From: Ignavibacteriales bacterium
GTDB taxonomy: Bacteria; Bacteroidota; Ignavibacteria; Ignavibacteriales; SURF-24
DNA: 64,000 nucleotides
NCBI GenBank assembly: GCA_026390815.1
Contig: JAPLFH010000012.1
Span: forward strand, 62,001-126,000
Direction of reading: 5' to 3'
A model generated the notes under the pieces. It was not told where the DNA came from. It worked only from the letters and a program-made list of their open reading frames with translations, and did not search any database. Within the stretch, counting starts at the first letter, position 1. Each line of letters opens with the position of its first letter. Shown in pieces: positions 1 through 64,000 of this stretch. Made by a program: the position numbers and the translations under genes.

Positions 1-136
1 CGATGAAGCGTGGGGTTTATGCATTACTCTCCCAAATTAAAGCGTAAGATTAATGCATTATCCTCCAAATATGGATTTCGCTTTTTGATCACATAAAATT
101 TCCATTCAGTTATACAAAAGAAACTTAATACTAACC

Positions 137-751
137 TTATTTAATAACTTCTTTCTCATTCACCCACTTCTTAAACTCTTCCTGCGGAATAACATGAATT
201 TTATTATACATATATGAATGCTTTAAGCCGCAATATTCCGCACAGGCTATATCGTAAGTTCCAACCTTATCCGGAGTAAAAGCCAAATAATTTTCTCTTC
301 CCGGTACAACATCTTCCTTAAGCCGGAAAGCAGGAATATAAAAAGCATGATTCACATCAATTGATGTTAGTAACAATTTGATTGTCTTTCCAACTGGAAC
401 ATATAAGGTATCATATTTCTTTCCGTTAGCATATTTAAAGCTCCACTTCCACATTTGTCCCTGAACGTGAATTACAACCGCATTTTTTGGAATTGTCCTC
501 ATCGTTCTAAAACTTGTGTAGCCAAAATAAAACATTGCTACTACTAAAATTGTTGGAATTGCAATCCAGGTTATTTCCAACATCGTATTGCCTTCAATAT
601 TCTCAGCTATAGGATGTCTCTTTCTATTATACTTTATTACAAAGTAAATCATCGTTACTGTAACGCCTACGAGTATAATAATAGAAATGATTACTATGAA
701 TAGAAAAACATTGTCTACCTGGTTTACGTAATCTGAAATACCAATCTTCAT
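137..751 (-). CDS. coxB: Cytochrome c oxidase subunit II (CuA subunit)
   Basis: This subunit accepts electrons from cytochrome c at the binuclear CuA site and passes them to subunit I. Two hydrophobic helices (about residues 15-37 and 58-80) are followed by a periplasmic cupredoxin domain. The CuA ligand set is visible: a His in DVNHAF and the C-A-E-Y-C-G-L-K-H-S-Y-M motif near residue 170. At 204 residues it is short, with no fused haem c domain. A strong ribosome site, GAGGGGAATAAT, precedes the ATG. It is the last gene of the operon, 10 bases after the subunit IV gene. This placement is unusual, because coxB often comes first in oxidase operons. Confidence 0.96.
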   Translation of the reverse strand: MKIGISDYVNQVDNVFLFIVIISIIILVGVTVTMIYFVIKYNRKRHPIAENIEGNTMLEITWIAIPTILVVAMFYFGYTSFRTMRTIPKNAVVIHVQGQMWKWSFKYANGKKYDTLYVPVGKTIKLLLTSIDVNHAFYIPAFRLKEDVVPGRENYLAFTPDKVGTYDIACAEYCGLKHSYMYNKIHVIPQEEFKKWVNEKEVIK

Positions 752-761
752 ATTATTCCCC

Positions 762-1052
762 TCATCTGAACAGATAATCTGAGAATGTTAAAACAATAAT
801 TGCAACTAAAGTTAATGTGCCAACAATAACAAATACCTTAAAAACAACATCATCATATTTGATATGCATAAAAATGTTTAGAACTAATCCTGCTTTAACT
901 ATTGCAATTATAATAGCAATCAACAATGTAATATTTCCAAAATGAATTCCAGAAACTGTTACAGTAAGTGCGGTAAGCGCAAGCAGAGTTAGCCAAATAA
1001 AAACATAAGTTCCGTAACCAACTATATGAGTATGAGATTCTTTATTGCTCAT
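762..1052 (-). CDS. coxD: Cytochrome c oxidase subunit IV (prokaryotic type)
   Basis: A 96-residue protein with three predicted membrane helices and a short N-terminus with two His residues (SHTHIVGYG). The family is the small accessory subunit of aa3/caa3 oxidases found after subunit III. It has no known catalytic residues and helps assembly or stability. Helix 3 includes the MHIKYDD loop typical of the family. The gene sits 8 bases after coxC and just before coxB, and GGAAAAAAT lies directly upstream of the ATG. The assignment rests on size, topology and position, so family membership is secure but its exact role is not. Confidence 0.88.
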   Translation of the reverse strand: MSNKESHTHIVGYGTYVFIWLTLLALTALTVTVSGIHFGNITLLIAIIIAIVKAGLVLNIFMHIKYDDVVFKVFVIVGTLTLVAIIVLTFSDYLFR

Positions 1053-1060
1053 ATTTTTTC

Positions 1061-1702
1061 CTATTTGATTAAATAAAACAATGGGAATAAGAATATCCAG
1101 ATGATATCAACAAGATGCCAGTAAAGCGCTGAGTTTTCCAGCTTCGCAAAATCATTGGGTGTAATTTTATCCCTGGCAACAAAAACAAATATAAAAGATA
1201 AAATCACAATCCCAACAAATACGTGTACACCATGCAAACCCGTCATAGTATAGTATAATCCAAAATACAAAACTTCACCAGCAGGTTTGTTTGCTAATTC
1301 CGGTGAACCTGGAAATATTCCATGCTGGAATTTAGCTGACCATTCAAAATATTTATTTACTAAAAACGCCAGCGCAAAAAGTATTGTTGAGCCGATAAGA
1401 ATTAAAGATAAAACCTTCTGTCCTTTCTGCAATGCTGTTATGGACATTGCAACAGTCAAAGAACTAGTTAGCAGAATGAAAGTATTTAAAGTACCGACAG
1501 ATATATTTAATTCCAGCGAAGCGATATGAAATGCTTCTGGATTCAAGTACCTGTACGTTCCATAAATAACAAATAAACCTCCAAATAATAATAGCTCTGT
1601 TAAAAGGAATAACCACATACCAAGTTTGGCACCTTCGGCATCTTTGTGTCCGTGTTCTTCGTGGATGGTTTTGGTTAAAGTAACTTCAGAAATATTATCC
1701 AT
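1061..1702 (-). CDS. coxC: Cytochrome c oxidase subunit III
   Basis: A 213-residue five-helix form of subunit III, the size seen in caa3-type and ACIII-linked oxidases. It has the GMWLFLLTELLLFGGLF segment near the N-terminus, the GLHGVHVFVG motif at about residues 155-165, and ends with the helix containing YWHLVDIIWIFLFPLFYL. It binds no metal and supports proton uptake and stability of subunit I. Its start overlaps the coxA stop as TAATG, so the two are probably translationally coupled. The first helices of the longer seven-helix form are absent, which is normal for this group. Confidence 0.95.
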   Translation of the reverse strand: MDNISEVTLTKTIHEEHGHKDAEGAKLGMWLFLLTELLLFGGLFVIYGTYRYLNPEAFHIASLELNISVGTLNTFILLTSSLTVAMSITALQKGQKVLSLILIGSTILFALAFLVNKYFEWSAKFQHGIFPGSPELANKPAGEVLYFGLYYTMTGLHGVHVFVGIVILSFIFVFVARDKITPNDFAKLENSALYWHLVDIIWIFLFPLFYLIK

Positions 1703-3330
1703 TACTTTTCCTCCTCCAATAAATGATAATCGTATGGTCCATGAGTTATTGTTGGAATCTTTTCAAAATTTTCTAAAGGAGGTGGCGAGGGAATCGTCCA
1801 TTCTAAAGTCATTCCACCCCAGGGATTCATTTCAGCTTTCTCACCTTTTCTAAGACCATTAAACAAATTATAAAACATCAGTAAGATTCCGGAAACCATA
1901 ATCCAGGAACCTATTGTTGATATTACATGCAATGTTTGAAACTGTGGCAGGTAATCAAAATATCTTCTCGGCATTCCCTCATAACCAAGGATAAAAAATG
2001 GAAAATATAATTGAAGGAATCCCCAGGTTATAATTGCAACTGAAATTTTAGAAATTTTTTCATTATACATTTTACCAAACATTTTAGGAAACCAATAATG
2101 GAGTGCAGCAAAAAATATAAAACCGGTCCCACCAAAAACCACAAAGTGGAAATGAGCCACAACAAAATAAGTATCCGTTAAATGAACATCAGTTGATAAA
2201 GAACCGAGAACTAAACCCGTTAATCCACCAATTGAAAAAATAAATATGAATGCCATTACAAATAGAAATGGAGTTCGGGGATCAATCGATCCTTTGTACA
2301 TAGTAGCAACCCAGTTAAATATTTTAACTCCACTTGGAATTGCAACGAGGAATGTTAAAAGTGAAAATATAAATCGTGAAGTATCGCTCATTCCGCTGGT
2401 AAACATATGATGCCCCCAAACAAAATAGCCAACAAATGCAATTGCCAGGCTGGACATTGCAATTGCTTTATATCCAAAAATCGTTCGATGAGAAAAAGTT
2501 GCTATAATTTCTGATACAACTCCCATCGCAGGAAGAATCATAATATAAACTGCTGGATGAGAGTAAGTCCAGAATAAATGCTGATAAAGAATTGGATCAC
2601 CGCCGAGCGTAGGATCGAAAACCCCAATCTTAAATAGTCTTTCTATAATTACAAGAATAATTGTAATTCCGATAATTGGCGTTGCTAAAATTTGAATCCA
2701 GCCAGTTGCGTAAAGTGACCATGGAAAAAGCGGCATTTTAAACCAACTCATTCCCGGTGCACGCATTCTATGAATCGTGGTGATAAAATTTAATCCGGTA
2801 AGAATTGATGAAAAACCGAGAATGAATGCAGCAAATATTGCCCACGAAACATCTGTTCCAGTTCTTAAACTATAAGGAACGTAAAATGTCCAACCAGTAT
2901 CTATCGGTCCACCTTTTAGAAACATCGAAAGAATGGCAAGAATACCACCAGAAATATATAAATACCAGGACAGTAAATTCAATCTTGGAAAAGAAACATC
3001 TTTAGCACCAATTTGAATTGGTAAAAAGAAATTGCCAAATACTGGAGGAATACCGGGGATTACAAAAAGGAATATCATAATTATTCCATGCAATGTAAAA
3101 AGTGAATTATAGGTTTGTGCACCCATAATTGTTTCTCCAGGGCTAAGCATTTCCAGGCGCATTAAGATTCCAATTATGGCACCGATCAAAAAGAAAAAAA
3201 CTAAAGAGCACAGATATAGAATTCCTATTCTTTTATGATCAGTTGTTAGTAGCCAGGATAAAATTCCAGTATGCTTACCTTTTTCTTCATAGAAATTTAC
3301 ATATCCGCCTGAATGAGCGTGATTACTCAT
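1702..3330 (-). CDS. coxA: Cytochrome c oxidase subunit I, A2-type haem-copper oxidase
   Basis: The catalytic subunit, reducing oxygen to water at a haem a3-CuB centre while pumping protons. All metal ligands are visible: the low-spin haem His in LHGIIMIF, the CuB His-Tyr pair in YSHPAVY, the CuB HH pair in GHHMF, and the paired haem ligands in AHFHFVVF. YSHPAVY, with Ala in place of the Glu of GHPEVY, is the A2-subfamily signature, in which the D-channel Glu is replaced by the YS pair. About twelve membrane helices over 542 residues. The gene follows the SCO chaperone by 3 bases and overlaps coxC, so it belongs to the ACIII-oxidase operon. The electron donor is probably the monohaem cytochrome encoded two genes upstream. 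Confidence 0.98.
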   Translation of the reverse strand: MSNHAHSGGYVNFYEEKGKHTGILSWLLTTDHKRIGILYLCSLVFFFLIGAIIGILMRLEMLSPGETIMGAQTYNSLFTLHGIIMIFLFVIPGIPPVFGNFFLPIQIGAKDVSFPRLNLLSWYLYISGGILAILSMFLKGGPIDTGWTFYVPYSLRTGTDVSWAIFAAFILGFSSILTGLNFITTIHRMRAPGMSWFKMPLFPWSLYATGWIQILATPIIGITIILVIIERLFKIGVFDPTLGGDPILYQHLFWTYSHPAVYIMILPAMGVVSEIIATFSHRTIFGYKAIAMSSLAIAFVGYFVWGHHMFTSGMSDTSRFIFSLLTFLVAIPSGVKIFNWVATMYKGSIDPRTPFLFVMAFIFIFSIGGLTGLVLGSLSTDVHLTDTYFVVAHFHFVVFGGTGFIFFAALHYWFPKMFGKMYNEKISKISVAIITWGFLQLYFPFFILGYEGMPRRYFDYLPQFQTLHVISTIGSWIMVSGILLMFYNLFNGLRKGEKAEMNPWGGMTLEWTIPSPPPLENFEKIPTITHGPYDYHLLEEEK

Positions 3331-3333
3331 ATA

Positions 3334-4179
3334 TTAAATTTTCTCCTTCGATTTTTTTCTTTCTTTTATAATTAAAACAGTAAACAGAATAAGTGCAGAG
3401 AGCAATATTATTCCTCCAGCAATCTTTTGAAAATTAAAAACATACTTATTCCCTGATCTATCGTAGCTGTAGCAAAAAGTTAAAATCTTATTTATAGTTG
3501 GTCGATATTCTCCTCGTTGAGCTTCAAGCAAAGCCATCTTAACATCAAACTGATTGAATTGGATTCCAAAAATGTAACGTGAAATCATTCCTTTTTCAGA
3601 TAGAATGATCAGCGTTCCGTAATGAAGAAAACTGCTGTCAGTATCGCGCTTAAAATAAAAGCCAACTGCATCTGTAAGTTTTTTAATTGAAATACTATCT
3701 CCGGTTAAGAATGTCCATGCACTTTCCGGAAAATCTCTTTTCATAGAAGCAAGATGTTCCTTCTTCCATTTATTAGCTGCTGTTGGTCCTTCACTATGAT
3801 CGAAACTTAGTGTAATAACATCAAAATCTTTTTGTGGTTCCAAATCCAGCTTATCAACTACTTCTGTTAAACCATTTAATAATGGGCTGCAAACCGCCGG
3901 GCAATGATAATAGACCAATGCCAAAATCGTTGGTTGCTTAATTAGTTGATTTAGTTTTACCAGTTCACCCTTTTCATTATTAAAACTAATGTCTAAGGGA
4001 ATATAACTTCCAAGTTTTTCATCAATCCCAACATCAACATGGTTCTGATCTTTTGTGTAACCAGAATTAATAAGTAAAAATAAAACCGCTATTATCTTTA
4101 ATATTCTGTTTCTTTGCAATGAAGAAGAAAACTTTAACCACGGAGACACGGAGACACGGAGTTTTTTTAAATGTTTCAT
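3334..4179 (-). CDS. SCO1/SenC-family copper chaperone
   Basis: A membrane-anchored thioredoxin-fold protein that delivers copper to the CuA centre of subunit II. The copper-binding C-P-A-V-C motif lies in YYHCPAVCSPLL (about residues 90-102), with a conserved downstream His in FLHYGT (about residue 186). There is a signal helix at about residues 26-42 and, unusually, a second C-terminal membrane helix (about 252-270). The first 17 residues are encoded by a 2.9-copy tandem repeat of CACGGAGA, a dispersed-repeat type rather than normal coding sequence. Translation may therefore really begin lower, for example at a TTG near 4116, just before the signal helix. The gene lies between its target oxidase and a cytochrome c. 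Confidence 0.93.
   Translation of the reverse strand: MKHLKKLRVSVSPWLKFSSSLQRNRILKIIAVLFLLINSGYTKDQNHVDVGIDEKLGSYIPLDISFNNEKGELVKLNQLIKQPTILALVYYHCPAVCSPLLNGLTEVVDKLDLEPQKDFDVITLSFDHSEGPTAANKWKKEHLASMKRDFPESAWTFLTGDSISIKKLTDAVGFYFKRDTDSSFLHYGTLIILSEKGMISRYIFGIQFNQFDVKMALLEAQRGEYRPTINKILTFCYSYDRSGNKYVFNFQKIAGGIILLSALILFTVLIIKERKKSKEKI
4137..4161. repeat. Tandem CACGGAGA repeat inside the SCO gene start
   Basis: Just under three copies of the 8-mer CACGGAGA run head to tail. From memory, ACGGAGACACGGAG strings occur as dispersed intergenic repeats in several bacterial phyla. Here the repeat falls in the first codons of the SCO-like gene and is read through in frame as LRVSVSPW. Confidence 0.8.
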
Positions 4180-4184
4180 GCTGT

Positions 4185-5126
4185 TTAACTCTTTTGATAA
4201 AACAATTTATTCAGGTATTGATACAATTCGTTCCACTCACGGATTGAAAGAGAAACTATGTTTGTATTAAATCCATTTACGGATGATGTTGATATAACCG
4301 TTTTCACGAAATCATTTATACTTGCGTTCCATTCATTGGAATCATTTAAAAAAGATATAATTCTGATCTTATCTTGCGAAACCCGATTTAATAATTTTGC
4401 CCCAGCTTCATTTGGATTATTATTTATTGAAGATGCTATCGAATAAATTTTTTCAACTTTTGGGGCTGCATCTAAAGTTTGTTTTTCTTTAGCAACTAAG
4501 ATTGGAATTTGTGAAGGAACGGTTTTTCCCTCAACCAAATTATACTGTTTATTCAAGCCATCAATTTCCGTTTGTTCTAATTTGGGGAAATCGCCAGCGA
4601 ATCCTCTTACATAGAAAATAATATTGACTCTATCCTCAGAAGGAAAATAACTATAAGAAGGCATTCCGCTGCCAGCAATTCCTTCATTCAAAGTTTTAAA
4701 TATCTCCGAAAATTTTCTTCCATTTTTCCAACTATCTTTTGAATGGAAGTTTCTTGGCTTTGGATTAAGTACTGTTCCAGCCACACCATCTCCCATTCCA
4801 TTTTCCCCATGGCAGGAAACACAATTTGCTTTAAAAAGTGTTTCTCCTTTTTTTATCATATCAGCAGTTGGATTGAATAATGACTTTAATTCAATTCCCT
4901 TAGAAATGCTTCCCTTTACTACAACTATATCTTTAAAGTAATTTGCTGAATCAATTAAGGCTGGAGTCAAGCCGTTTCGTTTAATCACCTCTAAATTAGA
5001 TACATAATTGAGTCCAACAACAATCGTCACTATTGCAAAATAAAAGTAGATTAAACCAAACCATCGGATTGGAGTTTTTACGACATTCTTAAACTTAATT
5101 TCATCTAATTCAGGTTTGTTAACCAT
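4185..5126 (-). CDS. Membrane-anchored monohaem cytochrome c of the ACIII-oxidase operon
   Basis: A 313-residue protein with one N-terminal membrane helix (about 22-42) and one class I cytochrome c domain. The haem motif is CVSCH at about residue 101, followed by GENGMGDG, with a probable Met ligand in GSGMPSYS. Beyond the haem domain (from about residue 210) is an extra 100-residue segment, possibly a second small fold, that I do not recognise. Its place between actF and the SCO/oxidase genes suggests it carries electrons from alternative complex III to the CuA site. It ends 5 bases before the SCO gene. Confidence 0.9.
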   Translation of the reverse strand: MVNKPELDEIKFKNVVKTPIRWFGLIYFYFAIVTIVVGLNYVSNLEVIKRNGLTPALIDSANYFKDIVVVKGSISKGIELKSLFNPTADMIKKGETLFKANCVSCHGENGMGDGVAGTVLNPKPRNFHSKDSWKNGRKFSEIFKTLNEGIAGSGMPSYSYFPSEDRVNIIFYVRGFAGDFPKLEQTEIDGLNKQYNLVEGKTVPSQIPILVAKEKQTLDAAPKVEKIYSIASSINNNPNEAGAKLLNRVSQDKIRIISFLNDSNEWNASINDFVKTVISTSSVNGFNTNIVSLSIREWNELYQYLNKLFYQKS

Positions 5127-5160
5127 TCCATACCCATAAATAAATATTTAAATTCTAAGT

Positions 5161-5267
5161 TTGAAATTAGAAATTACGAATTTCAAATTACGAGATGAAT
5201 TCCCGATAAAATTATAACAAAATCAAAATCATCTAAGTTCGTAATTCGTCATTAGTAATTCATAAAT
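5161..5267. repeat. Imperfect inverted repeat between actF and the cytochrome gene
   Basis: The left arm (5161-5194) and right arm (5235-5267) are both built from variations of AATTACGAATT and are roughly complementary, with an AT-rich spacer. The stem has many mismatches. It fills most of the 144-base gap inside the respiratory operon. It could be a degraded repeat element or an RNA processing structure. Confidence 0.5.
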
Positions 5268-5270
5268 ACT

Positions 5271-6461
5271 TTATAGTCTAAAATCCAATCCACGTTTTAA
5301 CTTCGGATCGCCAATTGGAATAATATTATTGCTCTTTGCTTTATAATAAAATAAAAGGATAACAGCGCCAATAACTAAAATTGGAAACGCTATTTCAATC
5401 CAGCTAAAAACTGCGCCGGTGCTGCTAAAAGTTGGCATAATAATCCAGTATAAATCAAATAAATGGGCAAAAAGAATCCAGATAGAAACCCACAATAATC
5501 TTGTTGGATTCATCTTAGAAGGCTGAGATAATAATGCAGCGTATGGTACGATGAAGTGGACAATTATCAATCCCAAAGAAATAAATTTCCAGCTACCGTG
5601 CCATCTTGCAAGTATCCAGACTGTTTCCTCCGGGATGTTTGCATACCAGATTAACATGAACTGGCTGAAGGCTATATAAGCCCAAAAATTAATAAATGCA
5701 AAGAGCAAAGCGCCAAGCGAATAATAATTATCCTTAATCAAGCTTGGATGCAAATAACCATTTTCTTTTAAGAGAACGACTATAATCGTTAAGGCTGCAA
5801 GAGCTGCCAGGATTGTCCCTGAAAAATAATACACACCAAAGATTGTTGAATACCAATGCGGTTCAAGACTCATCATCCAATCTATAGAAGAAAAAGAAAT
5901 AGTAATTGCAAATACCGGCATAAATACAGCAGCAATTTTTACATTCTTTGTAGTTAGATTTTGATCTTTTGTTGTATCCTGCAGTTTTGAGTTTTTTGTT
6001 ATTAACCAATAAAACAAATACCATAATCCAAAGAAAACAATTGTGCGGACAAGGAAAAAATTTGTATTCAAATATGGAGATTTAGCTTGAAGTACTTTAT
6101 CATTCTGAACTGCTTCAATATGTGTCCAATGATATAAATCCTGCATATTAAACAATAAAGGAATTGCGAATACTGGTAGAATTAATAATATGGAAGAAAG
6201 GAATTCACTAATTCTCCTGAAAGGTGTACTCCAAACTGCTCCACCTATATATTCAAGTGCAACTAAGAAAAGAGAACCAACACCAATGCTCATAAGAAAC
6301 ATAAAAACTATTAAAAGATTGAATGAGCTTCTTTGCTTATCATAAATAAATGCAAGAATTGAAAGTAATAATCCAAGACCAAAAAGAATCCAACCAATTC
6401 TGTTAATGCTTAATGGCAATTCTTTCTGTTTAAACTCAATTATATTATCCACTGAATTCAT
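5271..6461 (-). CDS. actF: Alternative complex III subunit ActF (quinol-site membrane subunit)
   Basis: A 396-residue polytopic protein with about ten hydrophobic helices, of the size and type of ActF, a shortened homologue of ActC and NrfD. ActF is part of the membrane core of ACIII and contributes a putative proton path; it binds no haem. Visible features include GVGSLFLVALEYIGGAVWSTP in the second helix region and SIDWMMSLEPHWYSTIFG in the middle, the latter widely conserved in this family. Its ATG overlaps the stop of the ActD-ActE gene (TAATG), indicating coupled translation. A 144-base gap follows before the cytochrome c gene. Confidence 0.93.
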   Translation of the reverse strand: MNSVDNIIEFKQKELPLSINRIGWILFGLGLLLSILAFIYDKQRSSFNLLIVFMFLMSIGVGSLFLVALEYIGGAVWSTPFRRISEFLSSILLILPVFAIPLLFNMQDLYHWTHIEAVQNDKVLQAKSPYLNTNFFLVRTIVFFGLWYLFYWLITKNSKLQDTTKDQNLTTKNVKIAAVFMPVFAITISFSSIDWMMSLEPHWYSTIFGVYYFSGTILAALAALTIIVVLLKENGYLHPSLIKDNYYSLGALLFAFINFWAYIAFSQFMLIWYANIPEETVWILARWHGSWKFISLGLIIVHFIVPYAALLSQPSKMNPTRLLWVSIWILFAHLFDLYWIIMPTFSSTGAVFSWIEIAFPILVIGAVILLFYYKAKSNNIIPIGDPKLKRGLDFRL

Positions 6462-7597
6462 TATAAGTCAGTCTCCTTGGCATTTTGCGAACGTTGAAGT
6501 GCCCGAACAAATAAAATTATTTGCCACCTTTCAGCTTCAGTAATTTGGCTCGCATAGGAAGGCATAATATTTTGCCCAACTGTAATCACATGAAAGATAT
6601 CGCCATCTTTCCAATTACGGACTTTATCCGAATGCAAACTTGGTGGTGCAGGAAATTGTCCGCGCAATCTGCTATCCCCTTTTCCAAAAAATCCATGACA
6701 TGGACTGCAAAACGTGTTAAACTTATTTTGTCCTCTTTCCAAATTTTCTTTTGATGGCAGAAGTGGATTTAATAAATATTTTGAAGCATCAGCCTGGTTT
6801 CCTTTATAAAGATATGGCAGATGCCCACGAGCTACAGTTCCTTCAACTGGCGTTCGCATTCCAAAACCGTCTGTAAACAAATTACTTTTTTGTTGTGGAT
6901 TTAGCTTTGGTTGCTCCATCATCCAATTGAATGGATCCCAGTAAAGAAGTTTATTTAAAGTAAAATAAACTCCACCGCTTGTTATTATTGCAACCGCGAT
7001 TAAGAATAGAATAAACTTTGGTTCAAATATTTTATGTTTTAATCCTATTTCAGCTTCATCATAAAAAATGGATTGAACATTTTGTGCACCAAGGCTTGTT
7101 AAAAATTGCTTTACTTGCTCTTCATTAAAAATTGCATCTTCAGCTTGAATACTTATTCCAAACTTATCTGTTGAAACTTGTTTCATATAATCTGTATCGT
7201 GCAACGGATGGTTTAAATTGGGGAGCTTGAAGAATACAAATAACATCGCTAAAACTGTTACAATTGAAGCTGACAGAACTGTGACTTCAAATATAATTGG
7301 AATAAAAGCTGGCAGTGAAAAAAATGGTTTGCCTCCAACTACTAAGGGATAACCGCTGGTAGTAATCCAGGACATTATTAGTACTGCAAATACAATCGCA
7401 AATAAACCAACAGCAAGTGCAACATAGCCAAGCTTAGATGGAGGAATGCGCATAGCTTTAGACATTCCGTGAACCGGATATGGTGTGTTCACATCATATT
7501 TTTTAAATCCAGCTTTTGCAGTTTCTTCAGCAGCATGGATTATATCATCTGGTTTTGTGAACAATCCTGCAACCGAATACAATATTTTCTTATCCAT
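6461..7597 (-). CDS. ActD-ActE fusion: DUF3341 membrane anchor plus monohaem cytochrome c
   Basis: Two ACIII subunits are joined in one 378-residue chain. The N-terminal part is ActD (DUF3341): a cytoplasmic head with TPYPVHGM, then two helices around residues 60-110. A third helix (about 205-220) leads into an ActE-type cytochrome c with one haem motif, [12 protein letters not shown], and a Met ligand in NIMPSYAS. ActD and ActE are separate genes in the best-studied ACIII operons. I place the start at 7597 ([11 protein letters not shown]) because GGAG stands 8 bases upstream and the ATG overlaps the actC stop. An in-frame start at 7630 would overlap actC by 41 bases without a better site. 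Confidence 0.92.
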
Positions 7598-8963
7598 TAT
7601 TTGCTCCATTGTGATGAGGTTGAGCTCCATCAGTTACAGCTTTCACTTCTGCAATTGATACCACCGGTAAGCTTTTAGTGAATAAAAGAAGCCAGGTAAA
7701 GAAAAATCCAAAGCTGCCAAGTAATATTCCTAAATCAGTTAAAGTCGGAATATAATGATGCCAACTTGATGGCAGAAAATCTCTTGATAAAGTTGTAACA
7801 ATAATAACGAATCTTTCAAACCACATTCCAACATTTACAAGAACTCCAATTATAAACATCATTTTTATTGATCGGCGTATTTTCTTTAACCAGAATAATT
7901 GTGGGAACAACACATTACAGGAAACCATCGTCCAGTAAGCCCAGCCATAAGGTCCAAGTGCCCTATTTAGAAATACAAATTGTTCAGTAGGATTTCCGCT
8001 ATACCACGATGTAAAGAATTCCATTCCATATGCATAACCAACCATAGAGCCAGTTAGGATGATAATCTTGTTCATTTTCTCAAGTGTATCAAGAGTAATA
8101 ATGTGTTCGTAATTAAAAATCTTTCTAACAAAAATTAAAATGTTCTGTACCATTGCAAAACCAGAAAAGACGGCACCTGCTACAAAGTAAGGAGGAAAGA
8201 TTGTGGCGTGCCATCCTGGTAGAACTGATGTTGCAAAATCGAAACTTACAATTGTGTGAACAGAAAGAACAAGTGGAGTTGCAAATCCTGCCAGGATTAA
8301 ATAAACCATTTCATAATGATGCCAGTGCCGGTTTGAATGCCTCCAACCCAAACTAAAAATCGAATAAATAGTTTTTTTTATCTTATGGGAAGTCCTATCC
8401 CGCAATGTTGCTAAATCAGGAACCAGTCCAACATACCAAAAAATAAATGAAACAGTCAGGTAAGTAGAAACTGCAAATACATCCCATACAAGTGGAGAAA
8501 TAAAGTTAACCCAAATTCCATGCTGATTTGGATAAGGTATTAAGTATCCACCGAGCCAGGGACGACCAACGTGGATAAGTGGAAACAAACCGGCTGTCAT
8601 TACAGCGAAGATTGTCATTCCTTCTGCAAAGCGTGCAATTCCTGTTCTCCACTTTTGCCTGAATAAAAATAAGATGGCGGAAATAAGTGTTCCTGCATGA
8701 CCGATTCCAACCCAGAAGACAAAATTTGTAATGTCAAAACCCCAGCCAACAGGCTGATTGTTTCCCCACATTCCAATCCCCTGAAGAAAAGTATTGGTAA
8801 GGCAAACTACTCCTATGGCAAGCATAGCAAGAGTAATTGAAAGAGCGATATAATATTTTTTATTTCCTTTTTGTTCTATCGGAGCAACAATCAATTCGGT
8901 AATCGACTTGAAAGATGGCTGACCTTCTATTACAGAAATCTCTTTTGAATAATCAACACTCAC
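7590..8963 (-). CDS. actC: Alternative complex III subunit ActC (NrfD/PsrC-like)
   Basis: A 457-residue integral membrane protein with ten predicted helices, of the NrfD/PsrC superfamily. In ACIII this subunit holds the quinol oxidation site next to the iron-sulphur subunit ActB and contains a putative proton path. Motifs include [25 protein letters not shown] near helix 2 and [25 protein letters not shown] in the middle. Its ATG abuts the actB stop, and its stop overlaps the start of the ActD-ActE fusion. No cofactor ligands are expected. Confidence 0.95.
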
Positions 8964-11900
8964 TATACATCCTCCGAAAAAGTATTTCTGAGTTTGGCAA
9001 TATAAGTAACATTCGGTCTGGTATTTAATTCTTTCAAAACGTTATAGCCTAATTCGTGCTCACGGTATTTAGAAATTTCAGATTGTGGATCATTCACATC
9101 ACCAAATACAATTGCTTCTGCCGGACAAGCAACCTGGCAAGCCGTTTTAACGTCACTTCCTTTTAATGGTTTGCCTTCTTCAATTGCGTGCTGCCGTGCT
9201 TCCATAATACGCTGAATACAAAATGTACATTTTTCCATTACTCCACGCGAGCGAACTGTAACTTCAGGATTGTTTATAAGGTCGAATGGTTTTTGTTCAT
9301 AATATCCATCCGCAAAATGATCGCGGAAGTTGAAAAAGTTAAATCTTCTTACTTTGTATGGGCAGTTGTTTGAGCAGTACCTTGTTCCAACACATCTGTT
9401 ATAAACCATTTGGTTTAATCCATCAGGACTATGATTGGTTGCTGCAACAGGGCAAACATTTTCGCAGGGAGCATTGTCACAATGCTGGCAAAGCATCGGC
9501 TGGTAATTTGCTTTAGGCTCATTGGGGCTACCTGAATAATATCTATCAATTCTTAGCCAATGCATGTCTCTACCTTTTTCAACCTGCTCTTTACCAACAA
9601 CTGGAATATTATTTTCAACGTTGCAGGAAGAAACACATTGATTACAACCAACGCATTTATTCATATCAATGGACATTCCCCATTTGACACCTTTATATTC
9701 AATATCCTTTGTAATATTTAACGGATTTGTTTTTTCTTCCAGTAAAAATTCTGGATTCTTTTTATATTCAGCTAAAGTTCCTTCTCTAATAATGCCGCGT
9801 TTCAGATGCAAATCTTTTACAAATGTATCATCTAAAGAATGCTTTTCTTGTGTAGTTACAAGTTTATATGAATCGGAAGTTTTGGAAATTTTTACTCCAT
9901 TGTAAATCCATTTTGAGATCGAAAAATCTTTACCTAATAATTTATTTACATTTACTCCAACACCTTCACCAACTTCCCCAGCTTTAGTTCTACCATAACC
10001 TAATTCAACCACCAATAACTTGTCTGCCATTCCAGGTTGAATAAATACCGGAAGTTGTACTTTTCTATTTGAAACAGCTACTTCAATAACATCATTATCT
10101 TCAATATTCAAATCTTTAGCTGTTGATGCTGACATAGAAGCATAATTATCCCAAACTACTTTTGTAACTGGATTCGGCAATTCCTGAAGCCATCCATTAT
10201 TTGCAAATCTTCCATCTCCAAGAAAATAATTTTTCTTTAGGTGAAGAACGAAATCATCACCAGAAGTTGATTTTGATAATGAATTTACAGCTTGAGAATT
10301 AAACACATAATTTTGAGATGCAGTTTGATCATTAATAACAACACCAGCTTCAAGTGCTGTAAACCAGAAGCTCTTAAACTCAATTGGAGATTTTAAAACA
10401 GAATAAATATTCTTTTCCCAGTTATCCATCAAATATTGATGATAGATATTTTCCGAGTAAATTTTATTATCACCAGAAATCCAGGTAAGCAGTATTGCTT
10501 CTTTCTGACGTGATCCAAAGAGTGGTGAAATAATTGGCTGCTGCAAACTGTAAACACCAGTTCGGACATTATAATCTCCCCAACTTTCTAAGTAATGATT
10601 AATCGGAAGAACGTACTTACATAAAATTGATGTTTCATTTTCATTCTCCACCAAGCTGACCGAGGTTGCAACTTTTTTTAATGCTTTTTCATATTTAAAA
10701 TCAGGAGAGAAGTGATAAGCTGGATTAGTATCATAATGGATTACAACTCCAACTTCCCCATCATTCATTTTTCCAATTAGATTTTCCCATTCCATTTTTG
10801 TAGTTAGAGAAGTAAAATCAATTTTAACTTTTTCAGAATCGTAGAGTTTAACATTCCCTAAAATTTCATTCAAAGCATTAACTGCAATATGAACTTCTTC
10901 GGAAAGCTGACTGCCGGCATAAACAATTGACGAGCCTTGATGTTTAATCAAATCAGAAACAAGGTAGCTTACAATATCGCCAGATAAAGAATTTTTCTTT
11001 ACAAAATCATTGAGAGAATAAATATTATCTTTAACAACCGATTTTCCATTTCGTTTTTGAACTTCACTTATCAAACTCATTACAAATTCAAATTGCTGAT
11101 CAGGACGCATTCTAATTCGGTAATCAGCATTCATACCAGTCTGTGTCATTCCTCCCTCAATCACATACAACCGATTGAAATCTTTACTCTTCATTACATC
11201 ACGATTACCAGTAAACTTTCTAATATTTTCAATAGTGTTTCCTTCATTACCTAAAAAGTCCGCATCAAGTGCCAGGATTACTTTTGCATTTTCCCATTTA
11301 ATAATTGGAAATGTTCCCGATTTATAACTTTTTTCCCAGGCATTGTTTCTATTTTGATCATCAAATAATTCGTAAGAATAGATTTTTGCAGTTGGATATT
11401 TTACAAGAAAATCATCAAACAATTTCTTTTCTGTTGGGGAAAGAATTGAATGAGTAATGATTGCAATTTCTTTTCCATCTTTGGCAGCATTACTTAATGC
11501 TGGAAGAATAGCATCATCTGCTTTTTGCCAGGATATTTCTGTTCCAAATCCGTTAACCATTTTTAAAGGAGATTTTAATCTATTTGGATCGTACAAATTA
11601 AGAATATTTGCCTGCCCAACAGAACAAATCTTTCCAATATTTATTGGATGGTCGGGATTGCCATCAATTTTAATTGGTCTTCCTTCCCTGGTTTTTACTA
11701 ATACGCCACAAGCTTGTGAACACCCATTACAAGTTGAAGCATAATAATTAGCAATACCCGGGATAACTTCATCCGGTTTTTTATTATAAGGAACAATCTC
11801 TCCTTTGTCGCGATAGTTTGAACAGTTAGCCGCAGCAAAAGCAGTTGATGCTCCAAGCAAAGCTAAAAATTTTCTTCGTGATAAACCGGATAATTTAGAA

Positions 11901-12037
11901 AGTTCGAAATCATCTGTAACACCTTTCATAAATTCATTGGCTTTAGCTTCATATGAATCTGGATCGTTATTTAATTCTTTCAAACTTTTCCAATAGTTTG
12001 GATCTTTTCCATCGAGATGATTTTCAGAAGTACTCAT
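8963..12037 (-). CDS. actB: Alternative complex III iron-sulphur subunit ActB
   Basis: A 1024-residue fusion of a molybdopterin-oxidoreductase-like domain (about 85-740) and a four-cluster ferredoxin domain (about 785-1000). A twin-arginine leader, [12 protein letters not shown], lies at 53-64, preceded by the acidic N-terminus usual for ActB. The ferredoxin part shows [35 protein letters not shown] and CTFC/CQVACP groups. It carries electrons from the quinol site to ActA. The first domain keeps C103-x2-C106-x3-C110-x27-C138, the spacing that binds an extra 4Fe-4S cluster in true molybdoenzymes. The ATG overlaps the upstream small gene as ATGA. Export would require TatC, encoded nearby at 14299-15066. 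Confidence 0.97.
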
Positions 12038-12216
12038 CCGTTTAATCCTCTCTTATTTCTTTTAACTGCAAGTGGATGTATTTCAACTTTTATACTCTGT
12101 GTATTTCTTTTATTAGAAAAGAGTGCTTTGAATGGAATAGCACTTAAAACTATAGCTGCAATTGTCCCTTTTCCAAATAATTCAAAAAAATTTCTTCGTT
12201 TAATATTTTTTCCCAT
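12034..12216 (-). CDS. Small twin-arginine leader protein between actA and actB
   Basis: A 60-residue protein beginning MGKNIKRRNFFELFGKG, a good twin-arginine leader (RR-x-F-F), followed by a hydrophobic stretch IAAIVLSAIP and a basic tail ending [10 protein letters not shown]. No cofactor motif remains after the leader. I chose the ATG at 12216, just after the actA stop, because the ACTCCATTACC region upstream on this strand gives little support to the longer in-frame start at 12261, which would overlap actA. Its TGA overlaps the actB ATG, so the two are translationally coupled. It may be an assembly factor or a small subunit of ACIII. Its function is unknown. Confidence 0.72.
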   Translation of the reverse strand: MGKNIKRRNFFELFGKGTIAAIVLSAIPFKALFSNKRNTQSIKVEIHPLAVKRNKRGLNG

Positions 12217-12226
12217 TTTCACTCCA

Positions 12227-12796
12227 TTACCGATGACAGGCGAAACAATTATCCGGACCAATATTTATCCCGGCAAGTTTAGGGGAATATTGTTGAATAT
12301 TTTTATGGCAATCCAGGCAGCTTGCCATTGTAAAAGATTTAATTTGTTGAACTGCATCCATATTTTGAATATTCCCATGGCAGCTAATACAATCAATTCC
12401 CTTGTTTACATGAACACTATGATTGAAATAAGCAAAGTCTGGTACGCGATGTATTCTTTTCCATGGAATCGGGATTCCCTTTTCATAATACTTAGTTAGC
12501 TTAACAATTTCCGGCTTGCTTTTACGAGCAACTGAGTGGCAATTCATACAAATATTTGCAGATGGTACAACAGCCTGCCGTGACTTTTCTACACCTGTAT
12601 GGCAGTACTTACAGTCTATTCCCATCGTACCAGCATGAAGTTTATGAGAAAACTTAATTGGTTGTTCCGGTTGATAGCCAATTCCATCTCTTTCTGGTCT
12701 TGACACATAATATGTTATTGCAAATGAAATAATAATTACAAAAGCTGTAATTGGAAGACGTACTTTAAGGATATAATCCAGTACAGATTTTTTCAT
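12227..12796 (-). CDS. actA: Alternative complex III pentahaem cytochrome ActA
   Basis: A 189-residue periplasmic cytochrome anchored by one N-terminal helix (about 14-31). Five haem-binding motifs are visible: CKYCH (62), CMNCH (83), CISCH (136), CLDCH (160) and CFACH (184), matching the five haems of known ActA. It receives electrons from ActB and passes them to the monohaem subunits. It is the first gene of the operon, with AGGAAATAA just before the ATG. The next gene to its 5' side is 529 bases away, so the operon promoter should lie in that gap. Confidence 0.96.
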   Translation of the reverse strand: MKKSVLDYILKVRLPITAFVIIISFAITYYVSRPERDGIGYQPEQPIKFSHKLHAGTMGIDCKYCHTGVEKSRQAVVPSANICMNCHSVARKSKPEIVKLTKYYEKGIPIPWKRIHRVPDFAYFNHSVHVNKGIDCISCHGNIQNMDAVQQIKSFTMASCLDCHKNIQQYSPKLAGINIGPDNCFACHR

Positions 12797-13325
12797 TTAT
12801 TTCCTGAATCTATTAATAAATTAACCCTTCAACAAATTAGCAAGAGGACGTAAAAACCTTTGACGAATATTTTTATATAAGGAACTAAGTAAGTAATAAA
12901 ATATAAATTTCATAAAAAATAAGCATCCAGAATCTAATCCTTACTTTAAATAATTTAATAAAATCAAAATCAAAACAAAAGAAATAATATAAAGATTCCC
13001 GATAATTTTAAATTTTAATAAATATCTATGAGTCCACTCTAAAAAGCCCAAATACTCAAATTGTCATTCCCACGAACCTGCCAGCGGGAGGCGGGAGTGG
13101 GAATCTATTCAAAATTCTATATTCTTTAGATTCCCGCTTGTCTGCTGCAAACAGGTTTTCACGGGAATGACCTTTTTAGATCAGACTCATCTATAAAATA
13201 TCAATGATTTTGTATACTTAAATTAACTGATATAAATCGGAGAGAGTTTTATTGTGTTGGAAGCTTTTAATTTGTGATATTTACGTTAACTATTTATCAA
13301 AAGAAACTAATTCTTATAGTTTGAT
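12797..13325. other. 529-base gap upstream of the respiratory operon
   Basis: No convincing gene on either strand. The 12800-13010 part is very AT-rich and should hold the actA promoter, but I found no clear match to TTG-N19-TAnnTTTG on the minus strand. The middle holds a long palindromic element (13028-13190). The stretch 13191-13325 is AT-rich and featureless. Confidence 0.7.
13028..13190. repeat. Nested palindromic element with ATTCCC/GGGAAT arms
   Basis: Paired segments are arranged symmetrically around about 13117: ATGAGT (13028) with ACTCAT (13185), CTAAAAAG (13039) with CTTTTTAG (13172), GTCATTCCC (13063) with GGGAATGAC (13163), and GGGAATCTA (13099) with TAGATTCCC (13127). It is much more GC-rich than its flanks. 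The pattern resembles dispersed palindromic repeats or a small non-autonomous mobile element. No open frame is present. The 13-mer GAATGACAATTTG recurs at 62921. Confidence 0.75.
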
Positions 13326-14306
13326 TTAGTTAGTCCGTTCAACAATAAAATCAGCAAGTGCTTCCAGCGAAGTTTTGCTTGGTGAATCTGGAAACGCAGC
13401 CAGATTAGCTTTTGCGGTTTTAGAAAATTCAAGCGCTATTTTTTCGGCATATTCAATACCGTTGTATTTTTTTACAAAACCGATAATTTCTTTAATGTTA
13501 TCTTTTTTACCTCCAATCTTAATCAACTTAATTATTTTAGATGCTTCAGGTTTATCCGCTTTAGAAAGGGAATGAATCAAAGGCAATGTAATTTTCTTTT
13601 CTTTAATATCTCCACCAAGCGGTTTACCAATTAAACTTGACGTTCCAATATAATCAAGTATATCATCGCGGATTTGGAAAGCCATTCCGATGTTCTCACC
13701 ATATTTTCGCATTGCTTCATGGAGTTCAATATCTGTTGTTGAACTTGCAGCACCAATCTGGCAGCAGGTTGAAAGCAAAGAAGCTGTTTTATCAGATATA
13801 ATTTTAAAATAAGTTTCTTCATCAATATCGAGCTTTTTTGTTTTGCCAATCTGAAGTAGTTCACCTTCAGACATTCTTTTAACTGCGTTTGTAATTATTC
13901 CTAGAAAATCGAAATCCTTTCCATCAACTGCAATCATTAAACCACGGCTTAAAAGGTAATCCCCCATTAATACTGAGACTTTATTTTTCCAAATAGCATT
14001 TATTGATGGTAGTCCTCTTCTTTTATCAGCATTATCAACAACATCGTCATGGATGAGTGTGGCTGAATGAAGTAGCTCAACTAAGATAGCACCGCGATAC
14101 GTTCTAATAGAAATTTCACCAGCAACTTTACTGGAAAGCAATACTAAGAGTGGTCTTATCTTTTTCCCTTTTTGTTTTAAAATGTAACGGGTAACCAGGT
14201 CCACCAATCCAACTTTGGATTTCATCGATTGTTTGAAGAGTTCATTAAACTGCGCAAGTTCTTCTTTAATCGGATTACTTATATTTTCAAGATTAATACT
14301 ACTCAA
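13326..14306 (-). CDS. All-trans polyprenyl diphosphate synthase
   Basis: A 326-residue member of the trans-isoprenyl diphosphate synthase family. Both aspartate-rich motifs are present: IHDDVVDNADKRRG (about residues 88-101) and IRDDILDYIG (about 212-221), with KKIRPLLVLL upstream. It condenses isopentenyl diphosphate into a long chain, probably the side chain of the respiratory quinone. Chain length cannot be read reliably from the sequence, so products such as octaprenyl or heptaprenyl are equally possible. Its start overlaps the end of tatC by 8 bases, so it is co-transcribed with tatC and glyA. Confidence 0.92.
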   Translation of the reverse strand: MSSINLENISNPIKEELAQFNELFKQSMKSKVGLVDLVTRYILKQKGKKIRPLLVLLSSKVAGEISIRTYRGAILVELLHSATLIHDDVVDNADKRRGLPSINAIWKNKVSVLMGDYLLSRGLMIAVDGKDFDFLGIITNAVKRMSEGELLQIGKTKKLDIDEETYFKIISDKTASLLSTCCQIGAASSTTDIELHEAMRKYGENIGMAFQIRDDILDYIGTSSLIGKPLGGDIKEKKITLPLIHSLSKADKPEASKIIKLIKIGGKKDNIKEIIGFVKKYNGIEYAEKIALEFSKTAKANLAAFPDSPSKTSLEALADFIVERTN

Positions 14307-15066
14307 CTCTTTTCTTCTGAGAAATTTTTGAAACCAAGATGCTTATTTCATACAACAACAATAATGGAACAGCTAAAACGACCTGCGAAACAGGATCTGT
14401 TCCAGGTGTTAGAAAAGCTGATAAAATAAAAATTACAACTATGGCATGCTTCCTGTATTTTCTCATAAACTTTGGAGTAAGAATGCCAAGCTTGGAAAGA
14501 AAAAAAGAAATCATAGGTAATTCAAACACTACACCGGCAGCAAGCATTATACTTGTAATGATCGAAAAATATTCGTCTATGGCAAAATTGTTTTCTATGG
14601 ATTTTGAACCAAAGCTTGCTGCAAACTTTAAGCTAAGCGGAATCATTAAAAAATATGCAAATACAATTCCTGCTAAAAAACAAAAAGTAGAAAATGCAGC
14701 GATTGATGAAATATATTTTCTTTCTTTCTTACGCAGTGCTGGAGCAATAAATTTCCATAGTTGAAAAAATAAATTGGGAAGGCTAATAACAATTCCACCA
14801 ATAATTGCAATTTGCATGTATAACATTAACTGACCAAAGGGACGGAGGTTCTGAAGTTTTGCCCCCATATGTTTAGCCGGGATAAGCAAGATATTATCTA
14901 CAAGAAAGTCGATGAAAATCCAACAGATTATAGTACCAACAACCAATCCAATAATTGAGTATATAAGACGCCATCGAAGCTCTTCAAGATGGTCGAGGAA
15001 GGACATCTCCATTTCTTCGTCAACTTCATCATTACCAATGTTATTGATGGTTTCTTCTACTGCCAC
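14299..15066 (-). CDS. tatC: Sec-independent protein translocase TatC
   Basis: A 255-residue membrane protein with six helices and the family signature SFLDHLEELRWRLIYS (about 22-37), which includes the conserved Glu used in twin-arginine recognition, and FELPMISFFLSKLGI in the second half. It recognises twin-arginine leaders; ActB and the small protein at 12034-12216 are likely clients. The start at 15066 is a GTG with no clear ribosome site and gives an acidic 20-residue extension. ATG codons at 15012 and 15006 would give a TatC of more usual N-terminus. No tatA/B gene is seen here. Confidence 0.95.
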   Translation of the reverse strand: MAVEETINNIGNDEVDEEMEMSFLDHLEELRWRLIYSIIGLVVGTIICWIFIDFLVDNILLIPAKHMGAKLQNLRPFGQLMLYMQIAIIGGIVISLPNLFFQLWKFIAPALRKKERKYISSIAAFSTFCFLAGIVFAYFLMIPLSLKFAASFGSKSIENNFAIDEYFSIITSIMLAAGVVFELPMISFFLSKLGILTPKFMRKYRKHAIVVIFILSAFLTPGTDPVSQVVLAVPLLLLYEISILVSKISQKKRVE

Positions 15067-15072
15067 GATTTT

Positions 15073-16371
15073 TTATTTGTATAATTCCGGATATAGTGGA
15101 AATTGTGAACAAAGATTAATCACTTCGTTATTAACTTCGCTTAATACTTTTTCATTATTAACATCTGAAAGTACTTTATTTATAAGACTTGAAATAATTT
15201 CCATCTGCTCTTCTTTCATTCCGCGAGTTGTCATTGCAGGTGTACCGATTCTAATTCCGCTTGTTACAAAAGGACTTCGTTGATCAAATGGAACCATATT
15301 TTTATTTACAGTAATGCCAGCCAAACCAAGGGATATTTCTGCTTGTTTACCAGTTATATTTTTATTTGTCAAATCTAAAAGCATAACATGGTTATCAGTT
15401 CCATCAGAAACAATTTCATAGCCATATTCCTTCAACTTCCTGGCAAGTACCTTGGCGTTTTTAATAACCTGTTCTGCATAAATTTTAAAGGAATCCTGAA
15501 GACACTCACCAAATGCTACAGCTTTTGCCATAATAATATGCATCAATGGTCCACCTTGAATACCTGGCATAACCATGCTATCAAATATTTCAGAAACTAA
15601 TTTTAGTCTATCTCCTTTTGGAGTTTTAATTCCAAGTTTATTCTCCGAGTCTTTGCCAACCAAAATAATTCCTCCACGTGGACCACGTAAAGTTTTATGC
15701 GTAGTTGAGGTTACAACATCACAATATGGAAGCGGATTGTTAAGTAATCCTTTGGCAATTAAACCAGCAGGATGAGCCATATCGCACATAAGTAATGCAC
15801 CTACTGAATCTGCAATTTCCCTGAACTTTGCATAATCCCAATCACGTGAATAAGCACTTGCACCGGTTATAATCATTTTAGGTTTTTCTTTTTTTGCAAG
15901 ATCAGCTATTAAATCATAATCAAGTACTTTGGTTTCCGGATGAAGTGAATAACCAACTGCCCGGTAAAGAATTCCCGAAAAGTTAACAGGTGAACCATGT
16001 GTCAAATGTCCCCCGTGGGCTAAGCTTAATCCAAGGAAAGTATCCCCAGGTTTTAGGAAAGTCATAAACACAGCCATATTAGCCTGCGAACCGCTATGCG
16101 GTTGAACGTTCACATATTCTGCATCAAATAATTTTTTTAGTCTGTCGCGGGCAATATTTTCCGCCATATCTACAACTTCACATCCACCATAATATCTTTT
16201 TCCGGGGTATCCTTCCGCATATTTATTTGTTAAGACAGAACCTGCTGCTGCAAGCACAGCAAGACTAACAAAATTTTCGGAAGCAATTAATTCAAGATTA
16301 TTTTGTTGACGGATTATTTCTTTTTCCGCAACATTAAGAATTTCTGGGTCGGTGTTTAAGTATTTCAGCAT
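15073..16371 (-). CDS. glyA: Serine hydroxymethyltransferase
   Basis: A 432-residue PLP enzyme interconverting serine and glycine with tetrahydrofolate. The PLP lysine lies in [14 protein letters not shown] (about residue 227), with [13 protein letters not shown] near 52-64 and [11 protein letters not shown] near 91. It is complete at both ends. The C-terminus contains an imperfect 9-residue duplication, VLSDVNNEK followed by VLSEVNNEV, from a 27-base tandem repeat at 15121-15174. It sits 6 bases upstream of the tatC GTG codon and is separated from rpiB by a 227-base gap in which I see no feature. Confidence 0.97.
15121..15174. repeat. 27-base imperfect tandem duplication in glyA 3' end
   Basis: Two adjacent 27-base units encode VLSDVNNEK and VLSEVNNEV near the C-terminus of GlyA. 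The unit is a multiple of three, so the reading frame is kept. The copies have diverged mostly at silent positions. Confidence 0.7.
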
Positions 16372-16598
16372 AAAGTACTTCTAAATTTAATAATGGAAAA
16401 ATGAAATGTTGGGATAATTGGAAAACTATGAATAAATAATTTTGGATTAAGATACTTTTGTTTCCCAGTTTCCTTCTTCACTTTTAATTTATAATGAGTT
16501 TTTAAATGCTAACAATTTATTTCCAATATTACCAGGAAGAGAACAAGTTTTTCAATATCGTAAGATTAATACTTTCAATCGAAATTCTTCAACAATTC

Positions 16599-17027
16599 CT
16601 ATCCTTCAATTTTTTCCACTCTTCTAGAATGTCTTCCATCCTGGAATTTAGAATTTAACCAGGCTTCTACAATTGGAATAATTTCTTTTTCATCAGTCAA
16701 TCTGGAAGCAAGTGATAAAAAGTTTGAGTCATTATGCTCAATGGATAATTTAGCCATCAAAATATTTAATACTTGTGCTGCTCTAATACCTTTAACTTTA
16801 TTTGCAACCACTGCAACCCCAATACCGGAACCGCAAACTCCTATGCCCTTTACTGCTCTTCCCAGTGATACATCTAAGGCGGCAGGGCGAACGAAATCAG
16901 GATAATCAACTGACTCCTCAGAAAAACATCCATGGTCAATAACTTCAATTCCTTTTTCAGTCAAATAGATTTTTATCAACTCTTTATATTTATAACCTGC
17001 ATGATCAGCACATAGGGAAATTGTCAT
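16599..17027 (-). CDS. rpiB: Ribose-5-phosphate isomerase B
   Basis: A 142-residue RpiB/LacA-fold sugar-phosphate isomerase that interconverts ribose 5-phosphate and ribulose 5-phosphate. The motifs are SLCADHAGY at the N-terminus, VDYPDFV, and the active-site loop GVCGSGIGVAVVANK (about residues 62-76), with the catalytic Cys. I set the start at the ATG 17027: GGGAG lies 9 bases upstream, and the alternative GTG at 17042 lies inside the preceding gene. It begins 5 bases after the stop of the barrel protein gene, so it is in the same operon. Confidence 0.94.
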   Translation of the reverse strand: MTISLCADHAGYKYKELIKIYLTEKGIEVIDHGCFSEESVDYPDFVRPAALDVSLGRAVKGIGVCGSGIGVAVVANKVKGIRAAQVLNILMAKLSIEHNDSNFLSLASRLTDEKEIIPIVEAWLNSKFQDGRHSRRVEKIEG

Positions 17028-17031
17028 ATTA

Positions 17032-18279
17032 CTATCTCCCACTTCTTAAAAACCATAATTCCCCAAAGTTAATTGATAAATTAAACCTGAGGAGATTTTC
17101 TTTTAACAGGTTTAAATCCGTTGTACCTCGTATTCCATATTCTAAACTGACATCAATAGAGCTGGTATAATCTAAAGGAAATGTTAATCCACCTAAAACA
17201 GAATACTGGTTAATTCCCTTTCCGTTCACTTTATATTGTGTTTGTTCATAATTTATTCCGCCACGTAAAATAATGCTATTCCAGAAACTTGATGACAAAT
17301 CATCTGAAATTTTATATTCTACTCCTGCGCTAATTTTCTGTAAATTTTGTAAATCTGGATTTACTAAATCCCGTAATTTGTAATTGCTCCATGATTGATA
17401 AAAATAATCCATAACGAATAAATACTTACCAGATGAAAAGGCAAGACCAGTCCCAAAACTTATAGGAAGTTCAGCCTGGGTATTTCCAGCAGCTAAATCA
17501 ATTGTACTAACAATGCTGGTTTTATTACCAGAATAAATAGTTTGAGTTTCTGTAGTATCAACATTTATTTTATTTGAAATGCTTAAAGTTGCACCGATCC
17601 GAAGATTTTTTATAAAATCAATTCCTAAACTTTTAGAAAGATCATTTGAAATCAATCCAAATGTACCACCAATTCCGTGTAATTTATATCTTGTCGAATA
17701 TTCAGAATTAAGATAATTTTCATCAAGATAAATAAGATTGGAAACGTAATCTATATTGCCAACATAATAATCAAGAGAAGCTCCAAAATTCCAATCAAAT
17801 GGAAGAGAATAAGAGGTTCCTAAAAATACTTTAGAAACGCTTCCCTTCCCTTCAAAATTTAAGTTATGAGTAATATCAGAATTAACTGTTTGAGAAACCA
17901 GGAATTTTACCCTGGAATACGGAACAATTCCTAAAACTAAAGAAACACCATAATCTTTTTGAATTGGGATTCCCAGGACGAATCCAGAAAAATATGAATT
18001 TGAAAAGAACGAACTTGTTGTTTGATCTTTTGTCTGAAAAGATTCCACGTTTATACCGGTTTCAAACCTTGTAATATTTAATCTGGTCCAACTTGCTGGA
18101 TTAAAATCGCTTATGTTATCTTTATCAAATAAAGCTGTTCCGAGCCCGCCCATAGAAATGCGTCTTGCTGATTGTGAATTGTAAATATCACCTAAGCCAA
18201 TTCTTGTATAACCAGATCCTCCTTCAGCTAAAAAAACTGAAGGGAACAATAGTAAGATTAATATTTTTCTAATTTTCAT
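17032..18279 (-). CDS. Outer-membrane beta-barrel protein, function unknown
   Basis: A 415-residue protein with a signal peptide (KILILLLFPSVFLAEG) and then many alternating hydrophobic strands typical of an outer-membrane barrel. The N-terminal stretch SARRISMGGLGTALFDKDNISDFNPASW resembles the start of FadL/PorV-like barrels in Bacteroidota, where a hatch segment has an MGG...NPA motif. The last strand is LRFNLSINFGELWFL. It lies between a lipoprotein gene (20 bases upstream) and rpiB. A transport role is possible but I cannot name a substrate, and no motif specific to type IX secretion is evident. Confidence 0.8.
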   Translation of the reverse strand: MKIRKILILLLFPSVFLAEGGSGYTRIGLGDIYNSQSARRISMGGLGTALFDKDNISDFNPASWTRLNITRFETGINVESFQTKDQTTSSFFSNSYFSGFVLGIPIQKDYGVSLVLGIVPYSRVKFLVSQTVNSDITHNLNFEGKGSVSKVFLGTSYSLPFDWNFGASLDYYVGNIDYVSNLIYLDENYLNSEYSTRYKLHGIGGTFGLISNDLSKSLGIDFIKNLRIGATLSISNKINVDTTETQTIYSGNKTSIVSTIDLAAGNTQAELPISFGTGLAFSSGKYLFVMDYFYQSWSNYKLRDLVNPDLQNLQKISAGVEYKISDDLSSSFWNSIILRGGINYEQTQYKVNGKGINQYSVLGGLTFPLDYTSSIDVSLEYGIRGTTDLNLLKENLLRFNLSINFGELWFLRSGR

Positions 18280-18299
18280 TTTTACTCAAAAAAAAATAA

Positions 18300-19490
18300 T
18301 TACCGTTTAAAAGAATAACTGATTTTCAATTTCGGTCTCTTTGTTACATCTGCAGATTTGCCACTAATAATCTTAAGCAAGTCCAAATTATTTATTGCAT
18401 TGGTATGCGAAATTAATAATCCATAATTTTTTTCTCCAATAACCCATCTTTGCACATAACTAACTATGTTGCCAGATATTTTATCACCTGATCTTGTTAA
18501 AACTATAGATGAAAGACTATCATAGGCTACACCAACGCTATCTGTTAATAATCTAACAGTCAAATATTCGGAATGTGGAGTGCCTAACACGCTCGCAAGA
18601 GTATCCAATGTAAATTCAAGTGCTGCATTATTAATAATTGCGGACGAGGAAATTGTTGGAATGTCAAATTTCAAAGTTGAATTGACAGCTATACCACCCT
18701 GGATTATAATATAGTCATTTGAAGCAGCAGGCAAACTTCCTTCCACAACATGCAAATCATTTATAGAAATGAATGTTAATGTATCTTTGTATTTACCAGG
18801 TTTTTCAAATATAACTTTCAATTTTGGAATTGAATTGGCTAAAGTAGATTCGCTTGAGTATGCTTGAAATCCAACAACTCTATTGGTTCCATTTGAAGGT
18901 TTAATATAAATTCCGTTATCGTCTGCTAAATTGGTATCGGAATCAACCTTAAACCAATCCTGAACCACATCTTTACTTAAATCAAATGAGTAAAGAGTAT
19001 CCGTAATATTATATGGTGATGCAGCAATGTTTTCTGCATTATAATTCAAACCATTTAAGCTATCAACATCAAATGATGCAGATGTCCAACCGCTATTTAC
19101 TTTATGAACAGAAAAATCGAACTGAGAAGATTTCTCTCCCAAAGTATACTTAGGATAAAGCTCAATTAAAGCGGATAACACTTTAATACTATCTTTTGCA
19201 ATTTGCAATTTAATTGAATCCGGCAAAGCGTAAATCTGGAATTTCATAAGAACAGAGGAAGTTGCAGAATTAATCTTTCCAAGAAGTAGATTGTCGGAAG
19301 TTCCGGTTTTTAAGATTGTTTTTACAGCGTTAGATTGCTGACTCAGCGAATCACTGCTTATCTCCTTTAGTGAAATCATATCACTTGGGTTTAATAAAGA
19401 ATACCCAACAGGTCCAGGTGAATCACTGCAAGCAGAAAAATACAAAGTTGAAACTATTACAAGCAACAGGATGCGAAATTTTGAATACAA
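18300..19490 (-). CDS. Secreted lipoprotein with DNRLRE-like beta domain
   Basis: A 396-residue protein whose signal peptide ends in a lipobox, LYFSAC. The rest is beta-rich and contains patterns like SSAIINNAALEFTLDT and NLLKIISGKSADVTKRPKLKISYSF, reminiscent of DNRLRE-type extracellular domains. The start is a TTG at 19490: it follows the gmhB stop directly (TGATTG), and a strong GGAGG stands 8 bases upstream. No other start fits the signal peptide. The function is unknown. The neighbouring barrel gene suggests that both proteins act at the outer membrane. Confidence 0.75.
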   Translation of the reverse strand: MYSKFRILLLVIVSTLYFSACSDSPGPVGYSLLNPSDMISLKEISSDSLSQQSNAVKTILKTGTSDNLLLGKINSATSSVLMKFQIYALPDSIKLQIAKDSIKVLSALIELYPKYTLGEKSSQFDFSVHKVNSGWTSASFDVDSLNGLNYNAENIAASPYNITDTLYSFDLSKDVVQDWFKVDSDTNLADDNGIYIKPSNGTNRVVGFQAYSSESTLANSIPKLKVIFEKPGKYKDTLTFISINDLHVVEGSLPAASNDYIIIQGGIAVNSTLKFDIPTISSSAIINNAALEFTLDTLASVLGTPHSEYLTVRLLTDSVGVAYDSLSSIVLTRSGDKISGNIVSYVQRWVIGEKNYGLLISHTNAINNLDLLKIISGKSADVTKRPKLKISYSFKR

Positions 19491-20063
19491 TCAGTTTCCT
19501 CCAATAAAATCATTAACAATAAAATTACAAGCATCTAAAAAATTTGGTGCAATAAAAGTGGGGATTTTACCTTCATTAAGCAAGTAAGAAATTTTTTCTT
19601 CGGTAATTGTGGTTTTAATAAGAATCGTTTTTAATCCAGCATTTAAACCGCATTCAACATCAGAAACCATATCGCCGGTAAGATAAGATTTTTTCAAATC
19701 GATATTCCAATCTTCAGCAGCTTGATAAATCATTTTAGTAGAAGGCTTCCTGCATTCACATTCTTCAGTTGTATTAAATTTGGGATGATAAGGGCAATAA
19801 TAAAATGCATCTATTTGAACATCATCTTTTAGTAAAATTTCATTGATTTTATTGTTGATAGAATCAACATCTTCTTTTGTAATAAGTCCTCTGGCAATTC
19901 CAGATTGATTTGAAACTACAATAATCTTAAATCCCAATTTTTTTAATTGAACTAATCCTTCAGTTACGCCTTTATACAACTCAACTTGCTCAGGGTTTCC
20001 AAGATATCCAGGATCAATATTTATTGTTCCATCTCGATCAAAAAAAACTGCGTGGTTAGCCAT
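19491..20063 (-). CDS. gmhB: HAD-family heptose bisphosphate phosphatase (GmhB-like)
   Basis: A 190-residue histidinol-phosphatase-type HAD phosphatase. The nucleophile motif is FFDRDGTIN (about residues 8-16), motif II is VVSNQSGIARG, and zinc is bound by YCPYHP with CECRKP (about 93-110). The last acidic motif is LTGDMVSDVECG. The family removes the 7-phosphate of D-glycero-D-manno-heptose 1,7-bisphosphate for lipopolysaccharide heptose. No other heptose genes are present here, so a related sugar bisphosphate cannot be excluded. The gene lies 6 bases after glgA and abuts the lipoprotein gene. Confidence 0.88.
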   Translation of the reverse strand: MANHAVFFDRDGTINIDPGYLGNPEQVELYKGVTEGLVQLKKLGFKIIVVSNQSGIARGLITKEDVDSINNKINEILLKDDVQIDAFYYCPYHPKFNTTEECECRKPSTKMIYQAAEDWNIDLKKSYLTGDMVSDVECGLNAGLKTILIKTTITEEKISYLLNEGKIPTFIAPNFLDACNFIVNDFIGGN

Positions 20064-20069
20064 CTGGAA

Positions 20070-21560
20070 TCAATCTAATATGTTCTTATACAGATCAACA
20101 TATTTTTTCCCAGATGAGATCCAGGAAAAATCGGACTTCATTCCGTTCTTAATAATTTTGATCCATGTTTTTTTATCCTGGAATAATTTTATTGCTCGTT
20201 TAATCTCTTTTAGAAACTCTTGAGAATCATATTTTTTAAAGACAAATCCATTACCAGTTTCGTCTTTATCGCTGTACCGGCTAACAGTATCAGCAAGCCC
20301 ACCGGTTTCTCTAACTATTGGAACAGTACCATAGCTTAAACTATACATCTGGTTTAAACCGCAGGGTTCATATTTTGAAGGCATTAAAAACATATCGCTT
20401 CCTGCTTCAATTAGATGAGCAAGTTCATCACTATAACCCAGGTAACAGGAAAATTTTCCACGATGTTTTTTTTGTATATCTTCAAATAATTTATGATATT
20501 TTTTCTCTCCGTTACCAAGCAAAACCATTTGCACATTCAAGCTCATCAGTTCTTGAATTATTTCAGAAATCAAATCGAATCCTTTTGCATCTATCAAACG
20601 AGAGATGGAACCTATAATTGGAATCTCTGGATTAAAACTAAAACCAAATTTTTCCGCCAAAGCTTTCTTATTTTCAACTTTATCTTCAATAGTTTTTGCT
20701 GAGTAATTTTTAGGAATTGTAGTATCTAATTCCGGATTCCAGATTTTATTATCAATTCCGTTAAGAATCCCATAAATATCTTTTTTTCGTTTTAGAAGGA
20801 TTGTTTTTAATCCCGCTCCCCACTCTTCATCTTTGGTAATTTCTTCAGCGTATCTCTCACTTACAGTTGTAATTACATCCGAATATATCAAACCACTCTT
20901 CATAAAATTACATCTGCCATAAATTTCAATTCCCTTTTCAGAATTTAATTCTTCCGGTAAACCAGTTTTATAAAATTCACTTTTAGGGAAAAATCCCTGG
21001 TAAGCTAAATTATGAATTGTAAAAATTGTTTTGATATTAACTATAAGCGGATCATCTTTATAAATAGTTTTAAGATAAGCAGGAACTAAACCACACTGCC
21101 AATCATTACAATGGATAATATCAGGAACCCAGCCCAGTTTATTTATCAATTCAAAAACTGACCGGGCAAGAAGAATGAACCTTTCATGATTGTCCGGGTA
21201 ATCTAATCCTGTTTCCTGATCAATATAAAGGCTTTGCCGGCTTCCAAAATAATCTATATTATCAAGGAAATAAATCTGCACGCGAACTTTGGGTCCAATT
21301 AAAAAAGAAGATCTTAATGAAAAAATAACTTCTTTTTCACCAATCATTATTGGTAAATCTTTAAGCCGCACAACTTCGTGAATTTTAAATTTTCTCTCAT
21401 CTATTGCGCCGTATTTAGGCACCACAATGCGTACTTCATGCCCCATTTCCATCAACGCTTGTGGTAAAGCTGCAGATACATCCGCAAGTCCACCCGTTTT
21501 CATAAATGGAAAAACTTCAGAGGTAATGAACAAGATTTTCAATCGTTTGGAAGGAGGCAT
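20070..21560 (-). CDS. glgA: Glycogen (starch) synthase
   Basis: A 496-residue GT5 enzyme that adds glucose from ADP-glucose to alpha-1,4-glucan. The N-terminal sugar-nucleotide motif is MKTGGLADVSAALP (about residues 20-33), and the C-terminal domain has IIGSISRLIDAKGFDL and PSKYEPCGLNQMYSLSYG. Length and both Rossmann domains are complete. TTGAGGATT lies upstream of the ATG. It is the first gene of the minus-strand run and has a promoter candidate at 21589-21619 that overlaps the hutI promoter. Confidence 0.97.
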   Translation of the reverse strand: MPPSKRLKILFITSEVFPFMKTGGLADVSAALPQALMEMGHEVRIVVPKYGAIDERKFKIHEVVRLKDLPIMIGEKEVIFSLRSSFLIGPKVRVQIYFLDNIDYFGSRQSLYIDQETGLDYPDNHERFILLARSVFELINKLGWVPDIIHCNDWQCGLVPAYLKTIYKDDPLIVNIKTIFTIHNLAYQGFFPKSEFYKTGLPEELNSEKGIEIYGRCNFMKSGLIYSDVITTVSERYAEEITKDEEWGAGLKTILLKRKKDIYGILNGIDNKIWNPELDTTIPKNYSAKTIEDKVENKKALAEKFGFSFNPEIPIIGSISRLIDAKGFDLISEIIQELMSLNVQMVLLGNGEKKYHKLFEDIQKKHRGKFSCYLGYSDELAHLIEAGSDMFLMPSKYEPCGLNQMYSLSYGTVPIVRETGGLADTVSRYSDKDETGNGFVFKKYDSQEFLKEIKRAIKLFQDKKTWIKIIKNGMKSDFSWISSGKKYVDLYKNILD

Positions 21561-21588
21561 AAATATAAATCCTCAATAATTTTTTTTA

Positions 21589-21619
21589 CAAATTTACGAA
21601 AAAATCGAATTATTGACAA
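21589..21619 (-). promoter_or_regulatory. Bacteroidota-type promoter for glgA
   Basis: On the minus strand TTG (21619-21617) is followed after 20 bases by TAAATTTG (21596-21589), a full match to TAnnTTTG. Transcription would begin near 21582, about 22 bases before the glgA ATG. The TTG box shares bases with the divergent hutI promoter. Confidence 0.65.
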
Positions 21620-21642
21620 AGAATTGGCAGATTTTACCTTTG
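21613..21642 (+). promoter_or_regulatory. Bacteroidota-type promoter for the hutI operon
   Basis: TTGACA begins at 21613, and TACCTTTG (21635-21642) follows TTG after 19 bases, a full match to the TTG-N19-TAnnTTTG consensus known for Bacteroidota. Transcription would begin near 21649, giving a leader of about 120 bases before the hutI ATG at 21772. Confidence 0.68.
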
Positions 21643-21771
21643 CCAACTAAACATATAATTTCTTCATTTCATTTAAAATCTACTTTGGAGATTCTTTTCC
21701 AACTATTCCTGGGTAACAAATAATAAATCAATTCTTTATATTTCCCTCAGAAAAAAAGGAAATTTCATTTT

Positions 21772-23016
21772 ATGATTACTTTAATTGCAAATCCTTCCCA
21801 GATTGTTACTGTTGATTCCAAAGGTAAAAATTATAAAAGAGGAAAGGAACTGGGGGAAATTGATGTTTTGACTGAGCATTCAATTTTAGTTGAAGATGAT
21901 TTAATTAAAGATTTTATTCCTAACCAAAGTATAAATTATTCTCAACTGGATGCAATAATTAATGTTAAAGATAAAGTTGTCTTTCCTGGATTTGTGGATT
22001 GCCATACGCATACAGTTTTTGCAGGTTCCCGTGCCGAAGAATTTAAAATGAAAATTGCCGGTGCAAGTTATGAAGAAATTGCGAAAGCGGGTGGAGGAAT
22101 TAATAAAACTGTTCAAGCAGTAAGAAAATTAAGTTTTGAAGATTTGGTTGAAATATCGAAACCAAGAATTATTTATGCTATTTCTCAGGGTATTACAACA
22201 CTGGAAATTAAAAGTGGGTATGGTCTTTCCTTTGATGATGAAATTAAATTACTAAATGTCATCAATCATCTTAACAACATATTCCCGATTGACATCATTC
22301 CAACATTTCTGGGTGCACATACTTTTCCACCGGAATATAAATCTGATCAGGAAAAATATATTTCTTTAATTAATGAAAAGATGCTTCCATTTATCGCTAA
22401 TAACAAACTGGCAAAATTCTGTGATGCATTCTGCGAAAAAACCGCATTCTCTGCTGAACAAATTGATAGAATTTTTCAGACTGCATCTTCGCTTGGACTA
22501 AAACTAAAGCTACATACAGACCAGTTCAATTCTATTGGTGGAATTGATTTAGGATTGAAACACAAAGTAGTAAGCCTTGAACATCTGGAAGTTGTTAAGA
22601 ATGAAGATATTCTAAAATTAGGAAATACTGATATTGTTTGCGTCTTACTACCCGGGGTTTCTTTCTTTTTACATTATGGATTTGCTCCAGCAAGAGATTT
22701 AATTTCTAAAAATGCAATAGTTGCTCTTTCAACGGATTATAATCCCGGTTCATCTCATATTTCAAATATCAATTTAATTATGAGTCTTGCAGCAATTGAA
22801 ATGAAAATGACAATTGAAGAAACAATTTCTGCCGTTACAATTAATGCAGCTAAGGCTCTTGATGTTAACAATTCGGTTGGAAGCATAGAAATTGGAAAGA
22901 AAGCTGATTTTGCAATTCTTGATACACAAGAGTATCCGGATATCGTTTATAATGTTGGGAAAAATCTAAACTGTATGACAATTAAAAATGGAAAAATCAT
23001 TTATAAAAATATTTAG
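21772..23016 (+). CDS. hutI: Imidazolonepropionase
   Basis: A 414-residue amidohydrolase that opens 4-imidazolone-5-propionate to N-formimidoyl-glutamate, the third step of histidine breakdown. Metal and substrate motifs are PGFVDCHTHTVFAGSRAEEF (about residues 67-86), LGAHTFPPE, KLHTDQFNSIGG, and the late STDYNPGSS. It is complete at both ends, with AAGGAAATT upstream of the ATG. It heads a plus-strand operon with the two enzymes that handle its product. Genes for histidine ammonia-lyase and urocanase are not in the window. Confidence 0.97.
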   Translation: MITLIANPSQIVTVDSKGKNYKRGKELGEIDVLTEHSILVEDDLIKDFIPNQSINYSQLDAIINVKDKVVFPGFVDCHTHTVFAGSRAEEFKMKIAGASYEEIAKAGGGINKTVQAVRKLSFEDLVEISKPRIIYAISQGITTLEIKSGYGLSFDDEIKLLNVINHLNNIFPIDIIPTFLGAHTFPPEYKSDQEKYISLINEKMLPFIANNKLAKFCDAFCEKTAFSAEQIDRIFQTASSLGLKLKLHTDQFNSIGGIDLGLKHKVVSLEHLEVVKNEDILKLGNTDIVCVLLPGVSFFLHYGFAPARDLISKNAIVALSTDYNPGSSHISNINLIMSLAAIEMKMTIEETISAVTINAAKALDVNNSVGSIEIGKKADFAILDTQEYPDIVYNVGKNLNCMTIKNGKIIYKNI

Positions 23017-23024
23017 GAAATTGA

Positions 23025-24041
23025 ATGAAAATTATTGAATGCGTTCCAAACTTTAGTGAAGGAAAAAATCAGGATACATTTGACGCTATTACAAATGCAG
23101 TAAACAAAATTGAAGGAGCAAAACTTTTAAGTTTAGAACCCGATGCAGACTACAACCGGGTTGTTGTTACTTTGGCAGGTAATGAAAATGGAATACTGGA
23201 AGGTGCAATTGCTGCATCTAAAGCCGCAGCAGTAAATATCGATATGAGAAATCATAAAGGAGAACATCCACGGCTTGGAGCTATTGATGTTGTACCATTC
23301 ATTCCGGTTAAAAATATATCCACACAAGAATGTATAAAAATTTCAGAACGATATGCAGAAAGAATTTCCAAAGAACTTGAAGTTCCTGTTTATCTTTACG
23401 AGGAAGCAGCCAGACATCCTTCAAGAAAATTACTCTCCAATATCCGTAAAGGTGAATATGAAGGATTGGAAGAAAAGCTAAAGAACCCTGAATGGTTTCC
23501 GGATTTTGGCGAAGCAAAATTCAATCCTAAACTGGGAGCTATTGTAACAGGAGTTCGTTTTTTTCTTATAGCTTACAATGTTAATATAAAATCGAGTGAT
23601 GTAAAATTTGCAAAGGAAATAAGTGAAGTATTACGCGAATCAGGTAGACCTAAAAGAGATGAGAATGGTAATGTAATTAAAGTAAATGGGGAAACTATTA
23701 AAATCCCTGGCAAACTTAAAACAGTTCAAGGAATGGGAGTATCATTAGAAAAATATAGCATCACACAAGTTTCAATGAATCTGAAAAACTATTTTACTAC
23801 TCCGCTACACATTGCATTTGAGGAAGTTAAAAAAGAAGCCGAACGTTTAGGTGTTGAAGTTAATGGAAGTGAAATTGTTGGACTCGTACCTCTAGAAGCT
23901 TTGATGATGGCTGGAAAATATTATTCTAATAATAATATCTCAGAGGAAAAAGCTTTGGTAGAACTTGCGATTGAAAAACTTGGTTTGAGTTCACTAAATA
24001 AGTTCGATCCTGAAAAGAAAATAATTGATTATATGATTTAA
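23025..24041 (+). CDS. ftcD: Glutamate formimidoyltransferase
   Basis: A 338-residue protein matching the formiminotransferase part of FTCD, starting KIIECVPNFSEGKNQD and containing DYNRVVVTLAGN, GEHPRLGAIDVVPFIP (about residues 79-94) and GLVPLEALMMAG. It transfers the formimino group of N-formimidoyl-glutamate to tetrahydrofolate, releasing glutamate. The cyclodeaminase part, fused in animals, is encoded by the next gene instead. The gene starts 8 bases after hutI, with GGAAATTGA before the ATG. Confidence 0.96.
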   Translation: MKIIECVPNFSEGKNQDTFDAITNAVNKIEGAKLLSLEPDADYNRVVVTLAGNENGILEGAIAASKAAAVNIDMRNHKGEHPRLGAIDVVPFIPVKNISTQECIKISERYAERISKELEVPVYLYEEAARHPSRKLLSNIRKGEYEGLEEKLKNPEWFPDFGEAKFNPKLGAIVTGVRFFLIAYNVNIKSSDVKFAKEISEVLRESGRPKRDENGNVIKVNGETIKIPGKLKTVQGMGVSLEKYSITQVSMNLKNYFTTPLHIAFEEVKKEAERLGVEVNGSEIVGLVPLEALMMAGKYYSNNNISEEKALVELAIEKLGLSSLNKFDPEKKIIDYMI

Positions 24042-24071
24042 AATATAAATTCCAAAAAACAGGATAATGTT

Positions 24072-24701
24072 ATGAATCAATCAAACACTCTAAAAAATTA
24101 TCTGGATGAACTCTCCTCCAACTCCCCCACTCCCGGTGGAGGAAATGTTTCTGCACTTTGTGGGGCATTGGCTTCCAGTCTTGGAACTATGGTTTGCAGA
24201 TTAACCATCGGTAAGAAAAAATATATTGACGTTGAACCTGATATGATGAAAATCCGAAGTAAACTTGAATCGTTTAGAGAAGAATTTATTGATTTGGCAG
24301 CAAAGGATAATGCTGCATTTGACAAAGTAATGGAAGCTTTCAAGTTTCCAAAAGAAACTGAAAATGATAAAACTATGCGACTAAAAAAAATAAGTGCGGC
24401 AACTCTGGAAGCTGCTAAAGTTCCTGCAGAAGTAATAACTTCCTGCAAAGTTATTTTGCCTTTGATAAAAACCATTGCGGAAAAAGGGAATCAGAATTCT
24501 GTTTCTGATGCAGGAGTTGCAGCGCTTCTTTTATCCACCGCAGCACAAGGAGCATATTTAAACGTGCTAATTAATTGTTCTTCACTAAAAGATAATTCCG
24601 AGGCTCAGAAACTTTTGGCAGAAGCATCTGTTGTAAAAGATGAAATTAAATCTGAAAGCAATAATATTATAGAAGTTATTATAAAAGGATTTCAATCATG
24701 A
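24072..24701 (+). CDS. fchA: Formimidoyltetrahydrofolate cyclodeaminase
   Basis: A 209-residue helical protein of the FTCD_C family. The hallmark is near the N-terminus: ELSSNSPTPGGGNVSALCGALASSL (about residues 13-37), with the glycine run PGGG. It converts 5-formimino-THF to 5,10-methenyl-THF and ammonia, feeding one-carbon metabolism, where glyA of this window also acts. It is separate from ftcD but lies 30 bases downstream. Its stop overlaps the start of the next gene, ATGA, so the muramidase gene may share this transcript. Confidence 0.94.
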   Translation: MNQSNTLKNYLDELSSNSPTPGGGNVSALCGALASSLGTMVCRLTIGKKKYIDVEPDMMKIRSKLESFREEFIDLAAKDNAAFDKVMEAFKFPKETENDKTMRLKKISAATLEAAKVPAEVITSCKVILPLIKTIAEKGNQNSVSDAGVAALLLSTAAQGAYLNVLINCSSLKDNSEAQKLLAEASVVKDEIKSESNNIIEVIIKGFQS

Positions 24702-25933
24702 AAAAAACAAGCATTCTCCTACTTTTATTTCTTATTACTTCATTTCAATTCGCACAAATGCCAAAAGTAAAATGCGGGATTGATGTATTGAAAGAAAATA
24801 ATTTTAATATTCTAAAAGGTAAACGAATCGGATTAATTACAAATCCAACCGGAGTAGATAAGAATCTTAAATCAACAATTGATGTTTTATTTGAAAACAA
24901 AGATGTAAAACTTGCTGCTCTCTACGGTCCGGAGCATGGCGTCCGTGGTGATTACTCTGCAGGGGATTTTGTTGATTTCTATAAAGATTCAACAACAGGG
25001 CTTCCGGTTTATTCCCTCTATGGTAAAACCCGAAATGCAACTCCGGAAATGTTGAAAGACATAGATGTTTTGGTTTATGATATCCAAGATAATGGTTGCA
25101 GGTCCTATACTTATATCAGCACGATGGGATTAGCAATGGAAGCTGCTGCAGAGAACAATAAAGAATTTTTAGTTTTAGATAGACCAAATCCATTAACAGG
25201 ATTAAAGGTGGAAGGAAATTTTGTTGAAGATGGATATTTTTCTTTTGTTAGCCAATTCAAAATTCCTTATGTGTATGGATTAACTTGCGGCGAACTTGCC
25301 AGATATCTTAACGAAGAAGGTCTTCTAAAAGATGGAATAAAATGTAAACTTACTGTGGTTCCAATTGAAGGTTGGAAGAGAGAAATGACCTATGAAGAAA
25401 CCGGATTAGTTTGGGTTCCAGCTTCTCCACATGTTCCGCATAAAGACACTCCGGAATATTACGTTTCTACTGGAGTGCTTGGAGAACTTGGAGTTATTTC
25501 CGAAGGAGTTGGTTATACAATTCCTTTTGAAACTTTTGCAGCCGAATGGATTGATGGAAAACTTCTTGCAGATAAAATGAATGCATTAGGTTTGGAAGGT
25601 GTTATATTCCGACCAATAACTTTCAAACCGTATTACGGAACCTGGGAAAAGAAAGAATTGCACGGAGTTCAAATTCATATAACTGATATGAAAAAATTAA
25701 ATTTGCTTAGCCTGCAATATTTGTTTATGCAAGTTCATAATGATCTATATCCAGATAAAAACCCTTTTAAGCTTGCAAAGGATAACCGCATAGATTTCTT
25801 TGATAAAGTAGCCGGGACTAATAAAGTTAGAGAAATGTTTTCCGAAAAAATGCAATACAAAGCTATTGAAGCATTTCTAAATAAGGACGTTGAAGGATTT
25901 AGGATGAAGTCCAAAAAATATTTGCTTTATTAA
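24698..25933 (+). CDS. Secreted NamZ-like exo-beta-N-acetylmuramidase (DUF1343)
   Basis: A 411-residue protein with a signal peptide (about residues 1-19, ending FQFAQ) and a complete DUF1343 domain. Typical segments are GKRIGLITNPTGVDKNL, LYGPEHGVRGDYSAGD, YDIQDNGCRSYTYISTM and FLVLDRPNPLTGLKVEG. Characterised relatives (NamZ, family GH171) release terminal N-acetylmuramate from peptidoglycan fragments. The start overlaps the fchA stop by 4 bases. A GH20-like gene lies two genes downstream, which fits recovery of wall sugars outside the cytoplasm. The muramidase function is inferred from the family. Confidence 0.87.
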   Translation: MKKTSILLLLFLITSFQFAQMPKVKCGIDVLKENNFNILKGKRIGLITNPTGVDKNLKSTIDVLFENKDVKLAALYGPEHGVRGDYSAGDFVDFYKDSTTGLPVYSLYGKTRNATPEMLKDIDVLVYDIQDNGCRSYTYISTMGLAMEAAAENNKEFLVLDRPNPLTGLKVEGNFVEDGYFSFVSQFKIPYVYGLTCGELARYLNEEGLLKDGIKCKLTVVPIEGWKREMTYEETGLVWVPASPHVPHKDTPEYYVSTGVLGELGVISEGVGYTIPFETFAAEWIDGKLLADKMNALGLEGVIFRPITFKPYYGTWEKKELHGVQIHITDMKKLNLLSLQYLFMQVHNDLYPDKNPFKLAKDNRIDFFDKVAGTNKVREMFSEKMQYKAIEAFLNKDVEGFRMKSKKYLLY

Positions 25934-25976
25934 AGTAAAACCTTACATTGTGGTTGGATAATTTGAATAAGGGGAT

Positions 25977-26552
25977 ATGTTAAAAATATTCTTAGTTTGT
26001 ATTTGGATATTTCTTATAACGTCGTCCGTTCTGGTTTCCCAACCACTGGATTTCTTTAGGGAAAAGATTGAAATTGAAGTTGGCGGTAATTATTGCAAAC
26101 TAATTGGGAAATACTTTTTTAGTAATTCAAGTAAACAACCACTCATTCAAACTTTTTATTATCCATTTATAGTTAACGATAGTCTTCCCTACCCAGACAA
26201 AATTTCTGTAGTAAATAACCGGGATAATTCACTAATCAAATTCAAGAAGCAAAAGAAAGGTATTATCCTTCAGGCGAAAATTAGTTCAAATGATACTTTA
26301 ATTTATACTGTGGAATATTCTCAGAAAACGCCATATAGTATGTTTGAATATATTCTAACTACAACACAAGAATGGCATAAACCGATTGTTGAAGCAGAAT
26401 ATGTTGTTAAAATTCCAAAAAAGTTTAAGCTGGATTTCAACTCACTTGGGTACGATAACAAATCAATCCAGAAAAGATTTACTGTATACAATCTGCAAAA
26501 GAAATATTTTATGCCTGATAAAAATTTCAAAATAAAATGGGGTACAAAATGA
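25977..26552 (+). CDS. Secreted protein of unknown function
   Basis: A 191-residue protein with a clear signal peptide (about residues 1-22, ending VLVSQ) and a beta-rich remainder including LIGKYFFSNSS, FYYPFIVNDSLPYPD and VEAEYVVKIPKKFKLDF. It is a single domain with no catalytic motif or family I can name. AAGGGGAT lies just before the ATG. It is 43 bases after the muramidase gene, and its stop overlaps the start of the next gene (ATGA), so it belongs to the same operon. Confidence 0.7.
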   Translation: MLKIFLVCIWIFLITSSVLVSQPLDFFREKIEIEVGGNYCKLIGKYFFSNSSKQPLIQTFYYPFIVNDSLPYPDKISVVNNRDNSLIKFKKQKKGIILQAKISSNDTLIYTVEYSQKTPYSMFEYILTTTQEWHKPIVEAEYVVKIPKKFKLDFNSLGYDNKSIQKRFTVYNLQKKYFMPDKNFKIKWGTK

Positions 26553-27607
26553 AAAGGATTTTCTCTTTAACAGTAATTTTATTTTTTGCAGTGACTTTGA
26601 ATCTCAAGGGGAATCCAATTTCAATAACATATTTTAGTGAATTATATTTCGATTCTACTGGATGGAAACTTGAGTTGCACAAAAGTCATTACGATGGGAG
26701 TTCTATTAATTTTAGAGGTTGGTATCTGAAATCATCTTCAGGACAAGCATTTTTTAAGGATAACATTGTATTAAGTGCTGCAGGTTATATGCGTGTTACC
26801 GTTGCCAAGTTATTAAATAATCTCATTATAAATCCGGAGGGTGACAGTCTTTTCTTATATGCACCAAATGAAGAATATCCAAGGGATTATTTTATTTTCG
26901 GAAATATGCCGGGATCAATGTACGATGCTCCAAAGATAAATCAGTCATTGTGTTTGGGTGGGGGATATTATTACGATAATACTCCGACATTTGGTGGTCC
27001 CAATGATACACTAAGTGCGTGTGGTTTAATCATTGGAACCATAAAAGACTCTTTAGGTATTCCTCTTAAAAAAATTAGAATAATAGCTTCTTGGGAAAGT
27101 CCGAGTTGGGGACTTCATAAAGTAATTTCATTTGTCAAAACTGATTCGCTTGGTCAGTTCAAAATAAGTTGCATATCAGGGGTGCCTTGTATTCTAATTG
27201 ATACAACCGATAAAGTATATTTTAGCTATACTGATATTTTAAAATGGATTACATTAAAACTTTGGCCTGAAGAAACTATTTATTTAAATGTTACTTTGCC
27301 AATTCTTGTGAACGTAGAACATCAAAACTTTTGGGAAAAGAATTTTATCTTAAATCAAAATTATCCCAATCCATTTAATCCAAATACAATTATAAAGTGG
27401 GAGATACCCATCAGGAGTCACGTTCAACTAAAGGTTTTTGATATTCTTGGAAATGAAGTCGCAACTCTTTTAAATGAAGAAAAGGACGCTGGTATTTACG
27501 ACAATCAATTTTCAGTCATCAATAATCAATTACCAAGCGGAATTTATTTCTACACTTTACAAGCTGGAAATCTCAGACAAACAAAAAAGATGATTGTTTT
27601 GAAATGA
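26549..27607 (+). CDS. Type IX-sorted secreted protein
   Basis: A 352-residue exported protein. A signal peptide (KRIFSLTVILFFAVTLNLKG) is followed by an N-terminal domain resembling a lamin-tail-like sandwich, a short carboxypeptidase-regulatory-like segment (about 160-245), and a C-terminal sorting domain. The latter has LNQNYPNPFNPNTIIKW, KVFDILGNEVATLL and SGIYFYTL, ending KKMIVLK. I set the start at 26549: GGGG precedes it and the ATG overlaps the upstream stop. An in-frame ATG at 26537 would overlap further. The cargo function is unknown; the sorting domain implies export through the type IX system to the cell surface. Confidence 0.83.
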   Translation: MKRIFSLTVILFFAVTLNLKGNPISITYFSELYFDSTGWKLELHKSHYDGSSINFRGWYLKSSSGQAFFKDNIVLSAAGYMRVTVAKLLNNLIINPEGDSLFLYAPNEEYPRDYFIFGNMPGSMYDAPKINQSLCLGGGYYYDNTPTFGGPNDTLSACGLIIGTIKDSLGIPLKKIRIIASWESPSWGLHKVISFVKTDSLGQFKISCISGVPCILIDTTDKVYFSYTDILKWITLKLWPEETIYLNVTLPILVNVEHQNFWEKNFILNQNYPNPFNPNTIIKWEIPIRSHVQLKVFDILGNEVATLLNEEKDAGIYDNQFSVINNQLPSGIYFYTLQAGNLRQTKKMIVLK

Positions 27608-27617
27608 GGATTATTTT

Positions 27618-28661
27618 ATGAATAAAAAATATTTAATTTTTTTATTTAGAATATGCTTTTTAATAGCCTTTGTTTTTGTCCAGATACAATGTGCCGGTCC
27701 AACCACTTTAGTAAGAAGTTCACAGGAAGATTTTTGGTTAGGTATCCATGTTTTAATGGACAACAAAGATGCTGCAGCAGCACTTACGAGTGAAATTCCA
27801 GCATTAGCAAAAAATGGAGTTAACCTTGTTATTGCAGAAATAAATTATAATTACGAATATGAATCACATCCAGAGCTGCGTGGAAATGGACATATAAGCA
27901 AAGAAGAAATTAAAAATCTTCTTCAGGTTTGTAAAGAAAACAATATCCTGCTTGTTCCCGAATTTCAGTGTTTGGGTCATCAGTCCTGGGCGAAAGAAAC
28001 ATTTCCACTTTTAACAACTTATCCTCAGTTTGATGAAACACCAGGGCAATATCCAAACAACGAAGGAATATATTGCCGTAGCTGGTGCCCACTTCATCCG
28101 GATTTAAATCCAATCATCTTTGATTTAATGGATGAATTGATTGATGTGTTTAAAGCTTCTACTTTGCACGTTGGAATGGATGAAGTTTTTCTTATCGCCT
28201 CCGATTTTTGCCCGCGGTGTAAAGGAAAGAATCCTGCGGAGCTCTTTGCCAAAGCTGTAAATGATTATCATAATCATTTACAAAAGCGTGGCGTTGAAAT
28301 GATGATGTGGGGAGATAGATTAATAAATGCAAAAGAAACAAAATATAGCGAATGGGAATCTTCCACGAATAATACTTATCCAGCCATTGATATGGTTCCA
28401 AATGATATTATTATTTGCGATTGGCATTATGGAAAAATGAACGAGTACAATTCTATTCCATATTTTCTGAAGAAAGGATTTAGAGTTTTGCCTTCAAGCT
28501 GGAAAGATGTTTCAGCTTCTGATGCGCTTGTAGATTATTCGCTTAAGTTTAATTCTCCCAAAATGCTTGGTCATCTATGTACAACCTGGCAAAGACCGGT
28601 AACGGGTGAAACATCCCAGTTTCAACCATTAAAAGAAGCAGCAAAAAAATTAAATAGGTAA
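27618..28661 (+). CDS. GH20-like glycoside hydrolase, exported
   Basis: A 347-residue exported protein. The signal ends near VFVQIQC, perhaps an atypical lipobox. The rest is a single TIM-barrel: GVNLVIAEINYNYEY, a VPEFQCLGHQSW strand, and the HVGMDEVFLIASDFC segment (about residues 185-199) with the Asp-Glu pair characteristic of family 20 beta-N-acetylhexosaminidases. It lacks the usual N-terminal GH20b domain, so the substrate is uncertain. The neighbouring NamZ-like muramidase suggests amino-sugar oligosaccharides. GAGGATTATTTT precedes the ATG, 10 bases after the previous gene. Confidence 0.8.
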   Translation: MNKKYLIFLFRICFLIAFVFVQIQCAGPTTLVRSSQEDFWLGIHVLMDNKDAAAALTSEIPALAKNGVNLVIAEINYNYEYESHPELRGNGHISKEEIKNLLQVCKENNILLVPEFQCLGHQSWAKETFPLLTTYPQFDETPGQYPNNEGIYCRSWCPLHPDLNPIIFDLMDELIDVFKASTLHVGMDEVFLIASDFCPRCKGKNPAELFAKAVNDYHNHLQKRGVEMMMWGDRLINAKETKYSEWESSTNNTYPAIDMVPNDIIICDWHYGKMNEYNSIPYFLKKGFRVLPSSWKDVSASDALVDYSLKFNSPKMLGHLCTTWQRPVTGETSQFQPLKEAAKKLNR

Positions 28662-28716
28662 AATTGAATTGTTAATCATTTATAAATGTTAATAGAGAAA
28701 TGGAGTTTATACAATT

Positions 28717-29973
28717 ATGAAAATATTTTCCCTTATAGGTTTTTCTCTTATTATAATTTTATTAACAGCAACAAGCCGATCCACCGCACAAACACGATAT
28801 CTGGATACTGTCTTTTCAAATATAAAGGTTACAAATGGAATACAGTTTGGATCCAACAAAAATGCTTTTGGAATAAATCAAAATTTACTGCTGGATATTT
28901 ATGAACCTGAAGGAGATACTTCGGCTTCTCGTCCTTTAATGATTTGGGTACACGGCGGAGCTTTTGTACTTGGAGATAGAAAATATGCTGATGTAGTCCT
29001 GTACTGTAAAGAATTTGCAAAACGTGGATACGTAACAGCTTCAATTGATTATAGGCTTGGGGTTACTTCATTTAATAACAAAGGTTATATGGAAGCCATT
29101 TTACGAGCCACACAAGATCTTAAAGCTGCTATCAGGTTTTTCCGCGCAAATGCTTCGGTATATAAAATCAATACGGAAAAGATTATTGCCGGTGGAACAT
29201 CTGCAGGTGGCTTTACTGCCATTCACACCGGATATTTGAATGCTGATGAGATTCCGTCAGAGATTGACACCAGCAAGATTGGAAGTATAGAGGGCAATTC
29301 AGGTAATCCCGGCTACTCTTCAAAATTTAATTTGATTGTAAATTGCTGGGGAGCGATAGTTGATACTAATTGGATGCAAGCCGGCGATCTTCCGGTTGTA
29401 AGCATCCATGGAACGGCAGATAATATTGTTCCCTGCTATAGTGGAAAAGCAATGGGAGTTTTCCCGGTTTATGGAAGTGGTGTAATTGAGCGAAACGTAA
29501 CAAGATTAGGGATTGAAAACAAATTAAAATTGTTTTATGGGGCTGGTCATCAGTTGATTGGAGGAAGTATGGATACTGTAAATGCGCGTTTCGATACTTC
29601 GATTACGGTTATAAGTAATTTTATTTATTCAACACTTATCAATCCATTCGTATCTGTTGAGAAACAATCGGATATTCCTGTAAAAGATTTTATTGTAGAT
29701 CAAAATTATCCGAATCCATTCAATCCAAGTACAATAATCAGCTATCAGTTACTATCATCTCTAAATCCCTCACAAGGAGGAACTTTAGTTTCTCTAAAGG
29801 TTTTTGATATCTTAGGTAAAGAAGTTGCAACATTAGTAAATGAAGTTCAAAAAGCAGGAATTTATAATTATACATTCTCAATTGATAATTATAAATTGAA
29901 AAGTGGAAATTATTTTTATAAGCTTACAGTCAATAATTTTTCAGAAACAAAGAAATTTACAGTTCTTAAATAG
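28717..29973 (+). CDS. Type IX-sorted alpha/beta-hydrolase (carboxylesterase-like)
   Basis: A 418-residue secreted esterase-like enzyme. After a signal peptide (to about residue 24) comes a hydrolase domain with the oxyanion motif WVHGGAFVLG (about 70-79), the nucleophile elbow GGTSAGGF (about 163-170), a likely Asp in HGTADNIVPC and His in GAGHQL. A C-terminal sorting domain follows (VDQNYPNPFNPSTII to KKFTVLK). The sorting domain carries an unusual insertion, LSSLNPSQGGTL, between its first two strands. GGAG lies 12 bases before the ATG. The substrate is unknown, though esters of polysaccharides or plant material are plausible. It ends 2 bases from the convergent lipoprotein gene. Confidence 0.88.
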   Translation: MKIFSLIGFSLIIILLTATSRSTAQTRYLDTVFSNIKVTNGIQFGSNKNAFGINQNLLLDIYEPEGDTSASRPLMIWVHGGAFVLGDRKYADVVLYCKEFAKRGYVTASIDYRLGVTSFNNKGYMEAILRATQDLKAAIRFFRANASVYKINTEKIIAGGTSAGGFTAIHTGYLNADEIPSEIDTSKIGSIEGNSGNPGYSSKFNLIVNCWGAIVDTNWMQAGDLPVVSIHGTADNIVPCYSGKAMGVFPVYGSGVIERNVTRLGIENKLKLFYGAGHQLIGGSMDTVNARFDTSITVISNFIYSTLINPFVSVEKQSDIPVKDFIVDQNYPNPFNPSTIISYQLLSSLNPSQGGTLVSLKVFDILGKEVATLVNEVQKAGIYNYTFSIDNYKLKSGNYFYKLTVNNFSETKKFTVLK

Positions 29974-29975
29974 AT

Positions 29976-31673
29976 TTATTTATATTCGAGAACTACATCA
30001 CCAACGGGCCACCTGGCTCTTAATTTTAAGGTATCTGGATAAACCGTAAACCTATCCGAAGTTTGAAATGGATATGGTTTGCCATATTTATAACTCGCAC
30101 TGCTATCCTTATCAATAAAACTCCAAAGGATATATTTCCCTGGATTTACTTTGTTAAATTTCCATTCGTATTTTTCATTAGCCTTTTGTTGGTACTTAAA
30201 TTTTTCACTATCAGTTCCCTTTAACACTATTATAACTTTTTCTTTCTGCAAACTTACAGGAAGTTTAACCTTACCGGAAACACCTGCATAATCTGTCTGT
30301 GAAACCGGTTTGAATCCATATTTATAAATGGAATCGCGTTTATTGCCGGCTGCATCAATTATATCATTTAGATTTATATTCACTTCATAATTTTCTTTTT
30401 GTTTTAATTCATCCATTATTTTTACTTTAATAGATGCAGCATCAGGAAAAGTAACTTTAGAAGAAATAACTTTTCCTTTTCTTTCATTTACACTAATTCC
30501 TTTTTTGGCAAGAGTTGTATCAAATCCATCATCAAACAAAAAAATAAATTCTGGTTTAACTTTTTCTTCGGTTATTAGCGTAGCAACTTTTGTGGAATAC
30601 AAATTCGGTGCTGAGGTATCCGGTCTATCACTAATTATAAGCTGTGTAAAATCCTTCCCAGTAATATTACCCGCTAAATCTTTTATATTCCGGGCAATAA
30701 CAAAATTGTTATTTTTTTCAGATAGAATTTCTTTAACTACCAGAACAACATTTTCTTTTTTCCCTTTTCCCTGGAAAGCATAAAGTGGTTTCAAACTAAG
30801 ATTATTTGAAGAATCTACAATTGAATAATCATTTAAAATAATTAAGCTGTCAATCGGTTCGCTAAATTCAAGAAGAATATGTTTTTGATCAGTCATTGTA
30901 GCGCTTATCAAACGCGGTTTTAATGTGTCTTCTTTTATCATATAAAAATTTAGACTATGAAAAACAGAATCCATCTCGGACACTGTCACATCAGAGTAAG
31001 GACAACCATAAGCATCATCTCCTACATTATAAATTAAATCTGTAAATTCATCCTGGACAGCAAACACACGATATTTGCCAAATGCCAATCCCAGTAGTTT
31101 ATACTCTCCATTTGCTCCAGCTTGAGAAATATATTTTGGCTTATGCTTAGTTGGATTTATTGTAGTATCATAAACCGGATAAGCGAATAACATAATCCCC
31201 TGCGGTTTTTCACTATAAACTTTTCCTTGAATAATTCCCCTATCAATTTTATTTCCGGTAGAAAAAGATAGTGAGTACGCTTGAGCCATTTTATTCCGGT
31301 TATTCAAATCAGTAGCATTTGTACCAACAGTTACTATGTAAGTCATACTATCCTTCAGTTTTCCCGGAAAGTTAACTCTTAAAGATTTTCCGCTCCAGTC
31401 ATATTCAAGACTTCCATCAATAGCTGGAGAGATAAATATTGCATCCTGAACACTTCGTTTGTCCACATATTCTGAAAATTCAATTTCAAAATAATTATCT
31501 GAAAAATTTGTTGTTCCATTTGCAGGAAAGACAGAAATAATTTCTGGTGGGACTGTATCCTGTGGTCCTCCACCCGGAGGTAGCTGGTTTGCACAACTGA
31601 TTAATAATACAACTAAAAATAAACTGAGAACTAAAGTTATGGTACCAGAAATATGTTTGATTTTTAAGTTCAC
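29976..31673 (-). CDS. Lipoprotein with bacterial Ig-like (SbsA-type) domains
   Basis: A 565-residue lipoprotein with lipobox LLISC (about residues 23-27) followed by ANQLPPGGGPQDTVPPEI, a start common to a conserved Bacteroidota family. The first domain (about 40-135) is an SbsA-type Ig fold, with FPANGTTNFSDNYFEIEFSEYVD and LSFSTG. The later half is beta-rich and ends in a domain with KYILWSFIDKDSS. The start is a GTG at 31673, supported by AGGTGGA 6 bases upstream. It is the downstream neighbour of the aspartate kinase gene. The function is unknown; an envelope role is likely. Confidence 0.82.
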   Translation of the reverse strand: MNLKIKHISGTITLVLSLFLVVLLISCANQLPPGGGPQDTVPPEIISVFPANGTTNFSDNYFEIEFSEYVDKRSVQDAIFISPAIDGSLEYDWSGKSLRVNFPGKLKDSMTYIVTVGTNATDLNNRNKMAQAYSLSFSTGNKIDRGIIQGKVYSEKPQGIMLFAYPVYDTTINPTKHKPKYISQAGANGEYKLLGLAFGKYRVFAVQDEFTDLIYNVGDDAYGCPYSDVTVSEMDSVFHSLNFYMIKEDTLKPRLISATMTDQKHILLEFSEPIDSLIILNDYSIVDSSNNLSLKPLYAFQGKGKKENVVLVVKEILSEKNNNFVIARNIKDLAGNITGKDFTQLIISDRPDTSAPNLYSTKVATLITEEKVKPEFIFLFDDGFDTTLAKKGISVNERKGKVISSKVTFPDAASIKVKIMDELKQKENYEVNINLNDIIDAAGNKRDSIYKYGFKPVSQTDYAGVSGKVKLPVSLQKEKVIIVLKGTDSEKFKYQQKANEKYEWKFNKVNPGKYILWSFIDKDSSASYKYGKPYPFQTSDRFTVYPDTLKLRARWPVGDVVLEYK

Positions 31674-31683
31674 TAAATTCCAC

Positions 31684-32874
31684 CTATAAACTAAAAGTTT
31701 TTACAAGTGAATCTACAGCTTGTTGTTTGAATTGAGAATCTACAAGGCAGGAAATTTTTATTTCTGATGTTGTTACAAGTTTAATCGGAATATTTTCCAG
31801 AGCTTTAAAAAAATCTGCTGCAACTCCGCTGCTTGAACGCATTCCAACACCAACAATAGAAATTTTTACACAGCCTGGATAATAATGAAGGTTATATTCA
31901 TTGTAATTTTTTAACAGATGCAAAAGCGATTCATCAACGTGAACTTTTTTATCATCAATTATTGTAAAAGATATGTTAATCGAATTACCTTCTGTAATTA
32001 CTGAAATCATATCCACATTCAATCCTTCATGGGCGGCGCTATAAAATATTTTATGAATCAGATTATAATCATTCGGTAAATTGGAAATTGTAACCTGTGT
32101 CTGATTATCCATTACGCTTAACCCGGATACAATTGGCTGCTCTATATTTTCTGTCATAACATAACTCCCTTCTTCGTTAGAAAAAGTTGATGCACAATAA
32201 ATTACTAAACCGAATTTTTTAGCTATTTCCACTGACCTGCTGTGGAGAACCTTTGCTCCAAGACTTGCCATTTCAAGCATTTCATCATAAGTAATGGTTT
32301 TTAATTTCTTTGCATTTGGATAAAGGCGTGGATCAACCGTATAAATTCCGTCAACATCGCTGTAAATTTCGCAATTAACATTTAATGCTGCAGCAAGCGC
32401 CACCGCCGATGTATCTGATCCTCCCCTGCCCAGTGTTGTAATTTCGCCATCTTCAGTAATTCCCTGGAAACCTGCAACGATTATAACATCATTGTCTCCA
32501 AGTTCGGAAAATATTTTTTCAACTTTTATATTCTTTATTCTCGCTTCATTAAAATCATTTGTAGTCATAATTTCTACCTGGAAAGCATTAAGCGATTTTG
32601 AATTAACTCCAATTTCCTTTAATGCCATAGAAAGAAGCGAAATGGAAATTTGTTCTCCGGTGGTTAAGAGCATATCTAATTCGCGTGGATCAGGTTTAAT
32701 GGAAATTTCCTTTGCCATCTTAATCAAATTGTCTGTAGTCTTTCCCATTGCAGAAACAACAACTACAACCTTCTCTTCGTTTTGTACTCTATGGAATATT
32801 TTTGAGGCAACATTTTTAATTTTGGTTGTATCAGCTAAACTACTTCCACCATATTTCTGAACAATTAACTTCAT
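31684..32874 (-). CDS. lysC: Aspartate kinase (monofunctional)
   Basis: A 396-residue enzyme phosphorylating aspartate, the entry step to lysine, threonine and methionine. The N-terminal signature VQKYGGSSLAD (residues 4-14) and the TLGRGGSDTSAVALAAAL loop (about 148-165) mark the kinase domain. Two ACT domains occupy about residues 265-396 and include GVGMRSSSGVAADFFKAL, suggesting feedback control by an amino acid. No fused homoserine dehydrogenase is present. There is no clear ribosome site upstream. It lies between the Ig-like lipoprotein and mltG genes. Confidence 0.96.
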   Translation of the reverse strand: MKLIVQKYGGSSLADTTKIKNVASKIFHRVQNEEKVVVVVSAMGKTTDNLIKMAKEISIKPDPRELDMLLTTGEQISISLLSMALKEIGVNSKSLNAFQVEIMTTNDFNEARIKNIKVEKIFSELGDNDVIIVAGFQGITEDGEITTLGRGGSDTSAVALAAALNVNCEIYSDVDGIYTVDPRLYPNAKKLKTITYDEMLEMASLGAKVLHSRSVEIAKKFGLVIYCASTFSNEEGSYVMTENIEQPIVSGLSVMDNQTQVTISNLPNDYNLIHKIFYSAAHEGLNVDMISVITEGNSINISFTIIDDKKVHVDESLLHLLKNYNEYNLHYYPGCVKISIVGVGMRSSSGVAADFFKALENIPIKLVTTSEIKISCLVDSQFKQQAVDSLVKTFSL

Positions 32875-32894
32875 ATTAAAATGATATCATTAAT

Positions 32895-33941
32895 TTATTT
32901 AATAACTTGTTCACCGAACCATTTTCTATATTCTTTAACGGCTTTTAAATGTTCAGTATAATTTCTAGTAAATTTATGCCCGCCTTTGCCATCAGCCACA
33001 AAAAATAAATAACTATGTTTTTCCGGATAAAGTGCTGATAAAATTGCAGCTTTCCCGGGATTGTTAATGGGTCCTGGTGGTAAACCAAAATGCACATAAG
33101 TATTATACGGATTATTAATCTTCAAATCATTCTTTAGCAATCTGCGCCAGCCAGTATTAAGTGAATATTGAATTGTAGGATCTGCCTGAAGCTTCATTCC
33201 CTTTTGTAACCGATTATAGTAAACGCCGGATATCGTTATGTACTCATCAACTTTCTTTGATTCACCTTGAATTATAGAAGCCATAGTTAATATTTGATGA
33301 AGATTATATTTAAGTTTTTTTATTTGTTTCTGAAGTGAGTCGGTTGAAATAAATTTATCAAAATTACTTTTTAGTTTTTCAATGATTTCCTTTACCGGTG
33401 TTTCTTTGTAGAAATAATAATCACCTGGTAGCAAATAACCCTCAAGCGAGGAAACATTAAATTCCTCCGTCTGAATGAACTTCTTGTCTTTACTCAATTC
33501 AATTACCAATACAGAATCGACGTAAACTTTTTCCTTCAGCACTCGTGCAAGAACTTTTAATGAAATACCATCATACAAATGAACATAAACCGGTACTTCG
33601 CATAATCCTTCTTTGAACATTTCAACCAAATTTACATAGTTAATTCCGTTAGGTATTTCATATCTGCCTGCTTTTATGCTTTTCTCTGCGCCAAGCAGAA
33701 ATGCAGCAATCCTCATGTTTCTTTTACCTGGAATAATACCAGCATTATATAATGTATCTATTACCTGGTTTAAGGTAGTGCCGGTCTTTATCTCGAATCT
33801 AAAAGATTTTTTGCCTTCAAAATAATTTGGTGAAAAAAAAGTATAAGCCAGCACAGCAAAAACTATAAGGAAGAATGCAATAATAATTATAAACTGCTTC
33901 TTAGTTAAAATATTTTTTAATATGATTTTATTCTTTTGCAT
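32895..33941 (-). CDS. mltG: Endolytic murein transglycosylase MltG
   Basis: A 348-residue YceG-like protein with one N-terminal helix (about 16-35) and a periplasmic domain. It cuts nascent glycan strands near peptidoglycan synthases. Recognisable parts are GTTLNQVIDTLYNAGII, LEGYLLPGDYYF, KLQADPTIQYSL and HFGLPPGPINNPGKAAI. The usual A-S-I-V-E-x-E motif reads ASIIQGES, so the first Glu is Gln and the second remains. I placed the start at the ATG 33941, because the longer in-frame start is a GTG deep inside the chorismate mutase gene. The overlap with that gene is then 14 bases. Confidence 0.92.
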   Translation of the reverse strand: MQKNKIILKNILTKKQFIIIIAFFLIVFAVLAYTFFSPNYFEGKKSFRFEIKTGTTLNQVIDTLYNAGIIPGKRNMRIAAFLLGAEKSIKAGRYEIPNGINYVNLVEMFKEGLCEVPVYVHLYDGISLKVLARVLKEKVYVDSVLVIELSKDKKFIQTEEFNVSSLEGYLLPGDYYFYKETPVKEIIEKLKSNFDKFISTDSLQKQIKKLKYNLHQILTMASIIQGESKKVDEYITISGVYYNRLQKGMKLQADPTIQYSLNTGWRRLLKNDLKINNPYNTYVHFGLPPGPINNPGKAAILSALYPEKHSYLFFVADGKGGHKFTRNYTEHLKAVKEYRKWFGEQVIK

Positions 33942-34278
33942 CGTCAGCTTTTGAAAATAATTTTGGTGATTCTGATTTTTGCGTTGCACGAGATTGATCT
34001 AATATTCTTTCGTAAATTCTTTCAAGCGATTCTTCAGTAAGCGGTCCGTTGTTATGTTTATATACTTTTGCCATTACATCCTTTTCTCTTTCCGGAGCAT
34101 ATGTAGGAAGATTTAGAGAAAGCTTTATCCTGCCAATTAAAATTGCAATCTTTGTTCTTCGATTTAGAATGTATACAAGAATGCGATCAATGAAATCCAC
34201 TTTTTTCCGAAGTTTATTTAGCAGTACTTCCTTTTCAACCACAGTAAGTGAATCGATATTTTGTTTCTCAAAATTCAA
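33928..34278 (-). CDS. Chorismate mutase, AroQ type
   Basis: A 116-residue all-helical chorismate mutase converting chorismate to prephenate for Phe and Tyr. The expected pattern is visible: LRKKVDFIDRILVYILNRRTKIAILIGRIK in helix 1, PEREKDVMAKV, and LERIYERILDQSR in helix 3. No DAHP synthase or prephenate dehydratase is fused. The start is a TTG at 34278, 3 bases after the tsaD stop, because no ATG exists before the first helix. GGG lies about 11 bases upstream. Its 3' end overlaps mltG. Confidence 0.86.
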   Translation of the reverse strand: MNFEKQNIDSLTVVEKEVLLNKLRKKVDFIDRILVYILNRRTKIAILIGRIKLSLNLPTYAPEREKDVMAKVYKHNNGPLTEESLERIYERILDQSRATQKSESPKLFSKADDAKE

Positions 34279-34281
34279 ATT

Positions 34282-35307
34282 TTATATCCCATCTTTTAAA
34301 AATGAATTGAATGATAATCCTGGAAACGCATTATAATTTAATGAAAATTTCTTTCCTGACTGATGTAATTTCAATCCTCTGTACGCAATCATCGCAGCAT
34401 TATCCCCACAGAAAACAAAATCTGGAATTATAAGTTTCTTATTATATTTTTCAGCCAGATTTGCGAATGCAATTCTTAAACTTTTATTTGCAGCAACACC
34501 ACCAACCAAAGAAAGCGCTTTTACTTCAAACTTATTCAAGGCTTTTTCTACATTCTGCATCAAAGCTTTAACAACAGAAGCCTGAAATGATGCTGTCAAA
34601 TCAGGTAAATCTACAGCCGGAATATTTTTAGGTTCGCCATAAGTTTTTTGAACATAGCGAAGTACAGAAGTTTTTACACCACTGAAAGAAAAATCGAAAG
34701 GATTTTTTAATGATGCAATTGGGAAAAATATTTTATCTGGATTTCCATTTTCCGAAATAGTTTGAATTTTAGGTCCACCAGGATAACCTAACCCGATCAT
34801 CTTTGCAACTTTATCAAATGCCTCTCCGGCAGCATCATCTACTGTTGTTCCAAGTTTTATAATTTCCTCATCACTTTTTACAACTAAAAGAAGCGTATGC
34901 CCGCCAGAAACAACAAGAGATAGGTAGGGAAATTCTGGTTTCTCTTCCATCAGAAAACCAGAAAATATATGTCCTTCAATATGATTAACTGGAACGAAAG
35001 GTTTGTTTAATGAATATGCAAGTGATTTACCAAATGTTAATCCTACCAACAAAGCCCCAATTAAACCAGGACCAGCAGTAGCGCATATTAAATCAATATC
35101 TGTTAACATTAAATTAGCTTTGCTAAGCGCATCTTTTACAAGCGGAATTATAATTTGCAGATGCGCGCGGCTCGATAGTTCAGGCACAACTCCGCCATAT
35201 TTCGTATGGAAATCCTGGGAAGAAATTAGATTAGCAACCAATCTTTCATCAGATATTATCGAAACCGAAGTTTCGTCACAGGAACTTTCTATTCCTAATA
35301 CATTCAT
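34282..35307 (-). CDS. tsaD: tRNA N6-adenosine threonylcarbamoyltransferase
   Basis: A 341-residue ASKHA-fold protein that, with TsaB and TsaE, transfers the threonylcarbamoyl group to A37 of ANN-decoding tRNAs. Visible motifs are LGIESSCDETSV at the N-terminus, the metal-binding VNHIEGHIFSG (about residues 108-118), SGGHTLLL, and the late FCGDNAAMIAYRG. Length is normal. It heads a compact run with chorismate mutase and mltG. A 239-base gap upstream of it shows no clear promoter to me. Confidence 0.97.
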   Translation of the reverse strand: MNVLGIESSCDETSVSIISDERLVANLISSQDFHTKYGGVVPELSSRAHLQIIIPLVKDALSKANLMLTDIDLICATAGPGLIGALLVGLTFGKSLAYSLNKPFVPVNHIEGHIFSGFLMEEKPEFPYLSLVVSGGHTLLLVVKSDEEIIKLGTTVDDAAGEAFDKVAKMIGLGYPGGPKIQTISENGNPDKIFFPIASLKNPFDFSFSGVKTSVLRYVQKTYGEPKNIPAVDLPDLTASFQASVVKALMQNVEKALNKFEVKALSLVGGVAANKSLRIAFANLAEKYNKKLIIPDFVFCGDNAAMIAYRGLKLHQSGKKFSLNYNAFPGLSFNSFLKDGI

Positions 35308-35546
35308 TAATTTAGATTTGTAAAACTGTAAATAAAAACTTTGTAAAAATAGGCATTATATCAGAAAGTTACATGAAGGAGTTTGGTATGCGAGTTAGAA
35401 AAATTCAAATATGAAAGGACTTAAGAAGTTTACCAATCGCAGGAAAAAATATTTCAGGTATTAACAAAAACTTATATTAAGAATATTTTATACACTCAAG
35501 TAAATTTTTTATCAGTATCTCATCCAAAACAGATTCAAATAGGAAA

Positions 35547-36488
35547 TCATCTGAACGTAAATAAACTCTTGGTTATATACCAAGCCATGTTAGGATTTTC
35601 CTGCAGCCTGCGTATTGAATATTTATACCAATGTTCCCCGAAAGGAACATAGATTCTTATTTTATGTCCATCTGAATTAATTTTATCCCGCAAACTCTCT
35701 TTCACTCCGTACAGCATTTGAAACTCATATTTCTCTTTTGGAATATTCATTTCTTTAATTAATTGGTAGGCATTCTCTATTAAATAATCATCGTGTGTCG
35801 CTATTCCAACATAGTTTCCATCTTCAAACATTTTCTTTAGCACTTTCATATAATTATTGCGTATTTCTTGTTTGTCTTTGTATGCAATACTTTCCGGTTC
35901 AATATAAATTCCTTTGCAAAGACGGTAATTTGTCCCTTCTTTATTCAGCTTTGAAACATCCGTGTAAGTTCTTTTTAAATATGCCTGAACAACAACACCA
36001 ACATTATCAAATTTTTGTTTTAGGAATCTATGCAATTCAAAAGTTAGATCGGTAACCGGAGAGTCTTCCATATCGATACGAACAAAATTTTTATATTCTT
36101 TAGCTTTTTCAACAATTTCAGTTATTTGCTTAAAGCCAAAATCTTTATCAAGAACAATTCCCATTTGTGTGGGTTTGATAGAAAGGTTAGCCATCAGATT
36201 ATTTTTATCGATGGCGTCTAACACTTCAAAGCATTCTTTCTTTGCATCGATTGCTTCATTTTTATTATTGATAGCTTCACCAAGAACATCAATTGTGGCA
36301 TAAATTCCCCTGGTATTCAATTCCTTAACAACTTCAACAGCATCCTGAAGCTTGGTGCCAGCAATGTACTTTAACGCAAATATTTTAACAATTGGTTTTG
36401 GAAGAATCTTTACAAACTTTACGATGAGATAGTTTAGAAATGACACAGCAGAACTCCGTATAATGTTTTTGTAAAATTTACGTTCCAA
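35547..36488 (-). CDS. Proline dehydrogenase (monofunctional)
   Basis: A 313-residue FAD enzyme oxidising proline to pyrroline-5-carboxylate, passing electrons to the quinone pool. The barrel shows ATIDVLGEAINNKNEA, NLSIKPTQMGI, VRIDMEDSPVTDLT (about 137-150), YRLCKGIYIEPESIAYK, FQMLYGVKESL and the C-terminal RIYVPFGEHWYKYSIRRLQENP. No P5C dehydrogenase domain is fused. The start is a TTG at 36488; no ATG precedes the conserved N-terminal part, and the ribosome site is weak. It stands alone, with gaps of 239 and 115 bases on either side. Confidence 0.92.
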   Translation of the reverse strand: MERKFYKNIIRSSAVSFLNYLIVKFVKILPKPIVKIFALKYIAGTKLQDAVEVVKELNTRGIYATIDVLGEAINNKNEAIDAKKECFEVLDAIDKNNLMANLSIKPTQMGIVLDKDFGFKQITEIVEKAKEYKNFVRIDMEDSPVTDLTFELHRFLKQKFDNVGVVVQAYLKRTYTDVSKLNKEGTNYRLCKGIYIEPESIAYKDKQEIRNNYMKVLKKMFEDGNYVGIATHDDYLIENAYQLIKEMNIPKEKYEFQMLYGVKESLRDKINSDGHKIRIYVPFGEHWYKYSIRRLQENPNMAWYITKSLFTFR

Positions 36489-36603
36489 AAATAGTCTATG
36501 CTACCAAATTAAGCAAACACTTATCCTAATTGGTTATTGGAGTTCTAAAATTAATTCTTACAAAGAAATTTATAAAAGCACTGTAATCAAATTCTGTTAA
36601 CTG

Positions 36604-37611
36604 TCATTTTTTGATGCTTTCTAAAATTACCTGGTTTTTGCAATTTCCTGTTTCTTCAAATTCTTTAATGTTAAGTGAAGTTGTTTCAGCAATATTTTGC
36701 AATGCTTCTTTTGTAAAAAATGCCTGATGCCCTGTAATTATTACATTCGGAAAAGTTATAAGTCTTGCAAAAACATCATCCTGAAGAACCTTGTTGGAAA
36801 GATCTTCGAAGAAAAGATCCCCTTCTTCTTCGTAAACATCCAGCCCAAGATAACCAATCTTTCCAGACTTTAATGCACGGATTACATTTATAGTGTCAAT
36901 TAAAGCTCCCCGACTTGTATTAATCAATACAACACCCTTTTTCATTTTTTCAATAGCTTTGGAATCAATTAAGTGATATGTATCCGGTGTTAGCGGGCAA
37001 TGCAAAGTTATAATATCAGATTCAGAAAATATTTTATCCAGCTCAACATATTTAACTCCAATTTTTTCACAGACAGGATTAACGACATGGTCATGTGCAA
37101 TTACAGTACAACCAAATCCAGTCATAATTTTGGATACTTCTGCACCAATTTTGCCAGTGCCAATAATACCAACGGTTCTACCAAATAAATCAAAACCTAA
37201 CAAACCATCGAGAGCAAAATTACCTTCTCTAATACGATTATAAGCCCTATGGATTTTTCTATTTAATGCAAGAATTAATGCTAAAGTATGTTCAGCAACA
37301 GAATGAGGTGAATAAGCAGGCACTCTTACCACAGTAATTCCTTTTTCTTTTGCAACAATCAGATCAACATTATTAAAGCCTGCGCAGCGTAGAGCAATAA
37401 GTTTAATTCCATTATTAGAAAGTATTTCTAAAGTTGATGAATCTAATTGATCATTAACAAATATACAGACAGCAGGAAATTCTGTTGTTAACCCGGCTGT
37501 ATTATTAGTTAACCTTGGTTCAAAAAAAGTAATCTGATGATGGTAGAGTCTATTTACTTCTTCAAAAATTTTCCTTTCATACGGTTTAGTACTAAAAAAA
37601 GCTACTTTCAT
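36604..37611 (-). CDS. D-lactate dehydrogenase / 2-hydroxyacid dehydrogenase
   Basis: A 335-residue NAD-dependent D-2-hydroxyacid dehydrogenase, most like fermentative D-lactate dehydrogenase (LdhA). The NAD site is [14 protein letters not shown] (about 146-159). Catalytic residues are visible: Arg in [10 protein letters not shown], Glu in [11 protein letters not shown], and His in ITGHQAFFT, with [15 protein letters not shown] earlier. The true start is the ATG 37611, with GGAG 6 bases upstream and a normal family N-terminus; the in-frame region back to 37704 is a chance extension. It is transcribed away from the DUF4091 gene. Confidence 0.92.
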
Positions 37612-37779
37612 AAAATCTCCAATTGGTTTTAATTCAAAACAAATAGGTTGATAGTTGAGTTCATCATTTAAACTTTTTTCTTTTTTTTTCGAATTAGAAC
37701 TCAAAAGAATTATTTAGTTGAAGATTTATTAATGATACTAATTTAGCCCTTAGGAAATCCAAATCGTTCTAGTAAGTTA

Positions 37780-37794
37780 CCAGTTGATAACTGG
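37780..37794. promoter_or_regulatory. Short palindrome upstream of the DUF4091 gene
   Basis: CCAGTT-GAT-AACTGG is a perfect 6-base inverted repeat 50 bases upstream of the plus-strand ATG at 37844, close to a TATAATTTTA segment at 37811. It lies in the 232-base divergent region, so it might be an operator for either gene. Chance occurrence is possible. Confidence 0.35.
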
Positions 37795-37843
37795 CAAAAT
37801 AATTACGATATAATTTTAAAGCATTATTAACAGGAATTGTCGC

Positions 37844-40800
37844 ATGAAAAATAGATTTATAAATTTCTTTCATTTACTACTATTCATTTTAATAATTAAC
37901 GAAAATAGTTTTCCGCAAAGTTTTTCTTATACAGAAAGTTTTGAAAGTAGTAACCCATTTGTTTTTTGGACAAGCAATGCAACCTACACAATTAATTCTT
38001 TTAGTCCATCTATTGATCGGGCTTTTGATGGAAACCAATCACTTAAAATGGATATTACAATTAATGGAAGCGGTACAAAAGACTGCTATTATTACTGGAA
38101 GCTTCCGGTAAAAACAAACCTGCACGGTACAATAAATTTCTCAGCACGTTTGTGGATGGATGCAGATGCCGCAACTTATGTTAAGCTGGGTTATTATTAT
38201 GACTTTCCTCCAACCGGATTGGAACGCCTGCCAACAGCACCTACCGTTACGCAATTCAATACCTGGTTTACACAATCAACTGTGCTTTCAAATGATGTAG
38301 CCTATCATGCGGATTATTTTGCAAACACTAAAATCTATAATTCAACTAAAGATGATTTTGGTAGAGAATTACAATTTGTTGCGTTAACAATAAAAGCAAA
38401 AGGTTCTCACAGAATTATTTTTTACATCGATAAAGTAGAAATTACAGGAACAAATTTATCGCAAACGGATTTCGTTAATCAATATACAACTGCCTGGAAT
38501 AAATATAAATCAGAAGTAGATGCAATAGTTATCGGCAAGCATAGCGAATTTAACAATCTTCAACCTGTGCCTGATACAAGCGGACGTATTGTAACTCCTC
38601 AGGGACTAATTTATTTCAACAATTTGAAGAGCGCAAAAATTAATATGACTAATCTTTTAACAACAATGGATAATTCGGAATATTTTGCACCATCAATTAT
38701 GGATTCGATGAATACATTGTTAGGATTATATCCTTCCTGGGTAAATCTACTTATAAATGAAATTTCTAATCCTGGTTCTAAGCTTGATATTTTTTCATTC
38801 CCGGCAACAGCATTTAACCGATTAGATGAAACTAATCAACCTGGCGGTTTAACAAGTTTTGAAAAGTTAAATGTTCGGGCTTGTTCTGGTGAGTATGAGC
38901 CTCTATCAATTTTATTACAAGCAAAATCAAACATCAATAATATAAATGTGCGATGGACAGATTTTTCTGGTTCTTCTGGAACAATTCCATCTACTGCATT
39001 GGATGTATCAATTGCAAAAGTATGGTACCAGGCTGGTTTGGATGAGTACAGGACAACAAGCAAAATTCCTATGCAGGAGTTATTGGTTAAGAATGATAGT
39101 TTGATAAAAATGGACCTTATAAATAAATTGAATTACCTTCTTGTAACAAATTCAAATGGTTCTAAATCTTATATTGATATAACCACATCAAGCGCAACTT
39201 TTCCAACTGGAATTACCATTTCAGATAGTCCAACACTTCTTCCATTTAAAATAATGAATGGAAGAAATAAGCAACTTTGGCTTTCATTTCACATCCCGAC
39301 TGGAACACCAGCGGGAATTTACATTGCGCAATTTACTGTGTTGGAGAATCAAAATATTGTTAGAACATTTCCAGTTGAAATAGAAGTCCTTCCATTCAAT
39401 TTGGATCCTTCAAGATTAACTTATGGCGTCTATTATCATGGTTATTTAGATAATTTTACAGACCGACCATTTTATTATTCAAATAAAAAAGAAGCACAAC
39501 TTAGATTAGAACTGGCAGATATTAAAGAACATGGAATTCTTTATCCAACATGTTACCAATCATTAAATAATCTTGCGGGCGATTTACAAATTAGAAATGC
39601 AATTGGATTACCTAATGACAGGTTGTACACAGTTACATTTTCTGCCGGTAATCCACAAACACAGCCGGAACTTGATGCATTAAAATCCCAGGTTGCGCAA
39701 TGGAAAACAAAAATGTCCAGCAATGGATATTCCAATTTATATGTATATGGAATTGATGAAGCTACTGGCAGTACTTTAACAAGCCAAAGACCTGCATGGC
39801 AAGCGGTACACGATGCGGGGGCAAGTATTTTTGTTGCCAGTTATGTTGGAACTGCTGATATTATGGGAGATTTGCTCGATGTAGGAAACATACTTGGGGG
39901 TTTAAACTCAACTGAAGCAACCAAATATCATTCTTTTGGGCATAAAATATTTTCTTATTCTAATCCTCAAGTTGGATATGAAAACCCGGATGTTTATCGC
40001 CGCAATTATGGAATTGCATTATTACAAGCTGGTTATGATGGGGCTATGAATTACGCTTATCAGAAAAATTATGGTTCGTTTTGGAATGACTGGGATGGAG
40101 CAACTTACCGAGAACAATGTTTTACTTATCCCGTTTCAAATGGAATAATTTCAACCATCCAATGGGAAGGATTTAGAGAAGGGATTGATGATGTAAGATA
40201 TCTTTCTACACTTCTAAATAAAATAGATCAGCTTAAAGCTTCTGGCATTAATACTGCATCATTAGATCAATTTATTAATGCAATAAATACTTATGGAGAT
40301 TTGGATTTACTGCGCTCGCAAATTATTAGCAAAATTATAGAATCCCAAAACATAATACCAGAACCTGATAGAACACTTCCGCAGATAGTTGAAGCAACTA
40401 TCGTTAATCCAACCTGTTTAAAAGTAGATTTTGATGAAGCCTTGGATGCAACAACAGCTCAAAATAAATCCAATTTCACAATAGCATCTGGCATTACTGT
40501 TAACAGTGTTGTACTTAATGCTGATAACAAATCGGTTACCATCGCCACATCAACACATCATCCATATAGTTTATATACAATAACTGCAAACAATATACTT
40601 GATGTTACAGGAAATTTAATTAATCCAAACTTTAACAAACATTCATATTCATTTGGATCTTTTGTTAAAGTAAAAGCAAAAATATTTTTACAAGGTGCAT
40701 ATTCAAATAATTCAATGAATACAAATCTATTAGTATCCGGCGTAATTCCGCTTCAACAACCATATAATCTTCCACCTTGGAATTATCCTGGTAAAGAAAC

Positions 40801-41314
40801 AGTTTCAAAAATTCCATCGGGAACCGTAGATTGGTTATTGTTTGAACTTAGAACTGGAACGGGTGTTAATTCAATTGTAAGCCGCCGCGCTGCGTTTCTT
40901 AAATCTGATGGAAGAATATTTGATATTGATGATTCTGAAGGTGTTAAATTCGATAGTCTTATTCATGGTAACTATTACTTAGTTGTAAGACATAGAAATC
41001 ATCTTGGTATTATGAGTGCAAGTTTCATATTTCTTTCAGATACTTCTTCACAATATGATTTCACATCGGCAGCATCTAAAACTTATGGTGACGATCCAAT
41101 TGCCTTTTTAGGTAGTGGAATTTATGGTATGTACGCGGGTGATGGGGCTGCAAATGGAACTGTAAATGTTTTAGACTATTGCAGTGTTGCAAATAGTATT
41201 TTTCAAACTGGTTATAAACAAGGGGATATGGATTTAAACCAAGTAATAAATGTTTTGGATTATGGAAAGACTTACAAATCCCTCTTTAAAACCAGTAAAG
41301 TACCCTCTGATTAA
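37844..41314 (+). CDS. Giant secreted DUF4091 glycosidase-like protein with dockerin-like tail
   Basis: A 1156-residue exported protein. A signal peptide (to about residue 24) is followed by a carbohydrate-binding-like sandwich (about 26-205), a helical linker, and a DUF4091 unit (about 325-835). That unit has a beta domain and a TIM barrel with YVYGIDEATGS, whose Asp-Glu pair matches the GH123-like catalytic position. An SbsA-type Ig domain (about 848-950) and a further sandwich follow. The tail holds two loops spaced as in dockerins: AGDGAANGTVNVLDY (about 1097) and QGDMDLNQVINVLDY (about 1125). No type IX sorting domain is present. Its paralogue at 42875-44563 has only the DUF4091 unit. 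The substrate is unknown. Confidence 0.85.
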   Translation: MKNRFINFFHLLLFILIINENSFPQSFSYTESFESSNPFVFWTSNATYTINSFSPSIDRAFDGNQSLKMDITINGSGTKDCYYYWKLPVKTNLHGTINFSARLWMDADAATYVKLGYYYDFPPTGLERLPTAPTVTQFNTWFTQSTVLSNDVAYHADYFANTKIYNSTKDDFGRELQFVALTIKAKGSHRIIFYIDKVEITGTNLSQTDFVNQYTTAWNKYKSEVDAIVIGKHSEFNNLQPVPDTSGRIVTPQGLIYFNNLKSAKINMTNLLTTMDNSEYFAPSIMDSMNTLLGLYPSWVNLLINEISNPGSKLDIFSFPATAFNRLDETNQPGGLTSFEKLNVRACSGEYEPLSILLQAKSNINNINVRWTDFSGSSGTIPSTALDVSIAKVWYQAGLDEYRTTSKIPMQELLVKNDSLIKMDLINKLNYLLVTNSNGSKSYIDITTSSATFPTGITISDSPTLLPFKIMNGRNKQLWLSFHIPTGTPAGIYIAQFTVLENQNIVRTFPVEIEVLPFNLDPSRLTYGVYYHGYLDNFTDRPFYYSNKKEAQLRLELADIKEHGILYPTCYQSLNNLAGDLQIRNAIGLPNDRLYTVTFSAGNPQTQPELDALKSQVAQWKTKMSSNGYSNLYVYGIDEATGSTLTSQRPAWQAVHDAGASIFVASYVGTADIMGDLLDVGNILGGLNSTEATKYHSFGHKIFSYSNPQVGYENPDVYRRNYGIALLQAGYDGAMNYAYQKNYGSFWNDWDGATYREQCFTYPVSNGIISTIQWEGFREGIDDVRYLSTLLNKIDQLKASGINTASLDQFINAINTYGDLDLLRSQIISKIIESQNIIPEPDRTLPQIVEATIVNPTCLKVDFDEALDATTAQNKSNFTIASGITVNSVVLNADNKSVTIATSTHHPYSLYTITANNILDVTGNLINPNFNKHSYSFGSFVKVKAKIFLQGAYSNNSMNTNLLVSGVIPLQQPYNLPPWNYPGKETVSKIPSGTVDWLLFELRTGTGVNSIVSRRAAFLKSDGRIFDIDDSEGVKFDSLIHGNYYLVVRHRNHLGIMSASFIFLSDTSSQYDFTSAASKTYGDDPIAFLGSGIYGMYAGDGAANGTVNVLDYCSVANSIFQTGYKQGDMDLNQVINVLDYGKTYKSLFKTSKVPSD

Positions 41315-41619
41315 TGCTAACATTACTATGGTAAATCCTAAATAAATTAAATAGAAATATTTTTATGAATTTACTAAGACTGCTCAACTATTTGTTGAAC
41401 AGTCTTAATTATTACTCGAATAATAAAATATAGTTGAATATTCAGCTCTCATTTTTCTAACTTCGGATAAATAACTACATGCAATTCTTACTTACAATAA
41501 ATTTTTTATTTGAAAAGATGCTGATATTAGATTGTTTTTGATGGCATAATTCTTTCTATATAATTTCCGAGGAAGTGCTTAAATAATAGATTTAAAAGGT
41601 TAATCACGGATGGGTCGCC
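41315..41619. other. 305-base gap between the DUF4091 gene and the cohesin-like gene
   Basis: No gene on either strand. A terminator-like hairpin lies at 41375-41407. The rest is AT-rich, and TATATAAT at about 41559 may belong to a promoter of the gene starting at 41620. I could not find a matching upstream box with confidence. Confidence 0.6.
41375..41407 (+). terminator. Terminator-like hairpin after the DUF4091 gene
   Basis: TAAGACTGCTCAAC pairs with GTTGAACAGTCTTA around a 5-base TATTT loop, a 14-base stem with one mismatch, 60 bases past the stop codon. The following run is AATTATTA rather than pure T, so termination efficiency is uncertain. Confidence 0.6.
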
Positions 41620-42759
41620 ATGAGTACTTTAACAAAGTCGTATGCACATTTTGGCTTTATAAATAAATTCTTTTTTTGGATCTTGCTCTTATCTGTTATA
41701 ACAATCCAAACAAGTTTTCCCCAGGGACATCTTAGTATTTCAAATAGTTTAGAAATTGATGATAAAACTTTTGAATTCGAAATTCATATTCAAAGTACAG
41801 GAGCTAGTTTTGAATTAACTTCTTATCAATGTGTAGTGGGTTTTAATCAAGAAATACTAAATGGAGGTACATTGACATTTAGTTATATAGCAGCCTCCTC
41901 TCAACTTAGCAATCAGCCGTTAAATCAAGCAGTTGAAAATGATAATGGAAGTGAACGGTTATGTATGGCTTCATGGCCTGGCAGCGATATTATTTCGAGC
42001 ACTTATACAAGACTTGGAAGATTCAGAATTCAAAATTCAGTCCCATTTGGCCATTATACCACAGGTTTTCTTTGGGATACAGTCGGAACACAACGTACAA
42101 TGTTAACTGGAAGCGGTTTTATAGATATTACGCAGCAATTCACTTTCTTCGGTTTGGATACACCAATGCCAGTTGAGTTAACTTTGTTTAATGCTAACTT
42201 TGAAAATGATTTTGTAAAATTAAATTGGGAAACAGCAACTGAAATGAACGTTTGGGGATTTGAAATTCAACGTAAGATATTCTCATCCTCCAATAATGAA
42301 GAATGGAATAAGATTGGATTTGTAAACGGTGCTGGTACCTCTAATTCGTATAAAAAATATAATTTCCAGGATGTTAATTGCGGAAAGACTGGTAAATATT
42401 TTTATCGATTAAAAATGATTGATATTGATGGCGCTTATTCAAACTCTGATGAAGTAGAAATTATGGTTGAGAAACCATTGAACTATTCACTTCTTCAAAA
42501 CTATCCTAATCCTTTCAATCCTTCAACTAAAATTTCATATTCATTAAAAAATCAGAGCAATGTAAAGTTAACGATTTACAATTCGATAGGCGAACTGGTT
42601 GAAACGCTGGTTAATAATAACCAACTGGCTGGTAGTTATGAGACCGTTTGGAATGCTATGAATTTATCTTCTGGTATTTATTTTTATAGGATAGGAGTAA
42701 GCTCAACTGAAGGAAAAGAGAATTTTACTGCTGTAAACAAAATGCAACTTGTAAAATAA
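41620..42759 (+). CDS. Type IX-sorted protein with cohesin-like N-terminal domain
   Basis: A 379-residue secreted protein. The signal peptide runs to about residue 33. Residues about 35-180 form a beta sandwich whose pattern (FEFEIHIQSTGASFELTSYQ, VVGFNQEILNGG, LGRFRIQN) resembles cohesin domains. A fibronectin-like segment follows (VKLNWETATEMNVWGFEIQR to YFYRLKMIDIDG), then a sorting domain (LLQNYPNPFNPSTKISYS to NKMQLVK). The ETATEMN...FEIQR module commonly precedes sorting domains. It is adjacent to a dockerin-tailed DUF4091 protein. The cohesin assignment is by eye and needs a profile search. A hairpin at 42769-42832 follows the stop. Confidence 0.8.
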   Translation: MSTLTKSYAHFGFINKFFFWILLLSVITIQTSFPQGHLSISNSLEIDDKTFEFEIHIQSTGASFELTSYQCVVGFNQEILNGGTLTFSYIAASSQLSNQPLNQAVENDNGSERLCMASWPGSDIISSTYTRLGRFRIQNSVPFGHYTTGFLWDTVGTQRTMLTGSGFIDITQQFTFFGLDTPMPVELTLFNANFENDFVKLNWETATEMNVWGFEIQRKIFSSSNNEEWNKIGFVNGAGTSNSYKKYNFQDVNCGKTGKYFYRLKMIDIDGAYSNSDEVEIMVEKPLNYSLLQNYPNPFNPSTKISYSLKNQSNVKLTIYNSIGELVETLVNNNQLAGSYETVWNAMNLSSGIYFYRIGVSSTEGKENFTAVNKMQLVK

Positions 42760-42768
42760 AATTGAATT

Positions 42769-42832
42769 AAAATGCTGAATGTTTGATCCTGTATTTTAAA
42801 ATTAGTTACAGACTCAAACCATTCAGCATTTT
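42769..42832. terminator. Bidirectional terminator hairpin between convergent genes
   Basis: AAAATGCTGAATGTTTGA pairs with TCAAACCATTCAGCATTTT (one bulge), with an inner CTGTA/TACAG pair in the loop. A T-rich run follows on the plus strand and an A-rich run on the other, so it could end both the plus gene at 42759 and the minus gene ending at 42875. Confidence 0.72.
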
Positions 42833-42874
42833 TATATTTAAATACTTCCTGATTATCAGTTACCAAAATTTTCG

Positions 42875-44563
42875 CTATTCAATCGAAAGAATCTTATCAA
42901 TTATTTGTTGTCTAAGCATATCCAAATCTACTGAAGTATCTATTGAATTGATCCACTGCTCCAAACTGGAAACATCTTTCCCTTTTGCTTTTAATCTATC
43001 TATCTTGTTAAGCAAGGTAGAAAGATATCGTACATCGTTAACTCCTTCTCTAAATCCTTCCCACTGAATTGTAGAAATTATTCCATCTGCCGTAGGATAA
43101 GTGAAATTTTCATCTCTATATTTTTTACTATCCCAATCATTCCAGGTACTACCATAATTCTTCTGATATGCATAATCCATAGCCCCATCATAACCAGCTT
43201 TCCATAATGCTATTCCATAATTCCTTCTATAAATCTCAGGATTCTCTTCCCCTGCCTGTGGATTGGAATAAGAAAATATTTTATTTTTTTTGGAATGATA
43301 AAATATTGCCTGTTCTTTGTCCAATTCCCCTTGAATGATACCAACGTCAAGCAGGTCACCCATTGCTGCATAAGTTTCTCTGTAACCAGCAACAAATATT
43401 TTAGCTCCAATATCTCTCACAGCTTTCCAGGCAGGTCGTTGACTGGTAAGCTGATCACCTCTCGCTTCATCTATTCCATAAACATAAAGTTCTTTATAAC
43501 CAAATTGGGTAATCTTATTCTGCCAGGCTTTTACATTTTCTTTAAGATTATTAATTTCACTTTCAGATTGCGGGTTACCGGTTGTAATTCCCAAAGTAAA
43601 AATCTTATCGTTTTGTAAACCAACTTCTTTTCTAATCTTCAAATCATTATCTAAATTTTGTAAGACCTGGTAAGTGGTTGGATAAAGAACCCCATGCTCT
43701 TTCAAATCCTTCATTTCGATTCTATATTGCTTTTCAGTTTTATTAGTGTAATGCATGGTTCGTTTTGTAAAATTATCCACATAACCATGGTAATAAATGC
43801 CGTAAGTTATTCGAGATTCATCAAGCTTAAAAGGAAGAACTTCAATTTCAATCGGGAAAGATTTAAGTGTTTCATTATCATCCGAAATTGTAACCTGACT
43901 AATATACTTTCCGGAGGCAACATTAGACGGAATGTGAATTGTTAACCAAATCTGTTTATTAAAATTTGCTTCAATAGAAAAAGGTAACAAGGATTGGCTA
44001 TCCTCAATAATGCCATTTTCCGGAAAAATTGCTGTTGGAGTGGTAACGTCAACGTAAGATTCAGATCCATTTGGAAATTTTACAAGAATAAAATTCATTT
44101 CCTTTTCATAATCTACTTTTATCAGGTTATCGTTTTTTATAAGTAGTTCTTGAGTTAAAATTTTTTGTGTGTTATCACTGGTTCTATATCCCGCTTGGTA
44201 CCATACTTTTGCAATTGAAACATCCAGAGCTGTGTTTGGGATTTTCCCGGAATTGCCAATAAAATCGGTCCACATTATTTTAATATTTTTTAGTTTTTCA
44301 TTTGCTTGAATAAGAAAAGAAAGTGGTAAATATTCCCCAGGTGAACTTCTAGCTGTTAACTTTTCAAGAGGTTTAATATCATCTGGTAAATTCTTGCCAG
44401 TAAGTCGATTATATTTTGTTGGTGGAATAACATAAAAATCTGCTTTTGAATCAGGATTCTTTTTTACAATTTTTGGAAACTCAATGTTAGATGAAAATAG
44501 AAATCCTATAATAATAAATAAGAAAATAATTGTAAGATATTTCATAATCACTTTAAGATTCAT
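42875..44563 (-). CDS. DUF4091 glycosidase-like protein, membrane-anchored or secreted
   Basis: A 562-residue paralogue of the central part of the 1156-residue protein at 37844. A hydrophobic N-terminus (YLTIIFLFIIIGFLFSS) is followed by the beta domain (LTARSSPGEYLPLSFLIQA, IAKVWYQAGYR) and barrel (ITYGIYYHGYVDNF, YVYGIDEARGDQLTSQRPAW, TIQWEGFREGVNDVRYLS). Many blocks match the larger protein almost exactly. The Asp-Glu pair is kept. It lacks both the N-terminal sandwich and the dockerin-like tail. It lies next to the exopolysaccharide cluster, so it may trim or degrade that polymer. The ATG at 44545 is an alternative start. Confidence 0.86.
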   Translation of the reverse strand: MNLKVIMKYLTIIFLFIIIGFLFSSNIEFPKIVKKNPDSKADFYVIPPTKYNRLTGKNLPDDIKPLEKLTARSSPGEYLPLSFLIQANEKLKNIKIMWTDFIGNSGKIPNTALDVSIAKVWYQAGYRTSDNTQKILTQELLIKNDNLIKVDYEKEMNFILVKFPNGSESYVDVTTPTAIFPENGIIEDSQSLLPFSIEANFNKQIWLTIHIPSNVASGKYISQVTISDDNETLKSFPIEIEVLPFKLDESRITYGIYYHGYVDNFTKRTMHYTNKTEKQYRIEMKDLKEHGVLYPTTYQVLQNLDNDLKIRKEVGLQNDKIFTLGITTGNPQSESEINNLKENVKAWQNKITQFGYKELYVYGIDEARGDQLTSQRPAWKAVRDIGAKIFVAGYRETYAAMGDLLDVGIIQGELDKEQAIFYHSKKNKIFSYSNPQAGEENPEIYRRNYGIALWKAGYDGAMDYAYQKNYGSTWNDWDSKKYRDENFTYPTADGIISTIQWEGFREGVNDVRYLSTLLNKIDRLKAKGKDVSSLEQWINSIDTSVDLDMLRQQIIDKILSIE

Positions 44564-44626
44564 AAAAAGATTCTTGGATATAAAGTAAGAACTCTAATAA
44601 GTAGATTTTTGCAATTCTCTTAATTT

Positions 44627-46285
44627 TCAAATGATGAACAGCGTGATAATTGCAACAAATGGAAGAGCAAATGAGCTATAAAAAAGCAGGTTGGTCACTT
44701 CAGCTTTAATAGAAATAATTATCTTATACCAAAGGTAAAAAATAAATGCCTCAAGCAAACTAATACTAAAAAATTCATCAAAATGAAATTTAATAAAGCT
44801 ATTTACAAGCATTACTAATAAAATAAAAACTATAACTGTTAAGTCAATTCCATTTAACACAACTTTTTTTACTGGTGAAAGCTTATCGCTTGCAACTAAA
44901 AATAAAACAACAATTGCCGTTAAAATGTAATAACTAATTTCCGTTATTTCTCTTAGATCAAAACTGGCAGAAGAATAATTGAAGATGGAGGTAGAACTTA
45001 GATTAGTGATTGTAAAAAATGCTGCTAAATTAATAAATGTATAAATGTTACTAACGTCTTTGGATTTTTTTTGATGACCAAAAGCCAATAAAAACATTAT
45101 TACTCCAATTGCAGAGAATATCATCAAAATGTTATTAGTAATTTTAGTATTTTGTGGTATTGAGGAAATTAAAATAATCCCAATTAAAATAGTTGATATT
45201 AGTATCAAACTTTTTTCCAATGATACTACAATCTTTACAGGTAATTTTCTAAATACTGCCAATGCTTTTTCTATACGGACAAGACTTTTTGCAAATTTAA
45301 TTATTGGGTCTATCGCAACAAGTATTCCGACAAAAACAAAGAATAATATTGAAGGAATAAAATGAGATACTTTAATGTAATAAAGTGAAATTATTATAAA
45401 GATTAATGTAAAACCCTCAATTAAAAAAACAGTGAATTTATGGGATATATCATTGGAAGTGATCAAATGATGAATATGGGTTTTATCCGGTAAAAATGGA
45501 TTTTGCTTCCGGAAAATTCTAAATGACATTACCTTAAGAGTATCCATTAATGGTATTGCTAATAACATCGTTGGAAAAGTTAAATCCAAAACTTTGTTAT
45601 TTAAATTAATTGATGTAATAATGGAGGTAAGTACCAGGAAGAAACCTAAAGATAATGATCCAGTATCTCCTAGAAATATTTTTGCCGGGTAAGCATTGTA
45701 TTTGAGGAATCCTAAAATGCTTCCCATTAAACTTGTGGTTAATATTAGAAGAAATGTGTCGTTAGAAATAATTGCCAGTGCCAATATTATTGAAAATACT
45801 AACAAAGAAAATCCACTAACTAATCCATCCATTCCATCTAATAAATTTACCGCGTTTATTCCTCCAAGTATGAAAAGTCCTAAAACTATAAAACTAAAAG
45901 GTGATGGAATTGTTACATCAAACAAATGAATTTCTGTAAACCGAGGCGCTAAATAAAAAATCATCAGCATTGTAGCAAAAAGCTGCATTATAAACTTTGC
46001 TGAATAATCTAGACCAAGTATATCGTCAAATATTCCAACAAGCAAAATAATATTAGCAGCAATTATTATTAAACGAATCGAATTGAGATTTTCAGAAAAT
46101 GTTAGGATCATTACAGAAGCAACTAAGAATATTAATAGCCCACCCATCCGCGGAACAATGGCAGTGTGAATTCTTCTATTACCTGGAAGATCTACAACCT
46201 TGGATTTTTGCAAATAAGCAATAAAATACGGTGTAAAAAAAATCGTAAAAATTAAACTGGTAAAAAATATTAATAAAAAATTCAT
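44627..46285 (-). CDS. Undecaprenyl-phosphate sugar-1-phosphate transferase (WecA/MraY family)
   Basis: A 552-residue polytopic membrane enzyme that transfers a sugar phosphate to undecaprenyl phosphate, the priming step for exopolysaccharide. Family motifs are VGIFDDILGLDYSAKF (about 82-97), NAVNLLDGMDGLVSG (about 143-157), FLGDTGSLSLGFFL (about 202-215) and THIHHLI (about 268). Residues from about 340 to the end form an extra block of some seven helices absent from minimal WecA. Its substrate is probably a HexNAc. A promoter candidate at 46328-46357 suggests it is transcribed separately from the large upstream run. Confidence 0.92.
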   Translation of the reverse strand: MNFLLIFFTSLIFTIFFTPYFIAYLQKSKVVDLPGNRRIHTAIVPRMGGLLIFLVASVMILTFSENLNSIRLIIIAANIILLVGIFDDILGLDYSAKFIMQLFATMLMIFYLAPRFTEIHLFDVTIPSPFSFIVLGLFILGGINAVNLLDGMDGLVSGFSLLVFSIILALAIISNDTFLLILTTSLMGSILGFLKYNAYPAKIFLGDTGSLSLGFFLVLTSIITSINLNNKVLDLTFPTMLLAIPLMDTLKVMSFRIFRKQNPFLPDKTHIHHLITSNDISHKFTVFLIEGFTLIFIIISLYYIKVSHFIPSILFFVFVGILVAIDPIIKFAKSLVRIEKALAVFRKLPVKIVVSLEKSLILISTILIGIILISSIPQNTKITNNILMIFSAIGVIMFLLAFGHQKKSKDVSNIYTFINLAAFFTITNLSSTSIFNYSSASFDLREITEISYYILTAIVVLFLVASDKLSPVKKVVLNGIDLTVIVFILLVMLVNSFIKFHFDEFFSISLLEAFIFYLWYKIIISIKAEVTNLLFYSSFALPFVAIITLFII

Positions 46286-46327
46286 TTTCTCAAGATTTCC
46301 ATTTTTGGATGCCTATCGTTCTTGTAT

Positions 46328-46357
46328 ATAAGTTAAAACATAGCTGGTGAATGTCAA
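46328..46357 (-). promoter_or_regulatory. Candidate promoter of the WecA-like gene
   Basis: On the minus strand TTGACA (46357-46352) and, 19 bases after TTG, TAACTTAT (46335-46328), a partial TAnnTTTG match. The surrounding AAAGTTGACATT is identical to the element upstream of the wzc-like gene. The leader would be about 36 bases. Confidence 0.42.
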
Positions 46358-46399
46358 CTTTACTGAAATATAATGTGTTAATTATCACCATTATTAATA

Positions 46400-47665
46400 T
46401 TAATTTAATATTGCTCTATCTGAATATTCGGTTGATTTTTGAACGAAAAGAATTTTCTTTAAAGTTACTTTTACTCCGGGTTTTAATTTTAAAATATCCA
46501 GGATAGATGAAGCCATTTCATCCATAATCTTTCCTCTGCTAAACTTATCTATAAAACTTGTTCTTGTAGTGCCATTTGCTTTATACATATTTAATTTTTC
46601 AAGAAATTCAAAATGATTTCCTGGACAAAACAATATTGCGTCTGGTAAATTCTCTTTTATAAATTCTCCTGCATAACCACCAACACCAGCAATAATACCT
46701 TTATTGGTGGCAGCATATTCAAATATTTTTGATGGTAATACCTTTTTAAAAGCTTCATAATCATTTAAATGAAGGAATAGAAAATCACTGTCTGAATAAT
46801 ATTGTTTTAACTTTTCCCTGCTAACTGGTTGAAGAATTTCTACATTAATTATCTTCATTTCCGCAAGTTTGTTTAACAAAACTTTTTTAGCACCGCCATC
46901 CCCAATAATTTTGAAGAGATATTTTCCTTCAAGTTTCTTTGCTGCTTCGGGAATAATTTTATCCAGACCTTGCCCTTCTCCAATATTACCTGCGTAAGTG
47001 ATTATTTTAATCTTACCATTCTGTCCATTTCCGTTAGTTGAAATTGGTTTTGACATATTCAAAAATTCATCATCAATACCATTTGTAAAAAATGATTTTG
47101 GTCCTCTGTAAATTCGATCAAAATAATTTTCAAATCCTCTTGAAACAAAATTAATGTGAGTAGCTGAATTAACTGTATATTTTTCAACCATTCTTAATAA
47201 TGGAATAATAACTGCTTTAACATATTTATTTTTCAAAACTTCGTTCAGCGTATCAACAAAAATGTCTCTGATGTCCAGGTACAAAGGAATCTTTTTTTTA
47301 TTTGCAATCCTTGCTGCCAGAAATGCCGTAAATAATTTTGATGAAGAAGCATAAATTAAATCGTAATCTTTATTCTTTGTGAATTTTAATACACTTTGGT
47401 AATAATCTCTAAAAGAAAATATCTGATCTGCGAATCCATTTTTATGCTCACTCAATTTTATTCTATGTATATGAACGTTACCATCAACTTCAATTGATTC
47501 AGCTTGTGTTTTATATGAATGATATCTATTAGGAATTGTAGTTAGCACATCAATTCTATCAGTGGGTTGTATTTTTTTCTTCAACATATCCACTAAGGCT
47601 GTATTTCTAAAGGAACCAGCCGATAGATCCGGTTTATAAAAAAATGTTAGATATAAGATATTCAT
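46400..47665 (-). CDS. Glycosyltransferase, GT4-like
   Basis: A 421-residue GT-B glycosyltransferase. The N-terminus is MNILYLTFFYKPDLSAGSFRNTALVDML, the acceptor half has PLYLDIRDIF, and the donor half has KIKIITYAGNIGEGQGLDKIIPEA and a late PSKIFEYAATNKGIIAGVGGYAGEF, where a Glu contacts the nucleotide sugar. It resembles WbuB-type transferases. The start is the ATG 47665 with AGGGG upstream; the longer frame begins with a TTG. It would add one sugar to the lipid-linked repeat unit. Confidence 0.87.
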   Translation of the reverse strand: MNILYLTFFYKPDLSAGSFRNTALVDMLKKKIQPTDRIDVLTTIPNRYHSYKTQAESIEVDGNVHIHRIKLSEHKNGFADQIFSFRDYYQSVLKFTKNKDYDLIYASSSKLFTAFLAARIANKKKIPLYLDIRDIFVDTLNEVLKNKYVKAVIIPLLRMVEKYTVNSATHINFVSRGFENYFDRIYRGPKSFFTNGIDDEFLNMSKPISTNGNGQNGKIKIITYAGNIGEGQGLDKIIPEAAKKLEGKYLFKIIGDGGAKKVLLNKLAEMKIINVEILQPVSREKLKQYYSDSDFLFLHLNDYEAFKKVLPSKIFEYAATNKGIIAGVGGYAGEFIKENLPDAILFCPGNHFEFLEKLNMYKANGTTRTSFIDKFSRGKIMDEMASSILDILKLKPGVKVTLKKILFVQKSTEYSDRAILN

Positions 47666-47702
47666 GATTGACTGCGCCCCTTTTTCCAAGTTTGCGATTT
47701 TT

Positions 47703-49439
47703 TTAAGCTGAAATTATTTCGGACTCTTTACTAATATCAGAGCCTTGACCTATTGGTTCATTTACCAATTCAATTGAAAATTCACCTTCACAAGGTGCGA
47801 TTCCATACTCCAGTACTATTTGTTTAGTATCTATCTCAACACCAAAATCAGGGAACCATTTGGCGGGTATTATACTTATTGAAGAAGTGCAATATAAAAT
47901 GATTGATTCATCATTTCGTGAAATGATTATTTTTTTAGCTTGAATCTCGGCTCTGCATTCAGGATGTAATAAAAGTCTGGCACAAACTGTTTGTCCATTG
48001 CCACCAATTACAATATCATTTATTTTTAAAATGGATTCATTTACTAAAAATTCCCGCTTATGAATAGGATTGCCGGTAAATTTTTTATACCCGTTATGTT
48101 CGGCAGATAAATTTAGGAATGAATCATTAATAATTATTTTTTCAGTTTTTACGTCTGCTCTTTTCGCTAACCTGAATGAATCATAAAATTCACACTGATC
48201 TTCATCATCAATAGTTAAAGTATTGTGCGCCTTTGTTGAACGGGAATAATTCCTTTTATCGCCGGCATTATATTCAAATACGCCAGGATCTATAAAAAAT
48301 CTTTTATCTTTTATACTTAGCTCAAATGAAAATATGTCCCCATGACTATGAGCTGGCAAAAAATCTGCCCCAACTCTACCTGCATCTATTACCAAATGAA
48401 ATTGTGAATTGCTCAATCCATAATAACCACCTTCGTTATATTCAAATGAATTTTGTTTTACAATTTTTTCCTTAATAATTTTTTCAAAGGCATTTAAGCA
48501 TTCATCTGGCAAATAGCTCATATTCAGCGATCCGTCATTGAATATACTTGTGTAGCCATCTGGATGCGTTAAATCAGCAATTACCTGAGCCATTTTGATT
48601 AATTTTTCTTTTAAGCGGCTTTTAATATTTTCAGTTGAAAGGATTGAATAACTCTCCAACAAATCAACAAAAACCTGACAATGGTAAGAAGGCGATAATT
48701 CAAAGTGGACGCCATCGATTAAAATTTGTTTTTCAATTTGATCAGCTAAAAGAGATTCACCTTTAAATTTCCAACGATTAGCAATCTGTCCATCAAAAAA
48801 ACTCCCAGCCAAGATTAGTGCTTTTACATTTTTAATAAGATGATTACCACCGATATCTTTTTCTAAATTCTTTTCTAAAAAGAGGACTTGAACAAAAAGC
48901 GATTGAAGCAAATTCTGTTTGAATATTTCTGAAAGAAAATCTTTTCTAACTTCAAATTGCTGCATCCAAACAACAGTTCTTAAAGAAATCACATAAGAAT
49001 TCCATCCTGCCCAATCAAAATTCTTTTCATATGGAGGATTTTGCTTTATCCAATCATTTACAATTAATTCAAAATCATTGTTACTTACCTCTTCTAAATA
49101 TTCCATATAATGCAGATTCATCAACCATAAACGTTTTGATTGATCTTCTATATTTAATTTCCAATCAAACGGGGCTCTAAAATTATTTGATTCATTCAGG
49201 AAAGAAATAATAAATCCATCTTTTGCTCTGGCAATTTTGTTTTTGCGTAAAGGCATCAAGTGTTTTGGAAGATTTACTTTCAATCTAATATTATTGTGAA
49301 TGAAGCCACTCCAATATTTATACAAGAAATTTAGAACTACATTCCGAATAAATCTTTTCGAGATAAAGAATAACCGGTAATAAAGCTGGCTTGGCTTCGT
49401 ATATTTTATTGAATAGAAAATCTTAAATAATTTTTTCAT
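47703..49439 (-). CDS. Heparinase II/III-like polysaccharide lyase family protein
   Basis: A 578-residue protein with an alpha-toroid (about 60-350) followed by a beta-sandwich. Key patterns include WAGWNSYVISLRTVVWMQQFEV, the GGNHLIKNVKALILAGSFF segment with its conserved Asn-His, FELSPSYHCQVFVDLLES with Tyr-His, and the C-terminal HSHGDIFSFELSIKDKRFFIDPG. These are hallmarks of heparinase II/III-like enzymes found in many exopolysaccharide loci. No clear signal peptide is present. Its role may be epimerisation, trimming or release of a uronate-containing polymer, which fits the UDP-sugar dehydrogenase at 58455. It sits between two glycosyltransferase genes. Confidence 0.87.
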   Translation of the reverse strand: MKKLFKIFYSIKYTKPSQLYYRLFFISKRFIRNVVLNFLYKYWSGFIHNNIRLKVNLPKHLMPLRKNKIARAKDGFIISFLNESNNFRAPFDWKLNIEDQSKRLWLMNLHYMEYLEEVSNNDFELIVNDWIKQNPPYEKNFDWAGWNSYVISLRTVVWMQQFEVRKDFLSEIFKQNLLQSLFVQVLFLEKNLEKDIGGNHLIKNVKALILAGSFFDGQIANRWKFKGESLLADQIEKQILIDGVHFELSPSYHCQVFVDLLESYSILSTENIKSRLKEKLIKMAQVIADLTHPDGYTSIFNDGSLNMSYLPDECLNAFEKIIKEKIVKQNSFEYNEGGYYGLSNSQFHLVIDAGRVGADFLPAHSHGDIFSFELSIKDKRFFIDPGVFEYNAGDKRNYSRSTKAHNTLTIDDEDQCEFYDSFRLAKRADVKTEKIIINDSFLNLSAEHNGYKKFTGNPIHKREFLVNESILKINDIVIGGNGQTVCARLLLHPECRAEIQAKKIIISRNDESIILYCTSSISIIPAKWFPDFGVEIDTKQIVLEYGIAPCEGEFSIELVNEPIGQGSDISKESEIISA

Positions 49440-49489
49440 ATAAATAGTTGAAATAACAGATAATTTAACGAGGAATATTTGTTGAAAGG

Positions 49490-50686
49490 TTATGTAGATA
49501 ACTGCGTTTTATATAAAGCCATTTGAGTTAGTTCAATCAGATCATTTTCTCTTTTATACGAATTTGGATTTTTCAATTCTTCATCAATACATAATTTCAT
49601 CTTGGAAATCACTTTATCCCAGGTATATCTATGTGTGTATAATTCATATCCCATTTTACCAAATGATTCACATTTTTCTGGCGATGCCAATAAATTTAGT
49701 AAAGCTTCGGTTAATTGATCAACATTGTTTGGTTCAACCAAATAACCACTAATTCCATGATTAACAAAATCTGGTATTGCATTTACTTTTGCTGCAACAA
49801 TAGGAAGTTTAAACATCATAGCTTCTAAAAAAACTAAGCCAAAAGGTTCAACTGTTGATGGCAAACAAAATATAGATGCCACAGAAAATAACTCACCAAC
49901 TTCCTGTAAGGATAGTTTACCAAACTGTGTAACATTTGGAGTATGTATTTTTGGTGCTGTCCAACTTACAATTTTTAATTGAGCATCAGGATATTTTTTA
50001 ATTACTTTCTCAAACGCTTTAACCAGGGTTGGACCACCTTTTCTATCCCAATGGCTGCCAACAAAAAGAATGGTTTTGGAATTATAATTTCTCTGTCTGT
50101 TCACTACATTGCTTTCAGGAAAATTGCTTCCGGCATATACAATCTCAATTTTTCCTTTTTTAATTCCATATTGATTAATCAATGAGTTGTACACATTAGA
50201 ACTCATTACAAAAATTCTTGCCGCATTGGAATACATCATTTTTTCTAATTTCAACCATTTTTTTGATGGAAGTATATGATTAGTAGAAAATGTGTTGTTT
50301 AAATTTTCCAGCATTGTGTTATCAGTAAAGATGAAATTTGGGATTCCTTTTATGCTGGCATCAAAAAGCGATTGGGTTTGAAATGTAAAAATATATTGAT
50401 CCTTTATTAGAATTCTATAAACCAATTTTTTTGCATGATTAAAGAAGAAGGAATTAGCTGCCAGACAATTTCTTATGTGAATTTTACTGGTAATTAAAGG
50501 ATAAAAATATTCCATAACTGTAAAGATGTAATTAAGTACTTTAATTACTTTGTTAGAATTAAATTCTTTGTACACATCAATTATTTTCAGCTCAAACTCA
50601 GGATATACTTTTAAAATATTTTTTCTAACTGCTTCATTTATATTGGAAAATGAATTCAGCTGAATCAATGCGATTTTTTGTTTCAT
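49490..50686 (-). CDS. Glycosyltransferase, GT4-like
   Basis: A 398-residue GT-B enzyme. The donor-binding half has TILFVGSHWDRKGGPTLVKAFE (about 208-229), and FCLPSTVEPFGLVFLEAMMFKLPIVAA (about 274-300) contains the E-x7-E type motif. The N-terminal half has FIFTDNTMLENL and RIFVMSSNVYNSLI. GAGGGG lies 6 bases before the ATG. The next gene upstream ends 125 bases away. The sugar and linkage cannot be predicted. Confidence 0.88.
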   Translation of the reverse strand: MKQKIALIQLNSFSNINEAVRKNILKVYPEFELKIIDVYKEFNSNKVIKVLNYIFTVMEYFYPLITSKIHIRNCLAANSFFFNHAKKLVYRILIKDQYIFTFQTQSLFDASIKGIPNFIFTDNTMLENLNNTFSTNHILPSKKWLKLEKMMYSNAARIFVMSSNVYNSLINQYGIKKGKIEIVYAGSNFPESNVVNRQRNYNSKTILFVGSHWDRKGGPTLVKAFEKVIKKYPDAQLKIVSWTAPKIHTPNVTQFGKLSLQEVGELFSVASIFCLPSTVEPFGLVFLEAMMFKLPIVAAKVNAIPDFVNHGISGYLVEPNNVDQLTEALLNLLASPEKCESFGKMGYELYTHRYTWDKVISKMKLCIDEELKNPNSYKRENDLIELTQMALYKTQLST

Positions 50687-50811
50687 AAACCCCTCACGGT
50701 TTTAGCTGATTTATTACTTAAGTTCATTGCTATGTTCAATAAAGTGGTTTTATTATTAACCATTTTCATCTTAGTATTGTTGAATAGTTAACTTTCTTAA
50801 ATGAAAATTTT

Positions 50812-52164
50812 CTAATTAACATAATTGTATAGTAAAGTCCTTTCACCTTTATCAAAATCAGTTTCATTAATGATTAATTTTACTTTACCATTTAGTGTAG
50901 TTCTAAGTTTATCAGTATAAATGATTTCGAATCTGAAATCATCTCCGAGCAATTCGATTATTTTCTCTTTCAATTCTTTTTCATCTTTATTGGAATAGTT
51001 TTTTGTCTTGATGATATAAAATTCTGCATGACCTGGGGTGTGTTGAACAATTTGGGCTTTATAAATATTAAATGAATTTGAAAATAACATTCCGATCCTG
51101 ATTATTTTTCTCCCGTCTTCTTTTAAAAGATATTCAGTTTCTCTTCCAATTATTTCTTTAACAACTCTGGATTTTCTTCCGCATTTACACATTGAATGAT
51201 TATTTTCTAAAATTACTCTGTCTCCAGTATCATATCTTATTAGCGGTAAAGCTTTGTTGTGGTATTGAGTACCAATCAATTTATATTGAGTTAATACTTC
51301 ATCATCTTTAATAAATTCAACAAAAGAATAAGTTTCATCAATGTGCAAACTTCCATACTCGCATTCAAAAATATTTACTACTCCTTCAGTTAAGCCATAT
51401 AGTTGCCGAACTTTACAATTGAATACTTCCTCAACAATATTTTTTTGATAACCTAACAACATTTCCGAACTTGTTGTAATACATTTAATATTTAATGATT
51501 TTGCTTTGTCAACAAGATCATGATCTTTTATTAAGTGAGACAAAGAAGCTAAAATTGAAGGATAGCCATGGATCCATTTAATTTGATTCTTTCTTATTTG
51601 ATCCAGATAAATATTAACAGTATCCTCGTTTAAATGTACAAGAGTTAGGTAAAGTCGTTTTGAAAAATATTCCTTAATCCAATATGGGGGTTTCGATTGA
51701 TCTCTATTCAATATTGGCTTTGCAACAATATATGCACACCATGTATCCATATCCAATCCGTGGATCATCCTGAATTTCCAATAAACTGCCCACTGATTGA
51801 AAATAAAATTTCTGGATACCGGATATTTAAGCGCAGAACCTGTAGTGCCGCCAGTTGACAAAAATGTACTTATATGTTTTTTATTTACAAGTTTATCAAA
51901 GTTTTCTTTAACAATTTCTTTATTAATAAATGGAGTTGCGAAGAAATCACTTTTATTTTTAATTGAATAAAAATTTGACTCTTTAGTTATGTCAATTATT
52001 TTATTTATATCAAGAGATATATTTTCTGTTTTATCTATTTTTAAATACTCATCTAATATTTCAAAAAATTTTGGCGAATACCTCTTCTTTTTTAAATAAT
52101 ACCCGTGTGCATTTACAGCTATAAATTTTAATAAATATGGTAATCTGAAATAAGTCTTTATCAT
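50812..52164 (-). CDS. CapK/phenylacetate-CoA ligase-like adenylate-forming enzyme (copy 1)
   Basis: A 450-residue protein related to CapK and phenylacetate-CoA ligase. The nucleotide loop STGGTTGSALKYP (about residue 105), the LYGLTEGVVNIFECEYG segment and RYDTGDRV with the cysteine-rich CKCGRKSRVV mark the family, and the C-terminal lid domain ends TTLNGKVKLIINE. In exopolysaccharide loci such proteins may activate an acyl or amino group to decorate sugars. The start is set at the ATG 52164, with GGAG 9 bases upstream; the longer frame begins with TTG. Its neighbour 52273-53676 is a close paralogue. Confidence 0.85.
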   Translation of the reverse strand: MIKTYFRLPYLLKFIAVNAHGYYLKKKRYSPKFFEILDEYLKIDKTENISLDINKIIDITKESNFYSIKNKSDFFATPFINKEIVKENFDKLVNKKHISTFLSTGGTTGSALKYPVSRNFIFNQWAVYWKFRMIHGLDMDTWCAYIVAKPILNRDQSKPPYWIKEYFSKRLYLTLVHLNEDTVNIYLDQIRKNQIKWIHGYPSILASLSHLIKDHDLVDKAKSLNIKCITTSSEMLLGYQKNIVEEVFNCKVRQLYGLTEGVVNIFECEYGSLHIDETYSFVEFIKDDEVLTQYKLIGTQYHNKALPLIRYDTGDRVILENNHSMCKCGRKSRVVKEIIGRETEYLLKEDGRKIIRIGMLFSNSFNIYKAQIVQHTPGHAEFYIIKTKNYSNKDEKELKEKIIELLGDDFRFEIIYTDKLRTTLNGKVKLIINETDFDKGERTLLYNYVN

Positions 52165-52272
52165 TAAAATTTGCTCCAATCTGCAAAGAATTCTAAAGAA
52201 TAAATCTTTAATAATGTTTTTTTTAATTGCGGGGTTCGCTGGTATAACCTGCTATATATAATTGAATGATTT

Positions 52273-53676
52273 TTAATTTTCATGAATGATTAACTTAGAT
52301 TTTCCATTACCTGACGTTTTTAAACTGTCAGTATAAATAAATTGAGGTTTGAAATTTTTACCCAAATAATGTTCAATATTACGCAGCAATATTTTTTCAT
52401 CAGTTTCATTGTATTCTGGTCCCTTTACAATATGAAATTCTGCCTCCCCTTCTTTCTTTTGAACGATTTGAGCTTTATAAATGTTGTGAGTTCCCTTAAA
52501 AATGATCGTACCGATTGACACTCTTTTAGAGTTATCACTAAGAATTAAATAATCTTGTTCTCTTCCTAAAATTGCTTTTACAACTCTGGATTTTCTACCA
52601 CAATCACATTCATAATTCTTCTCTGGTAGTAATGCATAATCGCCCGTATTGTAACGGAATAATGGAAATGCCTTATTATGATATTGAGTTCCAATAATTT
52701 TGTATAACTCAGAGTTTTCTTTTTCTTGTAAGAATTCTACATAAGAAAAGCTTTCATCAACATGAAGATTTCCTGATTCACATTCAAAAATATTAACAAC
52801 TCCTTCAGTAAGCCCGTAAAGCTGTCTTACCTTACAACCAAAAACATTTTCAATATTTACTTTTTGAAAATCAAGGATCATTTCAGAACTTGTTGTAATG
52901 CAGGTCAAATTAAGTCCCTTGGCTAAATCGATAAGATTCATTTCAACAACTAGGTTTGCAAATAAATTGAGCACCGATGGATAACCGTGAAGCCAAGTAA
53001 CTTGGTTTTTTTTAATCTCTTCTAAATAAAGCTTGATCGTATTTTCATTTAAGTGCGGATGAGATAGAAATAATCGTTTAGAAAAATAATCTTTTATCCA
53101 CAGTGGTGGTTCCGTTTTTTCATTTTTAATAATTGGTTTGGCAACAAGATAGGCACACCAGGTTTTCATGTTTAATCCATGAATCGTTCTAAACTTCCAA
53201 AATGTTGCCCATTGATGATAAATGAACTCCTTTGATACTGGATATTTCAAGCCTCTTCCCGTTGTTCCACCAGTAGTTAAAAAAGTATCCGAGAATTTTT
53301 TATTATATAATGCCTTGTAATTTTGATTTACATATTCCTTGTTTATAATTGGTAATGAATTAAAATCCTCTTTTGTTTGAATATTATAAAAAGAAGTAGT
53401 TTCGGTAACAGCTTTAATCTTTCTCAGATTCAAATTACATCTTTCAGTTTTATCAACTCGCATATATTCTTCCAGAATTTGATAAAATCGTTTGGGATAT
53501 CTTTTCCTTTTCAAGTATAAACCTTGAAGGTTAATTGCTATGAACTGGAAAGGATATGAGAGTTTGAAATAAATTTTCCTTGCCAAATCCTTTTCGAAGA
53601 TATTCATCAACTTTTCCGGAGAATTATTAAAATATAAATTAGAGGTATTTGTAGATTGAGATTGGCTATTTTTCAT
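52273..53676 (-). CDS. CapK/phenylacetate-CoA ligase-like adenylate-forming enzyme (copy 2)
   Basis: A 467-residue paralogue of the previous protein with the same order of motifs: LTTGGTTGRGLKYP, WLHGYPSVLNL, RQLYGLTEGVVNIFECESG, RYNTGDYALL, CDCGRKSRVV and the C-terminal TSGNGKSKLIIHE. An N-terminal extension of about 23 residues is present if the ATG overlapping the upstream stop is used; an internal ATG at 53607 with GGAAAAG before it would remove it. Divergence of the variable lid region implies different substrates. The two genes are probably an old tandem duplication. Confidence 0.85.
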   Translation of the reverse strand: MKNSQSQSTNTSNLYFNNSPEKLMNIFEKDLARKIYFKLSYPFQFIAINLQGLYLKRKRYPKRFYQILEEYMRVDKTERCNLNLRKIKAVTETTSFYNIQTKEDFNSLPIINKEYVNQNYKALYNKKFSDTFLTTGGTTGRGLKYPVSKEFIYHQWATFWKFRTIHGLNMKTWCAYLVAKPIIKNEKTEPPLWIKDYFSKRLFLSHPHLNENTIKLYLEEIKKNQVTWLHGYPSVLNLFANLVVEMNLIDLAKGLNLTCITTSSEMILDFQKVNIENVFGCKVRQLYGLTEGVVNIFECESGNLHVDESFSYVEFLQEKENSELYKIIGTQYHNKAFPLFRYNTGDYALLPEKNYECDCGRKSRVVKAILGREQDYLILSDNSKRVSIGTIIFKGTHNIYKAQIVQKKEGEAEFHIVKGPEYNETDEKILLRNIEHYLGKNFKPQFIYTDSLKTSGNGKSKLIIHEN

Positions 53677-54706
53677 CTGATACTAGTTCAAGTTTGTTTA
53701 TAAAACTGCTTGTATGAAGATCTGATCTAAAATCTTCAAATTTTTCGTAAGCATTCTCTGAAAACATTTTATAGTTATTATTGTTAAAGTATTGAATAGC
53801 ATCAACCATTTGTAAAACGTTTTTAGGTTCAACAAGAATTCCTTCAATTCCGTCAGTACAAATTTCTTTAATGGGTTTTAGGGTTGTGGATATTATTGGA
53901 ATACCAAGTGAGTACGCTTCAATAATAATCCCAGGGTACCCCTCTTCTGCTCTATAACTGGGAAGCAGAAGCACATCATAGTTGTTCAATGTCTGAATAA
54001 CCTTAGTATGTTCTAATGCACCTTTATAGGTAACATTAAAATTCTTAAAACTTTCATTCGTGTATTCATTCTGCATTATAGGACCATAAATATCAATCGT
54101 ATAACTCTTATCCAATTTCTGCGAAGCTTCTAAAATCTGATCTATTCCTTTTCCTTTACTAACATGGCTAATGAATACAAATTTTTTATTGTAAGTTCTT
54201 GGAAGCGATGGTAAAAATGATCTTTTGCGAACATTTGGAAACCAATATGTATTCTCATTCCATTTTTTAAAATATTCCACAAGATATTTCGTTTCGAAAA
54301 ATGAATAATCTGCGCTCCTTAAAATCCATTCTATTAATTTCTTTCGAATCGGTGAACTGATTTCATAAAATTGATTAAAATTGCCGGCAAATTTTCTAAG
54401 GCTTAAAGTCTTGTGGAATAATTTAGCAAGTATAATGGCGAAAGGAGCTACAAAAATATAACTCGTTGCTGTACCATGCAAAGAAACATGATCAACCTTA
54501 GGAATGGTTTTTATCATTTTATAAATGATGTTTAAAAGAGCTTTTTTACGACTTCCATAATTTGCACTGTTCGCATCAATTATTAACATTTCTGTGTTTG
54601 TTTCTTTTAATTCGTAAATCAACTGTTCAAAAAGAACGATTACTCCTCCAGTTTTTTCAGGATTTTTTCTTGTTGTTCTTGGACCTATCAGTAGTAATTT
54701 TGCCAC
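53666..54706 (-). CDS. Glycosyltransferase, GT4-like
   Basis: A 346-residue GT-B enzyme beginning AKLLLIGPRTTRKNPEKTGGVIVLFEQL, with the donor half showing FVFISHVSKGKGIDQILEAS (about 177-196), LPSYRAEEGYPGIIIEAYSLGIPIIST and ICTDGIEGILVEP. The E-x7-E motif in EEGYPGIIIEAYS supports activity. It overlaps the following ligase gene by 11 bases. A 62-base gap separates it from the next transferase gene upstream. Confidence 0.88.
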   Translation of the reverse strand: MAKLLLIGPRTTRKNPEKTGGVIVLFEQLIYELKETNTEMLIIDANSANYGSRKKALLNIIYKMIKTIPKVDHVSLHGTATSYIFVAPFAIILAKLFHKTLSLRKFAGNFNQFYEISSPIRKKLIEWILRSADYSFFETKYLVEYFKKWNENTYWFPNVRKRSFLPSLPRTYNKKFVFISHVSKGKGIDQILEASQKLDKSYTIDIYGPIMQNEYTNESFKNFNVTYKGALEHTKVIQTLNNYDVLLLPSYRAEEGYPGIIIEAYSLGIPIISTTLKPIKEICTDGIEGILVEPKNVLQMVDAIQYFNNNNYKMFSENAYEKFEDFRSDLHTSSFINKLELVSDEK

Positions 54707-54768
54707 TATTTCCTTCTGTCTTTTATTTTGATGTTCAAAACTTTGATGTTTATTTATGAAAATGATTA

Positions 54769-55902
54769 TTACGCTTTTGAGCTGGATAATGATAGCAGAT
54801 TACTTTTCAATTCGAACAAAGAATTATAAAGTCTTAGGTAATTATTTACACAAGACTCAATTTTAAATTCCTGGGCTCTTTTCTGAGCATTTTTTGAATA
54901 CAGTTTTCTCTCTTCTGGATTTGTAATTAATTTGTAAAGTGTATTGGCAAGTGCTTGAGGATTTTCCTTTTCAACCAATCTTCCACTAAACTTGTCCTCA
55001 ATTACTTCTCCATTGCTTCCAACATCAGTGGCAACAACCGGAATTCCTGATGAAAACGCTTCTAATAAAGCTATGGATAAACCTTCCCATCTGGATGACA
55101 TTACCCAGATATCATTCTGGAAAAGTAATTCGGGAACATCATTTCTTGCTCCCCAAAAAATAACATCTTCGTTTAAGCCAAGTTTACTACTTAATTTTTT
55201 TAGATCATCTTCTAAAACACCAATCCCTACAAGATTTAATTTTGGAACTAACTTATCCTCAACAAGTAATTTTACTCTTAAAATTGAAAAAGCTTTTAGT
55301 AATGTTGCATGATCTTTTTGTACATCAAGCCTGCCGACACAAATAATATTTTTTACTTCGTCATTAATTACTCTTTGTTTTTGCTGGTACTTCCTAATAT
55401 TTATTCCATTAAAGATCAGTTCAATTCTTTCCTCATCAACTTTCAATACATCTTTTATTAAAACTTTACATTTTTCAGAAATAGCTATATATTTTTTTAT
55501 AAATGGGCGGGAAAAATATTTTTGCAATAATGGAAAACCAATAACTGTATTATGAATAGTTTGGAGTAATTTTACATTTAAGCCAATAATTGCTGGAGTA
55601 CAATAAAACGTTGCTAATTCTGTGTGAGAATTTATAACATCGGGTTTTCGTTCTTTGATTAATTGGCGGAGTTTAATTACAACCCAAAATTTATTTTTAT
55701 GAACTACTTTACCAACATTTACAAAACCAACTCCATTTTCTTCCAATTCTTTCTTGTATTTTTCTTCAAAAATTTTATCACCTGTTGATCCAACTGCCCA
55801 CACCTCAACATCATAATTATTACCTGTATTTATGGCGATATCCTTTACTAAAACTTCTGCACCACCTGGACTAAAAGATGAAATGATATGAACAATTTTC
55901 AT
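54769..55902 (-). CDS. Glycosyltransferase, GT4 family
   Basis: A 377-residue GT4 enzyme: MKIVHIISSFSPGGAEVLVKDI at the N-terminus, IICVGRLDVQKDHATLLKAF in the donor half, and VMSSRWEGLSIALLEAFSSGIPVVATDVGSNGEVI with the E-x7-E motif. I set the start at the ATG 55902 because GGAAG stands 6 bases upstream, the ATG overlaps the stop of the polymerase gene as ATGA, and the N-terminus then matches the family. The in-frame part back to 55998 lies within the polymerase gene. Confidence 0.92.
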   Translation of the reverse strand: MKIVHIISSFSPGGAEVLVKDIAINTGNNYDVEVWAVGSTGDKIFEEKYKKELEENGVGFVNVGKVVHKNKFWVVIKLRQLIKERKPDVINSHTELATFYCTPAIIGLNVKLLQTIHNTVIGFPLLQKYFSRPFIKKYIAISEKCKVLIKDVLKVDEERIELIFNGINIRKYQQKQRVINDEVKNIICVGRLDVQKDHATLLKAFSILRVKLLVEDKLVPKLNLVGIGVLEDDLKKLSSKLGLNEDVIFWGARNDVPELLFQNDIWVMSSRWEGLSIALLEAFSSGIPVVATDVGSNGEVIEDKFSGRLVEKENPQALANTLYKLITNPEERKLYSKNAQKRAQEFKIESCVNNYLRLYNSLFELKSNLLSLSSSKA

Positions 55903-57113
55903 TCTACTTCCTTGATATTGTTTGAAACAATTAACTGTGCTTTCCTTTGTAGGTAAATCTGAATATGTACGTTCATCAATAATGCTAATGTTAACCAAAG
56001 ATATTTATTGTAGTTCAATCCAAGTGTAAAACCCATAAGCATATATGATATAGATGCTAAATAAATCCAAAAGAAATCTGTTGATATAATTCTTTTAAAA
56101 TGTTTGGTGAATAAATCCAATAGAAAAATTATAAATGAAAAGAAAACCAGAATTCCTGTTTCAGCAAGTGCTTTTAAATAAACATTATGAGGAGCAACAG
56201 CATCCTTAGCTAAATATACTTTTGAATATTTGGGAGAATTATCTCCATAATTATTCATACCTACGCCAAGAAAGGGTTTGTCTACAAACATATTCAAACC
56301 AGCATTCCAGCTTTTAAAACGAGATTGAGCAGTTTGTGTCTTTTCGGTTCTACCCATAACATTATTTACAGATTTCATTTTTAAAATATTATCCTGAAAT
56401 GTTAAAAAGATAAACCCGAATAATACTAAAGCAATAACTGCTGTAACTAAGCTTTTGGCAAATGCTAACCGCATATATCTTAAAAGAACAAATACACTAA
56501 TTACACCAAAAGCCAGAAAGGACGAAAGAGAAGCTGCCTGTAAAATTGCATAAACAAATGCAATCACCGATATAATCAAAAAGAAATAATTCTTGTTCTT
56601 TCTGAATAAGAATATTGATAAAGCTATAAATGAAAGAAGTTGTGTTGCAAATTCGTTAGGATCATTTGTTCCACCCGTTTTTCTAAAAGTCCATTGAGAT
56701 ATTGACTTATTGAAAACTAAAATAATAACTGAGAGTAAAATGGCAATCCAGATGAAATATATTACTTTATTAAAATCGCAATTGATATAAACAACAGTTA
56801 TTACAAACATTGCAATTAGCAAAAGAAAATTATTGAGCAGGTGGATTTTATCATCAGAACCTGGATTAATAATTAGAATGAAAAAATTTAAACTTAGGAA
56901 TATAAAAAAGGGGATTAATTCTTTTAGTAATACCGGGTTAGTAAAATTTTTGTAAAGCCTTTTTAAATTAAATAAAATGAAAAGTGCAAAAATTGCCCTT
57001 AGAGAATTGCTACCAAATGCCTGAGCAAAATAATTATCATTAAACAAACTGAAAATGAAAACAAAATTGATAATGTCATAAAAATAATTATACAGCTTGA
57101 AGCTGAGTTGCAT
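55899..57113 (-). CDS. O-antigen polymerase/ligase-like protein (Wzy candidate)
   Basis: A 404-residue integral membrane protein with about eleven to twelve helices and a large periplasmic loop near residues 240-300. That loop contains SRFKSWNAGLNMFVDKPFLGVGMNNYGDNSP and PHNVYLKALAETGI, the Wzy_C pattern with conserved Arg and His. It is expected to polymerise repeat units on the periplasmic side; distinguishing polymerase from ligase by sequence is unreliable. The start is the ATG 57113 with AGAAGG 6 bases upstream; the longer frame starts at TTG. It overlaps the flippase gene by 26 bases. Confidence 0.88.
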   Translation of the reverse strand: MQLSFKLYNYFYDIINFVFIFSLFNDNYFAQAFGSNSLRAIFALFILFNLKRLYKNFTNPVLLKELIPFFIFLSLNFFILIINPGSDDKIHLLNNFLLLIAMFVITVVYINCDFNKVIYFIWIAILLSVIILVFNKSISQWTFRKTGGTNDPNEFATQLLSFIALSIFLFRKNKNYFFLIISVIAFVYAILQAASLSSFLAFGVISVFVLLRYMRLAFAKSLVTAVIALVLFGFIFLTFQDNILKMKSVNNVMGRTEKTQTAQSRFKSWNAGLNMFVDKPFLGVGMNNYGDNSPKYSKVYLAKDAVAPHNVYLKALAETGILVFFSFIIFLLDLFTKHFKRIISTDFFWIYLASISYMLMGFTLGLNYNKYLWLTLALLMNVHIQIYLQRKAQLIVSNNIKEVE

Positions 57114-58455
57114 AAGCAATCCTTCTAAGAATAATTTTTGAATAAATAATTTCTGTAATCAGGTCAAATGCATTAATTAAAATAAAAGCAACAAGAACAT
57201 TCCTACACATAAGCAGATGTGTTATACCAATAACTACAGCTAATCGAATTACATTCAGTCCAACCTCAAGCCGGTTATAGTTCATTGTTTTTGACAGAAC
57301 TGTAAACAAACCGAGATAAAAGACTGAAATTCTTGTAAAGAAAAGTACAAAGGCAAAAAGGACTGCATCAAAAGTTAGGTAGTGCGGTTTAATGATAAAC
57401 ACCAGATATGAAAAAAATAATGAAACTAAAAAGCTTCCAATGAGAAAATACTTGTTAAGCTTTTTCATATTAAGTATGTAAGAATTAATAAAATCCAATC
57501 TATCTTTGCTTAATTTGGAAATAAGATAATTTCTAAATGAAGCATAGAAAACAAGTATTACACCAATAAAAGTCATCGAATAACCTACATCTGCCAATGC
57601 CACATGGTTTCTACCGGATAAATAAATAATAAAATATCTTCCAGTATAGAGATAAAGAAATCCAGCAAAGTAAGTAAGTAAAGAGTAGCTTAAATATTCT
57701 TTAGTTTTTGTAAAAAAGATAGAGAGAGCTTTAGTTTTTAATTCAATTAAAGCTGGAATTGCCTGCACTATTATTTTTGTATTAACAAATAAGAGATGTA
57801 AAATTGCGGGTATAAATGGATAAAGCAACGTTTCTAAAAAAAGCTGAGTTATTGTAACAGTCTTAACATGATAAAGATGATAAATGAAAACAATCCGCAA
57901 AAATAAGACTATTAGTGAATGAACAACCTGCATTTTATTTTGCCCGGCTGCTAACATCCAGTTTTTAATAAATAGCCAGGACAATTGGGAAATTACAAGT
58001 AAATAAAGTACTCTTGAATCGAGTGGCACATCTTCTAAATTAAATAAATTGTTTATCGGTCCGCTAAAAAAGTATCCAACAATTATTAGCAATCCAAATA
58101 AAGAGAATTGCAAAATGCTATTTATATATTTAGTCGATCTATCAATTCGGTAATATCTTAAGAAACTAATGGATAATCCGAACTCAAAGATAAAAGCAAG
58201 AAGCAGCAATGCTTGATTTCCTGCAGTAAAATATGCCATATAGTTTGTGTTCAAAACATATGGAATAAGTAGACCAACCATATAAGTAGATGCACTATAA
58301 ATCAGATTTGAAGCAAGATACCAGGATGTTTCTGATAATAATTTTTCTTTTAAATTATGCAGCCTAATGAACTGAAGTACCGATCTGATTTGATCGTTCT
58401 TTAAAAATAATTTCAGCATAAAACTTTTTTCTGCAACTGAAATACTATCGTTCAT
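57088..58455 (-). CDS. Polysaccharide flippase (Wzx-like)
   Basis: A 455-residue membrane protein with about twelve to fourteen helices and no catalytic motif, of the MATE/PST superfamily that moves lipid-linked repeat units across the inner membrane. The first helix region has LLSETSWYLASNLIYSASTYMVGLLIPYVL, a common form for Wzx. A positively charged loop KLSKDRLDFINSYILNMKKLNK lies about two-thirds along. Its ATG overlaps the stop of the dehydrogenase gene as TAATG. The position next to the Wzy-like gene supports a Wzx/Wzy-dependent pathway. Confidence 0.88.
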   Translation of the reverse strand: MNDSISVAEKSFMLKLFLKNDQIRSVLQFIRLHNLKEKLLSETSWYLASNLIYSASTYMVGLLIPYVLNTNYMAYFTAGNQALLLLAFIFEFGLSISFLRYYRIDRSTKYINSILQFSLFGLLIIVGYFFSGPINNLFNLEDVPLDSRVLYLLVISQLSWLFIKNWMLAAGQNKMQVVHSLIVLFLRIVFIYHLYHVKTVTITQLFLETLLYPFIPAILHLLFVNTKIIVQAIPALIELKTKALSIFFTKTKEYLSYSLLTYFAGFLYLYTGRYFIIYLSGRNHVALADVGYSMTFIGVILVFYASFRNYLISKLSKDRLDFINSYILNMKKLNKYFLIGSFLVSLFFSYLVFIIKPHYLTFDAVLFAFVLFFTRISVFYLGLFTVLSKTMNYNRLEVGLNVIRLAVVIGITHLLMCRNVLVAFILINAFDLITEIIYSKIILRRIAYATQLQAV

Positions 58456-59858
58456 TATGCTTTCACAATTTTTGAAGAAAATATGCCACGGTTTCCAAAT
58501 GCATTTCGTGTATCCAAAAGCAGTTTGGAATTGTCGTGTACAAACTTATAATCCACAGTTGAATGATCGGTACTTACTAAAACCAAATCATAACTCTTAA
58601 GAACATCTTTCGTTAAGTCCACAGAACGCATTTCAAATTTATAATGACGGCTCTTTGGTAAACTTGGAACATAGGGATCATAATAATCTACTACGGCACC
58701 CTTCTTTTCTAAAATATCTATCAACTTAAGCGATGGAGACTCGCGCATATCATCAATATCTTTTTTATAAGATGCTCCTAGAATTAAAATCTTTGCACCA
58801 TTTAATGATTTCTGAAATTTATTCAGCGCTTCTGCCGCTTTTTCAACAACATAATATGGCATTGAAGTATTTATCTCACCAGCCAATTCAATAAATTTTG
58901 TATTCACATCATATTCGTGCGCTTTCCAGGTTAGATAGAAAGGATCAATTGGAATGCAGTGCCCACCTAATCCTGGTCCTGGATAAAATGCCTGGAATCC
59001 AAAAGGTTTTGTTGAGGCAGCACTTATAACTTCCCAAACATCAATATTCATTTTGTCAAAAACCATCTTCAATTCATTTACTAACGCAATATTTACAGAA
59101 CGATAGATATTTTCCAGCAGCTTTGTTGCTTCGGCAATGCGTGTTGAACTAACTGGAACAGTTTTTACGATAACATTATTATAAAGTGCAAGCGCGACTT
59201 CTAAACATTGGGGGGTAACACCACCAACAACTTTGGGAATTGTTGAAGTGCTAAAATCAGGATTGTTTGGATCTTCCCTTTCAGGCGAGAATGCAAGAAA
59301 GAAATCCTTGCCAACTTTAAAAGAAGAAGCGACTGATGTATCATCTGATTCAACAAAATCCTGCACATTGGAATCGTGAAGTTCTTCAACCATCAGGTTT
59401 TTAGCTTTTAACTTTTGGCTTTCTTCAAACATAGGGAGTAGAATTTCGTCTGTAGTTCCCGGATAAGTTGTAGATTCTAAAACAACCAATTGACCTTCTC
59501 TTAAATATTGAGAAACTGTTTTTGCAGTGTTAATGATAAAACTTAAATCTGGTTCTCTATGTTCGTCTAACGGAGTAGGAACGCAAATAATAATTGCATC
59601 TACTTCTGGCAATTTAGAAAAATCTGTTGTTGCATTAAAGTTTCCGCCATTAAAAGCTTTTGCAATTCTATCGTTAGAAATATGTTTAAAATAACTTTTC
59701 CCTTCTTCAATGGATGATATCTTTTTATCATCCAAATCAAATCCCAGTACATCAAATCCTTTATTGGCGAATTCCAATCCTAATGGTAAACCAACATACC
59801 CAAGTCCAATGATGCCTACTTTTGCAGTCTTATTTTTTATTATTTCCAGCAATTCCAT
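58455..59858 (-). CDS. UDP-N-acetyl-sugar 6-dehydrogenase (WbpA/WecC type) with insertion
   Basis: A 467-residue UDP-sugar dehydrogenase oxidising the C6 hydroxyl of a UDP-HexNAc to the uronate. The NAD site is KVGIIGLGYVGLPLG (about 13-27), followed by CVPTPLDEHREPDLS, the thioester Cys in GPGLGGHCIPIDPFYLTWKA (about 300), and GASYKKDIDDMRESPSLKLI. Between TYPGTTDEILLP and the AFSPEREDPNNP motif there are about 32 extra residues (about 147-178) not expected in this family; the frame stays open. AGGGAAAAA precedes the ATG. A uronate product fits the heparinase-like lyase in the same cluster. Confidence 0.93.
   Translation of the reverse strand: MELLEIIKNKTAKVGIIGLGYVGLPLGLEFANKGFDVLGFDLDDKKISSIEEGKSYFKHISNDRIAKAFNGGNFNATTDFSKLPEVDAIIICVPTPLDEHREPDLSFIINTAKTVSQYLREGQLVVLESTTYPGTTDEILLPMFEESQKLKAKNLMVEELHDSNVQDFVESDDTSVASSFKVGKDFFLAFSPEREDPNNPDFSTSTIPKVVGGVTPQCLEVALALYNNVIVKTVPVSSTRIAEATKLLENIYRSVNIALVNELKMVFDKMNIDVWEVISAASTKPFGFQAFYPGPGLGGHCIPIDPFYLTWKAHEYDVNTKFIELAGEINTSMPYYVVEKAAEALNKFQKSLNGAKILILGASYKKDIDDMRESPSLKLIDILEKKGAVVDYYDPYVPSLPKSRHYKFEMRSVDLTKDVLKSYDLVLVSTDHSTVDYKFVHDNSKLLLDTRNAFGNRGIFSSKIVKA
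59325..59420. repeat. In-frame insertion in the UDP-sugar dehydrogenase gene
   Basis: About 96 bases encode residues about 147-178, SQKLKAKNLMVEELHD onwards, between two conserved motifs of the enzyme. The coding-strand text GCCAAAAGTTAAAAGCTAAAAAC resembles short AT-rich dispersed repeats. Its length is a multiple of three, so the gene stays intact. Confidence 0.5.
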
Positions 59859-59899
59859 TTTTTCCCTATAAATTATTTTTAAGAAATTAAGTTGAACAA

Positions 59900-60364
59900 T
59901 TACTTCTTGACTCTATCGATAATGAAAATAACACTTACAACCAAAGCTACTGGAGTATAAAGGAAATTAAGAATGTCTTTCCAGGTAACTGTGGCACTAT
60001 AATCAACAACGATTGTATCTTCATTATTTAATATCAAATCTGAATTTAATGTTTTCGAAAGATTTTCCACATCAACTTCCCTTTCAGATTTGGCGCCGTT
60101 ATCAAGGAGTCTAAAAACTTTAACGTTGTCTAATGTTGCATATTGCTGCGGTCCGCCAGCAATAGAAATAAGTTGAACAAGATTGGTAGAAGCAGGAACT
60201 TCATACCTACCAGGATTTTTTACATATCCCCAAATATTAACCTTCTTGGTTAGTTCACCTGTATTATCAACTTTATAAAAACCACTAATCTCCTGTGCAG
60301 ATATTTTGGTGCCGACAAGAAGAACCAAAACTATTACTAAAACAACGGACTTAAACTGTGCCAT
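59900..60364 (-). CDS. Short SLBB-domain protein of the polysaccharide export locus
   Basis: A 154-residue protein with a signal peptide (FKSVVLVIVLVLLVGTKISAQ), one SLBB domain (VNIWGYVKNPGRYEVPASTNLVQLISIAGGP, about 40-110), and a C-terminal membrane helix (ALVVSVIFIIDRVKK). Wza-type exporters also need a Poly_export domain before SLBB, which is absent here. It may be an adaptor for the Wzc-like kinase, with the true outer-membrane channel elsewhere. I set the start at the ATG 60364 with AAGGG directly upstream; longer in-frame starts are a TTG at 60388 and an ATG at 60376. Confidence 0.82.
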   Translation of the reverse strand: MAQFKSVVLVIVLVLLVGTKISAQEISGFYKVDNTGELTKKVNIWGYVKNPGRYEVPASTNLVQLISIAGGPQQYATLDNVKVFRLLDNGAKSEREVDVENLSKTLNSDLILNNEDTIVVDYSATVTWKDILNFLYTPVALVVSVIFIIDRVKK

Positions 60365-60432
60365 TTTTCCCTTCATTTTTACAATCAATAAAATTTATTA
60401 GTTAATGATTTGATATTTTTTATAAATCAAGT

Positions 60433-62775
60433 TTATACAACAAGTTCTTTTTTTCTTCTTCTTTTGAATATTCCCTTTTTCTCAACCTTCTCTTCATAAG
60501 CATAATAACCATACATCTTTCCATAGGAGAACGGAGCTTTAGAAGCATCAAAATCGTTTAGAACTACCCCACCTACACTTACATTTACCTGTCCAAGTAA
60601 TTGGTTGGCGTGTTTTAATTCTTCAACATAAGTTTTACCAGATCTTACAACCATTACAACTTCATCAACATTTTTTGCAAGATGGATTGCATCGGTTACT
60701 GCGTTTAGTGGTGGAGCATCATAAATTACAAAATCATAAAACTCATTTTCCTGCTCCATAAAAGTTTTCATTCTTCCGGAAGAAAGAATTAGTGAAGGAT
60801 TTAACAATCTGCCCCCACAGGTAATTATATCTAATCCTTTTACTACGGTTTGCTGTGTAATTTCGGAAATAGACTTTTGTTCAAGAAGATATTCAGTTAA
60901 TCCTGGTATCATTGATTTGTTAAAATATTTATGAATCACCGGTCTTCTTAGATCAGTATCCACCAGCAAAACAGTTTTTCCAAGATTTGCCAACGTGATG
61001 GAAACATTTAATGCAGTTGCACTTTTTCCTGCACCAGGACCGGGACTTGTAACTAACAATGAATTGAGGTTCTTATCTATGAAGTTATAAGCGATGTTTA
61101 CGCCAAGCCTTAAATATGATTCGTAAATTTCTGAGTTTGGATTTTTTGCTGTGATTAAATTAGCGCTTGTATTTTGATTTGAACCTTGAGTTAAAAGTTT
61201 TGAGCTTCTTCCAGATTCTAATTTTAATTTTGGAATTGTGGATAAAAGTCTAAATCCTAAATGTTCTACATCTCTTGGTGAATATATTTTATTGTATAAT
61301 AAGTTAATTAAAAAGGCGAATAAGATTCCTAAACTTAAACCAGAAAGCCCACCCAATATCAAATTCATTTTAACATTTGGACTTACAGGTTTAGTAGGTA
61401 TATCGGCTTTATCCAAAATTGAAACTTTGCCAAATGAGGACTGCTCTGCTAAAACTGCCTCTTCATATTTTTCGCCGATACTTAAATATAGTTTTTCATT
61501 AAACAATCTTTCTCTCTGCAGTTTTGCCAACTCTATGCTTTGTTTTGGAATCCCGCCCAGTTTTCCTTCATACTTAAGAAGATTTTGCTGGAGCATTGCT
61601 CTACTTTGATCAAGCGAAGCCAATCTTGTTTCCAATCGCTGAATTTCCCCGGATAATTGAGAAATATAGTTTTTGCTGTCTCCGGAATTATTATCGAGAA
61701 CTGAATAATTGTTTAAGGAATTCTGAATGTAATTATTTGATCGTGTATTTAGCAATGTTTTTAGGGAATCTAATCCCTTTTTCAATTTACTATATTGATC
61801 AGCATATTGAGAGGTCATACCTTCAATGCTTGCGTTAACTTTAAGTAAATCCTTTTCGGCTTCTTTTTTTGCAATAACCTGCTGCAATTCAGTAATATAC
61901 ATGTCATCAACATCTACCAATTTTTTGGTCATGTTTGGAGTCATTTTAGATAGTTCAGATTTATATCGAGATAATAAAAGCTGGCTGTTTTTGGATTCTA
62001 TGTCAGTAGCTTCAAGCTCAGATTCCAATGTAGCAACTTTATTTGTTAATATATTTGTTTGACCATCTAATTCTTTAATACCAGTTGATTGCATATATTT
62101 TTGCATAGCGGAATCACTTTTAGCAAGTTTTTCTGTTTTTATCTTATTTTGTTCTTCTAAAAAATTTCTAAGTCCAGTAGCATTTTCACGGCTGCCGAGT
62201 AAGTCCTTTTCATTATAAGTTTGAGAGTACAGGTTTGCTAAAAGCGCCGCTTCTTTAGGATCTGGACTTTTTACAGAAACCTTTATTACATTTGTACCCT
62301 CTTTGTAGTAGAACGAAACACTTTTATAAAATTCGCCAGCAATTTCACCAACAAACTCAACTGAATTAAGATCAAAGTTTTTTGATGATTCCATTGCTGC
62401 CCAAATAATGTTAAGAGTATCCTTTTTACTGTTAGGATCTACATAAATTCTTTTATCAATCTTTTTGGCAACCCGCATTAAAAGATCCCTCGATTCAAGA
62501 ACCTCTAATTCATTTTGAATTGTTCTATCAATTGTTTCATCAGATTTTAGTAATCCTAATGATTGGTTTGCATCATTATCTTTTACCAGAACTGCAGATG
62601 TGGCTTCATACATTTTATCCTGAGTTAAAGTATAGATTACAACTCCACTTACAATTACAAAGAAAGTTATAATTACCGTCCATTTTTTTCTTACAAGAAC
62701 CTCAAACAAATAAGATAATTTGATAGGTTCTTCGTCAGGAAAATTGAAGTTATTATTTTTCATTTGGTTTCTCAT
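60433..62775 (-). CDS. Wzc-like polysaccharide chain-length regulator and tyrosine autokinase
   Basis: A 780-residue bacterial tyrosine kinase. A Wzz-type N-terminal region has the first membrane helix at about 33-52, a long coiled-coil periplasmic part (about 180-420) and a second helix near 478-500. The kinase domain has Walker A SPGPGAGKSATALN (about 577), A-prime VLLVDTDLRRPVIHKYF, and Walker B FVIYDAPPLNAVTDA. The tail has a tyrosine cluster, SYGKMYGYYAYEEK, the autophosphorylation site. It controls polymer length and export. It is the first gene of the run, preceded by a leader of about 340 bases from the candidate promoter at 63121-63150. Confidence 0.95.
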   Translation of the reverse strand: MRNQMKNNNFNFPDEEPIKLSYLFEVLVRKKWTVIITFFVIVSGVVIYTLTQDKMYEATSAVLVKDNDANQSLGLLKSDETIDRTIQNELEVLESRDLLMRVAKKIDKRIYVDPNSKKDTLNIIWAAMESSKNFDLNSVEFVGEIAGEFYKSVSFYYKEGTNVIKVSVKSPDPKEAALLANLYSQTYNEKDLLGSRENATGLRNFLEEQNKIKTEKLAKSDSAMQKYMQSTGIKELDGQTNILTNKVATLESELEATDIESKNSQLLLSRYKSELSKMTPNMTKKLVDVDDMYITELQQVIAKKEAEKDLLKVNASIEGMTSQYADQYSKLKKGLDSLKTLLNTRSNNYIQNSLNNYSVLDNNSGDSKNYISQLSGEIQRLETRLASLDQSRAMLQQNLLKYEGKLGGIPKQSIELAKLQRERLFNEKLYLSIGEKYEEAVLAEQSSFGKVSILDKADIPTKPVSPNVKMNLILGGLSGLSLGILFAFLINLLYNKIYSPRDVEHLGFRLLSTIPKLKLESGRSSKLLTQGSNQNTSANLITAKNPNSEIYESYLRLGVNIAYNFIDKNLNSLLVTSPGPGAGKSATALNVSITLANLGKTVLLVDTDLRRPVIHKYFNKSMIPGLTEYLLEQKSISEITQQTVVKGLDIITCGGRLLNPSLILSSGRMKTFMEQENEFYDFVIYDAPPLNAVTDAIHLAKNVDEVVMVVRSGKTYVEELKHANQLLGQVNVSVGGVVLNDFDASKAPFSYGKMYGYYAYEEKVEKKGIFKRRRKKELVV

Positions 62776-62890
62776 TTTGTGTTTATTTACCTTTTTAAAG
62801 CTCCGCCCAGTTAGTTACAAAACTTACATTGCGAAACATATTTTGAACTCAGACCGTATATCTAATTTAAAATCATTTGGTTAATTTGCA

Positions 62891-62937
62891 AACCGACGTG
62901 ACATCGCTCACCAAAATAAAGAATGACAATTTGGAAA
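62891..62937. repeat. Probable remnant of the dispersed palindromic element
   Basis: GAATGACAATTTG (62921-62933) is the exact reverse complement of 13057-13069 inside the palindromic element near actA. Next to it, GTGACATCGCTCAC has GTGA/TCAC ends. The segment is more GC-rich than its surroundings, suggesting a decayed copy. Confidence 0.45.
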
Positions 62938-63120
62938 AAATAAAGCACCCTCTAATTCATTTTTAGAATCAATTTACATTTTAGCAACTAAATCATAAGA
63001 TTTCATTTGATTTTTAGAAATGAATAATTGCAACATATAAGATCTTTCAAAAATTTTTATTGTTCTCATAATCTCTTAATTGAATTTTAGTCTTGCCTGA
63101 ACCAAGATGTTAACTACAAT

Positions 63121-63150
63121 TAAAGATACAAATACCAGACACAATGTCAA
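63121..63150 (-). promoter_or_regulatory. Candidate promoter of the exopolysaccharide operon
   Basis: On the minus strand TTGACA (63150-63145) and, 19 bases after TTG, TATCTTTA (63128-63121), matching TAnnTTTG at all but the last base. The spacing equals that of the hutI promoter. Transcription would begin near 63114, giving a leader of about 340 bases. AAAGTTGACATT is identical to the element before the WecA-like gene. Confidence 0.55.
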
Positions 63151-63270
63151 CTTTAGTTAATAGTTTAATGATCAAAATCACCAGGAATAATATATATGGC
63201 GTTTTGAGGTTAAAATGATAACAAAACTAACTGAATTTTCAATTTGAGTGATGGGAAAGAATAGGAAGGT

Positions 63271-63981
63271 TTATTGTTTTAAAGACAAATATGAAGCGAC
63301 TTTTAGAATTGCTGTTTCTGTACGTAATCGGTTTTGCCCAAGATGATAAATATTTTCTGGATCAATTAATCGAATTTCATTAAGATCCAGCCCACCTTCT
63401 GGTCCAAAAATAAAATAGTAATTCAATTCACTGTTCAGGTCCAAACTTGAAATGCTTTTATTCGAATTTTGTTCAAATATTACTACATTATTTCCAAGTT
63501 TTATTATTTGTTCAAATGAATCAACAATATTAATTTTTGGTAAATAACTTCTTAATGATTGCTTCATTGCTGAAAGGAGTATTTTTTGCCAACGATCCAA
63601 TTTATTCCCTTTAATGATGGAATTTCTAGCTGGATAAATTATAAAATTTGTAATTCCTAATTCAACACATTTTTCCAGGGCAAATTCAAATCTATCCTGA
63701 CTTTTTAATTTGGGAATGCAGAAAAAAATATTCGATAATCTATTTTCAAATGGCAAAATGTTTTTTATTTCGCAACTAACTTTGGATTTTTCAATAATAG
63801 TAATTATGCAATTGTAAATCTTGCCTTCACCGTTTGAAACATAAATATCATCTCCAATTGAATGGCGCATAACATTTACAATGTGGTTACACTCTTCACC
63901 AAGGATTACAATTTTGTCCCTAAAAATATTCTCATTTGGAGAATAATATAATTCAATGTTAGAAAGAGAACCCGAGTTCAA
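63271..63981 (-). CDS. rsmE: 16S rRNA (uracil-1498-N3)-methyltransferase RsmE
   Basis: A 236-residue SPOUT methyltransferase that methylates U1498 of 16S rRNA. It has an N-terminal PUA-like part (ILGEECNHIVNVMRHSIGDDIYV) and the knotted C-terminal domain with KLKSQDRFEFALEKCVELGI, the YFIFGPEGGLDLNEI motif (about 191-205) and LGQNRLRTETAILKVASYL. The start is a TTG at 63981, supported by AAGGAG about 9 bases upstream and by the lack of any earlier ATG before the conserved part. Only 19 bases of upstream sequence are in the window, so its operon context is unseen. Confidence 0.94.
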   Translation of the reverse strand: MNSGSLSNIELYYSPNENIFRDKIVILGEECNHIVNVMRHSIGDDIYVSNGEGKIYNCIITIIEKSKVSCEIKNILPFENRLSNIFFCIPKLKSQDRFEFALEKCVELGITNFIIYPARNSIIKGNKLDRWQKILLSAMKQSLRSYLPKINIVDSFEQIIKLGNNVVIFEQNSNKSISSLDLNSELNYYFIFGPEGGLDLNEIRLIDPENIYHLGQNRLRTETAILKVASYLSLKQ

Positions 63982-64000
63982 ATATCCACTCTCCTTTTTT

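Follow-up and report, generated by a model that had tools for sequence, protein, structure and literature searches.

A putative T9SS-anchored cohesin-like partner for an X-module-dockerin glycosidase in Ignavibacteria

Introduction

How might a secreted enzyme that carries no sorting domain be held at the surface of a Gram-negative bacterium? The question is raised by two neighbouring genes in the window, a 64,000-nucleotide stretch of an Ignavibacteriales genome (contig JAPLFH010000012.1). The upstream gene encodes a GH123/DUF4091-like protein (p1), the downstream gene a smaller protein with a type IX secretion system (T9SS) sorting domain (p2). The initial annotation, made from the sequence alone, had proposed that p2 sits at the surface and docks p1 in the manner of a cohesin and a dockerin. 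Docking through cohesins and dockerins is regarded as a device that clostridia use on plant fibre. Our analysis makes it very probable that the p1 enzyme is docked on a T9SS-anchored p2 cohesin, a one-to-one, cellulosome-like mode of anchoring in Gram-negative bacteria, although neither a complex prediction nor binding data are available.

Results

Architecture of the p1-p2 locus

Both open reading frames were recovered as initially annotated (Table 1), and Sec-type signal peptides are recognizable by inspection at the N-termini of p1 and p2. The genes are separated by 305 nt containing a stable hairpin, an arrangement that we count against the docking reading. No terminator-like site was found between p1 and p2: the hairpin has no T-run and is therefore not a classical terminator. 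It may cut or tune transcription from p1 to p2. Two further reading frames in the window encode T9SS sorting domains (26522-27604 and 28696-29970); they are unrelated to the pair.

Table 1. Features of the p1-p2 locus, in window coordinates.
Feature	Position	Strand	Description or basis
p1	37844-41314	+	1156 aa ORF; secreted GH123/DUF4091-like protein with predicted C-terminal X-module-dockerin tail
p1 GH123-like core	38780-40357	+	Alignment with p3 and a relative's copy; profile against PDB
p1 Big_5-like Ig domain	40385-40657	+	Between core and tail; 22.5 bits, just below cut-off 23.6
p1 X-module-like β-sandwich	40658-41137	+	Residues 939-1098; AlphaFold2 model, XDoc matches
p1 dockerin-like module	41138-41293	+	Residues 1099-1150; model, XDoc matches, loop symmetry, profile against PDB
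p1 calcium-type loop 1	41141-41176	+	DGAANGTVNVLD; sequence, helix after loop in model
p1 calcium-type loop 2	41225-41260	+	DMDLNQVINVLD; sequence, helix after loop in model
Hairpin in p1-p2 gap	41375-41407	+	z -4.85 for 41345-41425 (81 nt)
p2	41620-42759	+	379 aa ORF; surface anchor protein (location inferred)
p2 cohesin-like domain	41725-42159	+	Residues 36-180 (about 145 residues); fold model, family searches
p2 linker domain	42169-42474	+	PVELTLFNANF...; common to most partner proteins
p2 type A T9SS C-terminal sorting domain	42490-42756	+	PF18962 and TIGR04183 above cut-off
p3	42875-44563	-	GH123-like paralogue of p1; neighbour outside the docking pair

The GH123-like core and its paralogue

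The DUF4091 label of p1 proved right in kind. A profile of the p1 core, p3, and a relative's copy matched five PDB sequences, all of them GH123-type enzymes (best E 1.6e-4). The matches to GH123 β-N-acetylgalactosaminidases (PDB 8k2f, 5l7r) are weak and consistent across the p1/p3 core, which remains distant from these enzymes and has no known substrate. In p3, Glyco_hydro_123_N_2 reaches 28.7 bits (cut-off 27), whereas p1 falls below the cut-off; the p1 core is 59% identical to p3 and 71% identical to the relative's copy. A YGIDE motif in the p1 core contains the D-E pair expected of GH123 enzymes, which we take to be the catalytic pair. The two paralogues are convergent, and only p1 bears the docking tail; neither an X-module-dockerin tail nor a sorting domain was found in p3 by Pfam and NCBIfam searches. 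Together they suggest a surface copy (p1) and a periplasmic copy (p3) of the GH123-like protein.

The p1 tail resembles clostridial X-module-dockerin dyads

The last 218 residues of p1 (939-1156) yielded an AlphaFold2 model with a mean pLDDT of 96.7, based on an alignment with 52 relatives. In a comparison of this model with the PDB, X-module-dockerin (XDoc) chains from type II cohesin-dockerin complexes of clostridia fill the first eight places (Foldseek E 4e-5 to 1.6e-4). VIA-align scores for these chains range from Z 10.3 to 11.3 over about 148/156 residues, while the next unrelated row reaches only 5.7. The model meets the criterion for an XDoc fold, namely an X-module β-sandwich packed on a dockerin. 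Where the initial annotation had read the tail as a dockerin, the dockerin stands but is not alone, since the XDoc matches place an X-module before it.

The dockerin-spaced, calcium-loop-like repeats noted earlier are present as two 12-residue loops of the form D-x-x-x-N-x-x-[VI]-x-x-x-D (D1100-D1111 and D1128-D1139). They lie 28 residues apart, both end in NVLDY, and each is followed by a helix in the model (model helices 171-178 and 199-207). A tail lacking these two loop-plus-helix units would have refuted the proposal, and this outcome was not obtained. Loop 1 has an alanine where a ligand is usual. Internal symmetry between the two repeats usually marks a dockerin that has two binding modes. 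Among 72 tails, identity between the loops at positions 10, 11, and 13 is 0.57 within a protein versus 0.13 after shuffling (0/5000 shuffles); the excess is smaller yet significant in the Bacteroidales-rich tail set.

Standard family profiles barely register this module. Dockerin_1 (PF00404) gives the p1 tail 9.3 bits and does not reach its gathering cut-off of 22.9. The same family weakly matches 4/52 tail relatives (best E 0.0026) and is the only Pfam family to match more than one of them. When a profile of the tail was compared with PDB sequences, eight of the 11 matches were dockerin-bearing chains, and these weak dockerin matches ranked above all else (best E 0.014). On the strength of the model and these comparisons, the p1 tail is an X-module followed by a dockerin, with calcium binding inferred. 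By analogy to type II complexes, it is likewise inferred that the X-module makes the interface stiffer or wider.

GTDB contigs contain 435 relatives of the tail, with close ones among Bacteroidales, Calditrichaeota, Cloacimonadota, Chlorobiota, Saprospiraceae, and Melioribacter; a plasmid search with the tail gave no match.

p2 combines a sorting domain with a cohesin-like domain

The T9SS assignment of p2 in the initial annotation was borne out. Residues 291-361 match both Por_Secre_tail (PF18962; 36.5 bits, cut-off 27) and TIGR04183 (30.8 bits, cut-off 23). The genome also encodes the T9SS translocon SprA/Sov and contains at least 150 sorting-domain matches.

The cohesin-like part of that description rests on indirect evidence. 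Profile searches with Pfam Cohesin and Dockerin_1, which had been put forward as a check of the pair, failed: Cohesin (PF00963) does not match p2, and the p1 tail stays far below its cut-off as described above. Neither half of the pair was detected when the window proteins were searched one sequence at a time against Pfam and the PDB. The model of the p2 N-terminal domain is weak (mean pLDDT 57.7, alignment of six sequences). At this low confidence it displays a β-sandwich of the cohesin/CBM3 type, and the absence of a cohesin fold, which would have spoken against the proposal, was not observed. By Foldseek, a type II cohesin ranks first (E 1.4e-3) amid many cohesins and CBM3 modules. Cohesins and CBM3 modules belong to the same fold superfamily, and the fold of p2 by itself is therefore not decisive for a nine-stranded cohesin.

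A CBM3-like carbohydrate-binding module would let p2 bind substrate beside p1 instead of binding the p1 tail. VIA-align ranks CBM3b modules first on the weak model (Z up to 9.3, compared to 7.6 for cohesins), and clustering of genes by function would likewise place the two genes side by side. We nevertheless regard this as unlikely. No CBM family of Pfam matches any of 56 relatives of the domain, while Cohesin matches four of them (best E 2.8e-4) and is the sole Pfam family to match more than one. Further, a CBM would not be expected to co-occur almost totally with the tail whatever its cargo, nor to covary with a dockerin more strongly than domains of one polypeptide covary with each other; both patterns are documented below.

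The cohesin reading is also favoured by one locus (L043), in which a Pfam-grade cohesin (42.6 bits) with a sorting domain is encoded directly before a tail gene, within a five-gene run in which cohesin-sorting proteins alternate with cohesin-tail proteins. The link between partner groups required depth. Profiles compared directly while still shallow gave no clear link, but a deeper iterated profile search merged the three partner-domain groups that had been separate at first. A pooled profile of the 56 cohesin-like domains found no match among PDB sequences. The assignment of the p2 N-terminal domain as cohesin-like is supported by its relatives, by covariation, and by the low-confidence model, in the absence of a Pfam match on p2 itself; the Pfam-matching relatives, the L043 arrangement, and the covariation with dockerins favour a cohesin.

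Tail and cohesin-like domain co-occur and are encoded side by side

Across 294 genomes of the window's class, the tail is found in 117 and the cohesin-like domain in 96. Both occur in 93 genomes, the cohesin-like domain alone in 3, the tail alone in 24, and neither in 174 (Fisher p 2e-49). This genome-wide count was scored independently of gene neighbourhood. A control table omitting the 43 genomes used in model building retains the pattern (53 with both, 2 with only the cohesin-like domain, 22 with only the tail, 174 with neither; Fisher p 6e-34). As species are not independent, these p values overstate the number of events.

Gene order points in the same direction. Among the matches listed, the cohesin-like domain is encoded directly 3' of the tail in 55/60 cases, distributed over 52 genomes, with a median distance of 95 nt between the two; 19 of these genomes were not used in model building. 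We also counted next genes in regions chosen solely because they hold a tail gene, skipping consecutive tail genes. Of the 50 tail genes counted in the class, 33 have a T9SS gene as the next one downstream, and 27 of these 33 T9SS genes encode a relative of the p2 cohesin-like domain. Two genomes account for most of the exceptions; in one, tail genes form long arrays, and in the other there are divergent half-tails.

The survey of neighbouring genes, which the initial annotation had framed around DUF4091 genes, was strongly positive for the gene pair as such, in adjacency as well as in co-occurrence (93/96), yet it was not confined to that cargo. In relatives, the tail is carried by subtilase, GDSL lipase, polysaccharide deacetylase, GH16-like, DUF4838, β-helix, and propeller proteins, and hence the pair is not tied to DUF4091. 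The tail/cohesin-like module is a general display device rather than a part of a DUF4091 enzyme. The genome analysed here encodes one tail and one cohesin-like domain of the p2-type family, so that the pair looks dedicated and one-to-one.

As initially claimed, p1 lacks a sorting domain: none was found by Pfam and NCBIfam searches. Indeed, the tail and a sorting domain are mutually exclusive in the set inspected, with 0/169 tail proteins having a sorting domain of their own. The same exclusion would be seen if the tail itself were an alternative signal for outer-membrane export or attachment, with an unknown receptor and with p2 as a mere neighbour or chaperone. Such a signal would also accommodate the Bacteroidales-rich loci, where many tail genes have no adjacent cohesin-like gene, and the 10/13 genomes sampled via loci of other groups in which no member of the cohesin-like family was found. 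Within the class, the cohesin-like profile found no partner in the 24 tail-only genomes among the 117 with a tail; these gaps, inside the class and beyond it, weigh against the docking reading. The fold of the tail, in contrast, is that of a known docking module, and the window's class shows a conserved partner that varies together with the dockerin. An export or attachment signal of this kind thus appears quite improbable to us.

Covariation between the cohesin-like domain and the neighbouring dockerin

For 39 gene pairs, distances between cohesin-like domains correlate with those between the dockerins of the neighbouring protein at r 0.67. The values for domains within one polypeptide are lower, with r 0.38 for the cohesin-like domain versus its own sorting domain and r 0.51 for the dockerin versus its own X-module. 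The cohesin-dockerin correlation is the highest in 4/4 subsets, with modest bootstrap margins in some. Shared ancestry alone would act on domains of the same protein at least equally.

This result also bears on whether the p1 tail docks on another cohesin while p2 holds something else. The same genome does encode Pfam-grade cohesins with sorting domains on two other contigs (C59 and C32). However, a cohesin-like gene lies next to the tail in 52 genomes, covariation ties this neighbour to the dockerin, and the dockerin proteins on C59 bear sorting domains of their own, making docking elsewhere very improbable. The comparative evidence settles most of the identity of the pair.

Related cohesin and dockerin arrangements

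Several other arrangements were noticed. The cohesins and dockerins of Pfam grade on C59 (L140, 4599-19046) and C32 (L141, 7250-15967), clustered on C59, occur within large proteins, every one of which has a T9SS sorting domain. They form a separate second set, whose dockerin proteins retain sorting domains of their own. A cellulosome-like cluster of roughly 45 kb (L225-L227; genome G277, contig C21) encodes about a dozen tail proteins, including lipase, GH16-like, and DUF4838 proteins, together with one cohesin-like T9SS gene. Several families (L202-L213, L219) retain another pair, in which a cohesin-like T9SS protein of 430-470 aa stands next to a tail protein of about 700-830 aa; genomes of only 1.9-2.0 Mb are among those that have it. 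The L203 tail protein, the only one of these scanned, has no clear Pfam cargo domain. Adaptor-like proteins with two cohesin-like domains and a short X-module-dockerin tail (L217, 4666-6828; L218, 6733-8799) adjoin giant tail-bearing proteins. Finally, a 1427-aa T9SS protein from Cloacimonadota (L062, 2145-7785) combines a cohesin-like domain of the p2 family with a second cohesin-like domain and is flanked by two tail-bearing genes.

Discussion

In the mechanism that we propose, p2, which joins a single cohesin-like domain to a type A sorting domain, would be exported by the Sec pathway, carried across the outer membrane by the T9SS, and fixed at the surface as a dedicated anchor for p1. p1 would be a secreted GH123-like glycosidase whose terminal X-module-dockerin dyad places the dockerin on the cohesin-like domain of p2. 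If this inferred direct binding occurs, the enzyme would stay at the surface even though it has no sorting domain; its surface location is inferred as well.

Whether the partners meet in the periplasm or outside, and by which route p1 leaves the cell, can likewise only be inferred. One possibility, to which we give somewhat less than even weight, is that docking takes place in the periplasm, after which the T9SS carries p1 over the outer membrane as a passenger attached to p2, the partner with the sorting domain. Type II secretion was considered as an exit for p1 and rejected, as only two weak secretin matches were found (68.9 and 45.6 bits, cut-off 351).

The gene pair, most likely a plug (dockerin) and its socket (cohesin), turns up in dozens of related genomes, where standard protein-family searches miss it. 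A diverged, one-to-one T9SS version in about a third of the sampled genomes of the class would widen the known use of the docking system. The pair would also prompt one to ask how a protein that has no sorting domain leaves the cell; the passenger route, if true, would amount to subunit-based T9SS export, employed throughout a bacterial class for cargo of many kinds. Surface display, too, would gain new orthogonal protein pairs.

Cohesin and dockerin modules outside cellulosomes have reportedly been described by Peer et al. in 2009 (cited in PMC8542988); the present case differs from them as a conserved partner gene pair with covariation. The literature searched, from which most subscription journals and all bioRxiv preprints were outside the scope, contained no description of a p1-type tail or of a one-cohesin anchor family. 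In the genome paper on Melioribacter roseus, cellulases lack dockerin or scaffoldin domains (PMC3534657), and a study of rumen Bacteroidetes reported no cohesins or dockerins (PMC5831590). Type A cargo of the T9SS with C-terminal sorting domains has been reviewed (PMC5445135). By domain content p2 belongs to this group, whereas p1, if at the surface at all, would be there without a sorting domain.

A T9SS-anchored cohesin is not new in itself. For Candidatus Stygibacter (Cloacimonadota), a cellulosome-like complex has been proposed on genomic grounds, made up of enzymes bearing dockerins and of a scaffoldin that has cohesins and, at its C-terminus, a T9SS-type domain (PMC8542988). That scaffoldin is a single protein of 3,755 aa with repeated cohesins and CBMs detected by InterPro (PMC8542988). 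In contrast, p2-type anchors are small, contain one cohesin-like domain, adjoin their enzyme, lie outside the reach of Pfam, and occur in many genomes of another lineage. The definition of a cellulosome, with several cohesins, usually a CBM, and several dockerin enzymes, is not met by p2 with its one cohesin-like domain and no detected CBM.

The closest parallel is the type II cohesin-XDoc system of Clostridium thermocellum (CipA XDoc with the SdbA, OlpB, and Orf2p cohesins; PDB 2b59, 3kcp, 5g5d), and the pair would work like this form of anchoring, in that the p1 tail meets the test of an XDoc fold and p2 meets that of a cohesin only indirectly. Both systems share a C-terminal X-module-dockerin dyad with two loop-helix units and a cohesin, represented in p2 by a cohesin-like domain, on a partner that is, or in the case of p2 is inferred to be, anchored at the surface. 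In C. thermocellum, the XDoc belongs to a multi-cohesin scaffoldin of a Gram-positive cell with S-layer anchoring. In the pair described here, the enzyme itself bears the predicted XDoc, and its putative partner offers one cohesin-like domain anchored by the T9SS across the outer membrane.
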